Shown: one piece after another, positions 1 through 64,000 of the stretch
Numbering within the stretch: the first letter of the stretch is position 1
How the letters are laid out: each line of letters begins with the position of its first letter
Assembly: GCA_030431255.1 (NCBI GenBank)
Contig: JAUIJL010000004.1
Span: 124,001-188,000, forward strand
From: Thermoanaerobaculia bacterium
Lineage (GTDB): Bacteria; Acidobacteriota; Thermoanaerobaculia; Multivoradales; J023
DNA: 64,000 nucleotides
Direction: 5' to 3'
Made by a program: the position numbers and the translations under genes
Notes under the pieces: generated by a model
Told to the model about the DNA's origin: nothing
Database searches by the model: none
The model's input: only the letters and a program-made list of their open reading frames with translations

Positions 1-282
1 TCCGATCGCTCCCACTTTTGACCATCTGCTTTCCCCCTCTTGGTTGGCCCGCGCCCTCGTCGACCAGCAACCTTCGGATGAAACAGCGTGGAAATGGAGC
101 CCTATCCCCCAACCCCGTCTTTGACCCGCAGGTTTTGACCGCGGTTTTACCGACGATCCGCAGTTTTCGGTTGCATCCCATCCGTGGCCGCTGATTTCAT
201 CGGGCCGACACTTTGCGACGCGACCCGGGAATCCTTCGTCCCGGTGGCTCCTATTGGACTTCTCGGTTTGTTTGGAGAATCG
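1..282. other. Window edge, no supported gene
   Basis: I see no convincing reading frame here. The stretch ends with the Shine-Dalgarno (GGAG about 272-276) of the DUF5916 gene that begins at 283. An in-frame upstream ATG at 184 would extend that protein by 33 residues lacking signal-peptide character, so I treat 184-282 as untranslated leader. The end of a gene lying mostly outside the window cannot be excluded. Confidence 0.5.
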
Positions 283-2475
283 ATGTCTCGTTCTTTTCTA
301 CCGCTCCCCTGCTCTCTGTTTCTCGGCTTGATCATCGGCACGTCCATCGTGCTCGGCTCAGAAACCACGCCGAGCGACCGTCCTTCCCTCCAAGCGGCGC
401 CCGTGCCGGCGACCCCGACCCTCGACGGCGACGTGCTGACGGATCCTGCTTGGCAAGGCCTCGTGCCCGCCACCGGGTTCGTGCAGACCACTCCCGACGA
501 GGGCCGACCCGCCACCGAGCGAACCGAGGTCTACGTGACCTTCGACGCCCAGACCCTCTACATCGGCGTCGTCTGCCACGACCGCAATCCCGACGGCATC
601 ATCGTCTCCGACAGCCGTCGGGACGCGTCCTTAGATGAAACCGACAGCTTCCAGGTGATCTTCGACACCTTCGGCGACCGCCAGACCGGTTTCGTCTTCG
701 GCACCAACCCCGCCGGCATTCAATACGACGGTCAGGTGACCCGGGACGGTGAGGGCTTCAACCTCAATTGGGACGGCTCCTGGCAAGTGGCCGCGCGCAT
801 CTTCAGTGAAGGCCCAGGCAGCGGGGACTCAGGTGGCTGGAGCGCCGAGATGGCCATTCCCTTCCGCACCCTGCGCTTTCCCCCGGGCAATCCACAGAGT
901 TGGGGGCTCAACTTTCAGCGCAATATCAGACGCCACAACGAGCGGTCGTTCTGGGCCCCCCTTCCCCGGCAATTCGGCCTCAACCGGGTGTCCATGGCCG
1001 GCCGGCTCGTGGACCTGAACGTGCCGCGGCAGCGGTTGCTGCAGATCACCCCTTATGCGTTGGCCTCCGCCTCCGAAGGACCCGGCATCGACGGCACTGA
1101 AACCGATACCGAGCTCGGCATCGATCTGAAATACGGCGTCACCCCGAGCCTCACCCTCGACGCCACCTACAACACTGACTTCGCCCAGGTGGAGGCGGAC
1201 GTCCAACAGATCAACCTCGACCGCTTCAACCTCTTCTTCCCGGAAAAGCGGCCGTTCTTTTTAGAGAACGCCGGTGCCTTCAGCGTCGGGGTGCCCGAGG
1301 AAATCGAGCTCTTCTTCAGCCGACGGATCGGCATCGGCCCCAACGGCCGGAATATTCCGATCCTCGGCGGCCTTCGGCTCTCCGGCAAAGCCGACCGCAC
1401 CAATATCGGACTGCTTTACATGGGCACCGACGAGGTGGACGGGGTGCGCTCCGAAGACGAATTCGGTGTCGTTCGGGTGAGCCAAGATCTCGGCGAGCGC
1501 TCGTCCGTGGGTTTGATCTTCACCAGCCGCGAAGGGCAGGCCGACGGCGACACCAACCGCACCTTCGGGATCGACGGACGCTGGGGCATCGGCCAGAAAG
1601 TAGAGCTGCGCGGGTTTGCCGCCCGCACTGACACCCCTGGAGTCGAAGAAGACGACCACGCCTTTCGCGTCGGTGCCCGCTACGATTCCGAGCTCCTGTT
1701 CTCCGAGGCCAACTACACCGAGGTGGGTGAGGGATTCAATCCGGAGGTCGGTTTCCTGAGCCGACGCGGGTATCGCAAGCTCAACGGCTCCGTCCTGGTT
1801 CGCTACCGCCCGGAGAATTGGCTGGGTCTGCACGAGCTGCGACCCCACATCTCCTACCGCGGTTTTTGGGATTTCGACGACTTTCAGGAAACCGGCTACC
1901 TGCACATCGACAACCATTGGGAGTGGAAAAACGGCCACGAGGTGCACACGGGCATCAACTTCACCCGCGAGGGGGTCAAAGAGCCCTTCGAGATCTTCCC
2001 CGGAGTCGTCGTGCCCGCCGGCACCTATGATCACCACGAAGTCCAGCTGGTGGCATTCACCAATCGCGGCGCGGCGGTGAGCGTCGAAACAAGCCTGGTT
2101 GCAGGAGGGTTCTTCGGCGGCGATCGGATTTCGGTCAGCCCGTCGATTACGTTCCGGCGGGGCGAAAAGCTGAACGGCGAGCTGGCCTGGAGCCACAACA
2201 ACATCGACTTGCCGGGCGGCTCTTTTGAAACCGACCTCGGACGGCTACGGCTCGCCTATTCCTTCAGCCCCAAGGTATTCATCGACGGCTTGGTGCAATA
2301 CAACGACCGTCGCGACCAATGGTCGTCCAACATCCGTTTCGGCTGGCGACGAGACGCCGGCACCGGCTTCTATGTGGTCTACAACGACATCCAAGAAATC
2401 GGCATGGGGGCCAGGGAGCCACAACGCCGACTTATCATCAAATACAGCCGCCTCATCGACCTATTTAAAGGCTGA
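283..2475 (+). CDS. DUF5916 / CBM9-like outer-membrane protein
   Basis: A 730-residue secreted protein. A signal peptide covers about residues 1-26 (MSRSFLPLPCSLFLGLIIG...). A CBM9-like beta-sandwich follows from about 30 to 230 (the LDGDVLTDPAWQG start and the YVTFDAQTLYIGVVCHD strand are typical). The rest is a DUF5916 region that looks like a membrane beta-barrel: alternating aromatic strands, FFPEKRPFFLENAG and FFSRRIG motifs, and a C-terminal strand IIKYSRLIDLFKG. The start at 283 is preferred over 184 because it follows GGAG and opens the signal peptide. In the family, CBM9-like domains bind carbohydrate or act as an N-terminal cap, and the barrel role is unknown. It probably sits in the outer membrane. 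The gene ends two bases before the convergent DinB-like gene. Confidence 0.85.
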   Translation: MSRSFLPLPCSLFLGLIIGTSIVLGSETTPSDRPSLQAAPVPATPTLDGDVLTDPAWQGLVPATGFVQTTPDEGRPATERTEVYVTFDAQTLYIGVVCHDRNPDGIIVSDSRRDASLDETDSFQVIFDTFGDRQTGFVFGTNPAGIQYDGQVTRDGEGFNLNWDGSWQVAARIFSEGPGSGDSGGWSAEMAIPFRTLRFPPGNPQSWGLNFQRNIRRHNERSFWAPLPRQFGLNRVSMAGRLVDLNVPRQRLLQITPYALASASEGPGIDGTETDTELGIDLKYGVTPSLTLDATYNTDFAQVEADVQQINLDRFNLFFPEKRPFFLENAGAFSVGVPEEIELFFSRRIGIGPNGRNIPILGGLRLSGKADRTNIGLLYMGTDEVDGVRSEDEFGVVRVSQDLGERSSVGLIFTSREGQADGDTNRTFGIDGRWGIGQKVELRGFAARTDTPGVEEDDHAFRVGARYDSELLFSEANYTEVGEGFNPEVGFLSRRGYRKLNGSVLVRYRPENWLGLHELRPHISYRGFWDFDDFQETGYLHIDNHWEWKNGHEVHTGINFTREGVKEPFEIFPGVVVPAGTYDHHEVQLVAFTNRGAAVSVETSLVAGGFFGGDRISVSPSITFRRGEKLNGELAWSHNNIDLPGGSFETDLGRLRLAYSFSPKVFIDGLVQYNDRRDQWSSNIRFGWRRDAGTGFYVVYNDIQEIGMGAREPQRRLIIKYSRLIDLFKG

Positions 2476-2477
2476 CA

Positions 2478-2936
2478 TCACACCCCGAATTGGCGGAGGT
2501 GGTGGTCCATGTGCACGTAGATCAGCCGGGCCCACTGGGCCTTGGTCAGCGGGCCCATCATGCTGTGGGCGTGCAGGTCTTCTTCGGACGTCGCCAAGAA
2601 GTCGGCGAGCAGCTGCTCCGTTTGTGCGCGATCGGCCTCGAAGTCCGTCGGCCGGGTGCCTCGACCCTGCCCTTGGTTGATTTCCGGCAACGTATCGACC
2701 CTACCCCTGGGCGCCGGCATGCCCCAAAGCACCAAACGTTTCAAAATCTGACGGGAAGCCCAGCTCGACTGATCGGCGGTCTCGATTCGGCCCAGGGCGA
2801 GTCGGATCTGGTCCCCGAGATGGCACACCATCTCTCCCACCGTCATCTTGCCCCAGGCGGCCTTCGACGCCTCGTCGAGGGCCCCGAGACGGCGTTGAAG
2901 ATCTTCGCGATCCGCGGCATGCATCGCCGATTTCAT
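2478..2936 (-). CDS. DUF1569 / DinB-like protein
   Basis: A 152-residue protein of the DUF1569 branch of the DinB/YfiT-like four-helix bundle family. The early MTVGEMVCHLGDQIRLALGR helix and the late HMDHHLRQFGV end supply the histidines that form the metal site in this superfamily. Members are often thiol- or metal-dependent hydrolases or transferases, but the substrate here cannot be read from sequence. The ATG at 2936 has a GAGGAG Shine-Dalgarno and overlaps the TGA of the upstream EamA gene (ATGA), so the two are translationally coupled. Confidence 0.75.
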   Translation of the reverse strand: MKSAMHAADREDLQRRLGALDEASKAAWGKMTVGEMVCHLGDQIRLALGRIETADQSSWASRQILKRLVLWGMPAPRGRVDTLPEINQGQGRGTRPTDFEADRAQTEQLLADFLATSEEDLHAHSMMGPLTKAQWARLIYVHMDHHLRQFGV

Positions 2937-3838
2937 GTCGTTTGCTCCTCGTTCGTCTTCAGGTTCGTCCCAGGGCTCGTGGCGCTCACGCTACCTGCCA
3001 GCGACAAGGCTCCGACCCCGAGCAACACACAACCGACCCCCGACCATTGAATCGTGGACAGCAGCTCGTTGAAGAGCAGACGCCCCCAAAGCACCGTCAG
3101 CATGGGCTGCATGAGCAGCAGCACCGAGGTCTCCAAGGCCGGCAGCCGGGGCAACGCGCGGGTGATCAGCAGCCAGCCGAAGACCTGGGACACCATGGCC
3201 AACGCCACCAGCCAACCGTGAGCCGGCCAATGGGGCACAAGCTCAAAGTCTCCCAGGACCAAACCGAAGAAGAGGCTGGCCACCGCCGCTCCGAAGGTGG
3301 CGTCGAGCAGCGGCCCCACCGGCGAGCCCTGGGAACGGCCGGACGCCCGCAGCATCATCAGATAAGCGGTGTAAGCCAAGGCGGTCAGCACCCCGAAGAT
3401 CACCCCGCGGCTCGGATCGGCACCGTAGGCGTCGCTGCGCCCTAGGCCTGAAACCAATACCACCCCGGTGAACACCAAGGGGATCAGCGCCAGGGCCCAA
3501 CGGCTGGGCCGCTCGCCGTAGAGCCACCAGGCCATCAAACCCACAAAGACCACCTGGGTGTTGCCCATGACCGTCGCCAAGCCGGTGCCGATGTGATCGA
3601 TGGCGTGGTGCCAAAAGATGAGATCCACCCCGAGCATCGCCCCCGCCGCCATCGCCATCCGACGATCCCGGACCGATCGACCATCGGCCGCCTTGCGACG
3701 AAAGATGAGGAAAAGCACCGGCAGGGCGTAGAACGCACGGAAGAAGGCCGCGGTAATCGGCTCCACGTCGGCAAGCCGCACGAAGACCGCTGAAAACGAG
3801 ATCAAGAACACGCCAAAGGCGGCAGCTAAGTGGGTCAA
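2933..3838 (-). CDS. DMT/EamA family membrane exporter
   Basis: A 301-residue integral membrane protein with about ten hydrophobic segments arranged as two EamA halves (roughly 1-130 and 145-285). The signature FVGLMAWWLYGERPSRW in half one and LLLMQPMLTVLWGRLLFNE in half two match the drug/metabolite transporter superfamily. It should sit in the inner membrane and export small metabolites or amino acids; the substrate is not predictable. The frame opens with TTG at 3838 without a clear Shine-Dalgarno, so the start is uncertain by a few codons. It is the first gene of a pair with the DUF1569 gene, overlapping it by ATGA. Confidence 0.85.
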   Translation of the reverse strand: MTHLAAAFGVFLISFSAVFVRLADVEPITAAFFRAFYALPVLFLIFRRKAADGRSVRDRRMAMAAGAMLGVDLIFWHHAIDHIGTGLATVMGNTQVVFVGLMAWWLYGERPSRWALALIPLVFTGVVLVSGLGRSDAYGADPSRGVIFGVLTALAYTAYLMMLRASGRSQGSPVGPLLDATFGAAVASLFFGLVLGDFELVPHWPAHGWLVALAMVSQVFGWLLITRALPRLPALETSVLLLMQPMLTVLWGRLLFNELLSTIQWSGVGCVLLGVGALSLAGSVSATSPGTNLKTNEEQTT

Positions 3839-3995
3839 GAGCGGGTCTCGGGATCGGAGGTGGGTGGATGACCTTGGGGCAAGTCGGCTCAGCTTAGCGA
3901 CCAGGAGGATTTCGGGTCAACGACCTTATTTAACGATCCTATGTCGGGCCGGCGACCTTGACGGGCCGAGAGTCGCCACGGAAATAAATCAGATA

Positions 3996-4026
3996 CTACA
4001 CTTGTAGAGTTACTACACCTGTAGTA
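3996..4026 (+). promoter_or_regulatory. Two tandem BlaI/MecI-type operators
   Basis: Two interrupted palindromes precede blaI: CTACActTGTAG at 3996-4007 and TACTACAccTGTAGTA at 4011-4026. Their centres are 17 bases apart. Both match the ACAnnTGT core known for BlaI, MecI and CopY-family repressors. They end 30 bases before the ATG at 4056 and cover the alternative GTG at 4029. Autoregulation of the blaI/blaR1-like operon is the natural inference. Confidence 0.8.
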
Positions 4027-4055
4027 CAGTGGCGACCACGGAGGCAAGACGACCG

Positions 4056-4544
4056 ATGACCCAGGCACCCGACGACAAAAACAAGGTACAAAACGACCCT
4101 CAATCCAGGGCCATGCCCAAGGATCCTGCGGAGCTCCTCACCCTTCCTCGCCAAGATATTTCCAAAGCGGAGCTGGATCTCCTCAAGATCTTCTGGCGTC
4201 AGGGCAAGCTCAGCGCCAGGGAGGTCCACGACGCCACCGAAGGCAGGACGGGTTGGGCCTACACCACCACCCGAACGACCCTCGATCGGATGGTCAAGAA
4301 GGATCTCTTGCATCGCAAGACCTTCCACGGGCTCTACCTGTATTCCGCGGCGGTGGGCAAAGTGGCGACCCTAGCTCGGCTGGCCAAAGAATTCGCAGAG
4401 CGGGTCTTGGAGCTGGACAGCGTGCCCGTCGCCACCTTGTTCTCCCACAGCGATGTGCTCAACGAAGAGGAGCTCGAGCAGCTGGAAGCCACCCTCGAAC
4501 GGGCCGAGCGGACCGCCGAGCAGGAGCCGGAGGCGACGCCGTGA
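4056..4544 (+). CDS. blaI: BlaI/MecI/CopY family transcriptional repressor
   Basis: A 162-residue repressor. The winged helix lies at about residues 25-95, with ELDLLKIFWRQGKLSAREVH and the recognition-helix region WAYTTTRTTLDRMVKKDLL. A C-terminal acidic dimerisation tail rich in Glu follows (VLNEEELEQLEATLERAE). In known systems BlaI/MecI represses its own operon until a coupled BlaR1/MecR1 membrane protease signals its cleavage. The ATG at 4056 is chosen over the in-frame GTG at 4029 because GGAGG (4040-4044) sits 11 bases upstream of it and the GTG lies next to the operators. Its stop overlaps the GTG of the M56 protease (GTGA). Confidence 0.9.
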   Translation: MTQAPDDKNKVQNDPQSRAMPKDPAELLTLPRQDISKAELDLLKIFWRQGKLSAREVHDATEGRTGWAYTTTRTTLDRMVKKDLLHRKTFHGLYLYSAAVGKVATLARLAKEFAERVLELDSVPVATLFSHSDVLNEEELEQLEATLERAERTAEQEPEATP

Positions 4545-6121
4545 CTTCGGGAGCCCTGATCTCGGGAGCCGTGATCTCGGGAATCGCTAGCTGGGCGGCC
4601 GACTTGTGGCAGATCATGACCTTGCAAATGGTCTACGCCACCATTGTCTTCCTAGTGGCTTGGGCTTTTGCGTGGCACCGATCCCGCCGATCGCCGGCGC
4701 TGCTTTACGCGGTGTGGGGATTGGTGGTCCTGAGACTCGTGCTGCCCGTCGATTTGGCTTCGCCGGTGAGCTTGACCACGGCCCTCAGCGGTTTGGCCGA
4801 CCGACTCGCCTCAAACCCGGCCCAGATCGAAACACCCGCCTCTTCCATGACGATTCCCACAGCCCCCCATCTCGCTAATCTGACATCGACCATGGACAGT
4901 AGCTCGCTGCTTCCCGCCCTGCTGTTGATCGTCTGGGCCACAGGATCCCTTCTCTTCGCCGCCAGAACCCTGCGTCGACGTCGCCCCTACCGTCGGCTGG
5001 CACGAAACGGCTGCGAGGTTTCAGAACCCGTGGCCAAACATCTGCTCGATCGCTGGCGGGCTCGCTACGGTATCCGACGACCCGTCCGCTTGGTCAGCGA
5101 GCCCACTGCCGCCGACGCCTCGAGGGTGACGGGCGGTCTACCAGCTGCCGGCCCATTCACCGTCGGCACGCTCCGACCGACCATCTACGTACCCGCCACC
5201 GTGCTCCGTCGTCCCCAGCTGTTGGAGGTCACCCTCGCCCATGAGCTGGCCCACGTGTCGCGATTCGACGATCTACGCCTGTGTTTTCAAGAAGCCGTGC
5301 GAGCCCTGTGGTTCGGCTTTCCGCCGGTCCACCTCGCCACCGCCGCCATGCGCCGCGAACGGGAGCGGATCTGCGATCAGCTCGCCATCTCCCGCGGTCC
5401 ATGGACCCGGGTCCGCTACGTCGCGACCCTTCGAACCCTGCTCCGGGAAGGGCTGACCCCGGCCCTGGCCGTGCCCGGTCTCGGATCCGACGATCCCGGA
5501 GCTTTCCTCAACCGTAGAAAAAGGACATCCACCATGCGTTTCGACTCCCTTCTCTCGGATCCTCGTCCCAGCTCCCGCTCCGGACGTTTGTTTTACGGCG
5601 CCTTATGGGTGACCCTGCTGCCCATGGCGCCGATGGCTCCGACGGCGAGCGCCGAGGCACCGACCGCGGATCCACCTGCCGTCTCCGCCGCCGCGACCAG
5701 CACTCAACATTTGCTGTCGGAGATGATCAATCCCTTGCCCGGCGAGAAGCTCACCTCGGGTTTCGGCCTACGGCGGAATCCGTTCAACGGCCAGACCATG
5801 CACCACGACGGCGTCGACGTGCACGCCGAGCCGAGCTCCGAAATCCTCGCTCCGGCGGACGGCGTCGTAGAGCTGGCGACCGAAGCCTGGGAAGGCAACG
5901 AAGCCTGGGGCACGGTGTTGATTTTAGACCACGGCTCGGGCGTCAAAACCCGCTACGCCCACCTTGAATCTCTGAGCGTCAAAGCCGGTGATCGCATCGA
6001 GCAAGGGCAAGTCGTGGCCGTGCCCGGCAACACCGGCAAAAGCACCGGACGCCACCTACACTTCGAAATCTGGCAAGGCGATCAGCTGATCGACCCGGCC
6101 TCGATCATCCCTGGTTGGTAG
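4541..6121 (+). CDS. BlaR1-like M56 metalloprotease fused to M23 peptidase domain
   Basis: A 526-residue membrane protein. Three hydrophobic segments lie in the first 145 residues. An M56 (BlaR1) zinc protease domain follows with HELAH at residues 234-238 and the later RERERICDQLAI segment supplying the usual acidic ligand. Another membrane span lies near 350-370, then a C-terminal LytM/M23 domain (about 390-526) with H422 and D426 in HDGVD, H474 in YAHLES, and H505/H507 in HLHFEIW. All M23 zinc and catalytic positions are present. Known BlaR1 proteins carry a penicillin-binding sensor at this place; here a peptidoglycan endopeptidase fold replaces it. The GTG start overlaps the blaI stop. 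The 3' end overlaps the convergent dehydrogenase gene by 17 bases. Confidence 0.88.
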   Translation: MTSGALISGAVISGIASWAADLWQIMTLQMVYATIVFLVAWAFAWHRSRRSPALLYAVWGLVVLRLVLPVDLASPVSLTTALSGLADRLASNPAQIETPASSMTIPTAPHLANLTSTMDSSSLLPALLLIVWATGSLLFAARTLRRRRPYRRLARNGCEVSEPVAKHLLDRWRARYGIRRPVRLVSEPTAADASRVTGGLPAAGPFTVGTLRPTIYVPATVLRRPQLLEVTLAHELAHVSRFDDLRLCFQEAVRALWFGFPPVHLATAAMRRERERICDQLAISRGPWTRVRYVATLRTLLREGLTPALAVPGLGSDDPGAFLNRRKRTSTMRFDSLLSDPRPSSRSGRLFYGALWVTLLPMAPMAPTASAEAPTADPPAVSAAATSTQHLLSEMINPLPGEKLTSGFGLRRNPFNGQTMHHDGVDVHAEPSSEILAPADGVVELATEAWEGNEAWGTVLILDHGSGVKTRYAHLESLSVKAGDRIEQGQVVAVPGNTGKSTGRHLHFEIWQGDQLIDPASIIPGW

Positions 6122-8318
6122 ACGCAATCCGCAGGGGCAACGATCTCAGGCGTTGCCCCGTCAGCTTGAAGACGCCGTTGGCGATCGCCGCCCCGATCGG
6201 TCCGAGGGGCGGCTCGCCCACCGCTCCCGGCTCGTCGGTGCTTTCGAGGATCACGACGTCGATCTCTTTCGGGGCATCCCGCATCAACGCCATGCGATAG
6301 GCGCCGTAAATCGTCGGCGTGAGGGCCCCGTCCTCGACCGTCATCTCTTCGTAGAGGGAGGCGCTCTGCCCCATGATGATCGCGCCCTCGCATTGGGCGC
6401 GGATCTGATCCGGATTCACCGCCAGACCGGGATCCATGGCGCACACCACCCGGTGGACCTTGATCTCCCCCCGTTCCACGGACACCTCCACCACCTGGGC
6501 CGCCGGGGTGCCGGCATCGGTCGAAGCGGCGAATCCCAAGGCCCGACCTTCGCCGGCACCCTCCGCCCACCTCGCTCGATCCCTGGCCGCTTCGATCACC
6601 CCGCGCATACGCCGCCCCGCTTCGTCGTCCGCGAGGTGGTCGAGCCGGAATTGCACCGGATCCGCTCCGGCCTTTTCGGCCAGCTCGTCGATAAAGCTTT
6701 CAATGGCAAAGGTATTGGCCAGCAGCCCCAGGCTCCGCCACCAGCTGGTGGCAAACGGCAGCTTGACCCGCCACGACACCGCGCGATGGTGTGGGATGCC
6801 TCGGTATTGGATCATGCCGCCGCGCCAAGCCCCCAGATCGGCGCCGAGCACGGTTTCCATCAGCTCGGGAATGAACGGCGAGCCGAAGGCCACGTCACCG
6901 CTCGACACATGGTGCTCCAACGCCTCGATCCGCCCCCCGTTCAGCCTGGCTTTGAGCACGTGATGCGTGGGCGGACGGAAGGTGTCGTTTTGAAATTCTT
7001 CCTTGCGGTCGAAGAAACACTTCACCGGTCGGCCCACGGCTTTCGAAAGGACCGCCGCTTGCATGGCATTCGGCGTGTGCAAGCGTCGACCGAACCCACC
7101 GCCCAAAAAGGTCGTTTTCACATTCACCTGCCGCTCGTCGAGCCCCAGGCGCTCCGCCACCTCCCGACGGGTGATTTTGGCGACCTGGGTCGAGATCAAA
7201 ATCGTGACCTGATCGTCCGCCCCTTGCTTCGTCTCCACGTAGGCGACGGTGCCGTTGGGCTCCATTTGGGCATGGGCGCCGATCGGAGAGCTATATTCCG
7301 CTGTGATCAAGTCCCCGTCGGCGGACCCGTCGGCGGACAGAAGATCCTCCGCATCCCCCGCTTTCTGAATCTCGAAAGCCGTCCCCTCACCCACCTTGAG
7401 CATGGCTTCGATATCGGCTTGCTGCCAATTCCTATCCACCTGCCAGCGGGCTCGAATCGCCTTCTTGGCCGCCTCGGCTTGGATCTGCGACTCGGCGACG
7501 ACACCCACGAAGTCGGGCTCCTCCACCACCTTGACCACCCCCGGCATGCCCTCGGCGGCCGAGGTGTCCGCGCCGAGGAATGTCGCGCCGATTTTGTCGG
7601 GCCGGACCACGGCACCGTAGAGCATGTCCGGCAGGGCGGCATCGAAGCCGAAGATCGGCGAGCCGAGCACCTTGTCTTGGAGATCCACCCGGGCGATCGG
7701 ACGTCCGACGTAGCGGTATTCGGAGACGTCTTTGAGCGGCGGTGGATCGGGCACGACCCATTCGCTCTCTTGGGTCTGGGCCACCACCTCGCCGTAAGTC
7801 ATGGATTTGCCGGCGCCCGAGATCACCCCTGCGTCGACGGTTAGGGCCGAGCGCTCCACGTCCAGGAGCTCGGCGGCCCGGCTCTTGAGCATCTCGCGCA
7901 GCGTGGCCGAGAGCTCACGGAGCGGATTCCACAGACCGGCGATCGAGTCGCTACCGCCGGTCGAACGGGGATCCACGTGTCGATCAGTGGCGGCGTGGAC
8001 CACTTCCATGTTCTCGATCGGCACCTCGAGCTCGTCGGCGGCGATTTGAGCCAAGCCGGTAAAGACTCCCTGCCCCATTTCGACCTTGGGCGAATGCAGG
8101 ATGACCCGGTTCTCCGCGGTGATCTCAAACCAAAGATTGGGGCCGGCTTCGTTGTTGTAGCTCGGCTCCAAGTTGTGGATCATTCCAGCCATATAACGTC
8201 GGCCGAGATCACGGCTGAGATATCCCGCGCCGAGAATCACTCCCACGCCCGTGGCCGCTCCGACCAAAAACTTGCGCCGACCGAACCCCGATTTTTTGGC
8301 CTTTTTCGCCTCGCTCAT
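6105..8318 (-). CDS. Molybdopterin-dependent dehydrogenase large subunit (isoquinoline 1-oxidoreductase beta-like)
   Basis: A 737-residue large subunit of the xanthine dehydrogenase superfamily, IorB type. The N-terminus has a twin-arginine export motif ([20 protein letters not shown]), placing the enzyme in the periplasm. Landmarks are the hammerhead domain [20 protein letters not shown], MoCo-binding GGGFGRR, and the late [16 protein letters not shown] and [18 protein letters not shown] loops with the catalytic Glu context. The family hydroxylates N-heterocycles or oxidises aldehydes; the exact substrate is unknown. Its ATG overlaps the TGA of the 2Fe-2S subunit gene (ATGA), so the subunits are co-translated. 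Confidence 0.9.
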
Positions 8319-8809
8319 GACCGCTCCTCCGAGCCTTGACCGCGGATTTCGGCAGCCCGATGGATGGCTTTACGCATCCGGTAATAAGTCGCGCACCGGC
8401 ATACATTCACAATGTTGTCGTCGATATCCTGGTCCGTGGGCGACGGGATTTTCTCCAATAACGCGGCGGTCGCCATGATGAATCCCGGCTGGCAATAGCC
8501 ACATTGGGGAACCACTTCCTCGACCCAAGCTTGTTGCACCGGGTGCAGACCGCCCTCCGTCGACAGGCCCTCGATGGTGGTGACCTCTTTGCCCTCGGCG
8601 AATTTGACCGCGAACGAGCAGGATCTCACCGCCTCACCGTCCACATGGATGGTGCAGGCGCCGCAGGCGGCCTTGCCGCAACCGTATTTGGTGCCCTTGA
8701 GGTCCAAGAGATCCCTCAGGACCCAAAGCAGCGGAGTATCCCCGGCGACCTCGACCCGTTGGGCCACGCCGTTGACGGTGAACGAAATCTGCACAGGAAG
8801 CTCTTCCAT
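8315..8809 (-). CDS. 2Fe-2S subunit of periplasmic molybdenum dehydrogenase (IorA-like)
   Basis: A 164-residue electron-transfer subunit. The N-terminal plant-ferredoxin fold has the ligand pattern [17 protein letters not shown] with a further Cys in RSCSF. The C-terminal helical 2Fe-2S domain has [10 protein letters not shown] and [14 protein letters not shown]. Both clusters are therefore intact. It passes electrons from the MoCo subunit to the cytochrome encoded just upstream. The start at 8809 follows a GGAGG and overlaps the cytochrome stop (TAATG); the longer frame to 8959 would only read the cytochrome gene out of frame. It lacks its own signal peptide, which fits co-export with the Tat-bearing large subunit. 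Confidence 0.92.
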
Positions 8810-9504
8810 TAGTCTGCCTCCGTTCCGGAGCTCGAAGGTTCGGGAATGGGGGCTCCCGCGGCAAACCAGGCTTTGACTGCGGCGATGAATTGCTCGCGGG
8901 AAATCGGTGGTTTTTCTCGAGGCGTGCCTTCGTGGTCCACGCCGGGCTCGAACGCCCAAAGCACCAGCGGATCCGTAGTGAGGTGTTTCTCGATCTCCGC
9001 GGGGCTGCGACCACCGTTCTTTTCAGGGTCGAGCATCGCGCGGGCAATCTCAAAGCGGTTGAGACCTTCCCAACCCATGCTAGCGGGCGCGAGATGCCAA
9101 TGGGGCGCGCCGGGAACCCCGGAAAAATCATTATTTTCCCCTTGGTGGCATGTGCCACAAGCCAAAGCCGCCAAGCCGTGACCATCGGCCCCGCGTTGCA
9201 CATGAAAACGGTGGAGGTGGCTGTCCTCACCTTGGCGGGGCTGATCCCCAGCGGGATGGCAATTCATGCAGCGCCGGTGGGTGATCACCTGCATCATTTG
9301 CTCAAAACCCGTGATGCCGTCCACCCCCGGTGCCTCTGCATCGACCGCCGTACCGGCCGCCGGGCTCGGCTCGGCCTCGATCCAAAACCCGACGAAAACC
9401 GACGTCAGAACGAGCAGAACGACCATCGTGAAACGAAAGCTGTCATTCGGAGGCATACCCATGTGCCGGCCCTTCAAGAATTTTCGTGGCAGTGACTTTT
9501 CCAT
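8809..9504 (-). CDS. Cytochrome c-type subunit associated with IorAB-like dehydrogenase
   Basis: A 231-residue protein with one N-terminal membrane anchor ([20 protein letters not shown]) and two haem-binding CxxCH motifs, CMNCH and CGTCH, in a periplasmic domain. HWHLAP and the late [19 protein letters not shown] segment match the cytochrome partner annotated as isoquinoline 1-oxidoreductase subunit. It should relay electrons from the 2Fe-2S subunit into the respiratory chain. The ATG at 9504 overlaps the TGA of the small remnant ORF upstream; a second ATG at 9462 is preceded by a purine-rich GAAGGG and may be the true start. Confidence 0.85.
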
Positions 9505-9680
9505 CAAACTACCACGACCGGGCGCAGCCTGCCGCTGACCGATGACGACGCATCCCTTGCCGATGGCGCCAAGCCAACCCCCGACTCGATCTCATTCCCA
9601 GGCGCGGCGGGCAAGTGCGCACGCACCGCTCCCGCCGGCTCCAGCACCGAGGCCACTTGTCGGAGACGATCGGGGGTCAT
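9504..9680 (-). pseudogene. Truncated duplicate of the Ser/Thr kinase 5' end
   Basis: This 58-codon ORF begins with the same 13 residues as the neighbouring kinase (MTPDRLRQVASVL), then jumps to its AGAVRAHLPAAPG segment and ends in unrelated sequence. At DNA level, 9579-9680 matches 12372-12542 almost base for base, except for an in-frame loss of 69 bases (23 codons) at a short TCC microhomology. The kinase domain is absent, so this is a duplication remnant. Its TGA overlaps the ATG of the cytochrome gene (TGATG). It could still serve as a leader cistron that couples translation of the dehydrogenase operon, but that is inference. Confidence 0.75.
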
Positions 9681-9731
9681 ACCTACCTCAGATCAAGCTT
9701 CACAACCCGGCCGTAGAGCAGACCATGAATG

Positions 9732-12542
9732 TTAGAACGCAACACTCGATGGCCCGTGGGAACGGACTTCGGCGTTTATCGGAGGCCGGCTTTCGAAAAG
9801 CCAGGATGGACAAGCAAAGGGGAATTGCGGTTCCAGATTTCTTTCCCTCAAGCTCAAGACCTCGTCTGCCTCGTCCTGAAGATCTCGGGCTCTCAGCATC
9901 GCGACGAGCCTGTCCACCGATTGAGCCAAGACCACCTCTTTGCCCAGGCTTGCGGGTGATTCAAGAAGAACTTCTCGGTAGTGCTTCTCGGCCAAGTCCA
10001 GCTGACCTTCCGACTCTCGGATCCGTCCTTTGACCGCAAAGATCAGTGAAAGCAATGAGACCTCGTTCGTTGCTTCAGCTTGGAGCTCCTCGAGGTCCGA
10101 GAGAAACCTCTCAGCCATGTCGTGGTCTCCCTTTTCGACATTTGCCCACGCCGCCGCCGCGATCGCTGTCGCTTGAGAGGAGGCTAAAGGGCTGAGGAAG
10201 CTCGGGCTGTCTCCGAGTGGGCCAAACCACTTCGTAGCTTCGGAATATCGGCCCGCCACAAAGTCCTCGATGCCACGTGACATCCGCAGCTCGACGTCAA
10301 CGGAAGCCCTGAGATGATCCGGAAGAGCCTGAATATCGACCGAGTCGATCAGCGCCCGAGCACGGCTCGACTCACCAAATCCGCAAAGGACCTGGATCAG
10401 CATGAATAGAAGTCTCAAGAATCTCTTGTGATGGGGGCCATAGACCTCTCGATTGCTCTCGAGCCCTGAATAGTAGGCTCTAAGGGACATCTCAAGATGA
10501 TTGGCACGCCAAAAGAGCCCCGCGAGCACCGGCAAGGCATGCGGCCGAACAAGGGACGGGTGCTCGCGAGTAGCCTCCAAAATCAGGATGACTTCCTCGA
10601 TCGCTTCCGCGACCCGACCTTGGTCACCGTCGATCGAAGCAGCATTCAGCCTGGGCATCCATGAGCTCGGATGCAACGGCCCATGGGTCGTTTCCGAGAG
10701 CTGCTGCGCTTCGCGATATAGCCGGATGGCCCGCTCAGAAGAGCCAGTGTAGTAGGCGACGATTCCTTGCAAATTCAAGATGTCGATCATGGTAGAAGCT
10801 TCCCCGCTCTCGGCGGCCAACGCGGAGGCTTGCTTCAGGGCCGCGCTCGCCCGCTCGAAGTCGCCCATGGACTCGTAGACGCGGCCGAGGTTCAGGAACA
10901 CATCCGCTTTCTCCGGAATGCGCTCCCCCTCCCCCAAGCCGGCCGCTTGCTTCAGAACGTCCGCCGACGTGGGATATTCCCCAAGGTTGCGCAATACCAA
11001 ACCCAAAGTGCCCAAGAGCTTGATACGCGTCGGCAGGGCTAGGGACGCGTGCTCTTGGACCCGAGCGACGCCCTTTTGCACCAACGAAAGGGCCGAGACA
11101 TTGGGATCACGATTCTGCGGATCCTCGCTCTCGAAGAGCTCCACCAGCACCCGCGACACCTCCTGCTCCGCCCGGGACGACTGCTCCGCCACCAGCTGCG
11201 CCTGCTCCGCCCGATCTCGCGCTTCCAACGCGGCGTTGCGCTCACGGGCCACCCGCGCCGCTTGACGGCTCATGGCCACCGCGAACGAGCCGCTCATGCC
11301 CACGAAACCCAACGCCGCGCCGACCCCGGCGCGGTGGCGTCGCACGAATTTGCCCGCCCGATAGAGCGCGGTGCCCTGGCGCGCCAGCACCGGCGCGCCC
11401 TCCAGGTATCGACGCAGATCGTCGTCCAGCTGCTCCACGGACCGGTAGCGACGCTCCGGATCAACCTCGATGGCTTTGGCCACGATGTTGTCGAGATCGC
11501 CCTGCAGCTCACGGCTGATCACCGAGGGCTCCGCGCCGAAGCGCTGCTCAGCCGGAATCGACGTTTCCGAATCCCCTGTGAGGACCGCGCGGCTGATCGG
11601 CGGCGGCTCGTGGCTCGACATATGCTCCAAAATCGCCGACGGCCACGGCTTCGACGGTCGGTAGGGCAAGGTGCCGGTCAAGGCCAGGTACATCAACACG
11701 CCGAGGGAATACACGTCCGACGCCGTGGTGATCGCCTCGCCTCGCAATTGCTCCGGGCTGGCGTAGCGAGGTGTGAACGGACCGGGTCCGGTCATGGTCG
11801 CCTGCACGGTCAGGGGAAAAGCCTCGGGATCGAGCAGCTTGGCAATACCGAAATCCAACAGCTTGGGCTCGCCGTCGGCGGTCACCAACACATTGGTGGG
11901 TTTCAAATCTCGATGCACCACCAACCGAGAATGGGCGTATTGCACGGCCGCGCAGACCTTGCGAAAGAGGTGGATCCGTTCCGTGATCGAAAGACCTCGG
12001 TCGTCGCAAAAATCCGTCAGCGGCGAGCCCTCCACCAGCTCCATCACCAGGTAGGGCAGGCCTTCTTCCGTGGCCGCTCCTTCGTAGAGCTTGGCGATGT
12101 TGGGATGGTCGAACGCGGCCAAGATCTGCCGCTCACCGCGAAATCGACGCACCATCTCGTCGGTGGGAAAGCGCAGCTGCAAGACCTTGATCGCCACCCG
12201 TCGCTCGAACTCACGATCGTCGCGAATCGCCGAATAAACCGCCCCCATGCCGCCCGCGCCCAACCAACCGTCGATGCGGTAGGGACCGATGCGTTTGGGC
12301 AACGCCAGGGGATTGGTGGGTGCGACGGGCTCTGCCACCGTGGCGGTGCCGTCGTCCGAGAGCGCTTCGAGCCCCGACTCGATTTCATCCCCAGGCGCGG
12401 CGGGCAAGTGCGCACGCACCGCTCCCGCCAGCTCCGGATCCTGGACGGCCAAGGTATCCAGGTAGCGGTCCCGAGTCTCGACGTCGAGCTCAAGGGCTAT
12501 TTCCAGCACCGAGGCCACTTGTCGGAGACGATCGGGGGTCAT
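9732..12542 (-). CDS. Membrane-anchored Ser/Thr protein kinase with TPR domain
   Basis: A 936-residue PknB-type kinase. The kinase domain spans about 85-355: glycine loop GAGGMG, VAIK lysine K119, Glu137, HRDLKPTN with D212, LDFG near 227, and the YASPEQL activation segment. A transmembrane helix follows near 400-418 (GAALGFVGMSGSFAVAM), then a coiled segment rich in Arg/Glu/Ala and about 450 residues of tetratricopeptide repeats. In the family the TPR part is a protein-interaction module, presumably periplasmic here. All catalytic residues are present. The ATG overlaps the pyrF TGA (ATGA), an unusual pairing with a pyrimidine enzyme. The 5' end has a partial duplicate immediately downstream of the stop. 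Confidence 0.92.
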   Translation of the reverse strand: MTPDRLRQVASVLEIALELDVETRDRYLDTLAVQDPELAGAVRAHLPAAPGDEIESGLEALSDDGTATVAEPVAPTNPLALPKRIGPYRIDGWLGAGGMGAVYSAIRDDREFERRVAIKVLQLRFPTDEMVRRFRGERQILAAFDHPNIAKLYEGAATEEGLPYLVMELVEGSPLTDFCDDRGLSITERIHLFRKVCAAVQYAHSRLVVHRDLKPTNVLVTADGEPKLLDFGIAKLLDPEAFPLTVQATMTGPGPFTPRYASPEQLRGEAITTASDVYSLGVLMYLALTGTLPYRPSKPWPSAILEHMSSHEPPPISRAVLTGDSETSIPAEQRFGAEPSVISRELQGDLDNIVAKAIEVDPERRYRSVEQLDDDLRRYLEGAPVLARQGTALYRAGKFVRRHRAGVGAALGFVGMSGSFAVAMSRQAARVARERNAALEARDRAEQAQLVAEQSSRAEQEVSRVLVELFESEDPQNRDPNVSALSLVQKGVARVQEHASLALPTRIKLLGTLGLVLRNLGEYPTSADVLKQAAGLGEGERIPEKADVFLNLGRVYESMGDFERASAALKQASALAAESGEASTMIDILNLQGIVAYYTGSSERAIRLYREAQQLSETTHGPLHPSSWMPRLNAASIDGDQGRVAEAIEEVILILEATREHPSLVRPHALPVLAGLFWRANHLEMSLRAYYSGLESNREVYGPHHKRFLRLLFMLIQVLCGFGESSRARALIDSVDIQALPDHLRASVDVELRMSRGIEDFVAGRYSEATKWFGPLGDSPSFLSPLASSQATAIAAAAWANVEKGDHDMAERFLSDLEELQAEATNEVSLLSLIFAVKGRIRESEGQLDLAEKHYREVLLESPASLGKEVVLAQSVDRLVAMLRARDLQDEADEVLSLRERNLEPQFPFACPSWLFESRPPINAEVRSHGPSSVAF

Positions 12543-13396
12543 GCTGCTTGTCGCAGCTCGAAGGCTCGGTCGCGCTGTTTCTCCATGCTTTCACGAAGGC
12601 CCGAAATGCTCGGACCGTGGCTCAGGACTCCCCTCGACGAGGTCGGGATCACCCGATCGATCGCATCGCCGAAGACCGCGCGCACGTCGTCGAAGCTCGC
12701 CCCTTGGGCGCCGATGCCAGGAGCGAGGAAGAGGGACTTCGGCATGCGCTCGACCGCGGAGGCGGCGGCCTCGCCCAGGGTGGCGCCGATCACCGCACCC
12801 ACAGGGCCGACCGGCTCGTCGGTGATGCTGTTGTAGTCGGTGATGTGATCCGCCAAATACTCGGCCACGGAGCGGCCGTCTTCGAGGCGAGCCGCTTGCA
12901 GCTCCCGTCCTTCCGAGTTGGACGACAACACCACCGGAAAGAGCATGGCACCTTGCTCGGCGGCCCGTTCCACCGCGGGGCGCAGCGTCCCTGGCCCCAA
13001 ATAGGCGTTGAGGGTTAAGGCGTCGGGACCCATGGGGCTGTCGCGTCCGATCAAGCCTTCGGCATAGGCGGCCAAGCTGTGTCCGATATCACCGCGTTTG
13101 GCGTCGAGCAGCACCAGGGCCCCTTGTGCTTGGGCACCGCCGATGAACCGCCGCAGCTCCATCATGCCGGCGGGGCCGAAGCGTTCGAAGAAGGCCGATT
13201 GCGGCTTGAAAATCGCCAAGCGATCCTCCGCGGCTTCTAGGACCCGATCACAGAAATGCCCGACGCCGGCGGCATCGAGGGACAAACCCCAATTGTGGAG
13301 AAGCGTGTCGGAAGGGTCCACGCCGCAGCAGAAAGGGGAACGCTCTTCTGTGAGGGTGCTGAATCGTTGCCAGAAGCTGGGGTTTGGGCGGGTCAT
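12539..13396 (-). CDS. pyrF: Orotidine 5'-phosphate decarboxylase (type 2)
   Basis: A 285-residue enzyme converting OMP to UMP, the last step of de novo pyrimidine synthesis, in the cytosol. The catalytic LLDAKRGDIG motif carries the Lys-Asp pair of the family; CGVDPSDTLL near the N-terminus and the APGIGAQGAS phosphate loop are typical of the long, mycobacterial-type (group 2) PyrF. I start at 13396 (MTRPNPSFW), where a GGAGA lies about 11 bases upstream; the longer frame to 13480 adds 28 residues not typical of the family. The kinase gene follows with an ATGA overlap. Confidence 0.93.
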   Translation of the reverse strand: MTRPNPSFWQRFSTLTEERSPFCCGVDPSDTLLHNWGLSLDAAGVGHFCDRVLEAAEDRLAIFKPQSAFFERFGPAGMMELRRFIGGAQAQGALVLLDAKRGDIGHSLAAYAEGLIGRDSPMGPDALTLNAYLGPGTLRPAVERAAEQGAMLFPVVLSSNSEGRELQAARLEDGRSVAEYLADHITDYNSITDEPVGPVGAVIGATLGEAAASAVERMPKSLFLAPGIGAQGASFDDVRAVFGDAIDRVIPTSSRGVLSHGPSISGLRESMEKQRDRAFELRQAA

Positions 13397-13654
13397 ATGG
13401 GAGACATCTCCAGGCTGTGATTTCAGCCGAGTAGCTCGTTGAAAAGGGCAAGCCGCCGTTCGGCAGTCGCTCGTCGCCATATGGTGCCATTGAAGACCGA
13501 GAAATGTAAGCCTATGAGATTCGGCAATCCACTCCGCTTCGAGTCGGCTCTGGGGTTCGGTCGCCGGCTCTCGTGCGATAAGCTTTTATGAATTTCTTAA
13601 CGCTAGATTTACAACTCCTTATTGACGTTGCATTTATGAAGCTATCCCCTCACG

Positions 13655-15445
13655 TTGCCGACTCTTCCTCCCGCTTCGCCTTCTTCAGTGCCTGCCCCGA
13701 GGCATCCCTCCACATCCGTATCGCGAGACATACAGCCCGTGGATGAGCTGAGCGTCGGCACCGTCGCCATAGGGCTCATCGGCGGCCTGGCCCTTTTCCT
13801 CTACGGCATGGAGAAGATGACCGTCTCGTTGAAGCTGTTGGCCGGCGACGGCATGAAAAGCCTGCTTCAGCGCATGACCAGCAATCGCTTCAAGAGTGTG
13901 ATCACGGGAGCGGCGGTGACGGCCATCATCCAAAGCTCTTCGGTCACCACGGTGCTGGTGGTCGGGTTCATCTCGGCGGGTTTGCTCTCCCTCTCGCAAT
14001 CGATCGGCATCATCATGGGCGCCAGTATCGGCACCACGATCACCGCGCAGATCATCGCGTTCAAAATCACTCACTATTCGCTGGTTATGGTGGCCGCGGG
14101 TTTCTTTTTGTCAGCGGTTCCGAAGAAGGAATCGATCCGGCATTGGGGCTCGATGATCATGGGTCTCGGTCTCGTTTTCTTCGGCATGGAGCTGATGAAG
14201 GAGGCGACCAGCCCCTTGCGCTCCTACGAGCCTTTCATCGGGGCCATGCGCAATCTCGACCACCCGACGGTCGGGGTGCTGTTCAGCGCGTTGTTCACCG
14301 CCTTGGTGCAAAGCTCTTCCGCCACCACCGGCATCATTATCGTGCTGGCGAGCCAAGGTTTCTTGACCCTCGAAGCCGCCATCGCGTTGGTGCTCGGGGC
14401 CAATATCGGCACCTGCGTCACCGCGATGCTGGCCTCCATCGGCAAACCGCGAGAAGCAGTCCGGGCGGCCCTGGTGCATGTGCTCTTCAACACCGCCGGT
14501 GTCTTGATTTGGATCGGCTTGATCGACCAGCTGGCCACCATTGTGCTCCTGCTGTCGCCGAATGTCGCCGGACAGGCGGCCGGCGCCATGCCCCGCCAGG
14601 TCGCCAATGCCCACACTGTCTTCAATGTCGCCAACACCCTGATTTTCATCGGTTTCACCCCCTGGATCGCCCGCTTCGTGGAATGGGTGGTGCCGGATCG
14701 ACGGCTGGGCGAGCCTTCCGTGGATCGTCGTTATCTCGACGACCTGCTCATGGTGACCCCGGCCCTGGCGCTCGACCTCGTGCGCATGGAGCTGGCACGC
14801 CTCGGCTCGGTGGTGCTGGAGATGGTGCGCGGGTCGATCCGTCCCGTGCTCGAAGGCGGACGCGAGGAGCTGGAGAAGCTGCGCGCCATGGACGAGCAGG
14901 TGGATCAATTGCACGGCGCGCTCGTCACCTACCTCGGTCGGCTCTCTGTGGAAAACCTCACCGAGGCACAATCTCATCTGCTGTCGAAACGCCTCAGCGC
15001 GGCGAATTATTTTGAGAATATGGGAGACGTCATCGAGACCAATCTGGTCGACGCTGGATACGGTCGCCTGGAGCAAGAGGTCGAGATCAGCCCGACGACT
15101 CGGGATCTGCTGCGCGCTTTGCACGGACGGGTCGAATGGACGCTGAAGACCACCATAGAAGCCGTCGCCTCCCAGGATACCCCCGCGATTCAGGGGGTGC
15201 TCGAGGCGAAAAGCGACATCAAGCGACTTGCCCAAGAAGTGCACGACCATTTGGCCACCCGTTTGGCCGCTCCCGTTCCCCGTCGTCTCAGCACCTTCCG
15301 CCTCGAGTCCGAGATGGTGGAAGCCCTGGAGCGCATTTATTATTTCGCCCGACGCATTGTCCAGCTGGCCGGTGAGGAGCCTCTAGCAGAACGGCAGAAC
15401 GAGCCGACGCAGGAAGCCGATTCTCCAGCCCTTGGAGCCGCTTGA
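13655..15445 (+). CDS. Na/Pi cotransporter family protein with PhoU-like tail
   Basis: A 596-residue membrane protein of the NptA/SLC34 family. Two inverted repeats carry the QSSS signature (IIQSSSVTTVLVVGF near residue 92 and LVQSSSATTGIIIVL near 222), with about eight to nine hydrophobic spans up to residue 345. The rest is a cytoplasmic PhoU-like helical domain (about 370-580). It couples phosphate movement to sodium. The listed start is a TTG; a GTG at 13739, just before DELSVGTVAIGLIGG, would remove an atypical Pro/Ser-rich head of 28 residues and is a fair alternative. The UspA gene begins on the base after its stop. Confidence 0.88.
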   Translation: MPTLPPASPSSVPAPRHPSTSVSRDIQPVDELSVGTVAIGLIGGLALFLYGMEKMTVSLKLLAGDGMKSLLQRMTSNRFKSVITGAAVTAIIQSSSVTTVLVVGFISAGLLSLSQSIGIIMGASIGTTITAQIIAFKITHYSLVMVAAGFFLSAVPKKESIRHWGSMIMGLGLVFFGMELMKEATSPLRSYEPFIGAMRNLDHPTVGVLFSALFTALVQSSSATTGIIIVLASQGFLTLEAAIALVLGANIGTCVTAMLASIGKPREAVRAALVHVLFNTAGVLIWIGLIDQLATIVLLLSPNVAGQAAGAMPRQVANAHTVFNVANTLIFIGFTPWIARFVEWVVPDRRLGEPSVDRRYLDDLLMVTPALALDLVRMELARLGSVVLEMVRGSIRPVLEGGREELEKLRAMDEQVDQLHGALVTYLGRLSVENLTEAQSHLLSKRLSAANYFENMGDVIETNLVDAGYGRLEQEVEISPTTRDLLRALHGRVEWTLKTTIEAVASQDTPAIQGVLEAKSDIKRLAQEVHDHLATRLAAPVPRRLSTFRLESEMVEALERIYYFARRIVQLAGEEPLAERQNEPTQEADSPALGAA

Positions 15446-15961
15446 ATGAAAGAGTCGAACCGCGCCAAGACCCGACCGATTCTCGCCGCCATCGACTTTT
15501 CCCCGTGCTCCGAGCGCGCGTTGCTGTGGGCGGCTCGAACGGCCAAGCTATTCGACGCACCGCTCATCGTGCTGCACGTGGTCCACGATCCGGAATCCGC
15601 GCCGGGTTATTACCAGCGCTCGAAGAAACGGAAGAAATATCTTCGGCGGATCGAGGAAGCAGCTGCAGAGATGATGTCGGACTTCCTGGAAGCGCTCGAA
15701 AAGAAATATCCGGAGCTGCTGAACGGATTCCAAAAACGGCTGGTGATCGGCCTACCCGTCACCCGCATCCTCGAGGTGGCCGGCGAGACACAGGCCCAGC
15801 TGGTGGTCGCCGGCAGTCACGGTCGGAGCGGTTTCGACAAATTGCTGCTCGGCTCCAAGGCTCAGAAGCTGGTGCAGATTTCGCCGATCCCGGTCACCAT
15901 CGTCAAAGGACCCAAACCGGTCGAGACGCACAAAGACCCGGACGAGCCCCAAGAAGTCTGA
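15446..15961 (+). CDS. Universal stress protein (UspA family)
   Basis: A 171-residue single-domain Usp. It begins PILAAIDFSPCSERALLWA, and the C-terminal nucleotide-binding motif appears as VVAGSHGRSGFDKLLLGSKAQKLV, matching the ATP-binding G-x2-G-x9-G-(S/T) pattern of the ATP-binding subgroup. An inserted charged helix (residues about 55-85, YYQRSKKRKKYLRR) is longer than usual. The ATG touches the stop of the phosphate cotransporter gene, so the two form an operon. The protein may act as an ATP-dependent stress regulator linked to phosphate uptake; that link is inference from position. Confidence 0.9.
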   Translation: MKESNRAKTRPILAAIDFSPCSERALLWAARTAKLFDAPLIVLHVVHDPESAPGYYQRSKKRKKYLRRIEEAAAEMMSDFLEALEKKYPELLNGFQKRLVIGLPVTRILEVAGETQAQLVVAGSHGRSGFDKLLLGSKAQKLVQISPIPVTIVKGPKPVETHKDPDEPQEV

Positions 15962-16035
15962 GAAATCCGCAAGCGGCATGCGTTGACCCTTTGCGTGGCG
16001 AAGACACGTCACGTCTACCCCTAGGAGCAACCATC

Positions 16036-17250
16036 ATGTCGATACCCCAGCTATTCTCTAGGCTCAGCCCGAGTCACGCTTTGTCCGCCCTCGCGGTCGT
16101 CGCCTTCTGCGCGCTGTCCTCCGTCGCACCCGAGGCCCGAGCCGCCGAGGTGATCACCATCAGCCAATACGGCGGCACCCTGCAACAAGCCATCGATCAA
16201 GCCGGCGAAGGCGGCATGGTGATCGTCGACGAAACGTTGTTTCTCGATCAACCGATCGTGCTGCCCCGTCGATTCCGCTTGGTCGGCCTCGGTCACCAAG
16301 GCCAAGGGATCCTCGCCTTCTCCATGAGCGCCGGCAGCGCCATCTCCATCCAACCCGGTGGCGACGCCTGGGTTTCGATCGAGAATCTCGACATCGAAGG
16401 TCTTTTCACGCCCGGCGGCAATTTCAACACCAGCCTCCGCGGCCTGGACTTGAGCGGATCCCACAATGTGTATTTGCGCAACCTCACCGTCCGAGGCTTC
16501 GACGTCGGGGTCTATGGCGACTTCAGCTTTTCCGCGCACGCGTTGAATTGCAGCGTGTCCGTGAACCAAACCTACAACTACTACTTGTACAACGAGGCCC
16601 ACAGCTGGCGGATTGTCGGCGGCCTCAGCTCCCAGGCGGGTCGGATCGCGATTCGGGTGCGTGAATCGAATAACGTGGTGATCGATTCCGTGCGCATGGA
16701 AAGCAACCCGATCGGCGTTTACACCGATACGGTGTCCACCCACGTGATCAACAACCGTTTCGAGTGCAGCCCGGTGATCCCCCAATTCTGCGCCGGCAAC
16801 CCGATCGGCGTGCGCATCGGCAACGGCGCCGTGGACACCCTGCTGGTGGGCAATCTCTACGCCGGCCTGCTACCGGTGGACGACCGCAGCGTGGACGGGC
16901 GGACTTACCGCTTCGAGCAAGGCTATACCGCCCTGGTGCAACCGCAATCCGGTGAGGACGGCCTGAGGGTGGTTCTACCCGAAGACGGCTCAGAGCTGAT
17001 TTTCGACGACCAAGGCCGCCTGCGGGTGGGCTCCGAGCAAGGCGTGAGCGCCAAATTCACCGTCAATGCCGACTCCGGCGAGGCCATGCGAGTCCGAGTC
17101 GGCGGCGTGACACGGCTCTTCGTCGGCGGCAACGGCAACGTCGGCGTGGCCACCGCTAGCCCGTCGGAGAAGCTGCACGTCAACGGCAACCTTCGGATCA
17201 ACGGCGACATCCTCGCCGACGGCGAAATCTGCATCGGCAGTGGCTGCTGA
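16036..17250 (+). CDS. Secreted right-handed parallel beta-helix protein
   Basis: A 404-residue protein with a signal peptide (about 1-35, cleavage after APEARAAE). The central region (about 40-290) has the repeating short-strand pattern of pectate-lyase-like parallel beta-helices (SLRGLDLSGSHNVYLRNLTV, NVVIDSVRMESNPIGVY). The C-terminus resembles the collar that precedes intramolecular chaperones in tail fibres (NVGVATASPSEKLHVNGNLR), then stops at a short ICIGSGC end without an S74 chaperone domain. No catalytic residues are evident. TAGGAG precedes the ATG at 16036; the open frame extends further upstream but overlaps the UspA gene. A small secreted protein is encoded 12 bases downstream. 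Confidence 0.8.
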   Translation: MSIPQLFSRLSPSHALSALAVVAFCALSSVAPEARAAEVITISQYGGTLQQAIDQAGEGGMVIVDETLFLDQPIVLPRRFRLVGLGHQGQGILAFSMSAGSAISIQPGGDAWVSIENLDIEGLFTPGGNFNTSLRGLDLSGSHNVYLRNLTVRGFDVGVYGDFSFSAHALNCSVSVNQTYNYYLYNEAHSWRIVGGLSSQAGRIAIRVRESNNVVIDSVRMESNPIGVYTDTVSTHVINNRFECSPVIPQFCAGNPIGVRIGNGAVDTLLVGNLYAGLLPVDDRSVDGRTYRFEQGYTALVQPQSGEDGLRVVLPEDGSELIFDDQGRLRVGSEQGVSAKFTVNADSGEAMRVRVGGVTRLFVGGNGNVGVATASPSEKLHVNGNLRINGDILADGEICIGSGC

Positions 17251-17262
17251 GGGGGGGACATC

Positions 17263-17607
17263 ATGATCACGACCCTATTGTTGCTCACCCTGCTTGCGGG
17301 CGCGCCCCACGAGCCGAGCCCTCGGCCCGACCCGCCTTCCGGCCCTGAGGCCGCGACCTCAACGGCTTTCGGCGGCCAGGAGAAGGGCTTTCAGATCTGC
17401 ACGCCACCCGCTGTCGGCACTTGGTGGGTCTTCCAGGATTGCCTGCTGCTCGGAGCCCATTCGGTGTCCGGTCACGTGGTGGTCTTTGAAAACGTCACCC
17501 TCACCCTCGCCGCCGGCGCGTCCCTGGATGTCGACTTCAACAACCGTTTCCTAAGGATTCGCGATCAAGCGAGGGTGATCATCAGATCGGGAGCGAGGAT
17601 TCACTAA
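17263..17607 (+). CDS. Small secreted protein of unknown function
   Basis: A 114-residue protein that I do not recognise. It has a short signal peptide (MITTLLLLTLLAGAPHE), a Pro/Ser-rich linker, and a C-terminal domain of about 70 residues with alternating hydrophobic strands (HVVVFENVTLTLAAGASLDV) that resembles one or two turns of a beta-helix. Two cysteines (QICTPP and QDCLLL) could form a disulfide. A GGGGGG run 7-12 bases upstream serves as Shine-Dalgarno. It lies 12 bases after the beta-helix gene, so it is probably co-expressed and may cap or interact with it. Confidence 0.6.
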   Translation: MITTLLLLTLLAGAPHEPSPRPDPPSGPEAATSTAFGGQEKGFQICTPPAVGTWWVFQDCLLLGAHSVSGHVVVFENVTLTLAAGASLDVDFNNRFLRIRDQARVIIRSGARIH

Positions 17608-17635
17608 CGCCCGACCCGACGTTCCGCCCCAAGGA

Positions 17636-18616
17636 TCAAGCGTAGGTTTCGAGCAGGCCCGATTGACGACGGATCGCGTCGTGCATTTCGGACTTCAGGC
17701 GCTCGATCAGCGCTTTCACAGGCACGACGTCGTCGATGGTCGCCACGCCTTGGCCCGCGGACCACAGGGTCTTCCAGGCTTTGGCCTCGGCCTCGGCGGC
17801 GTCGAGCTCTTTGCCGAAATCGACCTTGGCCTTGGACGCCCACATTTCCTTGGTGATGCCCATGGACTCCAAGCTGCGGCGCAGGAAGTTGGCGGGCACC
17901 CCCGACACGGCAGCGGTGTAGACGATGTCGGACGTCTTGCTCTCGATGATCATCTGTCGGTAGCCGTCGTCGGCCCGGCTTTCCTCGACGTTGATGAAGC
18001 GGGTGCCCAAATAGGCCAAATCCGCACCGAGCTGCATGGCCGTGGCCACGTCTTGGCCGGTGGACATGCAGCCCGACAGCAGGAGGGTGCCGTCGAAGAA
18101 GCTGCGCATCTCGGCGATAAACGGCATGGGGTTCAAGGTGCCCGCGTGACCGCCGGCGCCGGCGGCGACACAAATCAAACCGTCCACCCCGGCCTCGGCG
18201 GCCTTCTCCGCGTGCCGGCGATTGGTGACGTCGTGGTAGACCAACCCGCCGTAGGAATGGACCGCGTCCACCAGCTCGGAGACCGCACCGAGAGAGGTGA
18301 TCACCAACGGCACCTTGTGCTTGACCACCATCTCCAGATCCGCCTGAACCCGGGGATTGGACCGATGCACGATCAGGTTGACCCCGTAGGGAGCGGCGGG
18401 CTCGCCATTGGCCTGGGAATAGCCGTCCAGCGCCTCGTTGATTTCAATCAGCCATTGCTCGAAACCTTCGGTGGAACGTTGGTTCAGCGCGGGGAAAGTG
18501 CCGACCACGCCGTGCTTGCAGGTCTCGATCACCAACTTGGGACCCGAGATCAAGAACATGGGCGCGGCAACCACCGGAATGGAGAGGCGTTTCTGGAACG
18601 GCAAGCGATCGGTCAT
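17636..18616 (-). CDS. Nitronate monooxygenase-like FMN enzyme
   Basis: A 326-residue TIM-barrel flavoprotein of the NMO/2-nitropropane dioxygenase family. The family landmarks are the N-terminal PVVAAPMFLISGPKLV, VITSLGA, YHDVTNRRHAEKAAEAGVDGLI, the FMN phosphate loop AAGAGGHAGTLN, LSGCMSTGQDVATAMQLGADLAYLGTRF. The family oxidises alkyl nitronates to carbonyl compounds and nitrite, though many members have other flavin-dependent roles. I start at 18616 because AAGGAA precedes that ATG; an ATG six codons upstream is possible. It follows yajQ by 48 bases on the same strand. A second family member is encoded at 50149-51171. Confidence 0.88.
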   Translation of the reverse strand: MTDRLPFQKRLSIPVVAAPMFLISGPKLVIETCKHGVVGTFPALNQRSTEGFEQWLIEINEALDGYSQANGEPAAPYGVNLIVHRSNPRVQADLEMVVKHKVPLVITSLGAVSELVDAVHSYGGLVYHDVTNRRHAEKAAEAGVDGLICVAAGAGGHAGTLNPMPFIAEMRSFFDGTLLLSGCMSTGQDVATAMQLGADLAYLGTRFINVEESRADDGYRQMIIESKTSDIVYTAAVSGVPANFLRRSLESMGITKEMWASKAKVDFGKELDAAEAEAKAWKTLWSAGQGVATIDDVVPVKALIERLKSEMHDAIRRQSGLLETYA

Positions 18617-18664
18617 ATTATTTCCTTCGGCCATGATGTCTTTTCGGCTAGAACCGAGCTCCGC

Positions 18665-19162
18665 TCAGCGATAGTTGGTGAATTGCATGTCGATTTCGAA
18701 GTCCTTGGCCTTGAGCAAGGCGATGACCTCTTGCAGGATGTCGCGATCCTTGCCTGAAACCCGCACGAAATCTTCTTGGATGGCCGCCTGCACTTTGAGC
18801 TTGGAGCCCTTGATTTCCTTGACGATGTCCTTGGCTTTCTCTTTGGAAATACCGTCTTGCAGGGTGACCGTCTGGCGTACCGTGTCTCCGGAAGCGGGCT
18901 CGTACTTTCCGTGGTCCAAAGCCTTCAACGACACCCCACGCCGATGCAGCTTGGCCTTGACGATATCGTCCACCACTTTGCAGGTGTATTCGTCCTGGGA
19001 CGCGAGCACGATCTTGCGCTCTTTTTCGTCCAGCTCCACGCTCGAACGGGTGTTTTTGAGGTCATAGCGCTGGCCGAGCTCTTTGGCGGCTTGGTTGATG
19101 GCGTTCTTGACCTCGGCGAGATCGACTTTGGAAACGATATCGAAGGAATTTTGTTTGGCCAT
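18665..19162 (-). CDS. yajQ: YajQ family nucleotide-binding protein
   Basis: A 165-residue cytosolic protein nearly full-length to the YajQ/DUF520 family. Recognisable segments are FDIVSKVDLAEVKNAINQA at the start, the RYDLKNTRSSVELD strand, and the C-terminal DIDILQEVI-like RDILQEVIALLKAKDFEIDM ending in QFTNYR. Some family members bind cyclic di-GMP and act with transcription factors; this cannot be told from sequence. AGGAG lies 6-10 bases before the ATG. The nitronate monooxygenase gene follows. Confidence 0.95.
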   Translation of the reverse strand: MAKQNSFDIVSKVDLAEVKNAINQAAKELGQRYDLKNTRSSVELDEKERKIVLASQDEYTCKVVDDIVKAKLHRRGVSLKALDHGKYEPASGDTVRQTVTLQDGISKEKAKDIVKEIKGSKLKVQAAIQEDFVRVSGKDRDILQEVIALLKAKDFEIDMQFTNYR

Positions 19163-19404
19163 GTGGGGCTCCTGACGATGGGTTGGTCAGATATGGAATG
19201 ACGCCGGCTCGAAGGGGTCGGCGTGAAAAGATCACCGTTAAGGTGGGGCTGTGTTGTTTACCACAGCCGGCCGCGGGATGCCGGCTCTGGCCCCAAGATA
19301 GGGCCGGGGTGTCGGCAACGGCGGGGTGAGATCGTCTTGACTTAGAGGTCCGCGGCCGGCGGATCACCAGACCCCTGGAGACACGGTAGAGTCATGGAGA
19401 CAAG

Positions 19405-19776
19405 ATGCTTTATTCGGTGCTGATCTACGATTCCGAAGCCTTGGTCGACCGCTTGACCCCGGAAGAGCACGGTGCGCGCCTCGAGAGGCACGTGGCCCTG
19501 CAGGACTCCCTGCGTCGGGAGGGCGATCTCGGACCCGTGGCCCGTCTCATGCCGACGTCCGCAGCGGTCACCCTCAAACCCCCGACTGGACCCAAGACCG
19601 AGCCATTGGTGATGGACGGCCCGTTCGCCGAAACCAAGGAGCATTTGGTGGGCTTCTACGTCATGGAATGTGATTCCCTCGAAGAAGCCGTCGAACGGGC
19701 AGGCCGCTTACCCTTGGAGAGCGGAGCCCTCGAGGTGCGACCGATCGCCTGGTTCGAGCCCGGCAACCAGCCGTGA
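19405..19776 (+). CDS. DGPF/YCII domain protein
   Basis: A 123-residue protein of the YCII-related (DGPF) family, named for the motif seen here as VMDGPFAETKEHLVGFYV. The fold is a ferredoxin-like dimer of unknown chemistry. Its GTGA overlap with the ECF sigma gene downstream reproduces the conserved genomic pairing of DGPF proteins with ECF42-type sigma factors, so it is likely a regulatory or functional partner of that sigma factor. No transmembrane segment is present. Confidence 0.9.
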   Translation: MLYSVLIYDSEALVDRLTPEEHGARLERHVALQDSLRREGDLGPVARLMPTSAAVTLKPPTGPKTEPLVMDGPFAETKEHLVGFYVMECDSLEEAVERAGRLPLESGALEVRPIAWFEPGNQP

Positions 19777-21020
19777 GCGGCGAGCTTTGGGCCGGGCATC
19801 TGGAAGCGGCCCGGCCACGGGCCATCGCCGCTCTGTTGCGGGTCTTTCGCGACCTCGACACCGCCGAGGAAGCGTTCCAGGAAGCGTGTATGCGCGCCCT
19901 CAAATCCTGGTCACGCCAAGGGCTGCCCAAGGATCCCACCGCCTGGCTGATTTTCGTGGCGCGCAATGCCGGCATCGACGCCCTGCGTCGCCATGCCCGC
20001 CATCAGGAGCTGCCCGACGAGCCCCAGCTGCCCGCCGACGCCGACCCCGAGCATCGCTGGATCGAGGATCTCGAAAGTCGGCCTTACGGTGACGATCTGC
20101 TGCGGCTATTCTTCGTATGCTGCCACCCCGCCCTCAAAGCCAAGGATCAAATCAGCCTGGCCTTGCGGGTAGTGGCGGGTTTGACGGTGGAAGAGATCGC
20201 CCGCGCCCTGCTGGTCAAACCCAAGGCCCTCGAGCAGCGCTTGACCCGCGCCAAACGCCGCCTGGCCGACGCCGAGGTCCGCTACGGCACGCCTACCCCC
20301 GAAGAGCGGGGCGCACGCCTGCCTGCGGTGATCTCCATGATCTATCTGGTGTTCAACGAAGGCTACTCCGCCTCCCAAGGTCAGCACCACACCCGGATTC
20401 CCTTGTGCGAAGAGGCCATCCGACTCGCCCGCCTGCTGCTCCATGCGGCGCCGTCCGAGCCCGAGGTCATGGCTTTGCTCGCCCTCTGCTTGTTGCAACA
20501 CTCCCGACACCGAGCCCGGCTCGATGCCGAGGGCGAGCTGATCCTGCTCGACGACCAAGATCGCGGCCTGTGGCAGCGGGAGCTGATCGACGAAGGGCGG
20601 GTGTTGGTGGAAAAAGCTCTGCGCAAGGGCCGCCCCGGCCCGTTGCAAGTCCAAGCCGCCATCGCCGCGACCCACGCCGTCGCCGACTCTCCCGAGTCCA
20701 CCGATTGGCAGGAAATCGAGCGTCTCTACGCTTACCTCGAGCAATTACAGCCGACCCCGGTGGTCAGCCTGAACCGGGCCGTCGCCATCGCTGAAACCCG
20801 TGGACCCGAGGCCGCCTTGGAAAAAATCGAGGACCTCACCGACGCCCTCGACGGGTACTTCCATCTGCACGGCACCAAGGGCCTGCTCTTGGCCGAGATC
20901 GGCGACTTGGACCGAGCACGTTCCGAGCTGCAAAAAGCCTTGAAGCTGGCGAGAACCCAGGCGGAGGTCCGCCACATCGAAGGGCAGCTGGACCGTCTGG
21001 GCACAAAAAATCTGAAATAA
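19773..21020 (+). CDS. ECF sigma factor with C-terminal TPR-like extension (ECF42 type)
   Basis: A 415-residue sigma factor, twice the length of ordinary ECF proteins. Region 2 lies at about 10-85 (TAEEAFQEACMRALKSWSRQGLP, AWLIFVARNAGIDALRR), region 4 at about 120-165 (VVAGLTVEEIARALLVKPKALEQRLTRAKRRL). A helical C-terminal extension (about 190-410) includes the conserved YLVFNEGYSAS motif and TPR-like repeats. In characterised ECF42 proteins this extension is needed for activity, and there is no classical anti-sigma factor. The GTG start overlaps the stop of the DGPF gene. The next gene, a VOC protein, starts 100 bases downstream. Confidence 0.93.
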   Translation: MSGELWAGHLEAARPRAIAALLRVFRDLDTAEEAFQEACMRALKSWSRQGLPKDPTAWLIFVARNAGIDALRRHARHQELPDEPQLPADADPEHRWIEDLESRPYGDDLLRLFFVCCHPALKAKDQISLALRVVAGLTVEEIARALLVKPKALEQRLTRAKRRLADAEVRYGTPTPEERGARLPAVISMIYLVFNEGYSASQGQHHTRIPLCEEAIRLARLLLHAAPSEPEVMALLALCLLQHSRHRARLDAEGELILLDDQDRGLWQRELIDEGRVLVEKALRKGRPGPLQVQAAIAATHAVADSPESTDWQEIERLYAYLEQLQPTPVVSLNRAVAIAETRGPEAALEKIEDLTDALDGYFHLHGTKGLLLAEIGDLDRARSELQKALKLARTQAEVRHIEGQLDRLGTKNLK

Positions 21021-21120
21021 CAAAAATTCGAAATAGCTGACACCAAGATGTCGGCCGGCTTTGATGTCGTACGTCCTTGGGATGATCGCGATGAAGCGGT
21101 CACCAATCAGGAGATACCCC

Positions 21121-21495
21121 ATGGACCCTAGATCGACCCACGGCGCTTTCAGCTGGATGGAGCTTCAAGGCAAAAACGCGGCTCAGACCCAGGCTTTCTA
21201 CAGCGAGCTTTTCGGCTGGAATCCTGTGCCCATGCCGATGCAAGACGGCTCCACGTATCCGGCCTTCGCGCTCGGAGACACTCCGCTCGGTGGTTTTGCC
21301 GACAAAACCGGTATCGAGCAACAATGGCTACCGTACATCACCGTCGAGGATGTGGACGCCACCGTCGCCAAGGTCGGCTCCGCCGGCGGCGAGGTGTTGA
21401 ATCCAGCATTCGACGCTCCCGGGGTCGGCAGAATTGCCGTGCTCGCGGACCCGTCGGGCGCGGCCACGGCGGTCATTCAATATCCCAAGGATTGA
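21121..21495 (+). CDS. VOC (glyoxalase/bleomycin resistance) superfamily protein
   Basis: A 124-residue cytosolic protein with the paired beta-alpha-beta-beta-beta modules of the vicinal oxygen chelate fold: HGAFSWMELQGKNAAQTQAFY in the first half and WLPYITVEDVDATVAKVGSAGG with LADPSGAATAVIQY in the second. It resembles the subgroup that follows ECF/DGPF clusters; the substrate is unknown. The ATG at 21121 has AGGAG in good position, so the 20 extra codons to 21061 are excluded. It may belong to the regulon of the sigma factor upstream. Confidence 0.9.
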   Translation: MDPRSTHGAFSWMELQGKNAAQTQAFYSELFGWNPVPMPMQDGSTYPAFALGDTPLGGFADKTGIEQQWLPYITVEDVDATVAKVGSAGGEVLNPAFDAPGVGRIAVLADPSGAATAVIQYPKD

Positions 21496-21515
21496 TCATC
21501 GGTCGTATGGAGCGG

Positions 21516-21558
21516 GGGATCGGCACCGGCTCGGCGAGCCCGGCCGGACGCCGATCCC
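21516..21558. terminator. Hairpin between convergent VOC and sensor kinase genes
   Basis: A nine-base stem GGGATCGGC (21516-21524) pairs with GCCGATCCC (21550-21558). An internal GGCTC/GAGCC stem strengthens it. It sits in the 75-base gap between two convergent genes, where a bidirectional terminator is expected. No T-run follows on either strand, so intrinsic termination is uncertain. Confidence 0.45.
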
Positions 21559-21570
21559 TATCCGATGAGA

Positions 21571-24500
21571 TTAAGAGGCGGCTGTTTCGACCAAGATCTC
21601 GCGCACCGTGTTGGCCAAGCGTTTGGAGGAGAAAGGTTTGTTGAGAAACCTTTTTCCTTCCGGCAAGAGACCGCGACGGCTGAGATAGTCGTCGGGATAA
21701 CCCGAGATGAAAAGCACTTCCATCGCAGGACGGCTGGCCTCCAAACGCTCGGCGAGCATTCGGCCGTCGAGCTCCGGCATCACCATGTCGGACAGCAACA
21801 AGTGGATCGGGCCGTCAAAGGTTGCTGAAACTCTGATCGCTTCCTCGCCGTGGGCGGCTTGAAGCACCCGATATCCGAAACGGCTGAGAATGCCCGAAAC
21901 CAAGGCTCGGACCGCATCCTCGTCTTCCACCACCAACACCGTATAGCCCATGCCTTCCGGCACTGCCTCGAAGGCTCCGGTGGAAGCCATGTCGGTCGGC
22001 CCTTCCACGGCCGCGGGGAAGCGAACACTGAATTGCGTGCCCTCGCCCAAGGTGGATTTCACATGCACGGAGCCCTTGTTTTGACAAACGGCGCCATACA
22101 CCGTGGCCAGGCCGAGACCCGTGCCTTCGCTTTCCGCTTTGGTGGTGAAAAAGGGCTCGAATATTCTCGGCAGCACCTCATCGTCCATGCCGTGGCCGGT
22201 GTCGAGCACCTCGAGCACCACATAAGCGCCCGCCGCCACAGGACCTCCGTATTGGCCGGCGAGCTCTTCTTCGAGCAGCTCATAGCGGGTCCGGATGCTG
22301 ATCGAGCCGCCGGTCGACACGCTATCCCGGGCGTTGAGCACCAAATTCATCAATACCTGCTCAAGCTGACCGCGGTCGCAAAGGACCGTGTCGGGAGCGG
22401 CTTCGAGCTCGAAACCCAGCCGAATATGCTCACCGATCAGCCGCTCCAACATGCGGCTCACCTCCTCCACCACGGCGTTGAGATGGAGCGTGGTCGGAGC
22501 GATCTCTTGTTTTCGGCTGAAAGCCAACAATTGATGGGTCAACCGCGCCGCCCGTTGGGAGGCCCGTTGGATCTCTTTCAAGTCGGCCCGTTTCGGATCC
22601 TCCGCCTCGAGCTGATCGCCGAGCAGATCGCAATATCCCGTGATGGTGGTCAGAAGATTGTTGAAATCATGAGCGACTCCGCCGGCCAAGCGACCGACGG
22701 CTTCCATCTTCTCCGATTGCCGAAGCTGCTCTTCGAGCTTGCTGTGCTCTTGCTTCGCCTTCGTCCGCTCCTCGATCTCTTTCTCCAGGCTTTCGTTCTG
22801 CCTCCGCAGCTCCAGGGTTCGAGCCGCGACCAAAGACTCCAAACGCCGACGCTCCCCTTCGAGGTGACGGACCCGGAAGCGCGCTAGGGCGAAGACCCCG
22901 GCCATCAACAAGAAGGCACCGAGCAGGCGGATCTCCCAACGTCCCCAAAAACCGGGCCGAACCTCCAGGTGAAAAATCGCCGGGCTGGTGCTCACCACCC
23001 CGGACTCGTTGATCGCCTCCACCTCCAGCGAGTATTCTCCGGCGCCGATTCCTACAAAGTTGATGGTGTCTTGGGCGATGAATTGAGACCACTTCCCCTC
23101 GCCTCCGAGAAGTCGATAGCGGAACCGGATGCGATCTTCGCGACGGAGACTGAGGGCGGTCACCAAGACCGACAGCGAGGCCGGTCCCGGACCCAGAACG
23201 GCACCGGAGCTGATGCTCCGCCCCTCGTCGGTCAAGACTTCCCGAATGAGCACTCGTGGCGGTAGGGAATTGTCGACATCTTGATCCGGATCGAATTGCA
23301 CCAACCCCTTGGAGGTGCCGAACCAAAGCCGGCCCAGGTGATCTTCCAGAATCGCCGACGCGGCGCCTTCCAAAGTCGGCAATCCATCGCCCAATCCGAA
23401 ATGCCGAAAGCGTTCACCTTCCGGCCGGTTGGGAAAATAACGATCCAGGCCCTGATTGGTGAACAGCCAAAGGCTGCCGGCGGAATCGCTCTCTACTTGC
23501 CAAACGAAATTGTTGATCAGGCCGTCTTCCACTGTCAGCTGCTCAATTTGCGGGGCACCTCCGTGCTGGGTGACTCCCAGCAACCCGTCCCCGTTGGTGC
23601 CCAGCCATACTTTGTCGTCGAGGCCGCGGTCCATGGACCAAATGGAAAGATCCGTCCAGCCGTTGGCGGCAGCTCCGTGCCATCGCGTGCCTTCGATCAC
23701 CGGCCCCTGCTTGCTGAATCTCCAATCCAAGACCTGGATCCCGCCGTTGTTCAGGCCGACCCATAGGGCGTCGTCTTTGCCCTTGATCAAGCTGAGCACG
23801 GCGGTTTCGCCGATGACGTGGTCGAAGGCCTTGACCTCTCCGTTTTCATCGACAAAGACCAAGCCCCGGCGGGTGCCGACCCAAGCGCCGCGGTTGGCGA
23901 CGCTCGGACCGGAGCTCTGCGGCAGCAAGGCGAGCACGAAATCTTGGGGCAGGCCATCGGATTCGTCATAGAGACGCTGGCGATCTGGAAACCAACGCAC
24001 CAAGCCGGACACCGTGCCGATCCACATCTCGCCCAAGGTGCCGGCGGCTAAGGCGTAGACCCTGGGATCCGCCACATTCAGGAGATCGACCGGCTCGAAT
24101 CCCTCGCCTCTCCTGCGCACCACCCCTTCTCGCGTGCCCAACCAAAGCTCGGCTTTGACGGCGCTTTCGGGCACGGCCCGCTCGGCGATCGCCCGCACCA
24201 AGGCATCGGGCACCCCATCGGCCACCGAGAAAGTGGAAAACGGGCTCGGGGCGCGTTTCACAATACCGCTGTCGGTGCCCAACCAAACGATGCCCTCGTG
24301 ATCGACGATCAGGGTGTAGACGCGGGCCGCCGGCAATCCACGCCGACGATCGAGCACGGCAGCCCGGCTGAGAGGGGTGTCGTGCCAATGGGCGGCACCT
24401 TTGGAGGTCGCCAACCAGACCCCAGCAGCGGTCGGTACCAGGCGTTCGATCCTCGCCCCTTCCAGGGCCACCGGCAGGGCCTCGGAGCGAAAATCCTGCT

Positions 24501-25233
24501 CGCGCTTGGCCAGAACTTTCCCTTCTCCGGCGATCAGAAGACCCGTCGGAGACGACGCCATGGCCGTGACCGACATATCGGTCATGTCGCCGAGATCGAC
24601 GGGCTCGAAACGCCCCTGTCGACCGACTGGAACATAAACCGCCGCGCCGGCTTCCGTGCCGACGTAAAGCCTTCCTTCGTGGAAAGTGACGGCACTCACA
24701 CGATCGGACGGCAACCCGTGACGTTGGTCGAAGATATGTGCGGTGTCGTCGACGAAGAGCGCCAAACCTTGCTCCGTCGCGGCCCAGACTTCTCCTGAGC
24801 CGCCCTCGGAGGTATCGGCCCAAAGGTTCCCGAATTCCACCGCCAATCGGCCCGCGGCCGGGCAGGTCACACTCGGGTTCCTTTCACCGATGCCGACCTG
24901 GTCCGCACCGTCGAAGAAACACACCCCTTTCGAGGTCGCGATCACCAATCGGCCCCGCGCATCTGTGGCCAGATCGTTGACCGTATTGCTGGGCAATCCC
25001 TCGGCGGCGGTCCAGGTGACGAACCCGCGGCCGTCGTAACGGCTGAGCCCGCCATAGGTGCCTATCCACAGAAATCCCTCAGGGCTCCGGTGCAGTGCCA
25101 AAACCTGCCCTTGGGGCAGGCCCTGCTCAGCCGAATAGACCGTGAGGGTTGGGGTCTGCGCCTCCGAGGCGATCGACATCAGCCAACCCGTCGAGAGGAC
25201 ACCCAAGATGAGGAAAAGCCGACCGTGGAACAT
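21571..25233 (-). CDS. Hybrid sensor histidine kinase with two-component propeller and receiver
   Basis: A 1220-residue one-protein phosphorelay. A signal peptide (about 1-25) precedes a periplasmic pair of seven-bladed propellers built of Reg_prop repeats (GLPQGQVLALHRSPEGFLWIG, then many WLGT/WIGT blades) to about 680. A Y_Y_Y domain follows (RFRYRLLGGEGKWSQF), one transmembrane helix near 770, a coiled coil, HisKA with the phosphoacceptor His near 854 (GGVAHDFNNLL), HATPase with an N-box (LMNLVLNARDS) and GTGLGLATVYG, and a C-terminal receiver with phospho-Asp near 1149 (LLSDMVMPELDG). All catalytic residues are present. The propeller architecture often senses carbohydrate. A sigma-54 activator gene lies 84 bases upstream. 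Confidence 0.93.
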   Translation of the reverse strand: MFHGRLFLILGVLSTGWLMSIASEAQTPTLTVYSAEQGLPQGQVLALHRSPEGFLWIGTYGGLSRYDGRGFVTWTAAEGLPSNTVNDLATDARGRLVIATSKGVCFFDGADQVGIGERNPSVTCPAAGRLAVEFGNLWADTSEGGSGEVWAATEQGLALFVDDTAHIFDQRHGLPSDRVSAVTFHEGRLYVGTEAGAAVYVPVGRQGRFEPVDLGDMTDMSVTAMASSPTGLLIAGEGKVLAKREQDFRSEALPVALEGARIERLVPTAAGVWLATSKGAAHWHDTPLSRAAVLDRRRGLPAARVYTLIVDHEGIVWLGTDSGIVKRAPSPFSTFSVADGVPDALVRAIAERAVPESAVKAELWLGTREGVVRRRGEGFEPVDLLNVADPRVYALAAGTLGEMWIGTVSGLVRWFPDRQRLYDESDGLPQDFVLALLPQSSGPSVANRGAWVGTRRGLVFVDENGEVKAFDHVIGETAVLSLIKGKDDALWVGLNNGGIQVLDWRFSKQGPVIEGTRWHGAAANGWTDLSIWSMDRGLDDKVWLGTNGDGLLGVTQHGGAPQIEQLTVEDGLINNFVWQVESDSAGSLWLFTNQGLDRYFPNRPEGERFRHFGLGDGLPTLEGAASAILEDHLGRLWFGTSKGLVQFDPDQDVDNSLPPRVLIREVLTDEGRSISSGAVLGPGPASLSVLVTALSLRREDRIRFRYRLLGGEGKWSQFIAQDTINFVGIGAGEYSLEVEAINESGVVSTSPAIFHLEVRPGFWGRWEIRLLGAFLLMAGVFALARFRVRHLEGERRRLESLVAARTLELRRQNESLEKEIEERTKAKQEHSKLEEQLRQSEKMEAVGRLAGGVAHDFNNLLTTITGYCDLLGDQLEAEDPKRADLKEIQRASQRAARLTHQLLAFSRKQEIAPTTLHLNAVVEEVSRMLERLIGEHIRLGFELEAAPDTVLCDRGQLEQVLMNLVLNARDSVSTGGSISIRTRYELLEEELAGQYGGPVAAGAYVVLEVLDTGHGMDDEVLPRIFEPFFTTKAESEGTGLGLATVYGAVCQNKGSVHVKSTLGEGTQFSVRFPAAVEGPTDMASTGAFEAVPEGMGYTVLVVEDEDAVRALVSGILSRFGYRVLQAAHGEEAIRVSATFDGPIHLLLSDMVMPELDGRMLAERLEASRPAMEVLFISGYPDDYLSRRGLLPEGKRFLNKPFSSKRLANTVREILVETAAS

Positions 25234-25317
25234 ATTGCAGAAATCATAGCCCGTCCGAAGCCATCTAGCGCGTCGACAGGCGATCGGTCCACATTTCTGC
25301 TAAAAGCAGTGACGAGG

Positions 25318-26229
25318 TCAAGGTATATCGAAGCGCTTGCGCTTTTCCCACAGAGCTTTACGGCTGATTCCCAGGATCTCGGCGGCTCGACCCTGATGAC
25401 CTCGGGTATGAGCCAAGGTGCGGAGAATGTGCTCCCGCTCGAGCTCCGCCAGTGAGCACGGCTGCAGCTCCACCGCGTCGGAGGGCGGGGGCAGCTCCAG
25501 CTCGTCTCCCGTGGATAAAATCATCTGCCGCTCGAGCAGATTCCTCACCTGGCGCAAATTGCCGGGCCAGCTGTAGTCGGACATCCAAGCCCATGAGCTT
25601 TCCGTCAATTTCGGAATTGGGCGGCCGAATCGATGAGCAAGATCTACCAACAGGCTCTGAACCAGGGTCGGAAGATCCGCCAATCGTCGACGCAGGGGAG
25701 GAAGGTGGAAGGCCAATACCTCGAGCCGGAAGAAGAGGTCGGCACGGAATGCGCCGCTATCGACCCGGCGACGTAGGTCCGGGGTGGCGATGGCGACGAA
25801 CCGCACGTCCGCCCGTCGATCCCTGCCGCCGAGGGGGGCATAGCGTTGCTCCGCCAATAAACGCAACAACTTGGGTTGGACCGCGATCGGCAGAGCTTCT
25901 ACGTGATCCAGCACCAACGTGCCGAGGCGAGCCAGCTCGACCCGTCCGGGAGAGTTGCTCTCGGCTCCGGTGAAAGCACCCGCGCGATAACCGAATAGAT
26001 CGCTTTCGAAGAGGCTCGCCGGAACGACCCCGGGATCGATCTCTACCAACGGGCCGGAGGAACGCGGGCTGTGGCGATGGATCGCCCGCGCCAAGGCGCT
26101 GCGCCCGGTGCCGGACTCGCCGAGAATCAACACCGGCGTTTGGGTCGCCGCGGCCAGATCGATGCCGCGCAGGGTCTCCGCCAGGGACGGAGAAGCCTGT
26201 AGCAGCTCCTCAAGGGACTCACCCACCAC
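25318..26229 (-). CDS. Headless sigma-54-dependent activator (AAA+ and Fis-type HTH)
   Basis: A 303-residue activator with no receiver or other N-terminal sensory domain. The AAA+ domain (about 8-240) has Walker A GESGTGRS at 37-44, the sigma-54 contact loop GAFTGA at 84-89, and FFRLEVLAFHLPPLRRR typical of the sensor I region. The Walker B segment reads GTLVLDHVE, with His109 where the family normally has Glu after the Asp, which may weaken ATP hydrolysis. The C-terminal Fis-like helix-turn-helix (about 265-300) has GRAAEILGISRKALWEKRKRF. The GTG start has GAGGA upstream. The gene lies between rsfS and the hybrid kinase, which it may regulate. Confidence 0.88.
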   Translation of the reverse strand: MVGESLEELLQASPSLAETLRGIDLAAATQTPVLILGESGTGRSALARAIHRHSPRSSGPLVEIDPGVVPASLFESDLFGYRAGAFTGAESNSPGRVELARLGTLVLDHVEALPIAVQPKLLRLLAEQRYAPLGGRDRRADVRFVAIATPDLRRRVDSGAFRADLFFRLEVLAFHLPPLRRRLADLPTLVQSLLVDLAHRFGRPIPKLTESSWAWMSDYSWPGNLRQVRNLLERQMILSTGDELELPPPSDAVELQPCSLAELEREHILRTLAHTRGHQGRAAEILGISRKALWEKRKRFDIP

Positions 26230-26295
26230 GGCCTAGGTCCTCGGAGAAAGAGAGGTCCTTGGGGAAGGTCGGGGCCTCAGAGAAACCGTCGACGA

Positions 26296-26769
26296 TCAAG
26301 CCGATGCGGAAGCAGCGAGCTCGCCGGGATCTGCGAACCGATCGGTGACCACCGGAGCGTCCGACCAAAGCCTCTCGAGGTCATAGAACTCCCGGGCTTC
26401 CTGATGGAAGATGTGAATGACCATGTCACCACCGTAGTCCATCAGAATCCAACGGGACCGATTCTGCCCTTCGATGTGCAGCGGTTTGACCTTATTTTTG
26501 GTCAGCACCTCATCGATGGCATCGGCGATCGCTTTCACTTGACGCTCGTTGGTGCCGGAGCAGATCAAGAAGAGATCTGTGAAGTCACTGACTTCGGCAA
26601 GCTCGAGCACTTTGACGTTGACGGCCTTGCGATCCAAAGCCGCTTGAACCGCGTTGCGCATTTGCTCCGCGGCGGTCAGCTCGGCGGACGGACGATCATC
26701 GCTGCGCCCTTCGAGCCGGGACAGAATTTCTTGCTGGGATGGGATAGCTGAGCTCTCCATTTTTGTCAT
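26296..26769 (-). CDS. rsfS: Ribosome silencing factor
   Basis: A 157-residue RsfS/Iojap protein that binds ribosomal protein L14 and blocks subunit joining in stationary phase. The core (about 35-140) has KVLELAEVSDFTDLFLICSG, NERQVKAIADAIDE, WILMDYGGDMVIHIFHQEAREFYDLERLW, all strongly conserved. A charged N-terminal extension of about 30 residues and an Ala-rich tail are extra. It follows nadD by 21 bases, in the conserved obgE-nadD-rsfS order. Confidence 0.95.
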   Translation of the reverse strand: MTKMESSAIPSQQEILSRLEGRSDDRPSAELTAAEQMRNAVQAALDRKAVNVKVLELAEVSDFTDLFLICSGTNERQVKAIADAIDEVLTKNKVKPLHIEGQNRSRWILMDYGGDMVIHIFHQEAREFYDLERLWSDAPVVTDRFADPGELAASASA

Positions 26770-26790
26770 TCCGTCGCCGACACCCTCAAC

Positions 26791-27405
26791 TCAAGGGCAT
26801 TCGGCGTACAACCCAAATCTGCTGATGTAGTTTAACACCGGCTCCGCTACCCAATCGGCAGGAACCGGCTCTCCTCGGGACAAAAGGTGTCGAATTTCTG
26901 TTGAAGAGGCGTCGATTCGTCGATTTTCCACCCAAATAACCGAAGGATCCTCCGCCAGTCGTCGAATCCAGGGTGAATGGTCGTCGGCCTCGCCCAGCTC
27001 CCAGCCCGGCCGAACGAGCACCACCAGGCGAGCCAACGACGGTAAATCTCGAAATCGATACCAACGGTCCAACGTCAGGAAGGAATCGGCTCCGATCAAA
27101 AGGTGATGCCGGTCCGACGGCCGTTGAGCCCGAAAGTGCTCTAAGGTCTCCACCGTATACGAAGGCCCCTCCACACCCATCTCGAACCGCGACACCTCAA
27201 GCTCCGGATGGTCGGACAGCGCCAGCTCGACCATGGCGAAGCGGTGCTCCGCCGGGGCCAATCGGCGGCTCTCTTTGTGCGGTGGTCTAGCGGTCGGCAG
27301 GTAGATCACCCGATCCAAACCCGCTGCCGATTTGGCCTCGAGGATGGGGGCAACATGACCTCGATGGATGGGATCGAAGCTTCCGCCGTACAAGCCGACG
27401 TTCAC
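26791..27405 (-). CDS. nadD: Nicotinate-nucleotide adenylyltransferase
   Basis: A 204-residue NaMN adenylyltransferase forming deamido-NAD from NaMN and ATP in NAD synthesis. The nucleotidyl-transferase signature GGSFDPIHRGHVAP opens the protein, and ISSTEIR-type ATP-binding appears as DASSTEIRHLLSRGE near the end. LLIGADSFLTLDRWYRF is the conserved middle motif. The ATG overlaps the obgE stop (ATGA), so the two are coupled. Confidence 0.96.
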   Translation of the reverse strand: MNVGLYGGSFDPIHRGHVAPILEAKSAAGLDRVIYLPTARPPHKESRRLAPAEHRFAMVELALSDHPELEVSRFEMGVEGPSYTVETLEHFRAQRPSDRHHLLIGADSFLTLDRWYRFRDLPSLARLVVLVRPGWELGEADDHSPWIRRLAEDPSVIWVENRRIDASSTEIRHLLSRGEPVPADWVAEPVLNYISRFGLYAECP

Positions 27406-28520
27406 ATCTCGGCCTCCGGAGTTGGTGGGTCGGCGGGCTCGGTCGACTCGTCCTCGTTCTCCTCCGGATCTTCAAATCGCGGAGTATTTTTCAGCAGAGA
27501 GCCTATTTCAGCCAGCAGGGGGTCCAAGCCCTGGTGGGCGACCGAGCTGATTTCGAAATACTTCAGCCCCCTCTCCGCCGCCGCGGTCTTCAGGGCGATC
27601 CGACGCTCCTCGACGCCGGCGTCCGCCTTGGAGCCCACCAGGATCCGCTGACGGTTCAGAAGCTCGGGATCAAAGGTCCGCAGCTCGTCCTCGATCGCGG
27701 CCAGCTCTTCGTCGGCCCCCGCCACCTCGGGAGCACCCTCGGCGCCCACGTCCACATAAGCTCCCTCTCCGCCGCTCAGATCCACCAAATGCACGAGCAC
27801 CCGGCAGCGCTCCACATGGCGAAGGAATTGATGGCCCAGACCCGCGCCGGCGGAGGCGCCCGCGATCAGACCCGGAAGATCGGCGATGACGAAGGGATCC
27901 TCGATCGGCCCCCGGGCCACCACACCCAGCTGCGGCACCAAAGTGGTGAAGGGATAGTCGGCGATTTTCGGACGGGCGGCCGACACGGTGCTGATGAGAG
28001 TGGACTTGCCGGCGTTGGGCAAACCCACCAATCCGACGTCCGCCAACAGCTTGAGCTCCAGCCGCAGCTTCTTCTCCTCGCCCTCCCGGCCGTCCTCCGC
28101 ATAGCGCGGAGCCCGACGTGTGGAGGTCTTGAACCGTGCGTTGCCCTTGCCGCCACGACCGCCTTTGGCCACCAACAGACGGTCACCGTCCTTGAGCAGC
28201 TCGCCCAGAATCTCATCGGAAGACGTGTCGAAGATCACCGTGCCCAACGGCACCATGATCTCCAAATCCACTCCGCTCCGACCGGTGCAGTCCGAGCCTT
28301 CGCCGTGACGCCCTTTTTCCGCCACCCGGCGCGGGCTGTGGCGAAATTCGTAGAGGGTATTGAGATTCTGATCGCCGACCAGGATCACCGATCCGCCGTC
28401 GCCGCCATCGCCGCCGGAGGGTCCGCCACGGGGAACGAATTTCTCGCGCCGGAAGGCGATGCAACCGTTGCCGCCCTTGCCGGCCACGACCTCGATCACC
28501 GCTTCGTCGATAAAAGCCAT
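27402..28520 (-). CDS. obgE: Obg family ribosome-associated GTPase
   Basis: A 372-residue GTPase acting in 50S maturation and the stringent response. The N-terminal glycine-rich Obg fold (about 1-158) starts MAFIDEAVIEVVAGKGGNGC and has the GGRGGKGNARF turns. The G domain has G1 GLPNAGKSTL, G2/G3 YPFTTLVPQLG and DLPGLIAGAS, and G4 in LVGSKAD (NKxD reads SKAD). The C-terminal tail is short and acidic. The G4 Asn-to-Ser change is seen in the text directly and is worth noting. It lies downstream of rplU and rpmA, the classic order, with a 159-base hairpin-bearing gap after rpmA. Confidence 0.96.
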   Translation of the reverse strand: MAFIDEAVIEVVAGKGGNGCIAFRREKFVPRGGPSGGDGGDGGSVILVGDQNLNTLYEFRHSPRRVAEKGRHGEGSDCTGRSGVDLEIMVPLGTVIFDTSSDEILGELLKDGDRLLVAKGGRGGKGNARFKTSTRRAPRYAEDGREGEEKKLRLELKLLADVGLVGLPNAGKSTLISTVSAARPKIADYPFTTLVPQLGVVARGPIEDPFVIADLPGLIAGASAGAGLGHQFLRHVERCRVLVHLVDLSGGEGAYVDVGAEGAPEVAGADEELAAIEDELRTFDPELLNRQRILVGSKADAGVEERRIALKTAAAERGLKYFEISSVAHQGLDPLLAEIGSLLKNTPRFEDPEENEDESTEPADPPTPEAEM

Positions 28521-28582
28521 CTCTGCTCCCTGTGCTGTCGCGATGTGGACAAATCGCGAGCCGACCTCAGCCTACAGCAAGA

Positions 28583-28609
28583 CACCCCCGCAGGAGTCCC
28601 GCGGGGGTG
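28583..28609 (-). terminator. Hairpin in the rpmA-obgE spacer
   Basis: CACCCCCGC at 28583-28591 pairs over nine bases with GCGGGGGTG at 28601-28609, with a nine-base loop. Read on the minus strand it lies after rpmA and ahead of obgE. The following bases (TCTTGCTGT) are not a clean U-run, so it may be an attenuator or an RNA processing/stability structure that lowers obgE expression relative to the ribosomal proteins. Confidence 0.5.
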
Positions 28610-28620
28610 AAGAGCTCGGC

Positions 28621-28642
28621 TCGGCGTCGAATTCGACGCCGA
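28621..28642. repeat. Perfect 22-base palindrome in the rpmA-obgE spacer
   Basis: The sequence TCGGCGTCGAA/TTCGACGCCGA is a perfect inverted repeat of 22 bases with no spacer. It lies 37 bases after the rpmA stop on the minus strand, upstream of the 28583-28609 hairpin. As DNA it could be a repressor site; as RNA it would form a stem with a small loop. I cannot choose between these. Confidence 0.6.
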
Positions 28643-28679
28643 CTGAATTTTCAGACCGTTTGCCGACTCAGGCGAAGGC

Positions 28680-28940
28680 TTATTCGGCGGCGGGCATCAC
28701 ATGGACGAATTTGCCCATGCGGCCACGATGTTGGAATTCGACCACACCGTCGATCAAAGCGAAGAGGGTGTCGTCCTTGCCCAAGCCCACGTTTTTGCCC
28801 GGCTTGAATTTGGTGCCCCGCTGACGGACCAAAATGGTGCCACCGGTGACGGATTGACCGCCGAATCGCTTCACGCCGAGAAATTGCGGATTGGAATCGC
28901 GGCCGTTACGGCTGGAACCCTGACCTTTCTTATGAGCCAT
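28680..28940 (-). CDS. rpmA: 50S ribosomal protein L27
   Basis: An 86-residue L27, full length for the family. It starts [20 protein letters not shown], then has the [20 protein letters not shown] segment near the peptidyl-transferase centre and a VEFQHRGR-like end. There is no N-terminal cleavage extension of the Firmicutes type. It lies 28 bases after rplU. Confidence 0.98.
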
Positions 28941-28968
28941 CTCGTGTCTCCTTATTCGTCCGTCGGGC

Positions 28969-29286
28969 TCAGACAGTAATGCCCTGGATGCGGACCCGGT
29001 GGAGGTCCTGACGGTGGCCGTTCTTGCGCCGATACTGCTTGCGGCGTTTGAATTTGAAAACGATCACTTTCGGGCCGCGAACCTCGTTCACCAGCTCCGC
29101 GTTGACGCTCGCGCCTTCGACCACGGGTTGGCCGACTTTGATGTCGTCGCCGTCACCCACCAGAAGCACGCGATCGAAAACAATCTCTTTTTGCTCGCCC
29201 GACACACCCGAGATGCGCTCGACATCGAGGATGTCACCTTCTTGTACCCGGTATTGTTTGCCACCGGTCTCAATCACTGCATACAT
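28969..29286 (-). CDS. rplU: 50S ribosomal protein L21
   Basis: A 105-residue L21 beginning [20 protein letters not shown] and ending with the basic [22 protein letters not shown] tail, typical of bacterial L21 in length and sequence. AAGGAG lies before the ATG. It is the promoter-proximal gene of rplU-rpmA-obgE-nadD-rsfS. Confidence 0.98.
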
Positions 29287-29641
29287 CGCTTTGGTCTCCT
29301 TGAAAGGATGCTCTTAAACAGCCGTCGACGCAGCGACGTCCGCGTCCGACTGTTCGATAAATTTGGAAGCTGCCTATCGGGGCCGAGGATTCCGCGTCCG
29401 GATTTTTGAGGTACGAAGGGCGGCGTGCCGCGTGGCAGGGTCGGTGAAGGTACCACGAAGCCCCTCGATCGTCAACGACAGACTCAACCCAACTCCACGA
29501 CCGACATCCAAATCCCCAACGCGGTCGAAGAGCCCTCTGGACGGCCGAATGCGCGCCCCGCCAACTTCGTGCTGATGACAGCGTATACTTTAGCTCTCAT
29601 CAGACCTCGGACCACGAATCCTCTGCCGAGCGACTCCTATT
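29287..29641. other. Divergent intergenic region, rplU leader and cobalamin-protein promoter
   Basis: This 355-base gap separates divergent transcription units. Its left part is the untranslated leader of rplU with AAGGAG just before the ATG. Its right part should hold the promoter of the cobalamin-binding gene. TATACT at 29584-29589 is a good -10 candidate, but I find no convincing -35 box, and no Shine-Dalgarno better than a weak GAGCGA near 29628. No ORF is supported here. Confidence 0.5.
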
Positions 29642-30712
29642 ATGAGCTCATCGAACATCTTTACCGCCCGCCTGCTGGAAGCCAGCTCCTCCGCGTATGC
29701 CGGCGCAGCAGCCGGCCTGCTCCTTGAAAACCAGCCGGATTTGGCAGAGCGTTATGCTCCCAACGCCTTCAAGATGTGGAAAGCGCATCTCGAGCAAAGG
29801 GTTCTGGAGCTGATCGCAGCCCTCGATACCGAAGAGCCACGGCTCTTCTCGTCGCGCATCCGCTGGGAGCGTCGGGCGTTCGCCGCCCGGGAGCTGAACG
29901 AGCCGGATCTCAGATCCGCCCTGGACTGCCTGCGCCGGGTCTTGGAAGAGGAGCTGCCGGCACTGGCCCGCGAGCCGGCGATCCGCTTTCTCGATCCCGC
30001 GCTTCAAGCCCTCGACGAGGTCCTCCAGGACGAGCCCGCTCTCGACCCGTCCAACCCTATCCATCGTCATGCCCTCGAATATATTGAAACCACCCTACGA
30101 GGCGAGGGAACGGAAGGCATCAAGCAGCTCAAAGCCGCCATTGTCCAAGGTGGTCTGGAGATCCCCGAGGCCTACAGCGTCCTGCTCACCGCCCAGCGAG
30201 AGGTGGGCCGTATGTGGCATCTGGGCCAGCTCGATGTCTCCGAAGAGCACCTGGTCACCGCCAACACCCAACGGGCGACGTCCGCCGTCGCCGAGCTCGC
30301 CCCCAAACAGCCCTCCAACGGCAAAACCGCGCTGGTGGCCGCAGTCGCCGACAACAACCACAGCCTCGCCGTCCGGGTGCTCGCTGACCTCTTCGAAATC
30401 GCTGGATGGCGCTCCATTTGCCTAGGTCCCGACGTGCCTCCCGCCGACATCGCTACCGCCACGAAGCATTTTGAGGTCGATCTGGTGGCCCTTTCCGTAG
30501 CCTTGCCCACCCAGCTGGCATCCGCCCGCAGATCCATCGAGGCTGTTCGATCCCATTCCGAGGAGCGCACCAAGATCATGGTCGGTGGCGGCGCGTTCGT
30601 CGACGCCCCCGACCTTTGGAGAACCTTGGGAGCGGACGGTTTCGTGGCGAGTGTGGAAGATGCGGTCGCGCTCGGCGGTCAGTTGATCGGCCTAGAAAAT
30701 TCAGCCGCCTAA
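29642..30712 (+). CDS. Cobalamin-binding photosensor-like protein without DNA-binding domain (CarH/AerR-like)
   Basis: A 356-residue soluble protein. Residues about 1-130 form an unfamiliar helical N-terminus. A four-helix B12 cap follows (about 135-220) with W192 and, after exactly nine residues, E202-H203, the W-x9-EH signature of light-sensing CarH-type proteins that hold 5'-deoxyadenosylcobalamin. The Rossmann-type B12 domain (about 225-350) has the lower-ligand candidate H240 in NNHSLA, where most relatives read DxHxxG or ExHxxG, and GPDVPPADI, VGGGAFV. There is no MerR helix-turn-helix, so it cannot repress DNA like CarH; the stand-alone antirepressor AerR is the closer analogue. The start at 29642 is the first in-frame ATG. 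A flavin amine oxidase gene follows by 57 bases. Confidence 0.8.
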   Translation: MSSSNIFTARLLEASSSAYAGAAAGLLLENQPDLAERYAPNAFKMWKAHLEQRVLELIAALDTEEPRLFSSRIRWERRAFAARELNEPDLRSALDCLRRVLEEELPALAREPAIRFLDPALQALDEVLQDEPALDPSNPIHRHALEYIETTLRGEGTEGIKQLKAAIVQGGLEIPEAYSVLLTAQREVGRMWHLGQLDVSEEHLVTANTQRATSAVAELAPKQPSNGKTALVAAVADNNHSLAVRVLADLFEIAGWRSICLGPDVPPADIATATKHFEVDLVALSVALPTQLASARRSIEAVRSHSEERTKIMVGGGAFVDAPDLWRTLGADGFVASVEDAVALGGQLIGLENSAA

Positions 30713-30769
30713 CTTCCATCTTCTCGGCCCGGTCGCTACCTACTCTTATCTTCTCGGCAGCCCGGGTCC

Positions 30770-32104
30770 ATGATCGCCATGACTTACGATCCGATAGACC
30801 GCGCAGATCCCGATACAGATCGTCAGGTCGGCAAAGTCGTGGTCGTGGGTGCCGGAATGGCCGGGCTGGCCGCCGCCGCGGAGCTTCGCCACCACGGCGT
30901 CGAGGTCCGAGTCTTAGAAGCTCGCCACAGAATCGGCGGGCGGATCTGGACCTCCAACCTGTGGCCCGATGTTCCTGTCGACCTCGGGGCCTGTTGGATT
31001 CACGGCGCCGACGGCAATCCCTTGACCGATCTCGCCCAGGATCTCGGTGCGCCCCACATGGTCACCAGCTACGACAATCGAATTTTCTTCGACGTCGACG
31101 GTCGGCCTCTTTCGCCAGCGGGTGAGCACCTCATGGACGAGGTGGAGGAGCACCTGGAAAAGCTCGCGGCCGAGCCCATCGACTGCGGCCCCGGAAGCTC
31201 CATGCTGGACGCCTTGCATCTGAAGTGGAACCCGGACCTGCTCCCCGATGATCGGCGACGCTGGCTACTGGCGGCGGCCAACGATACCGAGCACCTCTAC
31301 GGCGCCGATCTCGGGGACCTGGATAGCCAGACGGGATTCGATAGCGACGACGCGGTCTCAGGCCCCGACCTCTTTCTGCCCAGCGGCTACGGCGCCCTGA
31401 TCGACGGCTTGGCCACAGGCCTGAGCATCACCACGGACTGCACGGTTCAAACCGTTCGAGTCTCGAGCACCCGAGTGATTCTAGAAACCACCCAGGGGGA
31501 GATCGAGGCCGACCGAGTCCTCATCACCCTTCCTCTCGGGGTCTTACAATCCGAGCAAGTGACCTTCGACCCTCCCCTGCCCGAGCGCAAAGTCGAGGCC
31601 ATTCAACGGCTGGGCTCGGGTCTGCTCAACAAATGCTGTCTTCGTTTTCCCGACGTCTTTTGGCACGAAGGCTACGAGCTGATCGGCCACGTCGACGACC
31701 GACCCGGTCGCTGGCTCGAATTTCTCAACCTCTACGCCTACACGGAACAGCCCGTCCTGATCGCCCTCAACGGAGGCAGCTTCGCCCGTGAGCTCGAAAG
31801 CTGGAGCGACCCCGACACCGTCGACGGTGCCATGGAAGTTCTCAAAGGCATCTACGGCAACGCCATTCCCCTACCGGAAAGCGTGCAAATCAGCCGTTGG
31901 GCCGCCGACCCGTTCGCCCTCGGCGCCTACTCCTACAACGCCGTGGGTAGCGGCCCCGCAGATCGACGAGCCTTGGCTGAGCCCGCCTTCAACCGCCTCT
32001 TTTTCGCCGGCGAGGCCACCATGGCGAGCGGTTACCAAACCGTGCACGGAGCCCTGAAGTCGGGGTTCAGGGAAGCTCGGAGATTGCTGGAAGGGACCAC
32101 GTAA
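30770..32104 (+). CDS. FAD-dependent amine oxidase (flavin monoamine oxidase family)
   Basis: A 444-residue flavoenzyme. The dinucleotide-binding fold VVVVGAGMAGLAAAAELRHHG with E at the end of the second strand (VLEARHRIGGRIWT) opens the protein. The GACWIHGADGNPLTDL segment and the C-terminal FAD loop LFFAGEATMASGYQTVHGAL are typical of polyamine oxidase/LSD1-like amine oxidases. It should oxidise a primary or secondary amine using O2; the substrate is unknown. The start may be 30770 or the ATG at 30779. It sits 57 bases after the cobalamin photosensor-like gene on the same strand, so expression of both together is likely. Confidence 0.9.
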   Translation: MIAMTYDPIDRADPDTDRQVGKVVVVGAGMAGLAAAAELRHHGVEVRVLEARHRIGGRIWTSNLWPDVPVDLGACWIHGADGNPLTDLAQDLGAPHMVTSYDNRIFFDVDGRPLSPAGEHLMDEVEEHLEKLAAEPIDCGPGSSMLDALHLKWNPDLLPDDRRRWLLAAANDTEHLYGADLGDLDSQTGFDSDDAVSGPDLFLPSGYGALIDGLATGLSITTDCTVQTVRVSSTRVILETTQGEIEADRVLITLPLGVLQSEQVTFDPPLPERKVEAIQRLGSGLLNKCCLRFPDVFWHEGYELIGHVDDRPGRWLEFLNLYAYTEQPVLIALNGGSFARELESWSDPDTVDGAMEVLKGIYGNAIPLPESVQISRWAADPFALGAYSYNAVGSGPADRRALAEPAFNRLFFAGEATMASGYQTVHGALKSGFREARRLLEGTT

Positions 32105-32245
32105 ATTCGTAGTGAGTGATATTTCTCACAGCTTCTCCCAGCCGTAACCCGCGGATTCAAAGAAAACCGGCACACCTCCCCCCACCCAGAGTTTGGCCGC
32201 GAGCATTCCAATTTGTGAGGCCACCGACGAAGGACGATCAGCACG

Positions 32246-33241
32246 TCACCCGGGCTGGAGAAGCTCCGGAGCAGGAGTCTTCAGTGAGGATCCAGCCATC
32301 GACCAAATCGGCTCGATGAAGGAGCGGGCGGGCGGAAAGGTGTTCTCCGGGAAGTCGACCGTAAGATCGCCGCTCTTCAAGCGTTCAGCCGCATCGCGGT
32401 ACGCCGCAAGGATGAAAGACAACGCCTCACGCATCTCGTGCCACGCTCTTCGGGTGAAGGCATGGAAGAGGGGCTTGGGTGTCGACTCTGATTTCGAGGC
32501 TCGCGCTTCCTCGGGCCGATCGTGAGGGTCCGCGTTGAGGACGGCCTCCGCCCCGAGTGGGAAGGTACCCTCCGCCCGATGCCGCACAGCCGTGTCTTCT
32601 TCGATCTTTCGCACCAGCTCCAACGCCATGGACCGCTGTTGCTCACGGCTGAGGTGTGGATGGCAAGGCAAGGGTTTTAGCTCGAGGCTCAAATGCTCCG
32701 TGAAGTCGTCCAAGGTGACGTCCTCCCCACGATCCAGGGCTCGACAGTAGGCGGTGCGATCAATCCAAATGCCCCGCAAGGGCTCGCCGGTAATTAGGGC
32801 TTCGGCGAAGGGCACGCCGGGCCAGTCGAGCGGGGAATGCACGAGATTTTCCTTGGCTCCGTGGCTCAAACAGTACGCGAGCCGAGCGGCCTGAGCCTCG
32901 GCTTCGTCGGAGAGCTGGGTGCAACGGTAGCGTTTGGGGAAAGTCGGATCTTCCCAATCGTAGAGCTTTCCGCTCTCGATAGAGAGCTTGCGGGTGAAGT
33001 CCCGCATGAATCCGGCTTGGTCTCTGACGGTTCGGCAGCTGAGCAGGAGGTGAAAATGTCCGCTCATGAAAGCGCCGCCGTGGATGTCGACGGCGTGTCG
33101 TTGTTGGGCTTTCGCCAAGGCGCCGACGATGAGGGCATTCATAGTCGGCCCGGGTTTGATGAGGTAGCGTCTTTGGATGGTTCGATTGACGATTTCGACC
33201 AAAGCACCGGGTCGGGTGTGGATACGAGGTTGTCTAGGCAT
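32246..33241 (-). mobile_element. RayT/TnpA_REP-like Y1 transposase gene
   Basis: A 331-residue protein of the IS200/IS605-related REP-associated tyrosine transposase group. It begins MPRQPRIHTRPGALVEIVNR, has the HUH metal motif in GHFHLLLS (H62, H64), and a C-terminal extension of about 150 residues. I see no terminal inverted repeats or target duplication, as expected for domesticated RayT genes, which act on extragenic palindromes elsewhere. The broken sigma-54 gene lies directly upstream. Hairpin repeats of the expected type lie at 40066-40187. Coding appears intact. Confidence 0.75.
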
Positions 33242-33357
33242 TCAAGCTCTCCATTGTGAATTGCGCGCACGGGTGTTCGCGGCGCTCTTTCACTAGAGCT
33301 TGGACGTAGAAACTCTCTCGAATTCTGCACGAATTCGAAAATTGTTGAGAAAACTTT

Positions 33358-34086
33358 CTACTGAAAAGGTGCCATGTAATTCATCCTGGTGGTGAACGCA
33401 CCCTTGACGCTACCGAAGAGCTCGGCGGCAGCCAGGGACGGCGGCAGGGCCCCGAGATTCACGGCAACGAAAGGGCCTCCGACCCGCCTCCCTCGGCGGT
33501 GTAAGGCCCGGGCTGCCAGCTCTTTTCCGGTTCCCGATTCTCCGCGCAAGAGCACCGGCACCTCAAGGTCGGCGACTCGCTCAATGGACGCACGAACCTG
33601 CGCCATAGAGCCGCTTTCGCCGACCATCTCGTCGTCGGAGTCATCGTTGCGGGCAAGCTCCGGCTAAGGCAGATAGTGGAGAACCAAGACCAGGCGATCC
33701 GCGAGCTCCACCGCCACACCCGCCCTGACCGCTTCGGCTGAAAGTCGATGGGGCGCGCTGACGACGTCTTCTCCAACCCTAATAGAGATGGGGCAATCCG
33801 CAGGGTCGAGAAGCACGGCGCCACCTCCACTCGGTTTAAGCCACAGGGGCTTCCGACTGAGAAAAGCATCTTCCAGAGCCCGGCCCCAGGGAGCCCTGGG
33901 CTGAGCGAAATCGGGTTGGACCCGCGAAATTCCCACAGCATCGCCCCGTTCGAGCTGAGAAAGGAACGCCCTCTCACCGATCCGCCGAAGGTCGAGGTGG
34001 CAAGCGATCGTCAGCGACATCAACTCGAGATTCTCAGCTGAGCCGGGATCCTTATTCGGTTTTCTCGTGGTGCTGTCCCAATTCAT
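33358..34086 (-). pseudogene. Broken sigma-54-dependent activator
   Basis: Two in-frame segments of one former gene. The first (34086-33667) encodes an N-terminal FHA-like sensory domain from MNWDSTTRKPNK to VLVLHYLP. It stops at TAG (33664-33666). The same frame then resumes PELARNDDSDDEMVGES and encodes the start of an AAA+ domain with Walker A GESGTGKE, but ends abruptly at GAFTTRMNY, inside the sigma-54 contact loop. Most of the AAA+ domain and the HTH are lost. The break lies about 120 bases from the RayT-like gene, which suggests loss during insertion or rearrangement. The TAG alone could be read through, but the truncation makes function unlikely. Confidence 0.8.
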
Positions 34087-34117
34087 GGGCTCATCTTCTT
34101 CGATGAGCGATGGGGGC

Positions 34118-34627
34118 TCAACCCTCCCAAACCGTGCGCTCCAAACGATGTACCAGGCAGTCGTCTTCGTCGAATAGGCGACGTTCAATGGGCACGAAGC
34201 CCAATCGCTGGTAAAAACGATGGGCCCGAGTATTGCTCGCCAGTGGATCGATCAGGATGGCGGTCACCTCCGGGGGCTCGAAACAGCGCTCGATAGCCAG
34301 GGTCATCATGCGGGTGCCGTAACCGCGACCCAAATCCTCGGCTGGTCCGATCCAGATGTCGATGGCGCGCAGATTGTCCTCCACCTCACCCCAATACTGA
34401 CCCGGGTCGCCCGCCGGGTCCATGATCTGAACGAAACCAATGGGGCGACCGTCGAGCTCGGCGATCAGCTGCTCACGCCACGCCGGCCGCTGATGCAGCT
34501 CTATTTCCCATTGCCAATCGCTGTCCGGATCCGACGCGACCACGTGGGGTTGCTCGTCCCAATAGCGCAGGAGCTCAGCGTCAACGGGTCGAGCGAGTCG
34601 AAATCGTAGGTCTGCGTGGCCGGGCAT
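34118..34627 (-). CDS. GNAT acetyltransferase, AAC(6')-like fold
   Basis: A 169-residue acetyl-CoA-dependent N-acetyltransferase. The acetyl-CoA loop appears as EDLGRGYGTRMMTLAIERCF, and NTRAHRFYQRLGFVPIERR is the usual late motif. The overall pattern (YWDEQPHVV, WIGPAEDLGRGYG) is like the AAC(6')-I group, but this does not establish aminoglycoside activity. It lies 31 bases downstream of the Calx-beta autotransporter gene on the same strand. It is probably cytosolic. Confidence 0.85.
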   Translation of the reverse strand: MPGHADLRFRLARPVDAELLRYWDEQPHVVASDPDSDWQWEIELHQRPAWREQLIAELDGRPIGFVQIMDPAGDPGQYWGEVEDNLRAIDIWIGPAEDLGRGYGTRMMTLAIERCFEPPEVTAILIDPLASNTRAHRFYQRLGFVPIERRLFDEDDCLVHRLERTVWEG

Positions 34628-34658
34628 GGCTCAATCCCCCGATAGCGGACGCCAATCC

Positions 34659-37600
34659 TCAGAATTGGAAGCGGAAGCCGCCCGATAGGGTGTAGATATC
34701 GAGGTCGTCGCGTTCGAGATCGGTGTCGTATTGGAAGTAGGTCGCCCAGCCCCGTTGTAGGGTGGCGGTCAGGCCCAGGGCGACGTTCAAATAACTCCGA
34801 TCCGGTCGCTCCGAAGCCAGCCGGAAACGACGCCCCGTAGAATCTTCGGCGAAGCGCGCTCGCACGATCTGTGGGTCGTCCTCGAGCTCCCGCAGGAAGG
34901 CGACCCGCACCAGCGGCTGCACCACGCCCCACGACAAGCTGTAGGGATAGGTGAGCTCCACACCAATTTCGGCCAGCAGCGATTCGAGCTCTTGCTCGTC
35001 GTAGATCAGATTGAGCAGGTCGGCGCCGGTTTCGGTGTAGGAGTCGACCGTCGCTCGTACGTAATTTCCGTTGACGAATCCGCTCAGGTTGAGAGCTTCG
35101 CCCACGCGGAAGTCGTATCCGAAGCCGAGGTGCAGGGACAGCTCATCGCCGTCGGGGGCTCCGGCGGCGACGAAACGATCCCGTCCGTTGAGGCTCGACG
35201 GCAGGTCGATGACCCGCTCGGTCTCCAAATCCGTCTGCCCAAAGGTCACCACGCCGTCGAGGTAGAAGTCCTCGCGGTACCACGAGGTGAACACGGAAAG
35301 CGACAGTCCTTCGGTATCGATGGAGCCGCCGTCTCGACGCCCCCCGAAACCCGCCAAGTCCGTGTCGGACCGGCTGTAACCGATGGACGAGCCGACCACC
35401 CATTGGTCGGACACGCGATAGTCCACGCCCGCGGTCAAACCTTGGGTCGTGAAGTCGTAGCCGGGATCGACGCCTCTCCTGGGAGCGTCACCGAAGGACG
35501 CTCGGCCGTTCATGAAGAATCCCCAGGGCGACTCGGTGGAGTCGTAGGGATCCAGATCCTCGGTGGGATCCTCTTCGTCACCACTGGCCGCGCCACCACG
35601 ACGCCACGGCGATTCGTCGGTCTGCGATGAGGCGGTCTGCGATGTGTTGGCCCGCGCGTCTTCGATCGCTCGGCTCAAGGGCCGCTCGAAGCCTTCATTC
35701 GAAGAGGGTTGGCTTGCGCTCACCACCGCCTGCTGCAACGGACCGAGGGAGATGGAATCCCCCTGGACGGCAAAGGCCAGCTGACCGAAGGCCGAGCCGG
35801 CCGAGCCCCCCCGCAGGGCGCTCAAGCGGGACGTTACATTACGGATCTGCTGGGCGGGTGCCCGCAGGGTGGTTTTTGCCTGGGCTAGGGTGGACCTCGG
35901 GGTCAGCTGATCGACCACATCCCGCTGATCGTCGACATTCGCCAGCCCGTAGACGAAATCACACAGCTCCGAGTAGCGGGAGCTGCCGGCGTCGGCGCAG
36001 GATGCATCCAAGACTCCCGCCACACCGGGCTCGTCGGATCCGTCGCCACCATCGTCGCCGAGATTCTCGCTGAGGTCGCCCCGGACCTCGATCGTGTAGG
36101 TCAGGGGCTCGTCCGAGCCCACCAAACGGGCGACGATTGACGCGTCTCCCGGACGGTTGGCGAACAATACGGTCTGCTCCGCCAAGCCGTCGGCACCGCT
36201 CACGGTCCGACCTTCGTCGGGCAGCCGGGCTTGACCCTCCGCGGACCATCGGACCACCGCTCCCTCCACCGGCTCACCGCCCTCGCCGACCACCCGTGCT
36301 TGGAAAACCTGCTCCGTGCGCACGGTGGCCGTGCGCTCCAGCTCGCCCACGGCTTCCAACGCCATGGGCGTGTCGTCGTCGACGATCGACACGGAAATCT
36401 GGCTCGGGGTGCCCAGGGTCGCGCCGGCCGGATTGCTCAAGACGACCCCGAAAGCCTCGCCGTCTTCACGCACGGCGTCGTTCAGGATCGGTATCTCGAT
36501 CGCTTGGGGACCGCTTTGTCCGTTGGTCCATTGGATCCTCTGGCTGAAGGCCTGGTAATCCTGGCCCGCCGTGGCGGACGCGTCGGCAGTGGACAACAAC
36601 ACGCTGACCACCCCCGTGCTGCCGCCGAAGCGCTCGACCTGGATCACCGCCGGGCCGGCACCTTCCATGGCAGCCTCCGCTGGGATCAGGCGGATCGAGC
36701 CCGCGGAGCCGCCGGGACCGCCGTCGGAGTCGTCGTCGACGATCAATGCTTGAGCGGTAGCGTCGCCGAGCACCGCGCCGTCCGGGGCTGACAAGTCGAC
36801 GAAGAAGGTCTCGTCGTCTTCCGGTCGCAGGTCGCCGATCACCGGCACCTCCAACGTCACCGTGGAGTCGCCGGAATCGAAGTCCAATCGACCGCTGACC
36901 GGCACGTAGTCGTTGTCCGAAGCCAAGGCGGAGCCGTCGCGGGTGGCGAAGTCCACCATGACTCGGGCTTTGGTCTGTTGCTCCAAGCGCAGGGTGAAGA
37001 CCGCGGACCGTTGCCCTTCGTCCCCCTCGACCACCCGGGCGTCCTCGATCGACAACACGGGCGGCTGGTCGTCGTCGATCACGGTCACTCGACCCTCCCC
37101 GTCGCCGAGCTCGGCGCCTTGGGGCTCGGAGAGCACCACGGTGAAGAATTCATCACCCTCCTCCGCGGTATCCCCCAACACGCTGACGGTGATCGTCGTG
37201 CTCGTCTCACCCGGCTGGATGGTCGCAAGGCCGGTGTCGGCTTGATAGTCGACACCCGCCGTGGCCGTGCCGTCGGCGGTGCTGTAGCTGACCTCGACGG
37301 TTCCATCGGCAGGCTGGGAAAGGGTGACGGTCAGCTCCACCTGGGTCGATCCGGAATCTCCTTCCAGCCCGCCGGCGTCGCCGATGCTGATCGTGGGCAA
37401 AGTGGCCACGTCGTCGTCGACGATGGTGCCGTCCCCGAGATCATCGGCCAAGTCGGCCCCCACCGGGTCGAAGAGCCGCACTTGGAAGACCTCGTCCCCC
37501 TCGGATTCGAGGTCGCCGTTCACCTCCACCGAAAGGGTTTGCAGGGTTTGTCCCGGCTGGAAAGTCAACTGACCCTGGGTGCTTTGGTAGTCGCCGCCTT

Positions 37601-39320
37601 CGACCGTCGCGCTGACGTCGAGGGTTTCGTAGCTCACCTGCACCTCCGCATCTTGGGCCGGTGCCAGGTGCACCTCGAACGTCATTTCCGTGCTGCCTTC
37701 GTCGCCTTCGTCCACCTGGGCATCCCCCACCGAAAGCTCACCGACCGGGCTGTCGTCGTCGATGATGACCCCTTCACCTTCGTTGTCGGCGATCACCACG
37801 TTGATCGGATTCGACAGGCGCAAGAAGAGATTCTCGTTCGGCTCTTCAAGGGTGTCGCCAATGATCCGGACCACCACGGTTTGGGGCGAGTCGTCGACGA
37901 TGTCCAAGGTCCCGGACGTGGCTTGGAAATCGATATTGGTCGCCGCCGTGCCGGGCAGCGCCAGGAAGTCGACGCTCATGGCGGGTAAGGTCCTGCGACG
38001 TCCGGAGCTACCTAGGCTCGCCAACGCGTTGACCTCGACGGTGAAGACCATCGAGGTCAGGCCGGAATCCCCTTCCAACACCGATTGGGCGTCGACCACG
38101 CTGACGGAGAACATGGGGCCGTCGTCGTTTTGAATCGTCACGTCCCCGCGCTCATCCAAGATGTCGGCGCCGATGGCGTCGAAGATCTTGACCTCGAAAA
38201 ATTCGTCGGGCTCTTCGACCGTGTCGCCGATTACGGGCACCGTGACTTTGGTGGAGACATCGCCGGCGGGAATGGTGATGAAGCCATCGGCGAATTGGTA
38301 GTCGCCATCGGCGGTGGTGGCGGTGGCGTCGAAGGTGGTCCAGCTCATGGTGACGTCGAACGGCGCCGGACCGTTCAATAGATCGATGGTCACCTCGGCG
38401 TTTTGGAAACCCGTATCGCCTTCCACCACCGTAACGTCTTGAACCACCAACTCGAGGGGCGGTCCGGTATCGTCGTCGAGGATGGTCACGTCGGCGTTGT
38501 TGTCGATGACCGTGCCTTGGGAAGGGTTGAAGATGGAAACGTTGAATTGCTCGTCTGGCTCGGGGTTGGTATCACCCACCACCGGAATCAGCGCCTTCGT
38601 GAAGGTCTGGCCGGAGAAGATCGTCAGCGTGCCGCCGGCCGGCAGATAGTCGTTGTCGCCGGTGGTGGCGGTGCCGTCGGAGGTATTCCAGTCGATCGTG
38701 ACGTCTTGGCCGAACGGACCGTTCAACATGTCGATGGTGACCTCGACGTTGGGGCTGCCGGCATCCCCCTCGATCACCTGGGTATCTTGGATCACGAATT
38801 CAAGACCCAGATCGTCGTCGACGATCGTGACCAGGATCCGATAGTCGTTGAGGTTCGGCATCACGCTGCCCGACGGCATCGAGCAGTTGATGATTTCGTT
38901 CAAGGGCGTGAGTGAAATCTCAAACGACTCGTCGGGCTCGTCCATGGTGTCGGGGCTGAGGGCTATTTGCAGGTTGGCGGTCGGCGTCGCGTCGCTGAAG
39001 GACAACGACGTGGGGAATGGATTGCCCACATCGCCAGGGCCGGCATCTCCGTTGAAGTCCACATTCACGGCCCAGGTAATGCCCGACCAGGACGAGCTGC
39101 AAACCCCGGCGCCCACAAGCTCGATGGTCAGATCCAACTGGGTATCGGCCTCGGGCACAAAAATCGGCGGGTTGTCCGAGGTAACAGTCAGATCGTAGGT
39201 GCCCACCACACCGGCATGCACCGGTGGCGTCGGAAGGGTGCCCAGCACGATCCACCAGGCGACAAGCCCAAATAAGAAATGAAGCGACTTCGAGCTCAAC
39301 GACGACTGGGGATGTTGCAC
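34659..39320 (-). CDS. Calx-beta repeat autotransporter adhesin-like protein
   Basis: A 1553-residue surface protein. Taking the GTG at 39320 (GAGG seven bases upstream) gives a clean signal peptide (KSLHFLFGLVAWWIVLGTL). Then come seven or eight Calx-beta domains of about 115 residues, each with the E-G-D signature (VIEGDAGSPNVEVTID, VVEGDTGFQ, VLEGDSGLT, VDEGDEGST, GLEGDSGST, VVEGDEGQR), to about 1080. A Big-1-like Ig domain follows (about 1085-1190), a low-complexity linker, then an autotransporter beta-barrel from about 1290 to a C-terminal FRFQF. Calx-beta domains bind calcium and mediate adhesion. The final Phe is the expected signal for barrel insertion. An open frame continues upstream to 39584 but lacks signal features. 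Confidence 0.9.
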   Translation of the reverse strand: MQHPQSSLSSKSLHFLFGLVAWWIVLGTLPTPPVHAGVVGTYDLTVTSDNPPIFVPEADTQLDLTIELVGAGVCSSSWSGITWAVNVDFNGDAGPGDVGNPFPTSLSFSDATPTANLQIALSPDTMDEPDESFEISLTPLNEIINCSMPSGSVMPNLNDYRILVTIVDDDLGLEFVIQDTQVIEGDAGSPNVEVTIDMLNGPFGQDVTIDWNTSDGTATTGDNDYLPAGGTLTIFSGQTFTKALIPVVGDTNPEPDEQFNVSIFNPSQGTVIDNNADVTILDDDTGPPLELVVQDVTVVEGDTGFQNAEVTIDLLNGPAPFDVTMSWTTFDATATTADGDYQFADGFITIPAGDVSTKVTVPVIGDTVEEPDEFFEVKIFDAIGADILDERGDVTIQNDDGPMFSVSVVDAQSVLEGDSGLTSMVFTVEVNALASLGSSGRRRTLPAMSVDFLALPGTAATNIDFQATSGTLDIVDDSPQTVVVRIIGDTLEEPNENLFLRLSNPINVVIADNEGEGVIIDDDSPVGELSVGDAQVDEGDEGSTEMTFEVHLAPAQDAEVQVSYETLDVSATVEGGDYQSTQGQLTFQPGQTLQTLSVEVNGDLESEGDEVFQVRLFDPVGADLADDLGDGTIVDDDVATLPTISIGDAGGLEGDSGSTQVELTVTLSQPADGTVEVSYSTADGTATAGVDYQADTGLATIQPGETSTTITVSVLGDTAEEGDEFFTVVLSEPQGAELGDGEGRVTVIDDDQPPVLSIEDARVVEGDEGQRSAVFTLRLEQQTKARVMVDFATRDGSALASDNDYVPVSGRLDFDSGDSTVTLEVPVIGDLRPEDDETFFVDLSAPDGAVLGDATAQALIVDDDSDGGPGGSAGSIRLIPAEAAMEGAGPAVIQVERFGGSTGVVSVLLSTADASATAGQDYQAFSQRIQWTNGQSGPQAIEIPILNDAVREDGEAFGVVLSNPAGATLGTPSQISVSIVDDDTPMALEAVGELERTATVRTEQVFQARVVGEGGEPVEGAVVRWSAEGQARLPDEGRTVSGADGLAEQTVLFANRPGDASIVARLVGSDEPLTYTIEVRGDLSENLGDDGGDGSDEPGVAGVLDASCADAGSSRYSELCDFVYGLANVDDQRDVVDQLTPRSTLAQAKTTLRAPAQQIRNVTSRLSALRGGSAGSAFGQLAFAVQGDSISLGPLQQAVVSASQPSSNEGFERPLSRAIEDARANTSQTASSQTDESPWRRGGAASGDEEDPTEDLDPYDSTESPWGFFMNGRASFGDAPRRGVDPGYDFTTQGLTAGVDYRVSDQWVVGSSIGYSRSDTDLAGFGGRRDGGSIDTEGLSLSVFTSWYREDFYLDGVVTFGQTDLETERVIDLPSSLNGRDRFVAAGAPDGDELSLHLGFGYDFRVGEALNLSGFVNGNYVRATVDSYTETGADLLNLIYDEQELESLLAEIGVELTYPYSLSWGVVQPLVRVAFLRELEDDPQIVRARFAEDSTGRRFRLASERPDRSYLNVALGLTATLQRGWATYFQYDTDLERDDLDIYTLSGGFRFQF

Positions 39321-39618
39321 GGCTGCCTCGGATGGGGGAATCGAATCTATGGGGTGTCTGTGGACGAAGCTTTCGATGGAATCGCTTTCGGACGCTTTGT
39401 AAATGAGGTGAATCTCGATCGAGTCTAACATCTCGAAGACGCTCCGATTTCGCACTTTGCCCGAACCCCGGGGACGATCCACCTTTGGCCCCCGACCCGG
39501 GACTGCCGGCCCTCGGTCTCGTTCCCCAGCACACGGCTCAACCCGTCTCACCACAGCGAATCCCGCTGCTGAAAGCAGCCCCATCGCCGGCGGGATGGGA
39601 GCTCGCTAGAATCCCTCC

Positions 39619-40050
39619 ATGGCATTTACTTCGGTACAGAAAATCCGTTTCGATGACGTGGACGGCGCCGGGATCGTCTACTACCCCCAGTTCTTCCACC
39701 TGTGTCACGCCGCGTTTGAGGATTTCTTCGATACGGCCGCTCCCATCTCCTACCCGGAGCTGATAAGAGATCGCCGTTTGGGATTTCCCACGGTCGCCAT
39801 CGAAAGCACTTTCACGGCTCCTCTCGAATACGGCGACATCGCCGTCGTCGAGCTGACGGTGGAGGAAGTGGGCAGGTCGTCGGCCGGCTTTCGATACACC
39901 ATTCGCCGGAAGCGGGACGGTGCGAGGAGCTTTCGTGCGCGCATCACCAATGTGTTGATGAATCTCGACACCCGGCGCCCCGTGCCCTTGCCTCCGGAGC
40001 TGCGGTCGATCCTCGAGCAGAGCTTGTCGGCGGCGGACTCCGAAGACTGA
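39619..40050 (+). CDS. Acyl-CoA thioesterase, 4HBT family (YbgC-like)
   Basis: A 143-residue hotdog-fold thioesterase. The catalytic motif RFDDVDGAGIVYYPQFFHLC carries the Asp (DVDGAGIVYYP) of the 4-hydroxybenzoyl-CoA thioesterase group. It hydrolyses acyl-CoA or aryl-CoA thioesters in the cytosol; chain length is not readable. It is divergent from the autotransporter gene, with a 298-base gap in which I find no further gene. Confidence 0.9.
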   Translation: MAFTSVQKIRFDDVDGAGIVYYPQFFHLCHAAFEDFFDTAAPISYPELIRDRRLGFPTVAIESTFTAPLEYGDIAVVELTVEEVGRSSAGFRYTIRRKRDGARSFRARITNVLMNLDTRRPVPLPPELRSILEQSLSAADSED

Positions 40051-40065
40051 ACGAGCCCTGGGAGA

Positions 40066-40143
40066 GGGAAGGGCGATCACGAGGATCGCCCCTACCTTCG
40101 TAATGGACGGGAAGGGCGATCACGAGGATCGCCCCTACCTTCG
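40066..40143. repeat. Two direct copies of a 35-base palindromic repeat
   Basis: Identical 35-base copies occupy 40066-40100 and 40109-40143 (43-base period). Each contains an eight-base stem GGGCGATC...GATCGCCC around an ACGAG loop, followed by CCTACCTTCG. This is the organisation of repetitive extragenic palindromes (REP). They may be substrates of the RayT-like protein at 32246-33241. Confidence 0.85.
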
Positions 40144-40166
40144 GAATAGTCGGCTTCTAGGCGTAG

Positions 40167-40187
40167 GGGCGAATCTTGTATTCGCCC
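40167..40187. repeat. Third, divergent REP-like hairpin
   Basis: GGGCGAAT at 40167-40174 and ATTCGCCC at 40180-40187 form an eight-base stem with loop CTTGT. It is preceded by GTAG and is related to the two copies upstream, so the cluster has three members. Confidence 0.7.
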
Positions 40188-40369
40188 ATTCAAACGCGAA
40201 GAGGCGCCGTAAAGGCTAGAAGCTGGGCGGCTTGGACCCGGGTGCAGCGATTCAAAAAAGGGGCCTGACGAGATCTGACAATTCGCGTACACTGAGCCGC
40301 TAAATTTTGTGGTGGACGCCGCGTCGACGACCCCACCCTAGGACCCGCTCGCACGCGATGGAGACGACC

Positions 40370-41578
40370 ATGAGCCGAACTTCCGACAAGCCCTCCCACC
40401 GACTCGGTACCCTCGTGGTGCACGGCGGACAGCATCCCGAGCCGATCACCGGCGCGGTGATGCCGCCCATCTTCACCTCCGCCACCTACGTCCAGTCGTC
40501 GCCGGGCGAGCATCGGGGTTTCGAATACTCGCGCAGTCACAACCCCACCCGCTATGCGTTGGAGCGAATGGTGGCGAGCTTGGAAGGCTCACCGGTCACC
40601 GAAGCGCAGGATCCCAGCTGCGGGGCCTTTGCGTTCGCCTCGGGTCTGGCGGCCACCGCCACGGTGCTGGATATGCTCGACCGAGGGGATCGCGTGGTCG
40701 CCATGGACGACCTCTACGGCGGCACCCGGCGTCAGATGTCGAACGTCAAAGCTCGATCCCAGGGCCTGGATTTTCACTATGTGGATATGTGCGATCTGGA
40801 GCTCTTCGACCGGGCGATGACCGCCGACACCAAGCTCGTGTGGGTGGAAACGCCCACCAACCCCTTGCTCAAGCTGGTGGATCTCAAGGGGGTTGCGGAC
40901 ATTGCCAAGGCCAAAAATCCGGATGTCCTGCTGGTGTGCGACAACACTTTCGCCTCACCGATTTTTCAACGTCCCCTCGAGCACGGATTCGACGTGGTCA
41001 TGCACTCGACCACGAAGTACCTAAACGGTCATTCCGATGTGGTCGGCGGCGTGTTGGTGGCGGGCAACCTCGAGCTGGCCGAGCGATTGCGGTATCTGCA
41101 GAACGCCTTAGGCGCGGTGATGGGTCCGTTCGACGCTTCTCAAACCCTGCGCGGCATCAAAACCCTGGAAATTCGGATGCGACGCCACAGCGCCAACGCC
41201 CAGGCGGTGGTCGATTTCTTGAAAGACCACAAGGCCGTGCGCAAAGTGATCTACCCTTCGCTGGAGAGCCATCCCCAACACGAGCTGTTCAAACGCCAAA
41301 TGGACGGTTTCGGCGGCATGGTCACGTTTCTGATCGAGGGTGGTCTTGCGGAAACCCGTAGATTCGCCGAGAACGTCAAGGTCTTCCAATTGGCGGAGAG
41401 CCTCGGCGCGGTGGAATCGTTGGTCAATCATCCGGCGATCATGACCCATGCCTCCGTACCGCCGGAGGTGCGTGCGGAGCTCGGCATCTCGGACAATCTG
41501 CTCCGCTTGTCGGTGGGTATCGAGGCGCCCGAGGATCTCTTGGCGGATCTGGATCAGGCACTGGCCAAGACCCGCTGA
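40370..41578 (+). CDS. PLP-dependent cystathionine gamma-synthase/lyase
   Basis: A 402-residue enzyme of the Cys/Met metabolism PLP family. The pyridoxal lysine lies in MHSTTKYLNGHSDVVGG; PIFTSATYVQSSPGEHRGFEYSRSHNPTR, VWVETPTNPLLKLVDL and RLSVGIEAPEDLLADL are family signatures. It makes or cleaves cystathionine in sulfur amino-acid metabolism; sequence alone does not separate synthase from lyase, so I give no symbol. The ATG at 40370 has GGAG 8-11 bases upstream; earlier in-frame starts at 40307 and 40358 lack one. Confidence 0.92.
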   Translation: MSRTSDKPSHRLGTLVVHGGQHPEPITGAVMPPIFTSATYVQSSPGEHRGFEYSRSHNPTRYALERMVASLEGSPVTEAQDPSCGAFAFASGLAATATVLDMLDRGDRVVAMDDLYGGTRRQMSNVKARSQGLDFHYVDMCDLELFDRAMTADTKLVWVETPTNPLLKLVDLKGVADIAKAKNPDVLLVCDNTFASPIFQRPLEHGFDVVMHSTTKYLNGHSDVVGGVLVAGNLELAERLRYLQNALGAVMGPFDASQTLRGIKTLEIRMRRHSANAQAVVDFLKDHKAVRKVIYPSLESHPQHELFKRQMDGFGGMVTFLIEGGLAETRRFAENVKVFQLAESLGAVESLVNHPAIMTHASVPPEVRAELGISDNLLRLSVGIEAPEDLLADLDQALAKTR

Positions 41579-41598
41579 TCGACTCGCTACGGCGGATC

Positions 41599-43428
41599 TC
41601 AGGCGGGCAACAGCCCGCCTCGGCTTTGCAGCACTTGCACGACCTGCCGGCGCGCCTCGGCTTCGAGAGCGTCGAGGCTGGCGCCGGCGTCGAGCAGCAT
41701 CTGCACCAAGTCGGGCAACAGGCGGCCGTCGACACTCGGAGATTCCACCGCCGTCGACAACGCGCATTCCCCTTCGCGAGTGCGATGGTTGACGTTGGCG
41801 CCGGCGTCGAGCAGCATTCGAACCGTCCGCAGCTCGCCGGCACCGGCGGCGGCAATGAGCGCCGTCTCGCCTTCCTCATCGGCAATGCTGTCCACGGCTA
41901 GGCCGCTGCCCAACAAGCGTTGTAGGTGGGCGACCTTGCCACGCCTCGCGCCGCGCTCTAAACGCCGAGCCGCGGGGTTTTGCTCCGGATCCGCGTTCGA
42001 TGCCAGATGCTTTCGCGCTTTGCGAATATTCTTTCTGGCGTGGGGCACCAGCACCTCGAAGATATCTTCCGCACCCTCGTAGCCGGCGATCGACAGGGCA
42101 GTATCTCCGTCCTCGTCTTTCTGGTCGACGTCGGCCCCGGCTTCCAACAACCATTGCACGAGCTCCAGATCTTGCTCTCGGACCGCGACCATCAGCACGG
42201 TTTGCCCCATCTCGTCCCGCAGCTCGAGATCCACTCCCGAGCGCAGGAGAAGGTTGACCATGTGGATGTCGCCCCGCTCGGCGGCGTAATGCAGTGGCTC
42301 TGGGTCGTGGCCGTAGACCGTGGACGCGCCGGCTTGAATCAGCCTCGCCGCCACCGGCTCGCTGCCGGTCCAGATGGCCAGGATCAAAGGGGTCAACGGC
42401 TCTTTGGCGCTCGCAGAATCGGCGCCGAAAGCGCTCAGCACCCTGCCCATCGAGGCCATGGCCGCCTGGGCTTGCGGATCTTGCTCTTGGGCCATCTCCT
42501 GCCACGAACGCTCGCGATGGAAAGGTCGATCCGAAAGGCCGGGAACCGTGGCATGGACGTCGGCACCGGCAGCGATCAACGGCTCCACCAGCGCCGGATC
42601 CCCGGTGAGCACCGCGGCCATCAGCGGCGTACGGCCCTCTTCGTCTCGACCCTCCAAAGAGCCGCCGACGGAGGTGAGGGTCTGCAGCGCTTGTTGTAGC
42701 TGGGCCGAATCCCTCTGGCTGAGGGCGCGGAAAAGGGGTGCACACGCTTCGTCTTGGGCCGGATCTCGATCGATCGGATCCTCCACCGGGCTGAGGGTCG
42801 CGTCGGGCTCGATGCCGAGAGCTTCGTAATAGCCTTCCATCTCGGCCGCATAATAGGTCTCGAAGAAAGACACGTAATTTTCAGGCCCCACCGGATTCAC
42901 CAGATGATGGCCGACCTTCTTGCCGAAGATCTGGAAGAGCTTGTCGACGGAGGCCTTTTTGTCGAAGTGTTTGATGAAGCCGGGGATTTTCGGCTTATTG
43001 CCCGGGTCGGGCGCTCCGGACGCGACCAGGTATTCGCCCGTGTCCCGGAATTGGGTCGCCAGGTCCACCCAGCGCCCTTGGTCCGGATGCTCGAAAACCG
43101 CCGCCGCGAAACCCTCTCGGGGATGGGCCAGGGCCACCAGCTGAAAGTCGTCGAGCTCTTGGCAGCCGTAGGTCCCGAGGGCTCGGAAACCGTGGGCTCT
43201 CAAGGCGTCGACCTTTTCGACGATCTCCTCGTGGTCGTCCCAGACCGGAGAGAGCTCGCGGACCAGATGAAGATGCGGTGGGCTGGCGGCGATCACCGCT
43301 TTGGTCATGAAGCCGGAGAATCGCTTCTTGAGCACGAGCCACACCACCGCGCCGACGGCCAAGAGCACCAGCAGGGCCAAGAAGCCGGACACTCCGAGAA
43401 GACCCAACAATTTGAGCAAAAGCTTCAT
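41599..43428 (-). CDS. Membrane-anchored ankyrin repeat protein
   Basis: A 609-residue protein. An N-terminal transmembrane helix (KLLLKLLGLLGVSGFLALLVLLAVGAVVWLV) is followed by an unrecognised domain at about 40-215 and then ankyrin repeats to the end, with clear units such as RTPLMAAVLTGDPALVEPLIAAGADV and QTVLMVAVREQDLELVQWLLEAGADV. The repeats should bind proteins. It is 36 bases downstream of prfA on the same strand and ends 20 bases from the convergent cystathionine gene. Function is unknown. Confidence 0.85.
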   Translation of the reverse strand: MKLLLKLLGLLGVSGFLALLVLLAVGAVVWLVLKKRFSGFMTKAVIAASPPHLHLVRELSPVWDDHEEIVEKVDALRAHGFRALGTYGCQELDDFQLVALAHPREGFAAAVFEHPDQGRWVDLATQFRDTGEYLVASGAPDPGNKPKIPGFIKHFDKKASVDKLFQIFGKKVGHHLVNPVGPENYVSFFETYYAAEMEGYYEALGIEPDATLSPVEDPIDRDPAQDEACAPLFRALSQRDSAQLQQALQTLTSVGGSLEGRDEEGRTPLMAAVLTGDPALVEPLIAAGADVHATVPGLSDRPFHRERSWQEMAQEQDPQAQAAMASMGRVLSAFGADSASAKEPLTPLILAIWTGSEPVAARLIQAGASTVYGHDPEPLHYAAERGDIHMVNLLLRSGVDLELRDEMGQTVLMVAVREQDLELVQWLLEAGADVDQKDEDGDTALSIAGYEGAEDIFEVLVPHARKNIRKARKHLASNADPEQNPAARRLERGARRGKVAHLQRLLGSGLAVDSIADEEGETALIAAAGAGELRTVRMLLDAGANVNHRTREGECALSTAVESPSVDGRLLPDLVQMLLDAGASLDALEAEARRQVVQVLQSRGGLLPA

Positions 43429-43464
43429 GTGGTCAACCTGAGAAGCCCTTCAGCGGACTTTCCA

Positions 43465-44547
43465 TTAACGGGCACCGTCGGCATCTTCCCGCAATTTCAG
43501 CGCTTGGAAGTGTTGGGCCAACGGGTCGATGACCGGGTCCAGCGTGCCCTCCATCACATTGGGCAGCTGGTGCAGGGTCAGACCGATCCGATGGTCGGTC
43601 ACCCGGTTTTGCGGAAAATTATACGTTCTGATTTTTTCAGAGCGATCTCCGGAGCCGACCATCTTACGACGCTCGGCGGTCAGCTCGGCGTGGGCTTTCT
43701 CTTCTTCGGCCTGCAAGAGTCGAGATTTCAGCACCCGCAACGCTTTGGCTTTATTCTTGATCTGGCTGCGCTCGTCTTGGCACGACACCACAATGCCCGT
43801 GGGAAGGTGGGTCAGGCGGACCGCGGAATAGGTGGTGTTGACCCCTTGCCCACCGGGACCCGAGGAGCAGAACCGGTCCACACGCAGATCTTTTTCCGCC
43901 ACATCGATCTCCACTTCGTCGGCTTCCGGCAGCACGGCCACGGTCACCGCGGAGGTGTGGATCCGTCCGGAGGACTCGGTTTGGGGCACCCGCTGCACCC
44001 GGTGCACCCCGCCCTCGAATTTCAGCCGGCTGTAGGCGCCCTTGCCCTCGATGATCGCGTCGATCTCTTTGACCCCGCCGACCTCCGACTCGGAGATGTC
44101 GAGGATGTCCACCTTCCAACGTTGTTGCTCCGCGTAGCGGCTGTACATGCGGAAAAGCTCGGCGGCGAAGAGCGTGGCTTCGTCTCCGCCGGTGCCGGCC
44201 CGGATCTCGAGGATCACGTTGCGGGCATCGTTGGGATCTTTGGGAATCAGCTCCTGGCGGATCTGCTCGGCGAGCTCTTCCAGCTTCTGCTCGAGCTCGC
44301 GCGCCTCCTCCTCGATCATCTCGCGCATTTCAGGATCATCGAGATCCTTGAGCATCTCCTGCGCGTCGGCCCGCTCTCCTTCGGCCTTCTGATGCTCCCG
44401 ATACAATCCCACCACCGATTCGATTTCCGAGAGCGCTTTATGGGTTTCACGAAAGCGGTTGGGATCCACCGCCACTTCCGGATCCGCCAGCCGACGGGTC
44501 AGATCTTCGTGGGTTTGGGCGAGCTGAGCTAATTTTTGATGTTGCAT
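43465..44547 (-). CDS. prfA: Peptide chain release factor 1
   Basis: A 360-residue RF1, normal length. The catalytic GGQ appears in CSSGPGGQGVNTTYSAVRLTH, and the stop-codon recognition tripeptide PxT reads PQT in HRVQRVPQTESSGRIHTSA (RF1 members usually have PAT, PVT or similar). LEIRAGTGGDEATLFAAELFRMY is the domain 2 signature. It terminates translation at UAA and UAG. The usual methyltransferase gene prmC is not adjacent; an ankyrin gene follows instead. Confidence 0.97.
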   Translation of the reverse strand: MQHQKLAQLAQTHEDLTRRLADPEVAVDPNRFRETHKALSEIESVVGLYREHQKAEGERADAQEMLKDLDDPEMREMIEEEARELEQKLEELAEQIRQELIPKDPNDARNVILEIRAGTGGDEATLFAAELFRMYSRYAEQQRWKVDILDISESEVGGVKEIDAIIEGKGAYSRLKFEGGVHRVQRVPQTESSGRIHTSAVTVAVLPEADEVEIDVAEKDLRVDRFCSSGPGGQGVNTTYSAVRLTHLPTGIVVSCQDERSQIKNKAKALRVLKSRLLQAEEEKAHAELTAERRKMVGSGDRSEKIRTYNFPQNRVTDHRIGLTLHQLPNVMEGTLDPVIDPLAQHFQALKLREDADGAR

Positions 44548-44671
44548 GGTGTGCTTTCAGAGCTGGTCGGGACGGCCGCCGCCAAGGCTCGGCTTTCCAA
44601 CCGGTCGAGCAAGGCCGATCGCAGCCGGGAATCTTAGCCGATCCCGCTGCACGCCTCCAAACCGGCTCAGG

Positions 44672-44733
44672 TTCGATAAAAGCGGCGGCTTCGATAAATT
44701 CAGCGGTTTCGACAAATCGTCGGCTTCGATAAC
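44672..44733 (+). repeat. Four direct repeats with about 18-base period
   Basis: TTCGATAAA (44672), TTCGATAAA (44690), TTCGACAAA (44708) and TTCGATAAC (44725) form an array upstream of the degenerate histidine kinase gene, with AGCGGC-like bases between them. The array ends 12 bases before the ATG at 44745. It could bind a regulator or be a slippage product. Confidence 0.7.
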
Positions 44734-44744
44734 ATCGAGACTAG

Positions 44745-45998
44745 ATGTCGACTCTATTCCCTTCCCGTCACGACGGCACCCGCCTTACGAGCTCAGCGGT
44801 TTTCTGCCGTCTCGACGGATCCGGTTGTTTCAACGAATTTTCACCCGGTTGGTATTCCCTGTGTGAAAAATTCCAGGTCCGAGCCTTCGCCCCGGACCTT
44901 CTCCTGGGTCTCCCGGTGTGGAGCTTCGTCGCCGACCCATGGAAGGCCGTCATTCGAGAGCGGACCCTGGCTTGGCTGCGGGGCGAGCTCCTTCCCCCTG
45001 CCGCCGTCTCAGCTTCCCGGGACGTCCCCGCCTTCGACGATACCCTATGGCGGTCCTGGAGACCCTGGCCGATCCGACCCGCGCCCGACGGCAACGAGTC
45101 GGCCGGCATGCAGCTGACCCTCGACCCCGTCGTTCAGGCTCGCCTGAGCTGGGGGCTAGCGGATCCGATCTGGCGCGGTCCGCACGACGGTCAGGGTCCG
45201 TTGGCGTCGGTCAACGCGACCGCACGGCGCTTGCTCGCCGAGCGACCGGAGCTGGCCAATCCGACTCCTCTTCAGGCGTGGCTGAACGGTCGCCCCCAGG
45301 CCCGTCAGCTGACCCGGTTGGCGAGTCTGGATTTGGACGGTGACAGCCTCTTCCGAGCCGAGCTACCCCATCTTCACGGCAGCAGCGGCTTTCGCCTGCT
45401 CGGCAAGCTGATGCGAGCCCTTCTGCACGACCTGAGCAATCCCCTCGCCGCCGTGCGCATGATAGCCGAGGTGGCGAGCCGCGGCTCGCGCCACTACTCG
45501 GACCCGACGAAGGTGCTGCCGGACATGATCCGCCACCTGGACCTGGCCACCGCCTCTTTGCGTCGCTTGCGATCTTTGGCTCAGATTGCGCCGAGGGTCC
45601 AGGCCCTCGACACCCCCGCCCTCTTCGACGACGCGGCTGAAATCCTGAGAAGCGAGCTCGACCGCCGGGAGCTCACGCTGGACTTGACCGCCTTGGAGCC
45701 ACCCGAGCCGGAGCTTGAAGGTCGGGTCGACGCCATGCTGCTGCTCGCCCTCGGCACCCTTTTGCTGACCTTGAGCCGTTCCGGGGAAGGGGACCACCTG
45801 CGGCTCGAGGCATCGTACGACGACGAAACCTGGCGTCTTCAAGGTTTTCTCGAAAGCTCGGGCTCGCCCCGTCCGTGGTTCGCCGACCCTGAAATCGGCA
45901 TCGACGCGTTGGACCGGCTGGTGAGCCCATTCCACGGCCGATGGTTACGGTTGGAGCTTGACGGCGAGCCCATGTGGGAGCTCGAAATTCCGCTCTAG
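44745..45998 (+). CDS. Degenerate histidine kinase-like protein
   Basis: A 417-residue protein without membrane segments. A PAS-like region at about 120-190 precedes a DHp-type segment with H228 in LMRALLHDLSNPLAAVRMIAE, and a following helix pair. The C-terminal 130 residues resemble the ATPase fold in length and strand pattern but lack a recognisable N-box and any GxGxG loop, so ATP binding is doubtful. It may act as a phosphotransfer or dimerising protein. The 5' end is uncertain: the ATG at 44745 has only a weak GAGA upstream and the first 50 residues are not typical. It is divergent from prfA. Confidence 0.6.
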   Translation: MSTLFPSRHDGTRLTSSAVFCRLDGSGCFNEFSPGWYSLCEKFQVRAFAPDLLLGLPVWSFVADPWKAVIRERTLAWLRGELLPPAAVSASRDVPAFDDTLWRSWRPWPIRPAPDGNESAGMQLTLDPVVQARLSWGLADPIWRGPHDGQGPLASVNATARRLLAERPELANPTPLQAWLNGRPQARQLTRLASLDLDGDSLFRAELPHLHGSSGFRLLGKLMRALLHDLSNPLAAVRMIAEVASRGSRHYSDPTKVLPDMIRHLDLATASLRRLRSLAQIAPRVQALDTPALFDDAAEILRSELDRRELTLDLTALEPPEPELEGRVDAMLLLALGTLLLTLSRSGEGDHLRLEASYDDETWRLQGFLESSGSPRPWFADPEIGIDALDRLVSPFHGRWLRLELDGEPMWELEIPL

Positions 45999-46155
45999 GC
46001 CGGCTCGACATCGGCATGTCGAGCTGAGTTTTCCCTGAGAATTCCCCCGCTGCGCCGTGTCGATCCGGGCGTCTGTGGCAACATGGGCAGCGTGTGACGT
46101 GCATCTGCCCACGCCCTACCTACTAGACCGACCTGCTCCTCCTAGGAAGATATCC

Positions 46156-48564
46156 ATGATCCGCCCATCCGTCTTCGCGTTTCTGCTTCTCGGCCTCTCG
46201 AGTCTCACGGCCTCCGCCGCGGATTGGCCGAATCATCGGGGTCCCGGTTTGGACGGCAGCTCGCCCGATGCCTCGCTTCCGGCCTCGGATTTCGACCTCG
46301 ACTTGGCGTGGAAACACGAGCTCGGGCCCGCCTATTCGGCAGTTTCCGTGGCCGGAGGCAAGGCCATCACTCTCTTTTCCGACGGCTCCCAGGACGTGGC
46401 GATCGCTTTCGACGCCCAAAGTGGCAAAGAGCTGTGGCGCACCCCCTTCGCCGAGACCTATCGCGGCCATGACGGCTCCACCGATGGACCCGTGGGGGCT
46501 CCGACCATCGACCGGGAACGGGTTTTCTTCGTCGGGCCCTTCGGCCATTTGGTCGCCTTGTCTCTGGCAGACGGCAGAACCCTTTGGAGCCGTCACCTGC
46601 CGAAAGACTTCAATTCGCCCACGCCGATCTACGGCTTTTCCGCCACCCCGGTCCGAATCGGAGATTCCCTGCTCTTGCAGGCCGGCGGCGATGCCCCGAA
46701 ATCGGTCATCGCTCTCGATCCAGCCACTGGGCACACCCAATGGTCCGTGGGTGACGACCGCTTCAACCATCCGTCGCCGGTTTACGTCACCCTCGGCGGC
46801 GAGCGGCTGTGGGTCTCGGTGGGCGCGTTTCAAGTCACCGCGATTCGCCCCGACACCGGCGAGCTCATGGTCAGCCATCGCCATAGCGAAAAACCGACTT
46901 TCGACCCCACTTATCCCCAAGCTCTGGGCCTCGGCGACGACCGAATCTTGTTGACCTTTTCCAACGAGGCGGTGCTTTACCGTTTGACCCACGACGGGTT
47001 GGAAGAGCTCTGGCGCAGCACGAGCCTGAAGGGCAGCACCGCGATTCCCGTGAGCCATGACGGTTTTCTCTACGGCTTCAACGGTCGATTCCTATCCTGT
47101 GTCGATGTCGAAACCGGCGAGCTGATTTGGAAATCCCGCCGACCCGGAGGACGTGGATTGATCCTGGTGGACGGCCACCTCTTCGTGCTCGGCTCCAGCG
47201 GTTGGCTGACCGCGATCGAAGCCACTCCCGAGGCCTATCGAGAGAAAGCCAAGATTCGTGTCTCGAGCTCCGGCGGTTATACCGCTCCAAGCTTTGCCGA
47301 TGGGCATATCTTCGTGCGCAACCTCACCGACATCGCCGCCGTTCGGATCATCGGGGCCGACTCCAAACCCGACTCCAAACCCGTTGCCCGGACCGAGGAA
47401 GCCGCCTCCCCGGCGACGCAAACCGCATTCGGCGCTTGGGTCGAGAAGGTTCAACAAACCACCGACCCGGAGGCCAAGGCTCGACGGATCGACACGTTCA
47501 TGGCCGAGACCCCCGACATCCCGCTGATCGAGGAGGAACGGTGGGTGCACTTTGTGTATCGCGGACCCGGCGAGGGCGTCTCGTTGGTCGGGCACATGCA
47601 ACAAGACCGCGACGTGGCCGAGCCCATGCGGCGCATTCCGGGCACGGACTTCTTCTATCGCACCTATGCTCTGGAGCCCGCGGGCCGGTGGCACTATCGG
47701 CTGCAAGTGGATTTCGAGGAGCCCATCCCCGATCCCCTCAACGATCGCCTGGCTCTGGGGGAGGTCCAGCCCCATTCCGAGCTGGTGATGCCCCAATTCC
47801 GAGATCCGAAACACATTCGAGAGCCGGCCGAGGGCATGCTGCGGGGTCGGCTGGAGCCTTTCCAGCTGGAAAGCAAGGCATACGGGCAGCCGATCGAGGT
47901 CCAGGTCTATTTGCCGGCCGGCTACGACTCGACGTCGCAATCTACGGACGAAGGACCGGCATATCCCGTGTTGGTGATCCCCAACGGCGACCTGTGGTTG
48001 AAGGCTGGGGCCCAAAACAGCCTGGACCATCTCATGGCCCAGAAGGACCCCAACCCCGGTATCCGACCGGCGTTGGTGGCTTTCATTCCCTTGGACGGCT
48101 GGGTGGGTGGCCAATGGGGCGGACGCGCCGTCCAGCTTATCGGCGAGGAGCTACCCCGTGCGCTGGAAGAAACGTATCGAACGGATCGATCGGCCGGCTC
48201 CTGGAGCCTGTGGACCGTCCAAGAGAAGGCGGCCATCGGGCTCGACATCCTGCGGACCTATCCCCGTTTCGGTCGCGCGGCCTTCCAATCTCCCAGCACC
48301 TATCGAGGCGAGCTGAAACCCCTACCCACCGACCGCGACCTACGCTTCTTCATCAGCTGGAGCCGCTACGAATCGAGATCTGCTGAAACCGGATTCGACG
48401 AGGCGCAGGCTGCCCGCGATCTGCGGGACGGTCTCAAAGGCCAAGGTTTCGAGGTCCAAGGCGGGGAATTCTCAGCCGGCCCGGGTTATCGCAGCTGGCG
48501 ACTCCAGACCGAGCAAATTCTGGAATTTCTATTGGCCAACGATGGCCGGGCCGACTCAAAATAG
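46156..48564 (+). CDS. Secreted PQQ-like beta-propeller fused to Fes-like esterase fold
   Basis: An 802-residue secreted protein. The signal peptide (1-20, cleavage before ADWPNHRGPGLDG) leads to a PQQ-like propeller of outer-membrane-lipoprotein BamB type (to about 425) with WRT/WSR blades. An Ig-like enterochelin-esterase N-terminal domain follows (about 460-560, RWVHFVYRGPGEGVSLVGHMQ), then an alpha/beta hydrolase-like domain. The usual nucleophile elbow GxSxGG is not found; its position reads AGSWSLWTVQEKAAIG, so esterase activity is unlikely or altered. The ATG at 46156 has AGGAAG upstream. It overlaps the convergent porin-like gene by nine bases. Confidence 0.85.
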   Translation: MIRPSVFAFLLLGLSSLTASAADWPNHRGPGLDGSSPDASLPASDFDLDLAWKHELGPAYSAVSVAGGKAITLFSDGSQDVAIAFDAQSGKELWRTPFAETYRGHDGSTDGPVGAPTIDRERVFFVGPFGHLVALSLADGRTLWSRHLPKDFNSPTPIYGFSATPVRIGDSLLLQAGGDAPKSVIALDPATGHTQWSVGDDRFNHPSPVYVTLGGERLWVSVGAFQVTAIRPDTGELMVSHRHSEKPTFDPTYPQALGLGDDRILLTFSNEAVLYRLTHDGLEELWRSTSLKGSTAIPVSHDGFLYGFNGRFLSCVDVETGELIWKSRRPGGRGLILVDGHLFVLGSSGWLTAIEATPEAYREKAKIRVSSSGGYTAPSFADGHIFVRNLTDIAAVRIIGADSKPDSKPVARTEEAASPATQTAFGAWVEKVQQTTDPEAKARRIDTFMAETPDIPLIEEERWVHFVYRGPGEGVSLVGHMQQDRDVAEPMRRIPGTDFFYRTYALEPAGRWHYRLQVDFEEPIPDPLNDRLALGEVQPHSELVMPQFRDPKHIREPAEGMLRGRLEPFQLESKAYGQPIEVQVYLPAGYDSTSQSTDEGPAYPVLVIPNGDLWLKAGAQNSLDHLMAQKDPNPGIRPALVAFIPLDGWVGGQWGGRAVQLIGEELPRALEETYRTDRSAGSWSLWTVQEKAAIGLDILRTYPRFGRAAFQSPSTYRGELKPLPTDRDLRFFISWSRYESRSAETGFDEAQAARDLRDGLKGQGFEVQGGEFSAGPGYRSWRLQTEQILEFLLANDGRADSK

Positions 48565-49956
48565 GTAGCGAAGCTCCAAGCTCAAGGTCCGGCCGTCGAC
48601 ATCGGGGCTTCCGTTGCCGACCGGGGAGATGGCGGCCGCGTCACGCCGAGCGTCGAGATCGACGATTTCCAGCGCCCAGCGCCACGGGCTTTCCACCGGC
48701 TGGAAGAAGAGCGCCAAGGTCCAAGCGCTGCCATCGCCGCCGTTGGGGTCGTCAGCCACCGAGCCGTCTCGATCCACGGTCTCGAAGGTATCCCAACGCA
48801 GGGTCGTCCTGAACGACTCTCGGCTGAAGGATGCCAACAGAAAACCCGCTTCAAAATCGGCGTCCACGTGAGCTTGGTCCAGCTTCCCCATGCCCGTCCG
48901 ACCCCACATCCACTCGGCCACCCAATCCCAGGTACCGCTACCGTTCGTCAAGGAACGGTCGACTCCCACGGTGTAGAAACGGGTGTCCCAGGCATATTGC
49001 CCGTCGTGCAGCTCTCGATCTCCCTGATTGTCGTAGCCGCTGAGCCGCAGCGCGCCGGTTTCGCCGAATCGATACGTCAAGGTAGATGCCCAGCCCAATC
49101 GTCCGTCGAGATCCGAGCCGAAGGGCTGGGTGCCTGCATCTTGTTGAGGCTCGAAACCGCCACCCGGCTCCAAACCGGGCAACGGCGGCAGGGGCAAGGT
49201 CTCGTTGAAGACCGTCAGCCGGTCCCCCATGGCCCAGCCGCGCCAGGCGAGCAACGTTCCGGCCGTGTCGTTGCCGCCGAAGGTCGCCACCGTCCAGGAT
49301 AGGTTGTCGACGTCACCCACCGCCCATTGGTACGAAGCTTCGACGCCGGTCAGGCGAACCTCCTCGCCGATCCACGAGTTGAGCGCGGAGAACGTCAGAG
49401 TGTAGGGCGAGGCCCACGCCACATCGATGTTTTCCCGGGAGGTGGGCATCAAGAAATGGCCGAAGCGAAAACGCAGACGATCGGCCGAAGCCAAGGTCGG
49501 CTCCAGCTCCAAGAACGCCTCGACCACCCCCGCCGGCTCACCCACATCCCCCGGTCCTGCCAGCTCGTCCGGCTCCGCCCGGGCCGTGCCGTGGAGATAG
49601 GCACTAACCAGGGTCGACGGGCGCCAATCCAGGGTCAGATCCGCGCGTCCCAGGGCGTAGAGCTCGGCGCTATCGATCGACGCCGGGTCCGAGCTCAAGT
49701 CCAAGCGGCCGAATCCGCCGTCACGCCAAGATGGGGTCCCCTCCCCCTGGGTGACCCGTGCCGCGACCTGACCCTTGAGCTCGAGGGAATCGGCCCAAGC
49801 CCGGGTGCCGACGCCGGTGAGCCCCAAGGCCGACACGCAGACACCGATCATCGATCTGAGGATCCATGTGCCGAACTGCCACTGATGAATCTGTTGCCAC
49901 TGATCGCCCTGTTGCCGCTGGAAAAGGAGTTTATGAGGCCAACAACATCTCAACAT
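48556..49956 (-). CDS. Porin-like outer-membrane beta-barrel protein
   Basis: A 466-residue protein with an unusually long N-region ahead of a signal peptide (hydrophobic core MIGVCVSALGLTGVGTRAWADS around residues 36-56). The mature part consists of amphipathic strands separated by Asp/Gly-rich turns and ends in LELRYLF, the aromatic end typical of barrel insertion. I cannot assign a specific porin family or substrate. The ATG at 49956 has GAGGG six to ten bases upstream; the first in-frame ATG at 49986 and the later one at 49851 do not. Confidence 0.7.
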   Translation of the reverse strand: MLRCCWPHKLLFQRQQGDQWQQIHQWQFGTWILRSMIGVCVSALGLTGVGTRAWADSLELKGQVAARVTQGEGTPSWRDGGFGRLDLSSDPASIDSAELYALGRADLTLDWRPSTLVSAYLHGTARAEPDELAGPGDVGEPAGVVEAFLELEPTLASADRLRFRFGHFLMPTSRENIDVAWASPYTLTFSALNSWIGEEVRLTGVEASYQWAVGDVDNLSWTVATFGGNDTAGTLLAWRGWAMGDRLTVFNETLPLPPLPGLEPGGGFEPQQDAGTQPFGSDLDGRLGWASTLTYRFGETGALRLSGYDNQGDRELHDGQYAWDTRFYTVGVDRSLTNGSGTWDWVAEWMWGRTGMGKLDQAHVDADFEAGFLLASFSRESFRTTLRWDTFETVDRDGSVADDPNGGDGSAWTLALFFQPVESPWRWALEIVDLDARRDAAAISPVGNGSPDVDGRTLSLELRYLF

Positions 49957-50148
49957 CGCACCCTCGTGCTTAAGTGCATCGGACATAAGTACATGAAATT
50001 CGCCGACCAGCTCGACGGTTAATTGGGCCGAAGGGCCGAGCTCTCTCGAGATTTCAATTTTTCCGCAATCGCCGCGGATGCTCGGTGGCCGGGAGCTTCG
50101 TTACAATGCGCCCCTGACCGATCTTAAGGCCCAACCCGGGAGAAACCC

Positions 50149-51171
50149 ATGAGCCCCGAAAACGAATCGCCGGCAATTGACGACAACCCGCTTTCCACCG
50201 AGCTTACGCGCACCACGGGAATTGAGATTCCCCTAATCTGCGGCGCCATGTATCCATGCAGCAATCCAGAGCTGGTGGCGGCGGTCTCCGAAGCCGGCGG
50301 CATGGGTATCGTGCAGCCGCTGTCCCTTGTCTACGTGCACGGGCACGAATTCCGCGCCGGCATGCAGCTGATCCGCAAGCTGACCTCGAAACCCGTCGGC
50401 CTGAACGTCATCGTCGAAAAGTCGTCCAAGGTCTATCTGGAACGCATGCAGCGTTATGTGGACGAATCCATTGAAGAAGGGGTTCGTTTCTTCGTCACCT
50501 CCCTGGGCAATCCCCGCTGGGTGGTGGAAAAGGCCCACGCGGTGGGCGGTTTGGTCTACCACGATGTGGTCAACCGGAAATGGGCCCAAAAAGCCATCGA
50601 CAACGGGGTCGACGGCATCATCGGCGTCAATCAGCGAGCCGGGGGCCACGCCGGCGACCACAGCGCCGAGCAGCTCTTCGAGGATCTCGGGGATTTGGGT
50701 GTGCCCCTGGTGGCCGCCGGTGGCATCGGTGACGAGCAAGATTTCGTCAATGTGATGGCCATGGGCTATGCCGGTGTGCAAATGGGCACCCGCTTCATCG
50801 CCACCCGCGAATGCAACTCCCATCAAGACTACAAAAAAGCCATCGTCGACGCCGACGAAGAGGACATCGTGCTCACCGAGCGTCTCACCGGCGTGCCCGT
50901 GGCGGTGATCCGGACTCCCCACCTGGACCGCGTGGGTTATAAAGCCGGTCCCATCGCCCGCTGGATGCTGCGCGGCCACAAAACCAAGCATTGGATGCGC
51001 ATGCTCTACTCGCTCCAAAGCTTCTGGAAGCTCAAGAAAAGCGCCAAACGCAGCTACTCGTCGAAAGATTTCCTGCAAGCGGGCAAAAGCGTGCACGGCA
51101 TCCACGACATCGAGCCCGCGGGCGACATCGTCCGCCGATTCGCCGACGCTCTAAAGAACGCTCGAGCCTAG
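50149..51171 (+). CDS. Nitronate monooxygenase-like FMN enzyme (second copy)
   Basis: A 340-residue TIM-barrel flavoprotein of the NMO family, a paralogue of the 17636-18616 gene. The N-terminal IPLICGAMYPCSNPELVAAVSEAGGMG motif, YHDVVNRKWAQKAIDNGVDGII, GQRAGGHAGDH-like NQRAGGHAGDHSAEQLFEDL and MAMGYAGVQMGTRFI match the family. The C-terminal 70 residues are basic and unlike the first copy. GGGAGAAACCC precedes the ATG. It is the last gene before the AAA/DarTG cluster on the same strand. Confidence 0.88.
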   Translation: MSPENESPAIDDNPLSTELTRTTGIEIPLICGAMYPCSNPELVAAVSEAGGMGIVQPLSLVYVHGHEFRAGMQLIRKLTSKPVGLNVIVEKSSKVYLERMQRYVDESIEEGVRFFVTSLGNPRWVVEKAHAVGGLVYHDVVNRKWAQKAIDNGVDGIIGVNQRAGGHAGDHSAEQLFEDLGDLGVPLVAAGGIGDEQDFVNVMAMGYAGVQMGTRFIATRECNSHQDYKKAIVDADEEDIVLTERLTGVPVAVIRTPHLDRVGYKAGPIARWMLRGHKTKHWMRMLYSLQSFWKLKKSAKRSYSSKDFLQAGKSVHGIHDIEPAGDIVRRFADALKNARA

Positions 51172-51240
51172 CTCGAGCTCAAAAGCACAGGGATCGACGG
51201 GTTTTCCAGTGGCTTCAGGACCCTGGGATAAGATCCGTCC

Positions 51241-52851
51241 ATGGCACGACGCTTCTTCAACACCTCCGGTCCCTGCCGGCCTGAACGGCACTACATGCTA
51301 CCCGCCGAGAAGCGGGTAGCGAGCCTTCGACCGCTGATCGACGATGAGGAATACTTCGTCCTGCACGCTCCTCGCCAAGTGGGCAAGACCACCTCTCTTC
51401 GAGCCTTGGCCGAGGCGTTGACCGCCGAGGGCACCTACGCCACTTTGCACACCAGCTGTGAAACCGGCCAGAAGCTGATTCCCGATCTAAACGGCTCCAT
51501 ACAGGCCATCCTCGATTCCCTGGTCTCCTTCGCCCAGAAGTTTCTCGCCCCGGAGCTGCGGCCACCGGCCATTGATCGAAATATGGTGCCGGAATCTCGA
51601 CTGTACGATCTGCTGAGCCGATGGTCGAAACAATGCCCCCGACCCGTGGTGCTCTTTCTCGATGAAATCGACGCCCTCTACGACGACGCGCTGATTTCCG
51701 TCTTGCGCCAGCTACGAAACGGATTCCAGCTTCGGCCTGACGATTTTCCCCACTCCGTCGCCTTGGTCGGCTTGCGGGACGTACGCGATTACAAAATCAT
51801 CGCCCGGGGCGAGCACGCCACCCTCGGCACGGCGTCGCCCTTCAACATCAAAAGCGATTCCCTGCGCTTGCCCAACTTTACCGCCGACGAGGTCGCCGAG
51901 CTCTACCAGCAGCACACCGACGCTACCGGCCAAGCCTTCACCGATGAGGTCAAGGCCGCCGCTTTTGAGCTGACCCGCGGTCAGCCCTGGCTGGTCAACG
52001 CCTTGGCCCGCCAATTGATCGACACGGTCGTGCCGGATCGATCCCGGGAGATCAGCACCGACCACCTTCTCGTCGCCAAGGAGATCCTCATCCGTCGTCG
52101 CGACACCCATCTCGACTCTCTCCTGGATCGCCTACGGGAGCAGCGGGTTCGTCGAGTGCTGGAGCCGATCCTGGCGGGCGAGCTTCCCGACGACGACGTC
52201 TTCAACGACGACCTTCAATTTGCCAGAGACCTGGGGCTCGTGGAGATGGGAGAGAGTGGGCTCGAAATCGCCAATCCCATCTATCGAGAGATCATCCCGC
52301 GGGCCTTAACCTCCGTCGCCGAGCACTACATTCCCATGCGCCGTGCGTCCTACATCCAATCGGACGGACGTTTGGATTGGCCGGCTTTGCTTGATGGATT
52401 CGTCGCTTTTTGGAAGCAAAACGCCGAGTGGATGCTCCGCCGGCAGCCCTACTCCGAAGCCGCCGCCCAGCTGGTGTTCATGGCCTTCTTGCACCGCTTG
52501 GTCAACGGCATCGAGATCGGGCCCGAAACCCTCGATGCAAGCTCCACCGTCGCCACCGTCGACCGCGAATTCGCCGTCGGCAGCGGACGGGTGGATTTGA
52601 TGATCCGCTGGCCCGTCAGCGGGCAGACCACCCAACGCTTCGCCGTCGAGCTCAAAGTCCGTCGCGACAAAGCCGGAGATCCGCTCCAAACCGGCCTCGA
52701 CCAGCTCTCCGACTACCTGGACCGCCTCCAGCTAGACACCGGCACCCTGATCCTCTTCGACCTACGAGCCGACGCCCCGCCCATGGAAGAGCGCTGCTCC
52801 CAAGAGGCCCTGGACCATCGAGGACGAGCGCTGACGGTCTTGCGGGTGTAA
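51241..52851 (+). CDS. AAA-like ATPase fused to a PD-(D/E)XK nuclease-like domain
   Basis: A 536-residue protein. The N-terminal ATPase (about 15-330) has Walker A APRQVGKTT (43-51) and Walker B VVLFLDEID (D141, E142); it is of the STAND/archaeal-type AAA family rather than AAA+. A winged-helix-like region follows, then a C-terminal domain with D452 (GRVDLMI) and E470-x-K472 (FAVELKVRRD), matching the PD-(D/E)XK nuclease core. Related proteins are widespread and often mobile, with a suspected defence role. It lies 57 bases ahead of darT. Confidence 0.88.
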   Translation: MARRFFNTSGPCRPERHYMLPAEKRVASLRPLIDDEEYFVLHAPRQVGKTTSLRALAEALTAEGTYATLHTSCETGQKLIPDLNGSIQAILDSLVSFAQKFLAPELRPPAIDRNMVPESRLYDLLSRWSKQCPRPVVLFLDEIDALYDDALISVLRQLRNGFQLRPDDFPHSVALVGLRDVRDYKIIARGEHATLGTASPFNIKSDSLRLPNFTADEVAELYQQHTDATGQAFTDEVKAAAFELTRGQPWLVNALARQLIDTVVPDRSREISTDHLLVAKEILIRRRDTHLDSLLDRLREQRVRRVLEPILAGELPDDDVFNDDLQFARDLGLVEMGESGLEIANPIYREIIPRALTSVAEHYIPMRRASYIQSDGRLDWPALLDGFVAFWKQNAEWMLRRQPYSEAAAQLVFMAFLHRLVNGIEIGPETLDASSTVATVDREFAVGSGRVDLMIRWPVSGQTTQRFAVELKVRRDKAGDPLQTGLDQLSDYLDRLQLDTGTLILFDLRADAPPMEERCSQEALDHRGRALTVLRV

Positions 52852-52908
52852 ACAGTGGTTGCAATCCGAGAGATCGGCAGACTTGGTGTAGTGAGGATCA
52901 TCTAAGAG

Positions 52909-53553
52909 ATGCCCAAGCCGCTCGCTGAAGTCCTCACCCCCGAAAATGGTCTGATATTCAGAGTCACCCACATCAAAAATCTACCGTGGGTGCTTCGCAA
53001 TGGGCTCCACTGTCAGAGGTCCAATGCTCGCGATGAGGAATTTGTGTCGATCGGCGATCCGGAGCTGATTCTCAAGAGAACCAGTCGAGCAGTACCCATA
53101 CCGCCCGGTGGTTCCCTCAACGACTATGTACCCTTCTATTTCACGCCTCGTTCGCCCATGCTGTTGAACATCAAGACGGGTCGAGGCGTGTCCAAAAGAT
53201 CCAATGACGAGCTCATCTTCTTGGTCAGCTCCTTGACAAGGTTGGAAGGGCTACCTTTCGTCTTCACTGATTCTCACGCCTATCTACAAACCGCTCGCTT
53301 CGAGTCAGAACTGTCCGCGCTCGGCCGGATCGACTGGAACTTGCTCCAGAGAAGCGATTTTCAGCGAAATCCTGAGGATCCTCTAAAACTAGAGCGCTAT
53401 CAGGCAGAGGCTCTCATTCACCGCCATTTTCCGGTCGACTTGCTGTGGGCTGTTGCCTGTCACTCGGAAGAAGTTAGGGGTAAAGTGAACGAACAGATTC
53501 GGCGCTGCGACCTAGACCTGAGAGCTCTCGTTCGACCCAACTGGTATTTCTAA
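52909..53553 (+). CDS. darT: DNA ADP-ribosyltransferase toxin
   Basis: A 214-residue DarT. The NAD+-binding start IFRVTHIKNLPWVLRNGLHC, the ADP-ribosyl-turn region YVPFYFTPRSPML, and the catalytic Glu E167 in YQAEALIHR are the family signatures. DarT modifies single-stranded DNA bases with ADP-ribose and is toxic unless neutralised by DarG. Start ATG has only a short AAGAG. TAATG overlap ties it to darG. Confidence 0.93.
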   Translation: MPKPLAEVLTPENGLIFRVTHIKNLPWVLRNGLHCQRSNARDEEFVSIGDPELILKRTSRAVPIPPGGSLNDYVPFYFTPRSPMLLNIKTGRGVSKRSNDELIFLVSSLTRLEGLPFVFTDSHAYLQTARFESELSALGRIDWNLLQRSDFQRNPEDPLKLERYQAEALIHRHFPVDLLWAVACHSEEVRGKVNEQIRRCDLDLRALVRPNWYF

Positions 53554-54638
53554 TGCTGACCTACACTCAAGGCAATCTTCTGGAAGCCGGCACCTCGGCC
53601 CTCGTGAACACGGTCAATACGGTGGGAGTCATGGGCAAAGGTATCGCTCTCATGTTCAAGGAGGCCTTTCCGGAGAACTTCAAGCGATATGCGGCGGCCT
53701 GCAAATCGGGAGAGGTGCAAGTCGGCAAAATGTTCGTCACGGAAGGACCGGCGCTGAATGGTCCTCGATGGATCGTGAACTTCCCCACCAAAAAGCATTG
53801 GCGGAATCCGACCCAAATTGAATGGGTGCGCGAAGGATTGAAGGACCTGCGAGAAGTGATCTTGAACAACAAGATGGCTTCGATCGCAATTCCGCCACTA
53901 GGCTGCGGCAATGGTGGCCTGGAGTGGCATGCCGTGCGGTCCATGATCGAGGATGCTTTCGGAGATCTTGCCGAAGTCGATGTGGTCGTCTATGAGCCGA
54001 CGAAGAAATACCAAAACGTCGCCAAACGGGAAGGTGTCCAAAAGCTGACTCCACCCCGCGCGTTGATCGCCGAGCTCATTCGACGATATTGGATTTTGGG
54101 TTTGGATTGCACCCTGCTCGAAGTGCAGAAATTGGCCTGGTTCTTGGAACAAGAGATCGTCGCCCGAGGACTCAAGAATTCCCTGGACCTACGATTTGTC
54201 GCTCATCGATACGGCCCCTACTCCGACCGTTTGCGACATCTTCTCGATCGTCTGGACGGCAGCTATCTCCATTCCGAGGTGCGCATTGCGGACGCGAAAC
54301 CCACGGACCTGATCTTCTTCAATACGGAAAAACGCGAAAGGGTCGAGCTCTATCTCCGTTCAGAAGCTTCGGACTATGCCGAGGTCTTGACGGCGGCAGC
54401 GGATCGAATCGACGGCTTTGAGTCGCCCTTCGGTCTGGAGCTGCTGGCGACCGTGGATTGGTTGATCAAGAAGGAGCATCGGCGCCCGGAGCCGGCGGAT
54501 ATCAAAGCCGGATTGGCGAGCTGGCAGGGTGGCAACGGGGCGGCCGAAAGGAAGCTCAGTCTCTTCGACGATCGATCCTTGCAGATCGCTCTCAATCGCT
54601 TGGCTCCCGGCGGCTCAACGGCTGCCGACATCCACTAA
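53553..54638 (+). CDS. darG: DNA ADP-ribosyl glycohydrolase antitoxin
   Basis: A 361-residue antitoxin. The N-terminal macro domain (1-155) has the ADP-ribose loop VNTVGVMGKGIALMFK and K80 in FPTKKHWRNP, the lysine that in characterised DarG removes ADP-ribose from DNA. The C-terminal part (about 165-360) is a helical DUF4065-like or toxin-binding domain. The ATG overlaps the darT TAA. The gene is followed by a strong terminator. Confidence 0.93.
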   Translation: MLTYTQGNLLEAGTSALVNTVNTVGVMGKGIALMFKEAFPENFKRYAAACKSGEVQVGKMFVTEGPALNGPRWIVNFPTKKHWRNPTQIEWVREGLKDLREVILNNKMASIAIPPLGCGNGGLEWHAVRSMIEDAFGDLAEVDVVVYEPTKKYQNVAKREGVQKLTPPRALIAELIRRYWILGLDCTLLEVQKLAWFLEQEIVARGLKNSLDLRFVAHRYGPYSDRLRHLLDRLDGSYLHSEVRIADAKPTDLIFFNTEKRERVELYLRSEASDYAEVLTAAADRIDGFESPFGLELLATVDWLIKKEHRRPEPADIKAGLASWQGGNGAAERKLSLFDDRSLQIALNRLAPGGSTAADIH

Positions 54639-54692
54639 GCCAAATCTGATCGGCTGACGCGAGCATCACGCGGCCTGCCAATTCTCCCCATG

Positions 54693-54744
54693 AAACTAAA
54701 AACGGGCCGGAAAGCGACGTGTCGCTCTCCGGCCCGAGGTTTTT
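54693..54744. terminator. Bidirectional rho-independent terminator
   Basis: CGGGCCGG (54703-54710) pairs with CCGGCCCG (54729-54736), with an inner AGCGAC/GTCGCT stem. An A-run (54698-54702) stands on the left and a T-run (54740-54744) on the right, so it can end transcription from darG and from the minus-strand gene. Confidence 0.9.
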
Positions 54745-54757
54745 CGCTGCTCCGTGA

Positions 54758-57700
54758 TCAGTCCGTGCAGACCTCGAAGTTGTCGAAGACCGCGGTCGAC
54801 GGGGTGAGCGCGTCGTAGCTGACCACGTTCATGCCCACCAGCAGGGTGTCCGGCAGGCTCGACGCGGTGGTGGAGCCTTGGGCTCCGCCCGCCGGCTGGT
54901 GCCAGGTGGCTCCGCCGTCGTAGGAGTATTCCGTGCTCAGGGTGTTGCCGCTGCGCTGGATCGCCAAACGAACTTGCCTCGGCGCGCCGGAGATGTTGGA
55001 TCCCCAGGCGATGTCGCTTTGGCCGCCTTCGGTTTGGCGATAGCGGAATTGCAAGACGGAATCCGCGGCGCTGGTGCCGTTATCCCAATAGGGCACCAGC
55101 TGAGCGATGTATCGCGGCTCGGAATAGCCGAATCCGGTGCGCACCATCAGGCCGGCCTTACGGTACGGCCCGCCGGTGGTCATGCCGGAGCCGTCCACAT
55201 CCACCTCGACCCGGAAATCTCCCTGGAAGTGGTTGAAGACGAAGACCCCGTGGTCGGAGCCGGCATAGAGGGACGACCCGTCACCGGTGATCGACAACGC
55301 GCCGCCCTGCTCCACCACCGACATCTGATCCGCGTCACCGAAGGTGGTTTGGAACCAGAAGGACGCCAGGTTGTCGTTATCGAAGTTGTCGGAGTGGTGG
55401 CTGCAATCGGGCGACGGCCCGTTATAGGTCACTCGGAAGCCGAAATCCGCGTCCAGATATTGTTGGCCTTGGGCCACCGAGATGATCGCGTATTCCTGGG
55501 TGTCGGTGCCGTCGGGGTCGACGGTGGCGGCGAAGCTTCCACCCAAGCCGAGGGCTGAGTCGATCAACAACCGGTAGTCGCCCGGCTCCACGGCCGGGAA
55601 GAGGTAACGACCGTCCTCACCGGTGTAGACCGTGAAGATCGGCTGATTGGAGAGCGTCCGCAGCTCCATCTGCACGTTGTCGAGCAGGGGCTCGCCCTCG
55701 CCCGCCACGCCATCAGCGTTTTGATCCCACCACAGCAGACCTCCCACCGAAGCCGGAGCGCAGAGGGAGAAGTCGTCGAATTCCGTGGTCACCGCCTCGG
55801 CCGCGTCGTACGACACCGTGTTCATGCCGATGTAGACCGTCTCCGGCAACGCCGACAGGGTCACGGCACCGCCGGTGCCACCCACGGGCTGAATCCAGGT
55901 CGCGCCTTGATCCAGGGAGTAGAAGGCCTTGACCGTCTGGCCTTGGCGCTCGATGGCCAGGTGCACGCGCTTCGCCACGTGGTCTCGGTTCGACGCCCAG
56001 GTCAGGTCTCCGCGGGCGCCGGGAATGGCGCGATAACGGAATTGCAGGGACGTGGTGCCGGTGTTGTTCCACGACGGCGCCAGCTGGGCGATAAAACGGA
56101 TGGCGTTGGCATCGAGACCGGCCCGCAGCATCAACCCACCCTTGCGGTAAGCACCCGTGCCGAGCATGTTGTTGACGTCCACCACCGCCTCGGCCCGGAA
56201 GTCACCGGTGACCGCGCGATAGAGGAACCCACCGTGGTCGGTGCCGCTCGAGAAGAGCGAGGTGCCATCGGCGGACAGCTGTAGGACATCGGTTTCCGCC
56301 ACAGACACCTGGTCCGCGTCGCCCATGGCCTGAAGGCTCCAACCCGTGTCGACAAAGCCGTCGTCAAACGGATCAGAGAGGCAGCCGTCCACGGGCTCGA
56401 TCGGCGGTGGCGGCGGAATCTCCTCCTCACCACACACTTCCATTTCGGGGAAAACGAAACCGACGTCGTTGGTCAGCTCGTAGGACGCCACAGCCATGCC
56501 GACGAAGGCGTTGCCGGAGGTGCTCAGGGTGACCTCACCGCCGAGACCACCCAAGGGCTGGAACCAGCTGGATCCGCCGTCGGTGGAGACCTCGACCACG
56601 AAGAGATCGTCCCGTTTCTCGATCGCCAAGCGGTCGATACCGAAGGAGCTGATGGTGCTCGCCATTTCCGTGGCGGGCCCACCGGCCACCGGACGGGCGT
56701 CGAATTGAATCGACGGACCGTTCGGATGCCCGGGCACGTGCATCACCATCACCCGGACGGCCAGGGGATCGAGACCGTAGCGCACCATCAATCCACCTTT
56801 CTGGTACGGGCTGTTGGAGTAGTCGACGATCTCGGGCACCGGAATCTCCACCCGGAAGTCGCCGTAGCCCTCCAAATCGAGGTAGTTGAATCCCGCGTTG
56901 TCGTTACCGTGGTAGAGATCCGAGGTTTGGGCCCACAGGGTGGAGCCGTCCACCGACAGCCAATCCGTGACGTTGATGGCGTCGCCGAGGGCGGCGGTGG
57001 TGACGTAAGGCGTCTCACCGCCGACCTCGTCGCGGAAGTCATACAACTGACAACCGGTGATCGGACCGTCCGGATTGGGATCCACCGGCGGCTCGCCCGG
57101 GTCGACCCCTTCCGTGGGGCAGATAGTGGCCCACGTGAAGTAGTACCCCGCCTCGTAGGTCTTCTGTGAAGACACCACGAAGCCGGCCTGGGCGTCACCG
57201 GAGGTCGAGACGGTCTCCGCGCCGCCGAGGGCGCCGGTGGGGATCGTCCAGGTGTTGCCGCCGTCGGTGGAATATTGAGCGGTGACCCGATCGCCCTCGA
57301 CCTCGATGGCGATATCGGTAACCCCGGTCAACGGGATCGGATCCGCCAGATCCCGGCCCGCCTGGCCGGAGCCGGGGCGAATCCTGAATTCGAGGCGGCT
57401 GTTTTGCTCATCGCGCACCACCATCACCATGGCGGCTTGGGCGTCGAGACCCCAGCGCACCATCACGCCGGCTTTGGCCAGCTCCGGGTCCCCGTTGGCC
57501 GGGGTGGGCAAGGGCGTTTCGATGCGGAAATCACCGCTGACCGTCCGTTGGGCGAAAGCTCCGTTGTCCGAGGTCCCGCCGAGGGAGCTTCCGCGCCCCT
57601 CGATGATCGAGCCGAAGAAGTCGTCGGCGTAGTCGATGGCCAAGGTGGAGTCGCCCAGGTTGGTCGCTGAGAACCCGGGCATGTCGCCGAATTCATAACG

Positions 57701-59434
57701 AAACTCGAAGAACTCGCAATCGGCCTCGGGCAAAGCCGAGCCTGAAGGCAACACCGTGACGTTGAAGCCACAAGAGCCGTAACGACCACAGGAATCCGTG
57801 GTGCTGCAGGTGACGTGCACCGTGCTCTGGTAGAAGTTGAAGCTGTCGTCCGGATAGTGATCGCTACGACGACAGGTGGGCGTGGGCACGGCGGAGTCAC
57901 AATTGTCGACCGCCGAGCTGGGCGCCACGTAGGGCACGTAATTATTGTGGGAGAAGATGTCGTCCGGGCAGCCCTGGAGGGTCGGACCCTCGGCGTCGAA
58001 GCGGGTGCTGACCAAGGTCGATCCCACCAAGCCGTCAACGTCCTCCGCCGCGATCAAAATGGTGTTGTCGCAGGCGTTGAGGCTGAAATCGTCGACGAAC
58101 GACGGCGACTCGCCGCAGTCCGTGCACAGCACGTTGGGGCTACCGCCGTTGAGCTGGGTCGATATTTCTTGGATCGCGGAGGTTCCAGTCACCACTCCCG
58201 ATAGGGTCAGATCCGGCGATGCCACACAAGCGGACGCTCCATTCACCTGGACCAACGGCGGCACTGCGTCGCCGCTCAAATCGTAGGCGATGAGATATCC
58301 ACGGTTGTCGTCGCCGGTGTCCAAATGGGTGACGTAGGCGGTATTTCCATCGAGCTCGAGTCCGCGCCCGGTCCAGCTGAGGCCCGCCAAACCGCCGTAG
58401 AGCAAACGGGTCTCGGCAAAGGAATCGTCGGCCTGGCGCTCGAAGAGGTAAGCGACGGTCGTGCCCCCCGATAGGTCCCGGCCCGAGAGCAAAACCCGAT
58501 CTCCTTGCACCGCGATATAGCTGCCGAGATTGCGGCTGGCGGCGCCGTCGGAAGCCAGTAGATAGGCCAGCTGGGTCCAAGAGCCGTCGGATTGACGCTC
58601 GTAGATCCACGCGGAGCCGGAATTCCCACCTTGATCGTCGGTGAAACCGCTGCCGACGCCCAGGATGTCTCCGTCGAGGGATAGGGCGTCGCCGAAGAAA
58701 TCCGCCGAATTCAGACCGATCGGCTGAAGGGTTTGGACCTCGTCGAAACCACCTGTGACCGCGTTTCGCTCGAACACCACCACCCGACCCCGGCTGTCGT
58801 CGAGATTGCGCAAACCCACTGCCAACCGATCACCGTCCAGGCTCAGACCGCCGTATGGATAGCGTGCTCCGGTATCGAAGGTCCAAGTGCCGAGGAGCGG
58901 CCAGCCACCGAGCCCGTCGTGGCGGAAGTGATCCACCACCACCTCATTGCCTCGGATGGAGCGCACTACCAAGTCGTCGCCGTCCAGCTCGGCATCGACA
59001 CCGAATCGCTCACGGTCGGCGGCCGGCGGCGTGACGGTAGCTTCGAGCACAAACGCGCCACCCTGAAGTCGATAGATCGCAACGCTCTCATTGCCCCGAT
59101 AGGCGTTGGCCACCATCACCGCATCACCGGAGACGTCCACTTCAATGGCATACCAATAGTCGGTGGCGTAGCCCGGGGTGATCGTTTGGAACAGCGCCCA
59201 TTGGGAAGGCGCGGTCTGCTCAAAGACATAGGCCACCCCCTCAGAGGTGCCCACCGCCAACATACCGTTGTCGGCCGCGGGGAAACGACCGAAGCGTTGC
59301 TCGATCGCCGGATCTGGAGATGCAATGACCCCCGCGGGATTCAGCGTCGGTGTGCTTCCCAGCATCACGGAAGGTATGAGTAGACACGCACAAAGCAATA
59401 AGGTGGAGAGGTAGCGAATCCGGCTGCGGCCCAT
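54758..59434 (-). CDS. Large secreted FG-GAP/HYR/repeat-domain protein
   Basis: A 1558-residue secreted protein. Signal peptide (about 1-27, LSTLLLCACLLIPSVMLGS), then an FG-GAP-like seven-bladed propeller (about 30-390; GDRLAVGLRNLDDSRGRVVVF), a HYR-type Ig module with a cysteine-rich CSTTDSCGRYGSCGFNVTV end (about 480-560), two DUF1349-like beta-sandwich repeats, a third such repeat, an SdrD-B-like module (GGLLWWDQNADGVAGEGEP, about 1250-1360), and a fourth repeat at the C-terminus. The four sandwich repeats share an (A/G)GLMVR motif. No membrane anchor or sorting tag is seen. GGAG precedes the ATG at 59434. Confidence 0.85.
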   Translation of the reverse strand: MGRSRIRYLSTLLLCACLLIPSVMLGSTPTLNPAGVIASPDPAIEQRFGRFPAADNGMLAVGTSEGVAYVFEQTAPSQWALFQTITPGYATDYWYAIEVDVSGDAVMVANAYRGNESVAIYRLQGGAFVLEATVTPPAADRERFGVDAELDGDDLVVRSIRGNEVVVDHFRHDGLGGWPLLGTWTFDTGARYPYGGLSLDGDRLAVGLRNLDDSRGRVVVFERNAVTGGFDEVQTLQPIGLNSADFFGDALSLDGDILGVGSGFTDDQGGNSGSAWIYERQSDGSWTQLAYLLASDGAASRNLGSYIAVQGDRVLLSGRDLSGGTTVAYLFERQADDSFAETRLLYGGLAGLSWTGRGLELDGNTAYVTHLDTGDDNRGYLIAYDLSGDAVPPLVQVNGASACVASPDLTLSGVVTGTSAIQEISTQLNGGSPNVLCTDCGESPSFVDDFSLNACDNTILIAAEDVDGLVGSTLVSTRFDAEGPTLQGCPDDIFSHNNYVPYVAPSSAVDNCDSAVPTPTCRRSDHYPDDSFNFYQSTVHVTCSTTDSCGRYGSCGFNVTVLPSGSALPEADCEFFEFRYEFGDMPGFSATNLGDSTLAIDYADDFFGSIIEGRGSSLGGTSDNGAFAQRTVSGDFRIETPLPTPANGDPELAKAGVMVRWGLDAQAAMVMVVRDEQNSRLEFRIRPGSGQAGRDLADPIPLTGVTDIAIEVEGDRVTAQYSTDGGNTWTIPTGALGGAETVSTSGDAQAGFVVSSQKTYEAGYYFTWATICPTEGVDPGEPPVDPNPDGPITGCQLYDFRDEVGGETPYVTTAALGDAINVTDWLSVDGSTLWAQTSDLYHGNDNAGFNYLDLEGYGDFRVEIPVPEIVDYSNSPYQKGGLMVRYGLDPLAVRVMVMHVPGHPNGPSIQFDARPVAGGPATEMASTISSFGIDRLAIEKRDDLFVVEVSTDGGSSWFQPLGGLGGEVTLSTSGNAFVGMAVASYELTNDVGFVFPEMEVCGEEEIPPPPPIEPVDGCLSDPFDDGFVDTGWSLQAMGDADQVSVAETDVLQLSADGTSLFSSGTDHGGFLYRAVTGDFRAEAVVDVNNMLGTGAYRKGGLMLRAGLDANAIRFIAQLAPSWNNTGTTSLQFRYRAIPGARGDLTWASNRDHVAKRVHLAIERQGQTVKAFYSLDQGATWIQPVGGTGGAVTLSALPETVYIGMNTVSYDAAEAVTTEFDDFSLCAPASVGGLLWWDQNADGVAGEGEPLLDNVQMELRTLSNQPIFTVYTGEDGRYLFPAVEPGDYRLLIDSALGLGGSFAATVDPDGTDTQEYAIISVAQGQQYLDADFGFRVTYNGPSPDCSHHSDNFDNDNLASFWFQTTFGDADQMSVVEQGGALSITGDGSSLYAGSDHGVFVFNHFQGDFRVEVDVDGSGMTTGGPYRKAGLMVRTGFGYSEPRYIAQLVPYWDNGTSAADSVLQFRYRQTEGGQSDIAWGSNISGAPRQVRLAIQRSGNTLSTEYSYDGGATWHQPAGGAQGSTTASSLPDTLLVGMNVVSYDALTPSTAVFDNFEVCTD

Positions 59435-59779
59435 GGGGACTCCTTTCAATGGCTCAGCTCATGCAGAGACCGTTCGACGAGAACAACTCAGGACAATCTA
59501 TTCGGCAAGGAGATTTCGACAAGAAAAGTCTGACAAGAGAAGCTAGGGTGGCACGGGCAGTATTACGGCAGGCATTACAACCAGACTCATAGCCCTAGAT
59601 CGCTATTCTATGGGGACGAACGGTCGTCCCTAGCGGATCAACCCAGGGAGAAAGTCCCTGGAACCTGACGTTTCTAGAGATCAGGGCGAGAAATCGGCGA
59701 GAAAAGGATCATTCGCCTGCAAACGCTTTTCAGGGGTTATCCGGACCGAACGCTCTCAGATGACCGGTTTCGACTCGAC
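59435..59779. other. Intergenic region with two hairpins
   Basis: This 345-base gap lies between two minus-strand genes. It holds the promoter and the AAAGGAG Shine-Dalgarno of the large secreted gene. Hairpins occur at 59601-59635 (CGCTA...TAGCG enclosing GGGACGA/TCGTCCC) and at 59644-59662 (CCAGGGA/TCCCTGG with loop GAAAG). I see no match to a riboswitch I know. Confidence 0.6.
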
Positions 59780-61273
59780 TCAGAGATCCATCACTTTCTC
59801 GATGTCCGGATCCAGACGAGCGGGTTTTGAGGCAAAGGAAATGCCGAAGAAGAGGGTGACCGAGATCAACAACGCCAGCGCGCCACCGCTCACACCGTAT
59901 GGGATCTTGACGTCGAAGAGCTCGACCACCAGATTGAACGCCAGGCTGACGATGATCGCCACGTTGGCGGCCAGGGCGTTGCCCCGCTTCCAATTGAAAC
60001 CAATGGCCACCGTCGGCACCAGGGCCGCGCCGAAGGTGCCCCAACCGAAGGCCCCCAGAACCGCCACCAGCCGCGCGTTCTCGAAGTGGGAGTAGAGGGC
60101 GAACGCGCCGGCTACGAGCGCGATCACCACCGTCGCCACACGCGCCCAAAAAAGCTCATGGCCCAACGCCCGTCCGCGCACGGCGAGGGGAATGTCGTGC
60201 ACCACCGCCGCCGCGCCGATGTTCAAGAAGGCGTCGGCGGTGGACATGATCGCCGCGAATAGACCCGCGAAGACCAATCCAGCTAGGAACGGGTGGGTGT
60301 AGGTCTGCAAGAAGACCGCCGCCGCGGAATCGGCGCCGTCGAGCTTCGGGTGGGCGCCGCTGATCACCAGGGCGCGCATGGCCAATCCGATGCCGATCCA
60401 CAGCAGGGCCGACAGCGCATAACCGGCGAGGGAGGCCACCGGCACCATGCGGGCGTCCTGCACCCGCTTGAGCATCATGTTTTTAGTGATGATGTGGGGC
60501 TGCCCCAGGCCGCCGACCACGAACAACAAATACCAGGACAAACAGCCCAAGATGCCGAAGGTGCCCCAAGGTCCGGCCGCCTCCGGGTCGTCGGCCATGA
60601 TGATCGTCATCGCTTGGCTCGGGCCGCCCTCGACGCTCGACAGCGCCGCCAAGAAAACCAGCACCCCGCCGACGATCATGATGCCCCCTTGCACCACGTC
60701 CGTATAGACCGAGGCGATGATGCCGCCGGTGACGCAGTAAAACACCAGCACCACCAAGGAAATGATCACGCAACCGACGAGATCGATATGGCCCAGGAAG
60801 GTGTTTTCCAACAAGCTTTCCAAGACCGTCGCCATGGCCAAGAGCTGAGTCGCTAGGTAACCCATGACCCCGAGCAGGATCGCGATAGCCGACAGCAGGC
60901 GAGTGGTTTCGTTGCCGTAGCGGGCGGCGATGGCGTCGGGCAAGGAGCTGGTGTCGAAGAGCTCGGCGAACAACCGCAACCGCTTGGCCAACATGAACGA
61001 CGATGTGGCGAAGCCGATGGCTGCCGCGACGATCATCCACACCGAGCTCATGCCCATGGCGTAGACCAGCCCAGGCCCGCCGACAAAGGCGAATCCACTC
61101 AGGGTGGTGGAGAAAATCGCCATGCCGGTGACGATCACCCCCAGGCTGCGACCGGCCATGAAGAAATCTTGGGCGGAGTGGGTCCTGCGCATGGCCCACA
61201 GGCCGACGCCCATGCACAGGATCAGGTAGGCGCCCACACACGACAGGATGATCAGCTCGCGGTCACCGCTCAT
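59780..61273 (-). CDS. Sodium:solute symporter (SSS family)
   Basis: A 497-residue inner-membrane transporter with about 13 hydrophobic spans. MAIFSTTLSGFAFVGGPGLVYAMG and FAGLFAAIMSTADAFLNIGAAAVVHDI are the SSS signatures, the second with Ser/Thr residues of the Na+ site. Substrate unknown. The ATG overlaps the TGA of the small membrane-protein gene (ATGA), so they are expressed together. Confidence 0.92.
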   Translation of the reverse strand: MSGDRELIILSCVGAYLILCMGVGLWAMRRTHSAQDFFMAGRSLGVIVTGMAIFSTTLSGFAFVGGPGLVYAMGMSSVWMIVAAAIGFATSSFMLAKRLRLFAELFDTSSLPDAIAARYGNETTRLLSAIAILLGVMGYLATQLLAMATVLESLLENTFLGHIDLVGCVIISLVVLVFYCVTGGIIASVYTDVVQGGIMIVGGVLVFLAALSSVEGGPSQAMTIIMADDPEAAGPWGTFGILGCLSWYLLFVVGGLGQPHIITKNMMLKRVQDARMVPVASLAGYALSALLWIGIGLAMRALVISGAHPKLDGADSAAAVFLQTYTHPFLAGLVFAGLFAAIMSTADAFLNIGAAAVVHDIPLAVRGRALGHELFWARVATVVIALVAGAFALYSHFENARLVAVLGAFGWGTFGAALVPTVAIGFNWKRGNALAANVAIIVSLAFNLVVELFDVKIPYGVSGGALALLISVTLFFGISFASKPARLDPDIEKVMDL

Positions 61274-61914
61274 CGCCGATCCTCCGCGTCGCTGCTGCTC
61301 GACCTAGACCTGCGCTCGAGCACCAAGCGATCGAAGGCGGCTTGGTCGTCCTCCGTCAGCACCCAACGACGAAATCCGATCACATACAACGCGATGAAGA
61401 ACGCGGGCATCGGATAGAGCAAATAGAGCATCACCGCAGTGGGCTCCGGCAGGGCCAGCACCAACGACGGCTCGGCCTGGCCCAGATATCGTCCGTAGGC
61501 GACCATGAGCAAAGTCCAGATCGCCACATAGACCGCGCCACCGAGCATCAGGGGTTTTCCAAGACCCCGAAGGTCCGCCCGTTGTCGCGTTCCTAAAGCG
61601 ATCAAGCTGAGGAAAAACAGCAGCTCGAAACCGCCGATGGCCCAGCCCAATCCGAGACGTCCACCGTGACGCTCCGGTCCCGAGCCGCCGTGAAGAAGAC
61701 CCTCCACTTCCGGGTGGGGCATGCCGTACGAAGCCGGGGGTTGGGGCAGAGCGAGGGCGATGACAAAGAGCACCAGCAGGCCGGCGGCCGCGGCAAAGGC
61801 CGGCCAAGCCCATCGGTCGTCACCGGGAAAATCACCGGGAAAGATGACGGCCGAAAGGTCACCGGCGACGTCCGGGTCGCTCTGATGCTCGGTGGTGCGC
61901 AAGTCTTTGGTCAC
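61270..61914 (-). CDS. Four-helix membrane protein of unknown function
   Basis: A 214-residue protein I do not recognise, with four hydrophobic segments (FAAAAGLLVLFVIALAL, FELLFFLSLIALG, GAVYVAIWTLLMVAYG, AVMLYLLYPMPAFFIALYVI) and charged ends. The GTG at 61914 follows GGGAG; the longer frame to 62028 lacks a Shine-Dalgarno. Its stop overlaps the symporter start, which suggests an accessory subunit of the transporter. Confidence 0.65.
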   Translation of the reverse strand: MTKDLRTTEHQSDPDVAGDLSAVIFPGDFPGDDRWAWPAFAAAAGLLVLFVIALALPQPPASYGMPHPEVEGLLHGGSGPERHGGRLGLGWAIGGFELLFFLSLIALGTRQRADLRGLGKPLMLGGAVYVAIWTLLMVAYGRYLGQAEPSLVLALPEPTAVMLYLLYPMPAFFIALYVIGFRRWVLTEDDQAAFDRLVLERRSRSSSSDAEDRR

Positions 61915-62237
61915 GGCAAGATCTCCCGCGGTCGGCCCGCAATCACCGAGCCGAGGCTCCATCGGCTCACCGACCGAGCAGCAACGGCTCCAAAAAACGG
62001 GGCGGCAATGCTTTGATAGTCGCCGCACACTAACAGCTCGCCGGACCCACGGTCACGACCTACGGTTTTCGAGCCCCTTTGACGCGTCGATCAGAGGGAG
62101 ATCCATCGGCTGATAAGCTCAGATCATGGTTCCCTATCGCACCTCGCAACCCCCGGTTGCCACGTCTTGCAACCCTAGGTTGCCACGTCCCGCAACCCCT
62201 GGTTGCCAGCTCTTTCCACCAGGCCAGGAGATTTCGC
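61915..62237. other. Divergent intergenic region with a palindromic array
   Basis: A 323-base gap between divergent genes. The right part contains the three-copy palindrome array at 62146-62214 and AGGAG at 62226-62230 for the next gene. I see no gene in the rest. Confidence 0.6.
62146..62214. repeat. Three tandem 23-base interrupted palindromes
   Basis: Units at 62146-62168, 62169-62191 and 62192-62214 each carry GCAACC...GGTTGC followed by CACGTC or CAGCTC. The units differ in the central two or three bases (CCC, CTA, CCT), which keep the arms intact. The array ends 12 bases before the AGGAG of the downstream gene, so it lies in its leader or operator. Confidence 0.85.
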
Positions 62238-62783
62238 GTGAGCCACCCGAAGCTTTTCATTCCTTTCATCGCTCTCTGCGCGCTTTTGGCGGCAGGCGGA
62301 CTCACCGCCGCCGAGCCTGAGGCGCCAGAATCTACCCAAGAATTCACCCATGAATCCCCCCATGAATCCAAAGGTGCCGACCTCCATTCGGACCATGCTG
62401 CTACCGCGAGCTCTGCCATGTCCGGCTCGGTGATCGCTTGGGATCCGGAGCTGCGGGTGTTCCAAACCCCCGCAAAGGACCAAATGAGCCGACTCGCCGA
62501 AGATCTTCGGGCCGCCTTGCTCCAAATGCCGATCGCAGCCACAAAAGCCGAGAAGGTGCGGGTCCGAGACGGCGTCTACCGGATGGGTTTGGGGGTTGAA
62601 GGCATGAGCATCTCCACCCATCGGGTCGACGCCGACGGCAATCCCGTCGCCGCCTGCGTCCAAGTCGGCAGCCTGCTACCTGAAGCCCAGACCCTGCCGG
62701 AGGCCCCGGCTTCGATCACCCAAACCCCGACTCCCGAGCGTCCTCGATCCCTGCCGGCCACGGAAGGCTGGGTGGAGCAATGA
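62238..62783 (+). CDS. Small secreted protein coupled to a metalloprotease
   Basis: A 181-residue protein that I do not recognise. It has a signal peptide (HPKLFIPFIALCALLAAGGLTAAEP), an acidic Glu/His-rich stretch (about 26-50), and a folded part with VIAWDPELRVFQTPAKDQMSRL and a GVEGMSISTHRVDADGNPVAACVQVG strand pair. The GTG at 62238 has AGGAG seven bases upstream. Its TGA overlaps the metalloprotease ATG (ATGA), so it could be an inhibitor, chaperone or substrate. Confidence 0.65.
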   Translation: MSHPKLFIPFIALCALLAAGGLTAAEPEAPESTQEFTHESPHESKGADLHSDHAATASSAMSGSVIAWDPELRVFQTPAKDQMSRLAEDLRAALLQMPIAATKAEKVRVRDGVYRMGLGVEGMSISTHRVDADGNPVAACVQVGSLLPEAQTLPEAPASITQTPTPERPRSLPATEGWVEQ

Positions 62784-64000
62784 GCCGCGTGAGCCAATTG
62801 AGTCGGGCAGCTCGAGTATCGGCCCTGGTGCTCGTCACCAGCCTTTGGATGACCGCCGGCGCCAGCGCCCAGGTCACGGGCACCATCGGCCTCGACGAAA
62901 GCCGTCGACCCGGCCTGAGCGACGACGGCAAGCCGCTGATGTACGCCCCAAATCCCTACGAGGGGGGATCCTCTGTCTCCCATTGGGACGTCACCGCCTC
63001 CCCCAACCTGCTCATGGAGCCGTCGATCAATCCGGATCTGCCCCTTCTCCAGGTGGACCTCACCGACGAGGTCTTTCAGGATTTGGGCTGGTCCGTGGCC
63101 GAGACCCTGCAACCCGGCCAGCCTCTAGCCAAGACCGCGAGCTTCAATATTTGGCGAACGGACAACGGTTTCTTGGACCCGACCCCATTCTCGGGTGCTC
63201 CGGGCAATAGCGCCACCACTCTGGGTGAGGCCCGGCTCAACGTGGTCGGCACGGTGCTCGCCCGCTGGGGCCAGATTCTCAACAGCACCATACCCATCGA
63301 CGTCGTCGTGAGCTGGTTGTCCTTGCCCTGTGACCAATTTGGAGCGGCGCTGGCCGCCGCCGGACCGAGGTTCGTGATCTACAGCGACACCAACGAGCTG
63401 CCCCTCAACGAGACGTGGTACCACGCGGCCCACGCCGAGTCCCTATTGCTCGACGACATCACCGGCCCACCGGACGACCCGATCAGCCCGGGCGGTGACA
63501 TCTCCGTGGCCGTCAATGTGGATATCGACAGCGGCTGTTTGGGAGCCGGCACGAGCTTCTACTACGGACTCGACGGTAATGCCCCCGCCAACCAGATCGA
63601 TCTGGCGGTGGTTATGTTGCACGAGCTGGGCCACGGTCTGGGCTTTTCCACCGTAACCAACGGCCAGAACGGTGTGTTCAACTCTGGCATGCCCGCGGCT
63701 TTCGACCACTTTCTCTACGACCTGGATCTCGGCAAAACTTGGGCCGAGATGACCACGAGCGAACGAGCCGCGTCCGCCACCAGCGTGAATCGATTGGCGT
63801 GGAGCGGCATCGAAGCGTCCGCTGCTGCCCAGGATTATCTGGATCCCGGCGTGCCTTCCCTCACCCTCAGCGGGGCCGGATCTCTCGACGGCGTCTACGA
63901 CGTGGGCACCGCCAACTTCGGAGCCGAGGTTTCAGGGTCCTTGAGTGGTGAGATCGCCTGTTACGAAGACGGCGAGGGCGCCCCCTTCGACGCGTGTAGC
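62780..64000 (+). CDS. Secreted zinc metalloprotease, 3' end outside the window
   Basis: At least 407 residues, open at the window end. Signal peptide (about 1-31, ARVSALVLVTSLWMTAGASAQ). Residues about 57-99 hold SSVSHWDVTASPNLLMEPSIN and VDLTDEVFQDLGW, an element that in relatives usually stands after the catalytic domain. The catalytic domain follows (about 105-330) with HELGHGLGF starting at H281 (Zn ligands H281 and H285, general base E282). A PA-like region begins near 350. The ATG overlaps the stop of the gene upstream. Missing end prevents a complete description. Confidence 0.85.
   Translation, partial: MSRVSQLSRAARVSALVLVTSLWMTAGASAQVTGTIGLDESRRPGLSDDGKPLMYAPNPYEGGSSVSHWDVTASPNLLMEPSINPDLPLLQVDLTDEVFQDLGWSVAETLQPGQPLAKTASFNIWRTDNGFLDPTPFSGAPGNSATTLGEARLNVVGTVLARWGQILNSTIPIDVVVSWLSLPCDQFGAALAAAGPRFVIYSDTNELPLNETWYHAAHAESLLLDDITGPPDDPISPGGDISVAVNVDIDSGCLGAGTSFYYGLDGNAPANQIDLAVVMLHELGHGLGFSTVTNGQNGVFNSGMPAAFDHFLYDLDLGKTWAEMTTSERAASATSVNRLAWSGIEASAAAQDYLDPGVPSLTLSGAGSLDGVYDVGTANFGAEVSGSLSGEIACYEDGEGAPFDACS

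Follow-up and report, generated by a model that had tools for sequence, protein, structure and literature searches.

The gene at 29642-30712 of our 64,000-nucleotide window (positions 124,001 to 188,000 of contig JAUIJL010000004.1 from a Thermoanaerobaculia bacterium) encodes a 356-residue protein that is probably an adenosylcobalamin (AdoCbl) light receptor with the modules of the photocobilins in reversed order, an N-terminal globin followed by a CarH-type B12 domain composed of a helix bundle and a Rossmann domain. Judged from its sequence and predicted fold, the protein looks like a close sister of the photocobilins, built to work like one. The analysis places a protein of several phyla beside the photocobilins and maps its departures from them. 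An earlier sequence-only reading had proposed a light-sensing B12 protein that lacks a helix-turn-helix (HTH) domain and acts on a partner; that part is probably correct, but its link to an amine oxidase and its novel N-terminus did not hold. The features of the locus are as follows.

29642..30712, + strand: whole gene of the globin-first, photocobilin-like B12 protein (356 aa, ATG start)
29642..30022, + strand: phycobiliprotein-type globin, residues 1-127 (profile matches, predicted fold)
29777..29788, + strand: W46-x-x-H49, in place of the bilin motif Cys-x-Arg-Asp (alignments to 8ddy_B and 8j2w)
29864..29866, + strand: W75, equivalent to SasPcob Trp296 (70/70 sequences)
30056..30298, + strand: predicted four-helix bundle over the upper B12 face, residues 139-219 (model secondary structure)
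30206..30250, + strand: G189-x-x-W192-H193-x8-E202-H203, the putative adenosyl cap, CarH His132 equivalent and dimer-interface EH
30326..30691, + strand: Rossmann B12-binding domain, residues 229-350 (Pfam, model, superposition)
30350..30361, + strand: D237-N238-N239-H240, lower axial ligand motif (stretch DNNH240SLA)
30770..32104, + strand: flavin amine oxidase, probably not part of the system (PF01593, E = 2.9e-74)

The ATG start is plausible: Met occupies this column in 10 of 11 aligned sequences, although five of the ten homologues had been pre-trimmed to that Met, and the five untrimmed homologues have Met four times and Val once. Pfam placed B12-binding at residues 230-342 (E = 1.4e-17) and B12-binding_2 at 172-214. 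Its scan of the 356-residue protein detected no HTH or MerR domain and no enzyme domain, which bears out the reported absence of MerR. The W192-x9-E202-H203 signature pointed out in the sequence-only reading is exact in the translation, and G189 ahead of it completes a GxxW motif (GRMW192). Because W-x9-EH also arose in 194 of 20,000 shuffles of the protein (about 1%), a rate that is not negligible, the case rests on homology and not on the motif alone. The 10.2 Mb genome encodes a cobalamin adenosyltransferase and has six B12-binding matches; in the stretches examined, W-x8-11-EH occurs only in the protein described here. One divergent B12-binding-like domain of the same genome (L006, C6:106414-106725) lacks W-x8-11-EH and by eye has Leu at the axial His position, and is thus possibly not cobalamin-dependent.

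A scan of genome contigs with the single sequence gave nothing, and a scan with an alignment profile gave 76 loci. By record title these belong to Acidobacteriota, Gamma- and Alphaproteobacteria, Planctomycetota, Krumholzibacteriota, Latescibacterota, Spirochaetes, a Methanoregula and a few others. Within the order, 13 of 72 genomes passed E <= 1e-15, and in 11, counting the own genome, the match was full length; in the phylum sample the figures were 42 of 297 at 1e-30 and eight full length, again with the own genome included. Seven loci were excluded from the alignments: L092 for an in-frame stop within the matched stretch, L114 for its short contig, and L100, L105, L117, L118 and L119 as partial matches. 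Rows L056, L058 and L109 were truncated where a stop codon occurs. The resulting alignment A3 contains the window protein and 69 relatives (70 sequences), and A4 covers the front half alone, also with 70 sequences. G189, W192, E202, H240, G262, P266, G315, G316 and W75 are invariant in A3, and H203 is kept in 68 of the 70 sequences.

The N-terminal globin and its bilin pocket

The first 130 residues had been described as novel, yet they have a known fold and detectable relatives. On profile matches and predicted structure, residues 1-127 are a globin of the phycobiliprotein/photocobilin type. The window protein alone gave a marginal N-terminal match to SasPcob (E = 0.055-0.062), so the family profile was needed. 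In a PDB search with the A4 profile, to which neither solved photocobilin contributed, the biliverdin globins of SasPcob (E = 8.5e-9) and AbDPcob (2.3e-6) ranked first. Allophycocyanin beta (0.0051), smURFP (0.0054) and other phycobiliproteins came next, and heme globins ranked below the photocobilins (0.2-3.6). At E <= 1, 15 of the 70 family members matched the Pfam Phycobilisome model, with 7.6e-5 as the lowest value; the protein of our window was not among them.

A model of this domain had been called for in the sequence-only reading, and AlphaFold2 predicted a seven-helix globin (pLDDT 93.8) and not a new fold. Among the chains compared, it superposed on allophycocyanins with Z up to 16.9 (rmsd 2.0, 127 residues), on smURFP with Z 16.5 and on the SasPcob globin with Z 15.5 at 23% identity. 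The Foldseek E-values for the globin half were weak (best 2.9e-3, none below 1e-3), and a heme globin-coupled sensor appears further down the ranking (6m9a, TM 0.61); the globin assignment thus relies on the independent sequence match together with Z and coverage. A novel fold was rejected on the A4 profile matches and the structural superposition.

The covalent attachment motif of phycobiliproteins, CxRD, is absent and W46-K-A-H49 stands in its place, with W46 aligned to the covalent Cys and H49 to the Asp. Across the 70 sequences, position 46 is Trp in 67, Ala in two, Val in one and never Cys, and position 49 is His in 49, Asn in six, Asp in four, Tyr in three and Gln in two, the rest being single cases; WxxHxxxR is found in 48. 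Photoglobins and BBAG-2 globins, which likewise pair with a B12 domain or protein and are described as sister to phycobiliproteins, carry CXQD and RGMC, respectively (PMC10151467), whereas the window family has mainly WxxHxxxR. In SasPcob, Trp296 contacts ring D of biliverdin and Asp270 makes key biliverdin contacts (PMC10979010). We related the SasPcob chain to the numbering of that paper by an offset of +6, counted from Trp61. Trp296 corresponds to the invariant W75, and the Asp270 equivalent is His49.

A true dual-chromophore photocobilin, whose globin would bind biliverdin non-covalently and add a red-light response as in SasPcob, we regard as a considerable possibility that falls short of probable. 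The phycobiliprotein type of the globin and the invariance of W75 speak for it, but Asp at the Asp270 position survives in only 4 of 70 sequences and the Cys position is Trp in 67. AbDPcob cuts both ways, for there too His replaces Asp270 and the protein responds to red light all the same, yet its biliverdin occupancy was only about 20% (PMC10979010). The supply of biliverdin is similarly ambiguous. A heme oxygenase is encoded in the own genome (36.5 bits, cut-off 23), so biliverdin is probably available, but the gene adjoins a phytochrome, and the enzyme is therefore accounted for without the B12-globin protein. Within the order, 1 of 11 genomes with the family and 5 of 60 without it gave a heme oxygenase match; because this search missed the own-genome enzyme, its counts carry false negatives. 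A further seven family-bearing genomes gave none in a search that likewise has false negatives. Heme oxygenase thus shows no sign of enrichment and does not visibly track the family, in contrast to the association reported for B12-associated globins (PMC10151467), with the same caveat of false negatives in our searches.

The phytochrome in question is a bacteriophytochrome hybrid histidine kinase (PAS_2-GAF-PHY-HisKA-HATPase-REC) and a second light sensor of the own genome, encoded directly beside the heme oxygenase at 3346-7019 of L041 (C25:152000-165000).

The B12 half and its nearest relatives

The full-length model was of high predicted confidence (pLDDT 95.2, pTM 0.90). Searched against the PDB, the full A3 profile matched SasPcob (E = 1.3e-48), the AbDPcob receptor domain (3.5e-44) and CtMerR (3.7e-37), followed by 1y80 (6.6e-29), 4jgi (2.8e-23), CarH (2.3e-22) and AerR (1.8e-8). 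The four best PDB sequences are all photoreceptors; the corrinoid proteins 1y80 and 4jgi precede CarH. Residues 138-352 of the model superposed on the photocobilins with Z 26.6 (rmsd 1.8-2.1 over 207-210 residues), on CtMerR with 23.4, on the methylamine corrinoid protein 3ezx with 22.3, on methionine synthase with 21.9, on 1y80 with 21.3, on CarH with about 21 and on AerR with 20.5. Foldseek, ranked by E-value, put CtMerR first, ahead of the photocobilins. When the full-length model was superposed, the photocobilin rows covered the B12 half only, as expected for permuted domains. By profile and model, overall similarity groups the B12 half with the photocobilins and CtMerR. Since non-photoreceptor corrinoid proteins equal or surpass CarH in these comparisons, such similarity is by itself no proof of light sensing, which we therefore argue from the cap residues.

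A light-response signature of GxxW, EH, GxxH and GxxxP has been described (PMC11796333). The window protein has GxxW, EH and GxxxP, and DNNH replaces GxxH; Gly occupies the first position of the latter in 56 of the 70 family sequences. Two residues before the axial His, position 238 is Asn in 56, Asp in ten and Glu in four, H240 is present in all 70, and GNxH is the commonest form. The sequence-only reading had remarked on NNHSLA in place of DxHxxG/ExHxxG; the difference is real, yet typical of the family, and the missing acidic residue counts against the photoreceptor reading. Directly behind the cap Trp, CarH has His132, which forms the bis-His light state, CtMerR has Arg, SasPcob Gln and AbDPcob Tyr (PMC11796333), assignments that our A3-profile alignments reproduce. 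His193 occupies this position in the window protein and is kept in 69 of the 70 aligned sequences. This is a residue identity; by analogy with CarH, the family would combine a photocobilin-type scaffold with the ligands of CarH and might share the bis-His chemistry of the latter.

The solved photocobilins SasPcob (8J2W/8J2X) and AbDPcob (8J2Y) have the same two modules (PMC10979010) and are the closest relatives by profile and by B12-half Z. The Trp296/W75 residue, the cap Trp, the EH pair and the axial His are shared. In the solved proteins the B12 domain precedes the globin, whereas in the window protein the globin comes first and there is no enzyme domain. The window protein further differs in Trp46 and His49 at the bilin Cys and Asp positions (the His also being found in AbDPcob), in NxH with Asn before the axial His, where SasPcob and AbDPcob have E/DxH, and in His193, where they have Gln and Tyr. 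It thus has the CarH-type B12 domain with W-x9/10-EH and the fused phycobiliprotein-like globin of a photocobilin, but NNH240 in place of E/DxH and His49 in place of the Asp270-type contact, so we stop short of classing it as a strict photocobilin. CarH/LitR and CtMerR (8JBS) have the same CarH-type light-sensing core, with a MerR DNA-binding domain where the window protein has the globin; the CarH His132 equivalent is kept in the window protein and not in CtMerR. Photocobilins with a C-terminal AdoCbl domain are already known as a group from predicted structures (PMC10979010), so the domain order itself is not new. Our limited literature search on photocobilins and photoglobins found no experimental study of a globin-first photocobilin.

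AerR is a B12 photoreceptor without an HTH that consists of the B12 domain alone, with no further domain, and its partner is CrtJ/PpsR. The sequence-only reading had called an antirepressor plausible. Such a protein, when lit, would bind a DNA-bound repressor and remove it. The B12 halves are homologous (E = 1.8e-8, Z 20.5) and the window protein likewise lacks an HTH and an enzyme domain, so that such a role is possible. We nevertheless consider it unlikely. AerR is more distant by profile than the photocobilins (1e-48, Z 26.6), CtMerR and CarH, and B12 domain fills its whole 213-residue chain (7TE2), whereas the window protein carries a globin at 1-127. The recurrent regulatory neighbours are ECF sigma and anti-sigma genes, and no repressor was found in a Pfam scan of 30 neighbour representatives, a scan that is not exhaustive (eight of the 30 have no family, and some are probably antisense ORFs).

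A corrinoid carrier insensitive to light, or a sensor of B12 level, is slightly less likely still. B12-binding_2 and B12-binding also make up corrinoid methyltransferase proteins, the MtgC/MtbC models match far below the cut-off (1.6e-11 to 2.3e-9), and 1y80 and 4jgi come ahead of CarH, if behind four photoreceptors. Set against this is the retention of GxxW, EH and GxxxP in 68 to 70 of 70 sequences, and no corrinoid methyltransferase was found among the same 30 representatives.

Neighbouring genes and a possible output

The gene downstream does encode a flavin amine oxidase, as had been stated, but the gene-pair search proposed along with that statement did not support a link. That the protein is a light-controlled partner of this oxidase is very unlikely, for although the two genes lie on the same strand with 57 bp between them and a scan found no terminator-like site on the + strand in this gap, no oxidase relative accompanies the B12-globin gene in 10 contexts of close relatives or at any of the 76 loci (overlapping sets; flanks of up to 7 kb, some ended by the contig), and the oxidase relatives (E <= 1e-40), which 5 of 71 genomes of the order have, the own genome among them, sit on contigs other than that of the B12 gene except at the own locus. 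On these grounds the oxidase was rejected as a partner. FAD amine-oxidase-like proteins of a different subfamily (cluster c8) occur near relatives at 13 of the 76 loci; they are out of reach of an iterative search started with the window's oxidase. Further downstream, a 331-residue ORF (32246-33241, - strand) has a weak Y1 transposase match that is below the cut-off (E = 0.037).

Neighbour identities were assigned by Pfam on one representative per cluster. ECF sigma genes gave 24 matches in 23 of the 76 loci, 17 loci having one within 1.2 kb; the concentration near the gene has a rough p of 5e-5, the related loci not being independent. Six ECF genes start on the same strand no more than 20 bp past the stop (L044, L045, L054, L055, L057, L065). 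The L078 match was assigned to a long ORF overlapping the gene, and its distance is not meaningful. RskA-type anti-sigma genes were found at 10 of the 76 loci, all within 1.2 kb, and L054, L066 and L108 have sigma, anti-sigma and B12 genes together. The flank scan found no ECF gene at the locus of our gene or in 53 of the 76 loci, which counts against a sigma-factor output. Other recurrent neighbours are NAD_binding_10-type NAD(P)-binding proteins (22 of 76), CMAS cyclopropane-type synthase (15), DUF1365 (13), fasciclin (13) and photolyase-like proteins (6). In Vibrio cholerae, blue light induces cyclopropane synthase and photolyase/cryptochrome genes under the control of ChrR/sigma-E and a MerR-like protein (PMC5241685).

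Also counting against it, 11 of the 76 loci have an AcrB-type RND pump gene no more than 1.2 kb from the B12-globin gene (L075, L077, L079, L080, L083, L085, L086, L088, L091, L099, L109). The order HlyD, AcrB, B12 gene on one strand in ten of them, all but L109, suggests a shared operon.

On another contig of the own genome (C44), an ECF gene is 67% identical (query 31-202) to the B12-gene neighbour of L044. It is on the + strand and is followed by photolyase-like and Polyketide_cyc genes on the other strand (L126, C44:155000-170000, about 6696-9692), and the same Polyketide_cyc type lies near the B12-adjacent ECF gene in L044 and L045. We call the 499-aa C44 protein photolyase-like from a reading of its sequence; Pfam gave no family at 1e-4. 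It thus seems that in this genome the sensor has come apart from a sigma-factor cluster with which it stays linked in near relatives. With modest confidence, we take ECF sigma/anti-sigma proteins to be the most likely partners.

We propose that the window protein acts as a globin-first AdoCbl photoreceptor. By analogy with homologous structures, AdoCbl would be held base-off on His240 in the dark with the adenosyl moiety resting against Trp192, and a Glu202/His203 bridge would join a head-to-tail dimer. Green light would then cleave the Co-C bond as in CarH and SasPcob; the adenosyl group would leave, the W192/E202/H203 bridge would be lost and the dimer interface would fail. His193 may take the upper position in the light, as His132 does in CarH. 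The globin may shield the corrin, and could carry a non-covalent bilin or be mainly a protein-interaction module, of which the latter is more likely given the altered pocket. The surface changed by light would be offered to a partner protein. With no HTH and no enzyme domain, the output would have to be protein-protein contact, and a stand-alone photocobilin has been described as able to alter the activity of another protein (PMC10979010). The recurrent neighbours suggest that this output plausibly falls on ECF sigma/anti-sigma circuits of a photo-oxidative stress response. The most specific form of the proposal, a widespread branch in which a bilin-less globin is the interaction module, the CarH bis-His switch is kept and ECF sigma/anti-sigma control is direct, we offer tentatively and as rather unlikely in its entirety.

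The bilin pocket and the light-state ligand are confounded in the characterised photocobilins and are separated here, the pocket being altered and the ligand CarH-like, so that a single family could serve to tell whether bilin coupling is incompatible with bis-His switching. The function of stand-alone photocobilins was called less clear in the founding paper (PMC10979010). If the sigma-factor link is true, it would give them a testable output, and a route from light to a sigma factor without DNA binding by the sensor.

Two arrangements among the relatives are split. In another genome of the same phylum, a B12-domain relative (G132:C50:71915-73844, a 276-aa frame matching only profile positions 135-347) lies less than 1 kb from a heme oxygenase and resembles the split B12/globin/heme oxygenase clusters described in PMC10151467. 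In the Spirochaetes locus L113, a stand-alone GGDEF protein (8030-8611) starts 6 bp after the B12-globin gene, a pair that we liken to a split photocobilin-diguanylate cyclase.
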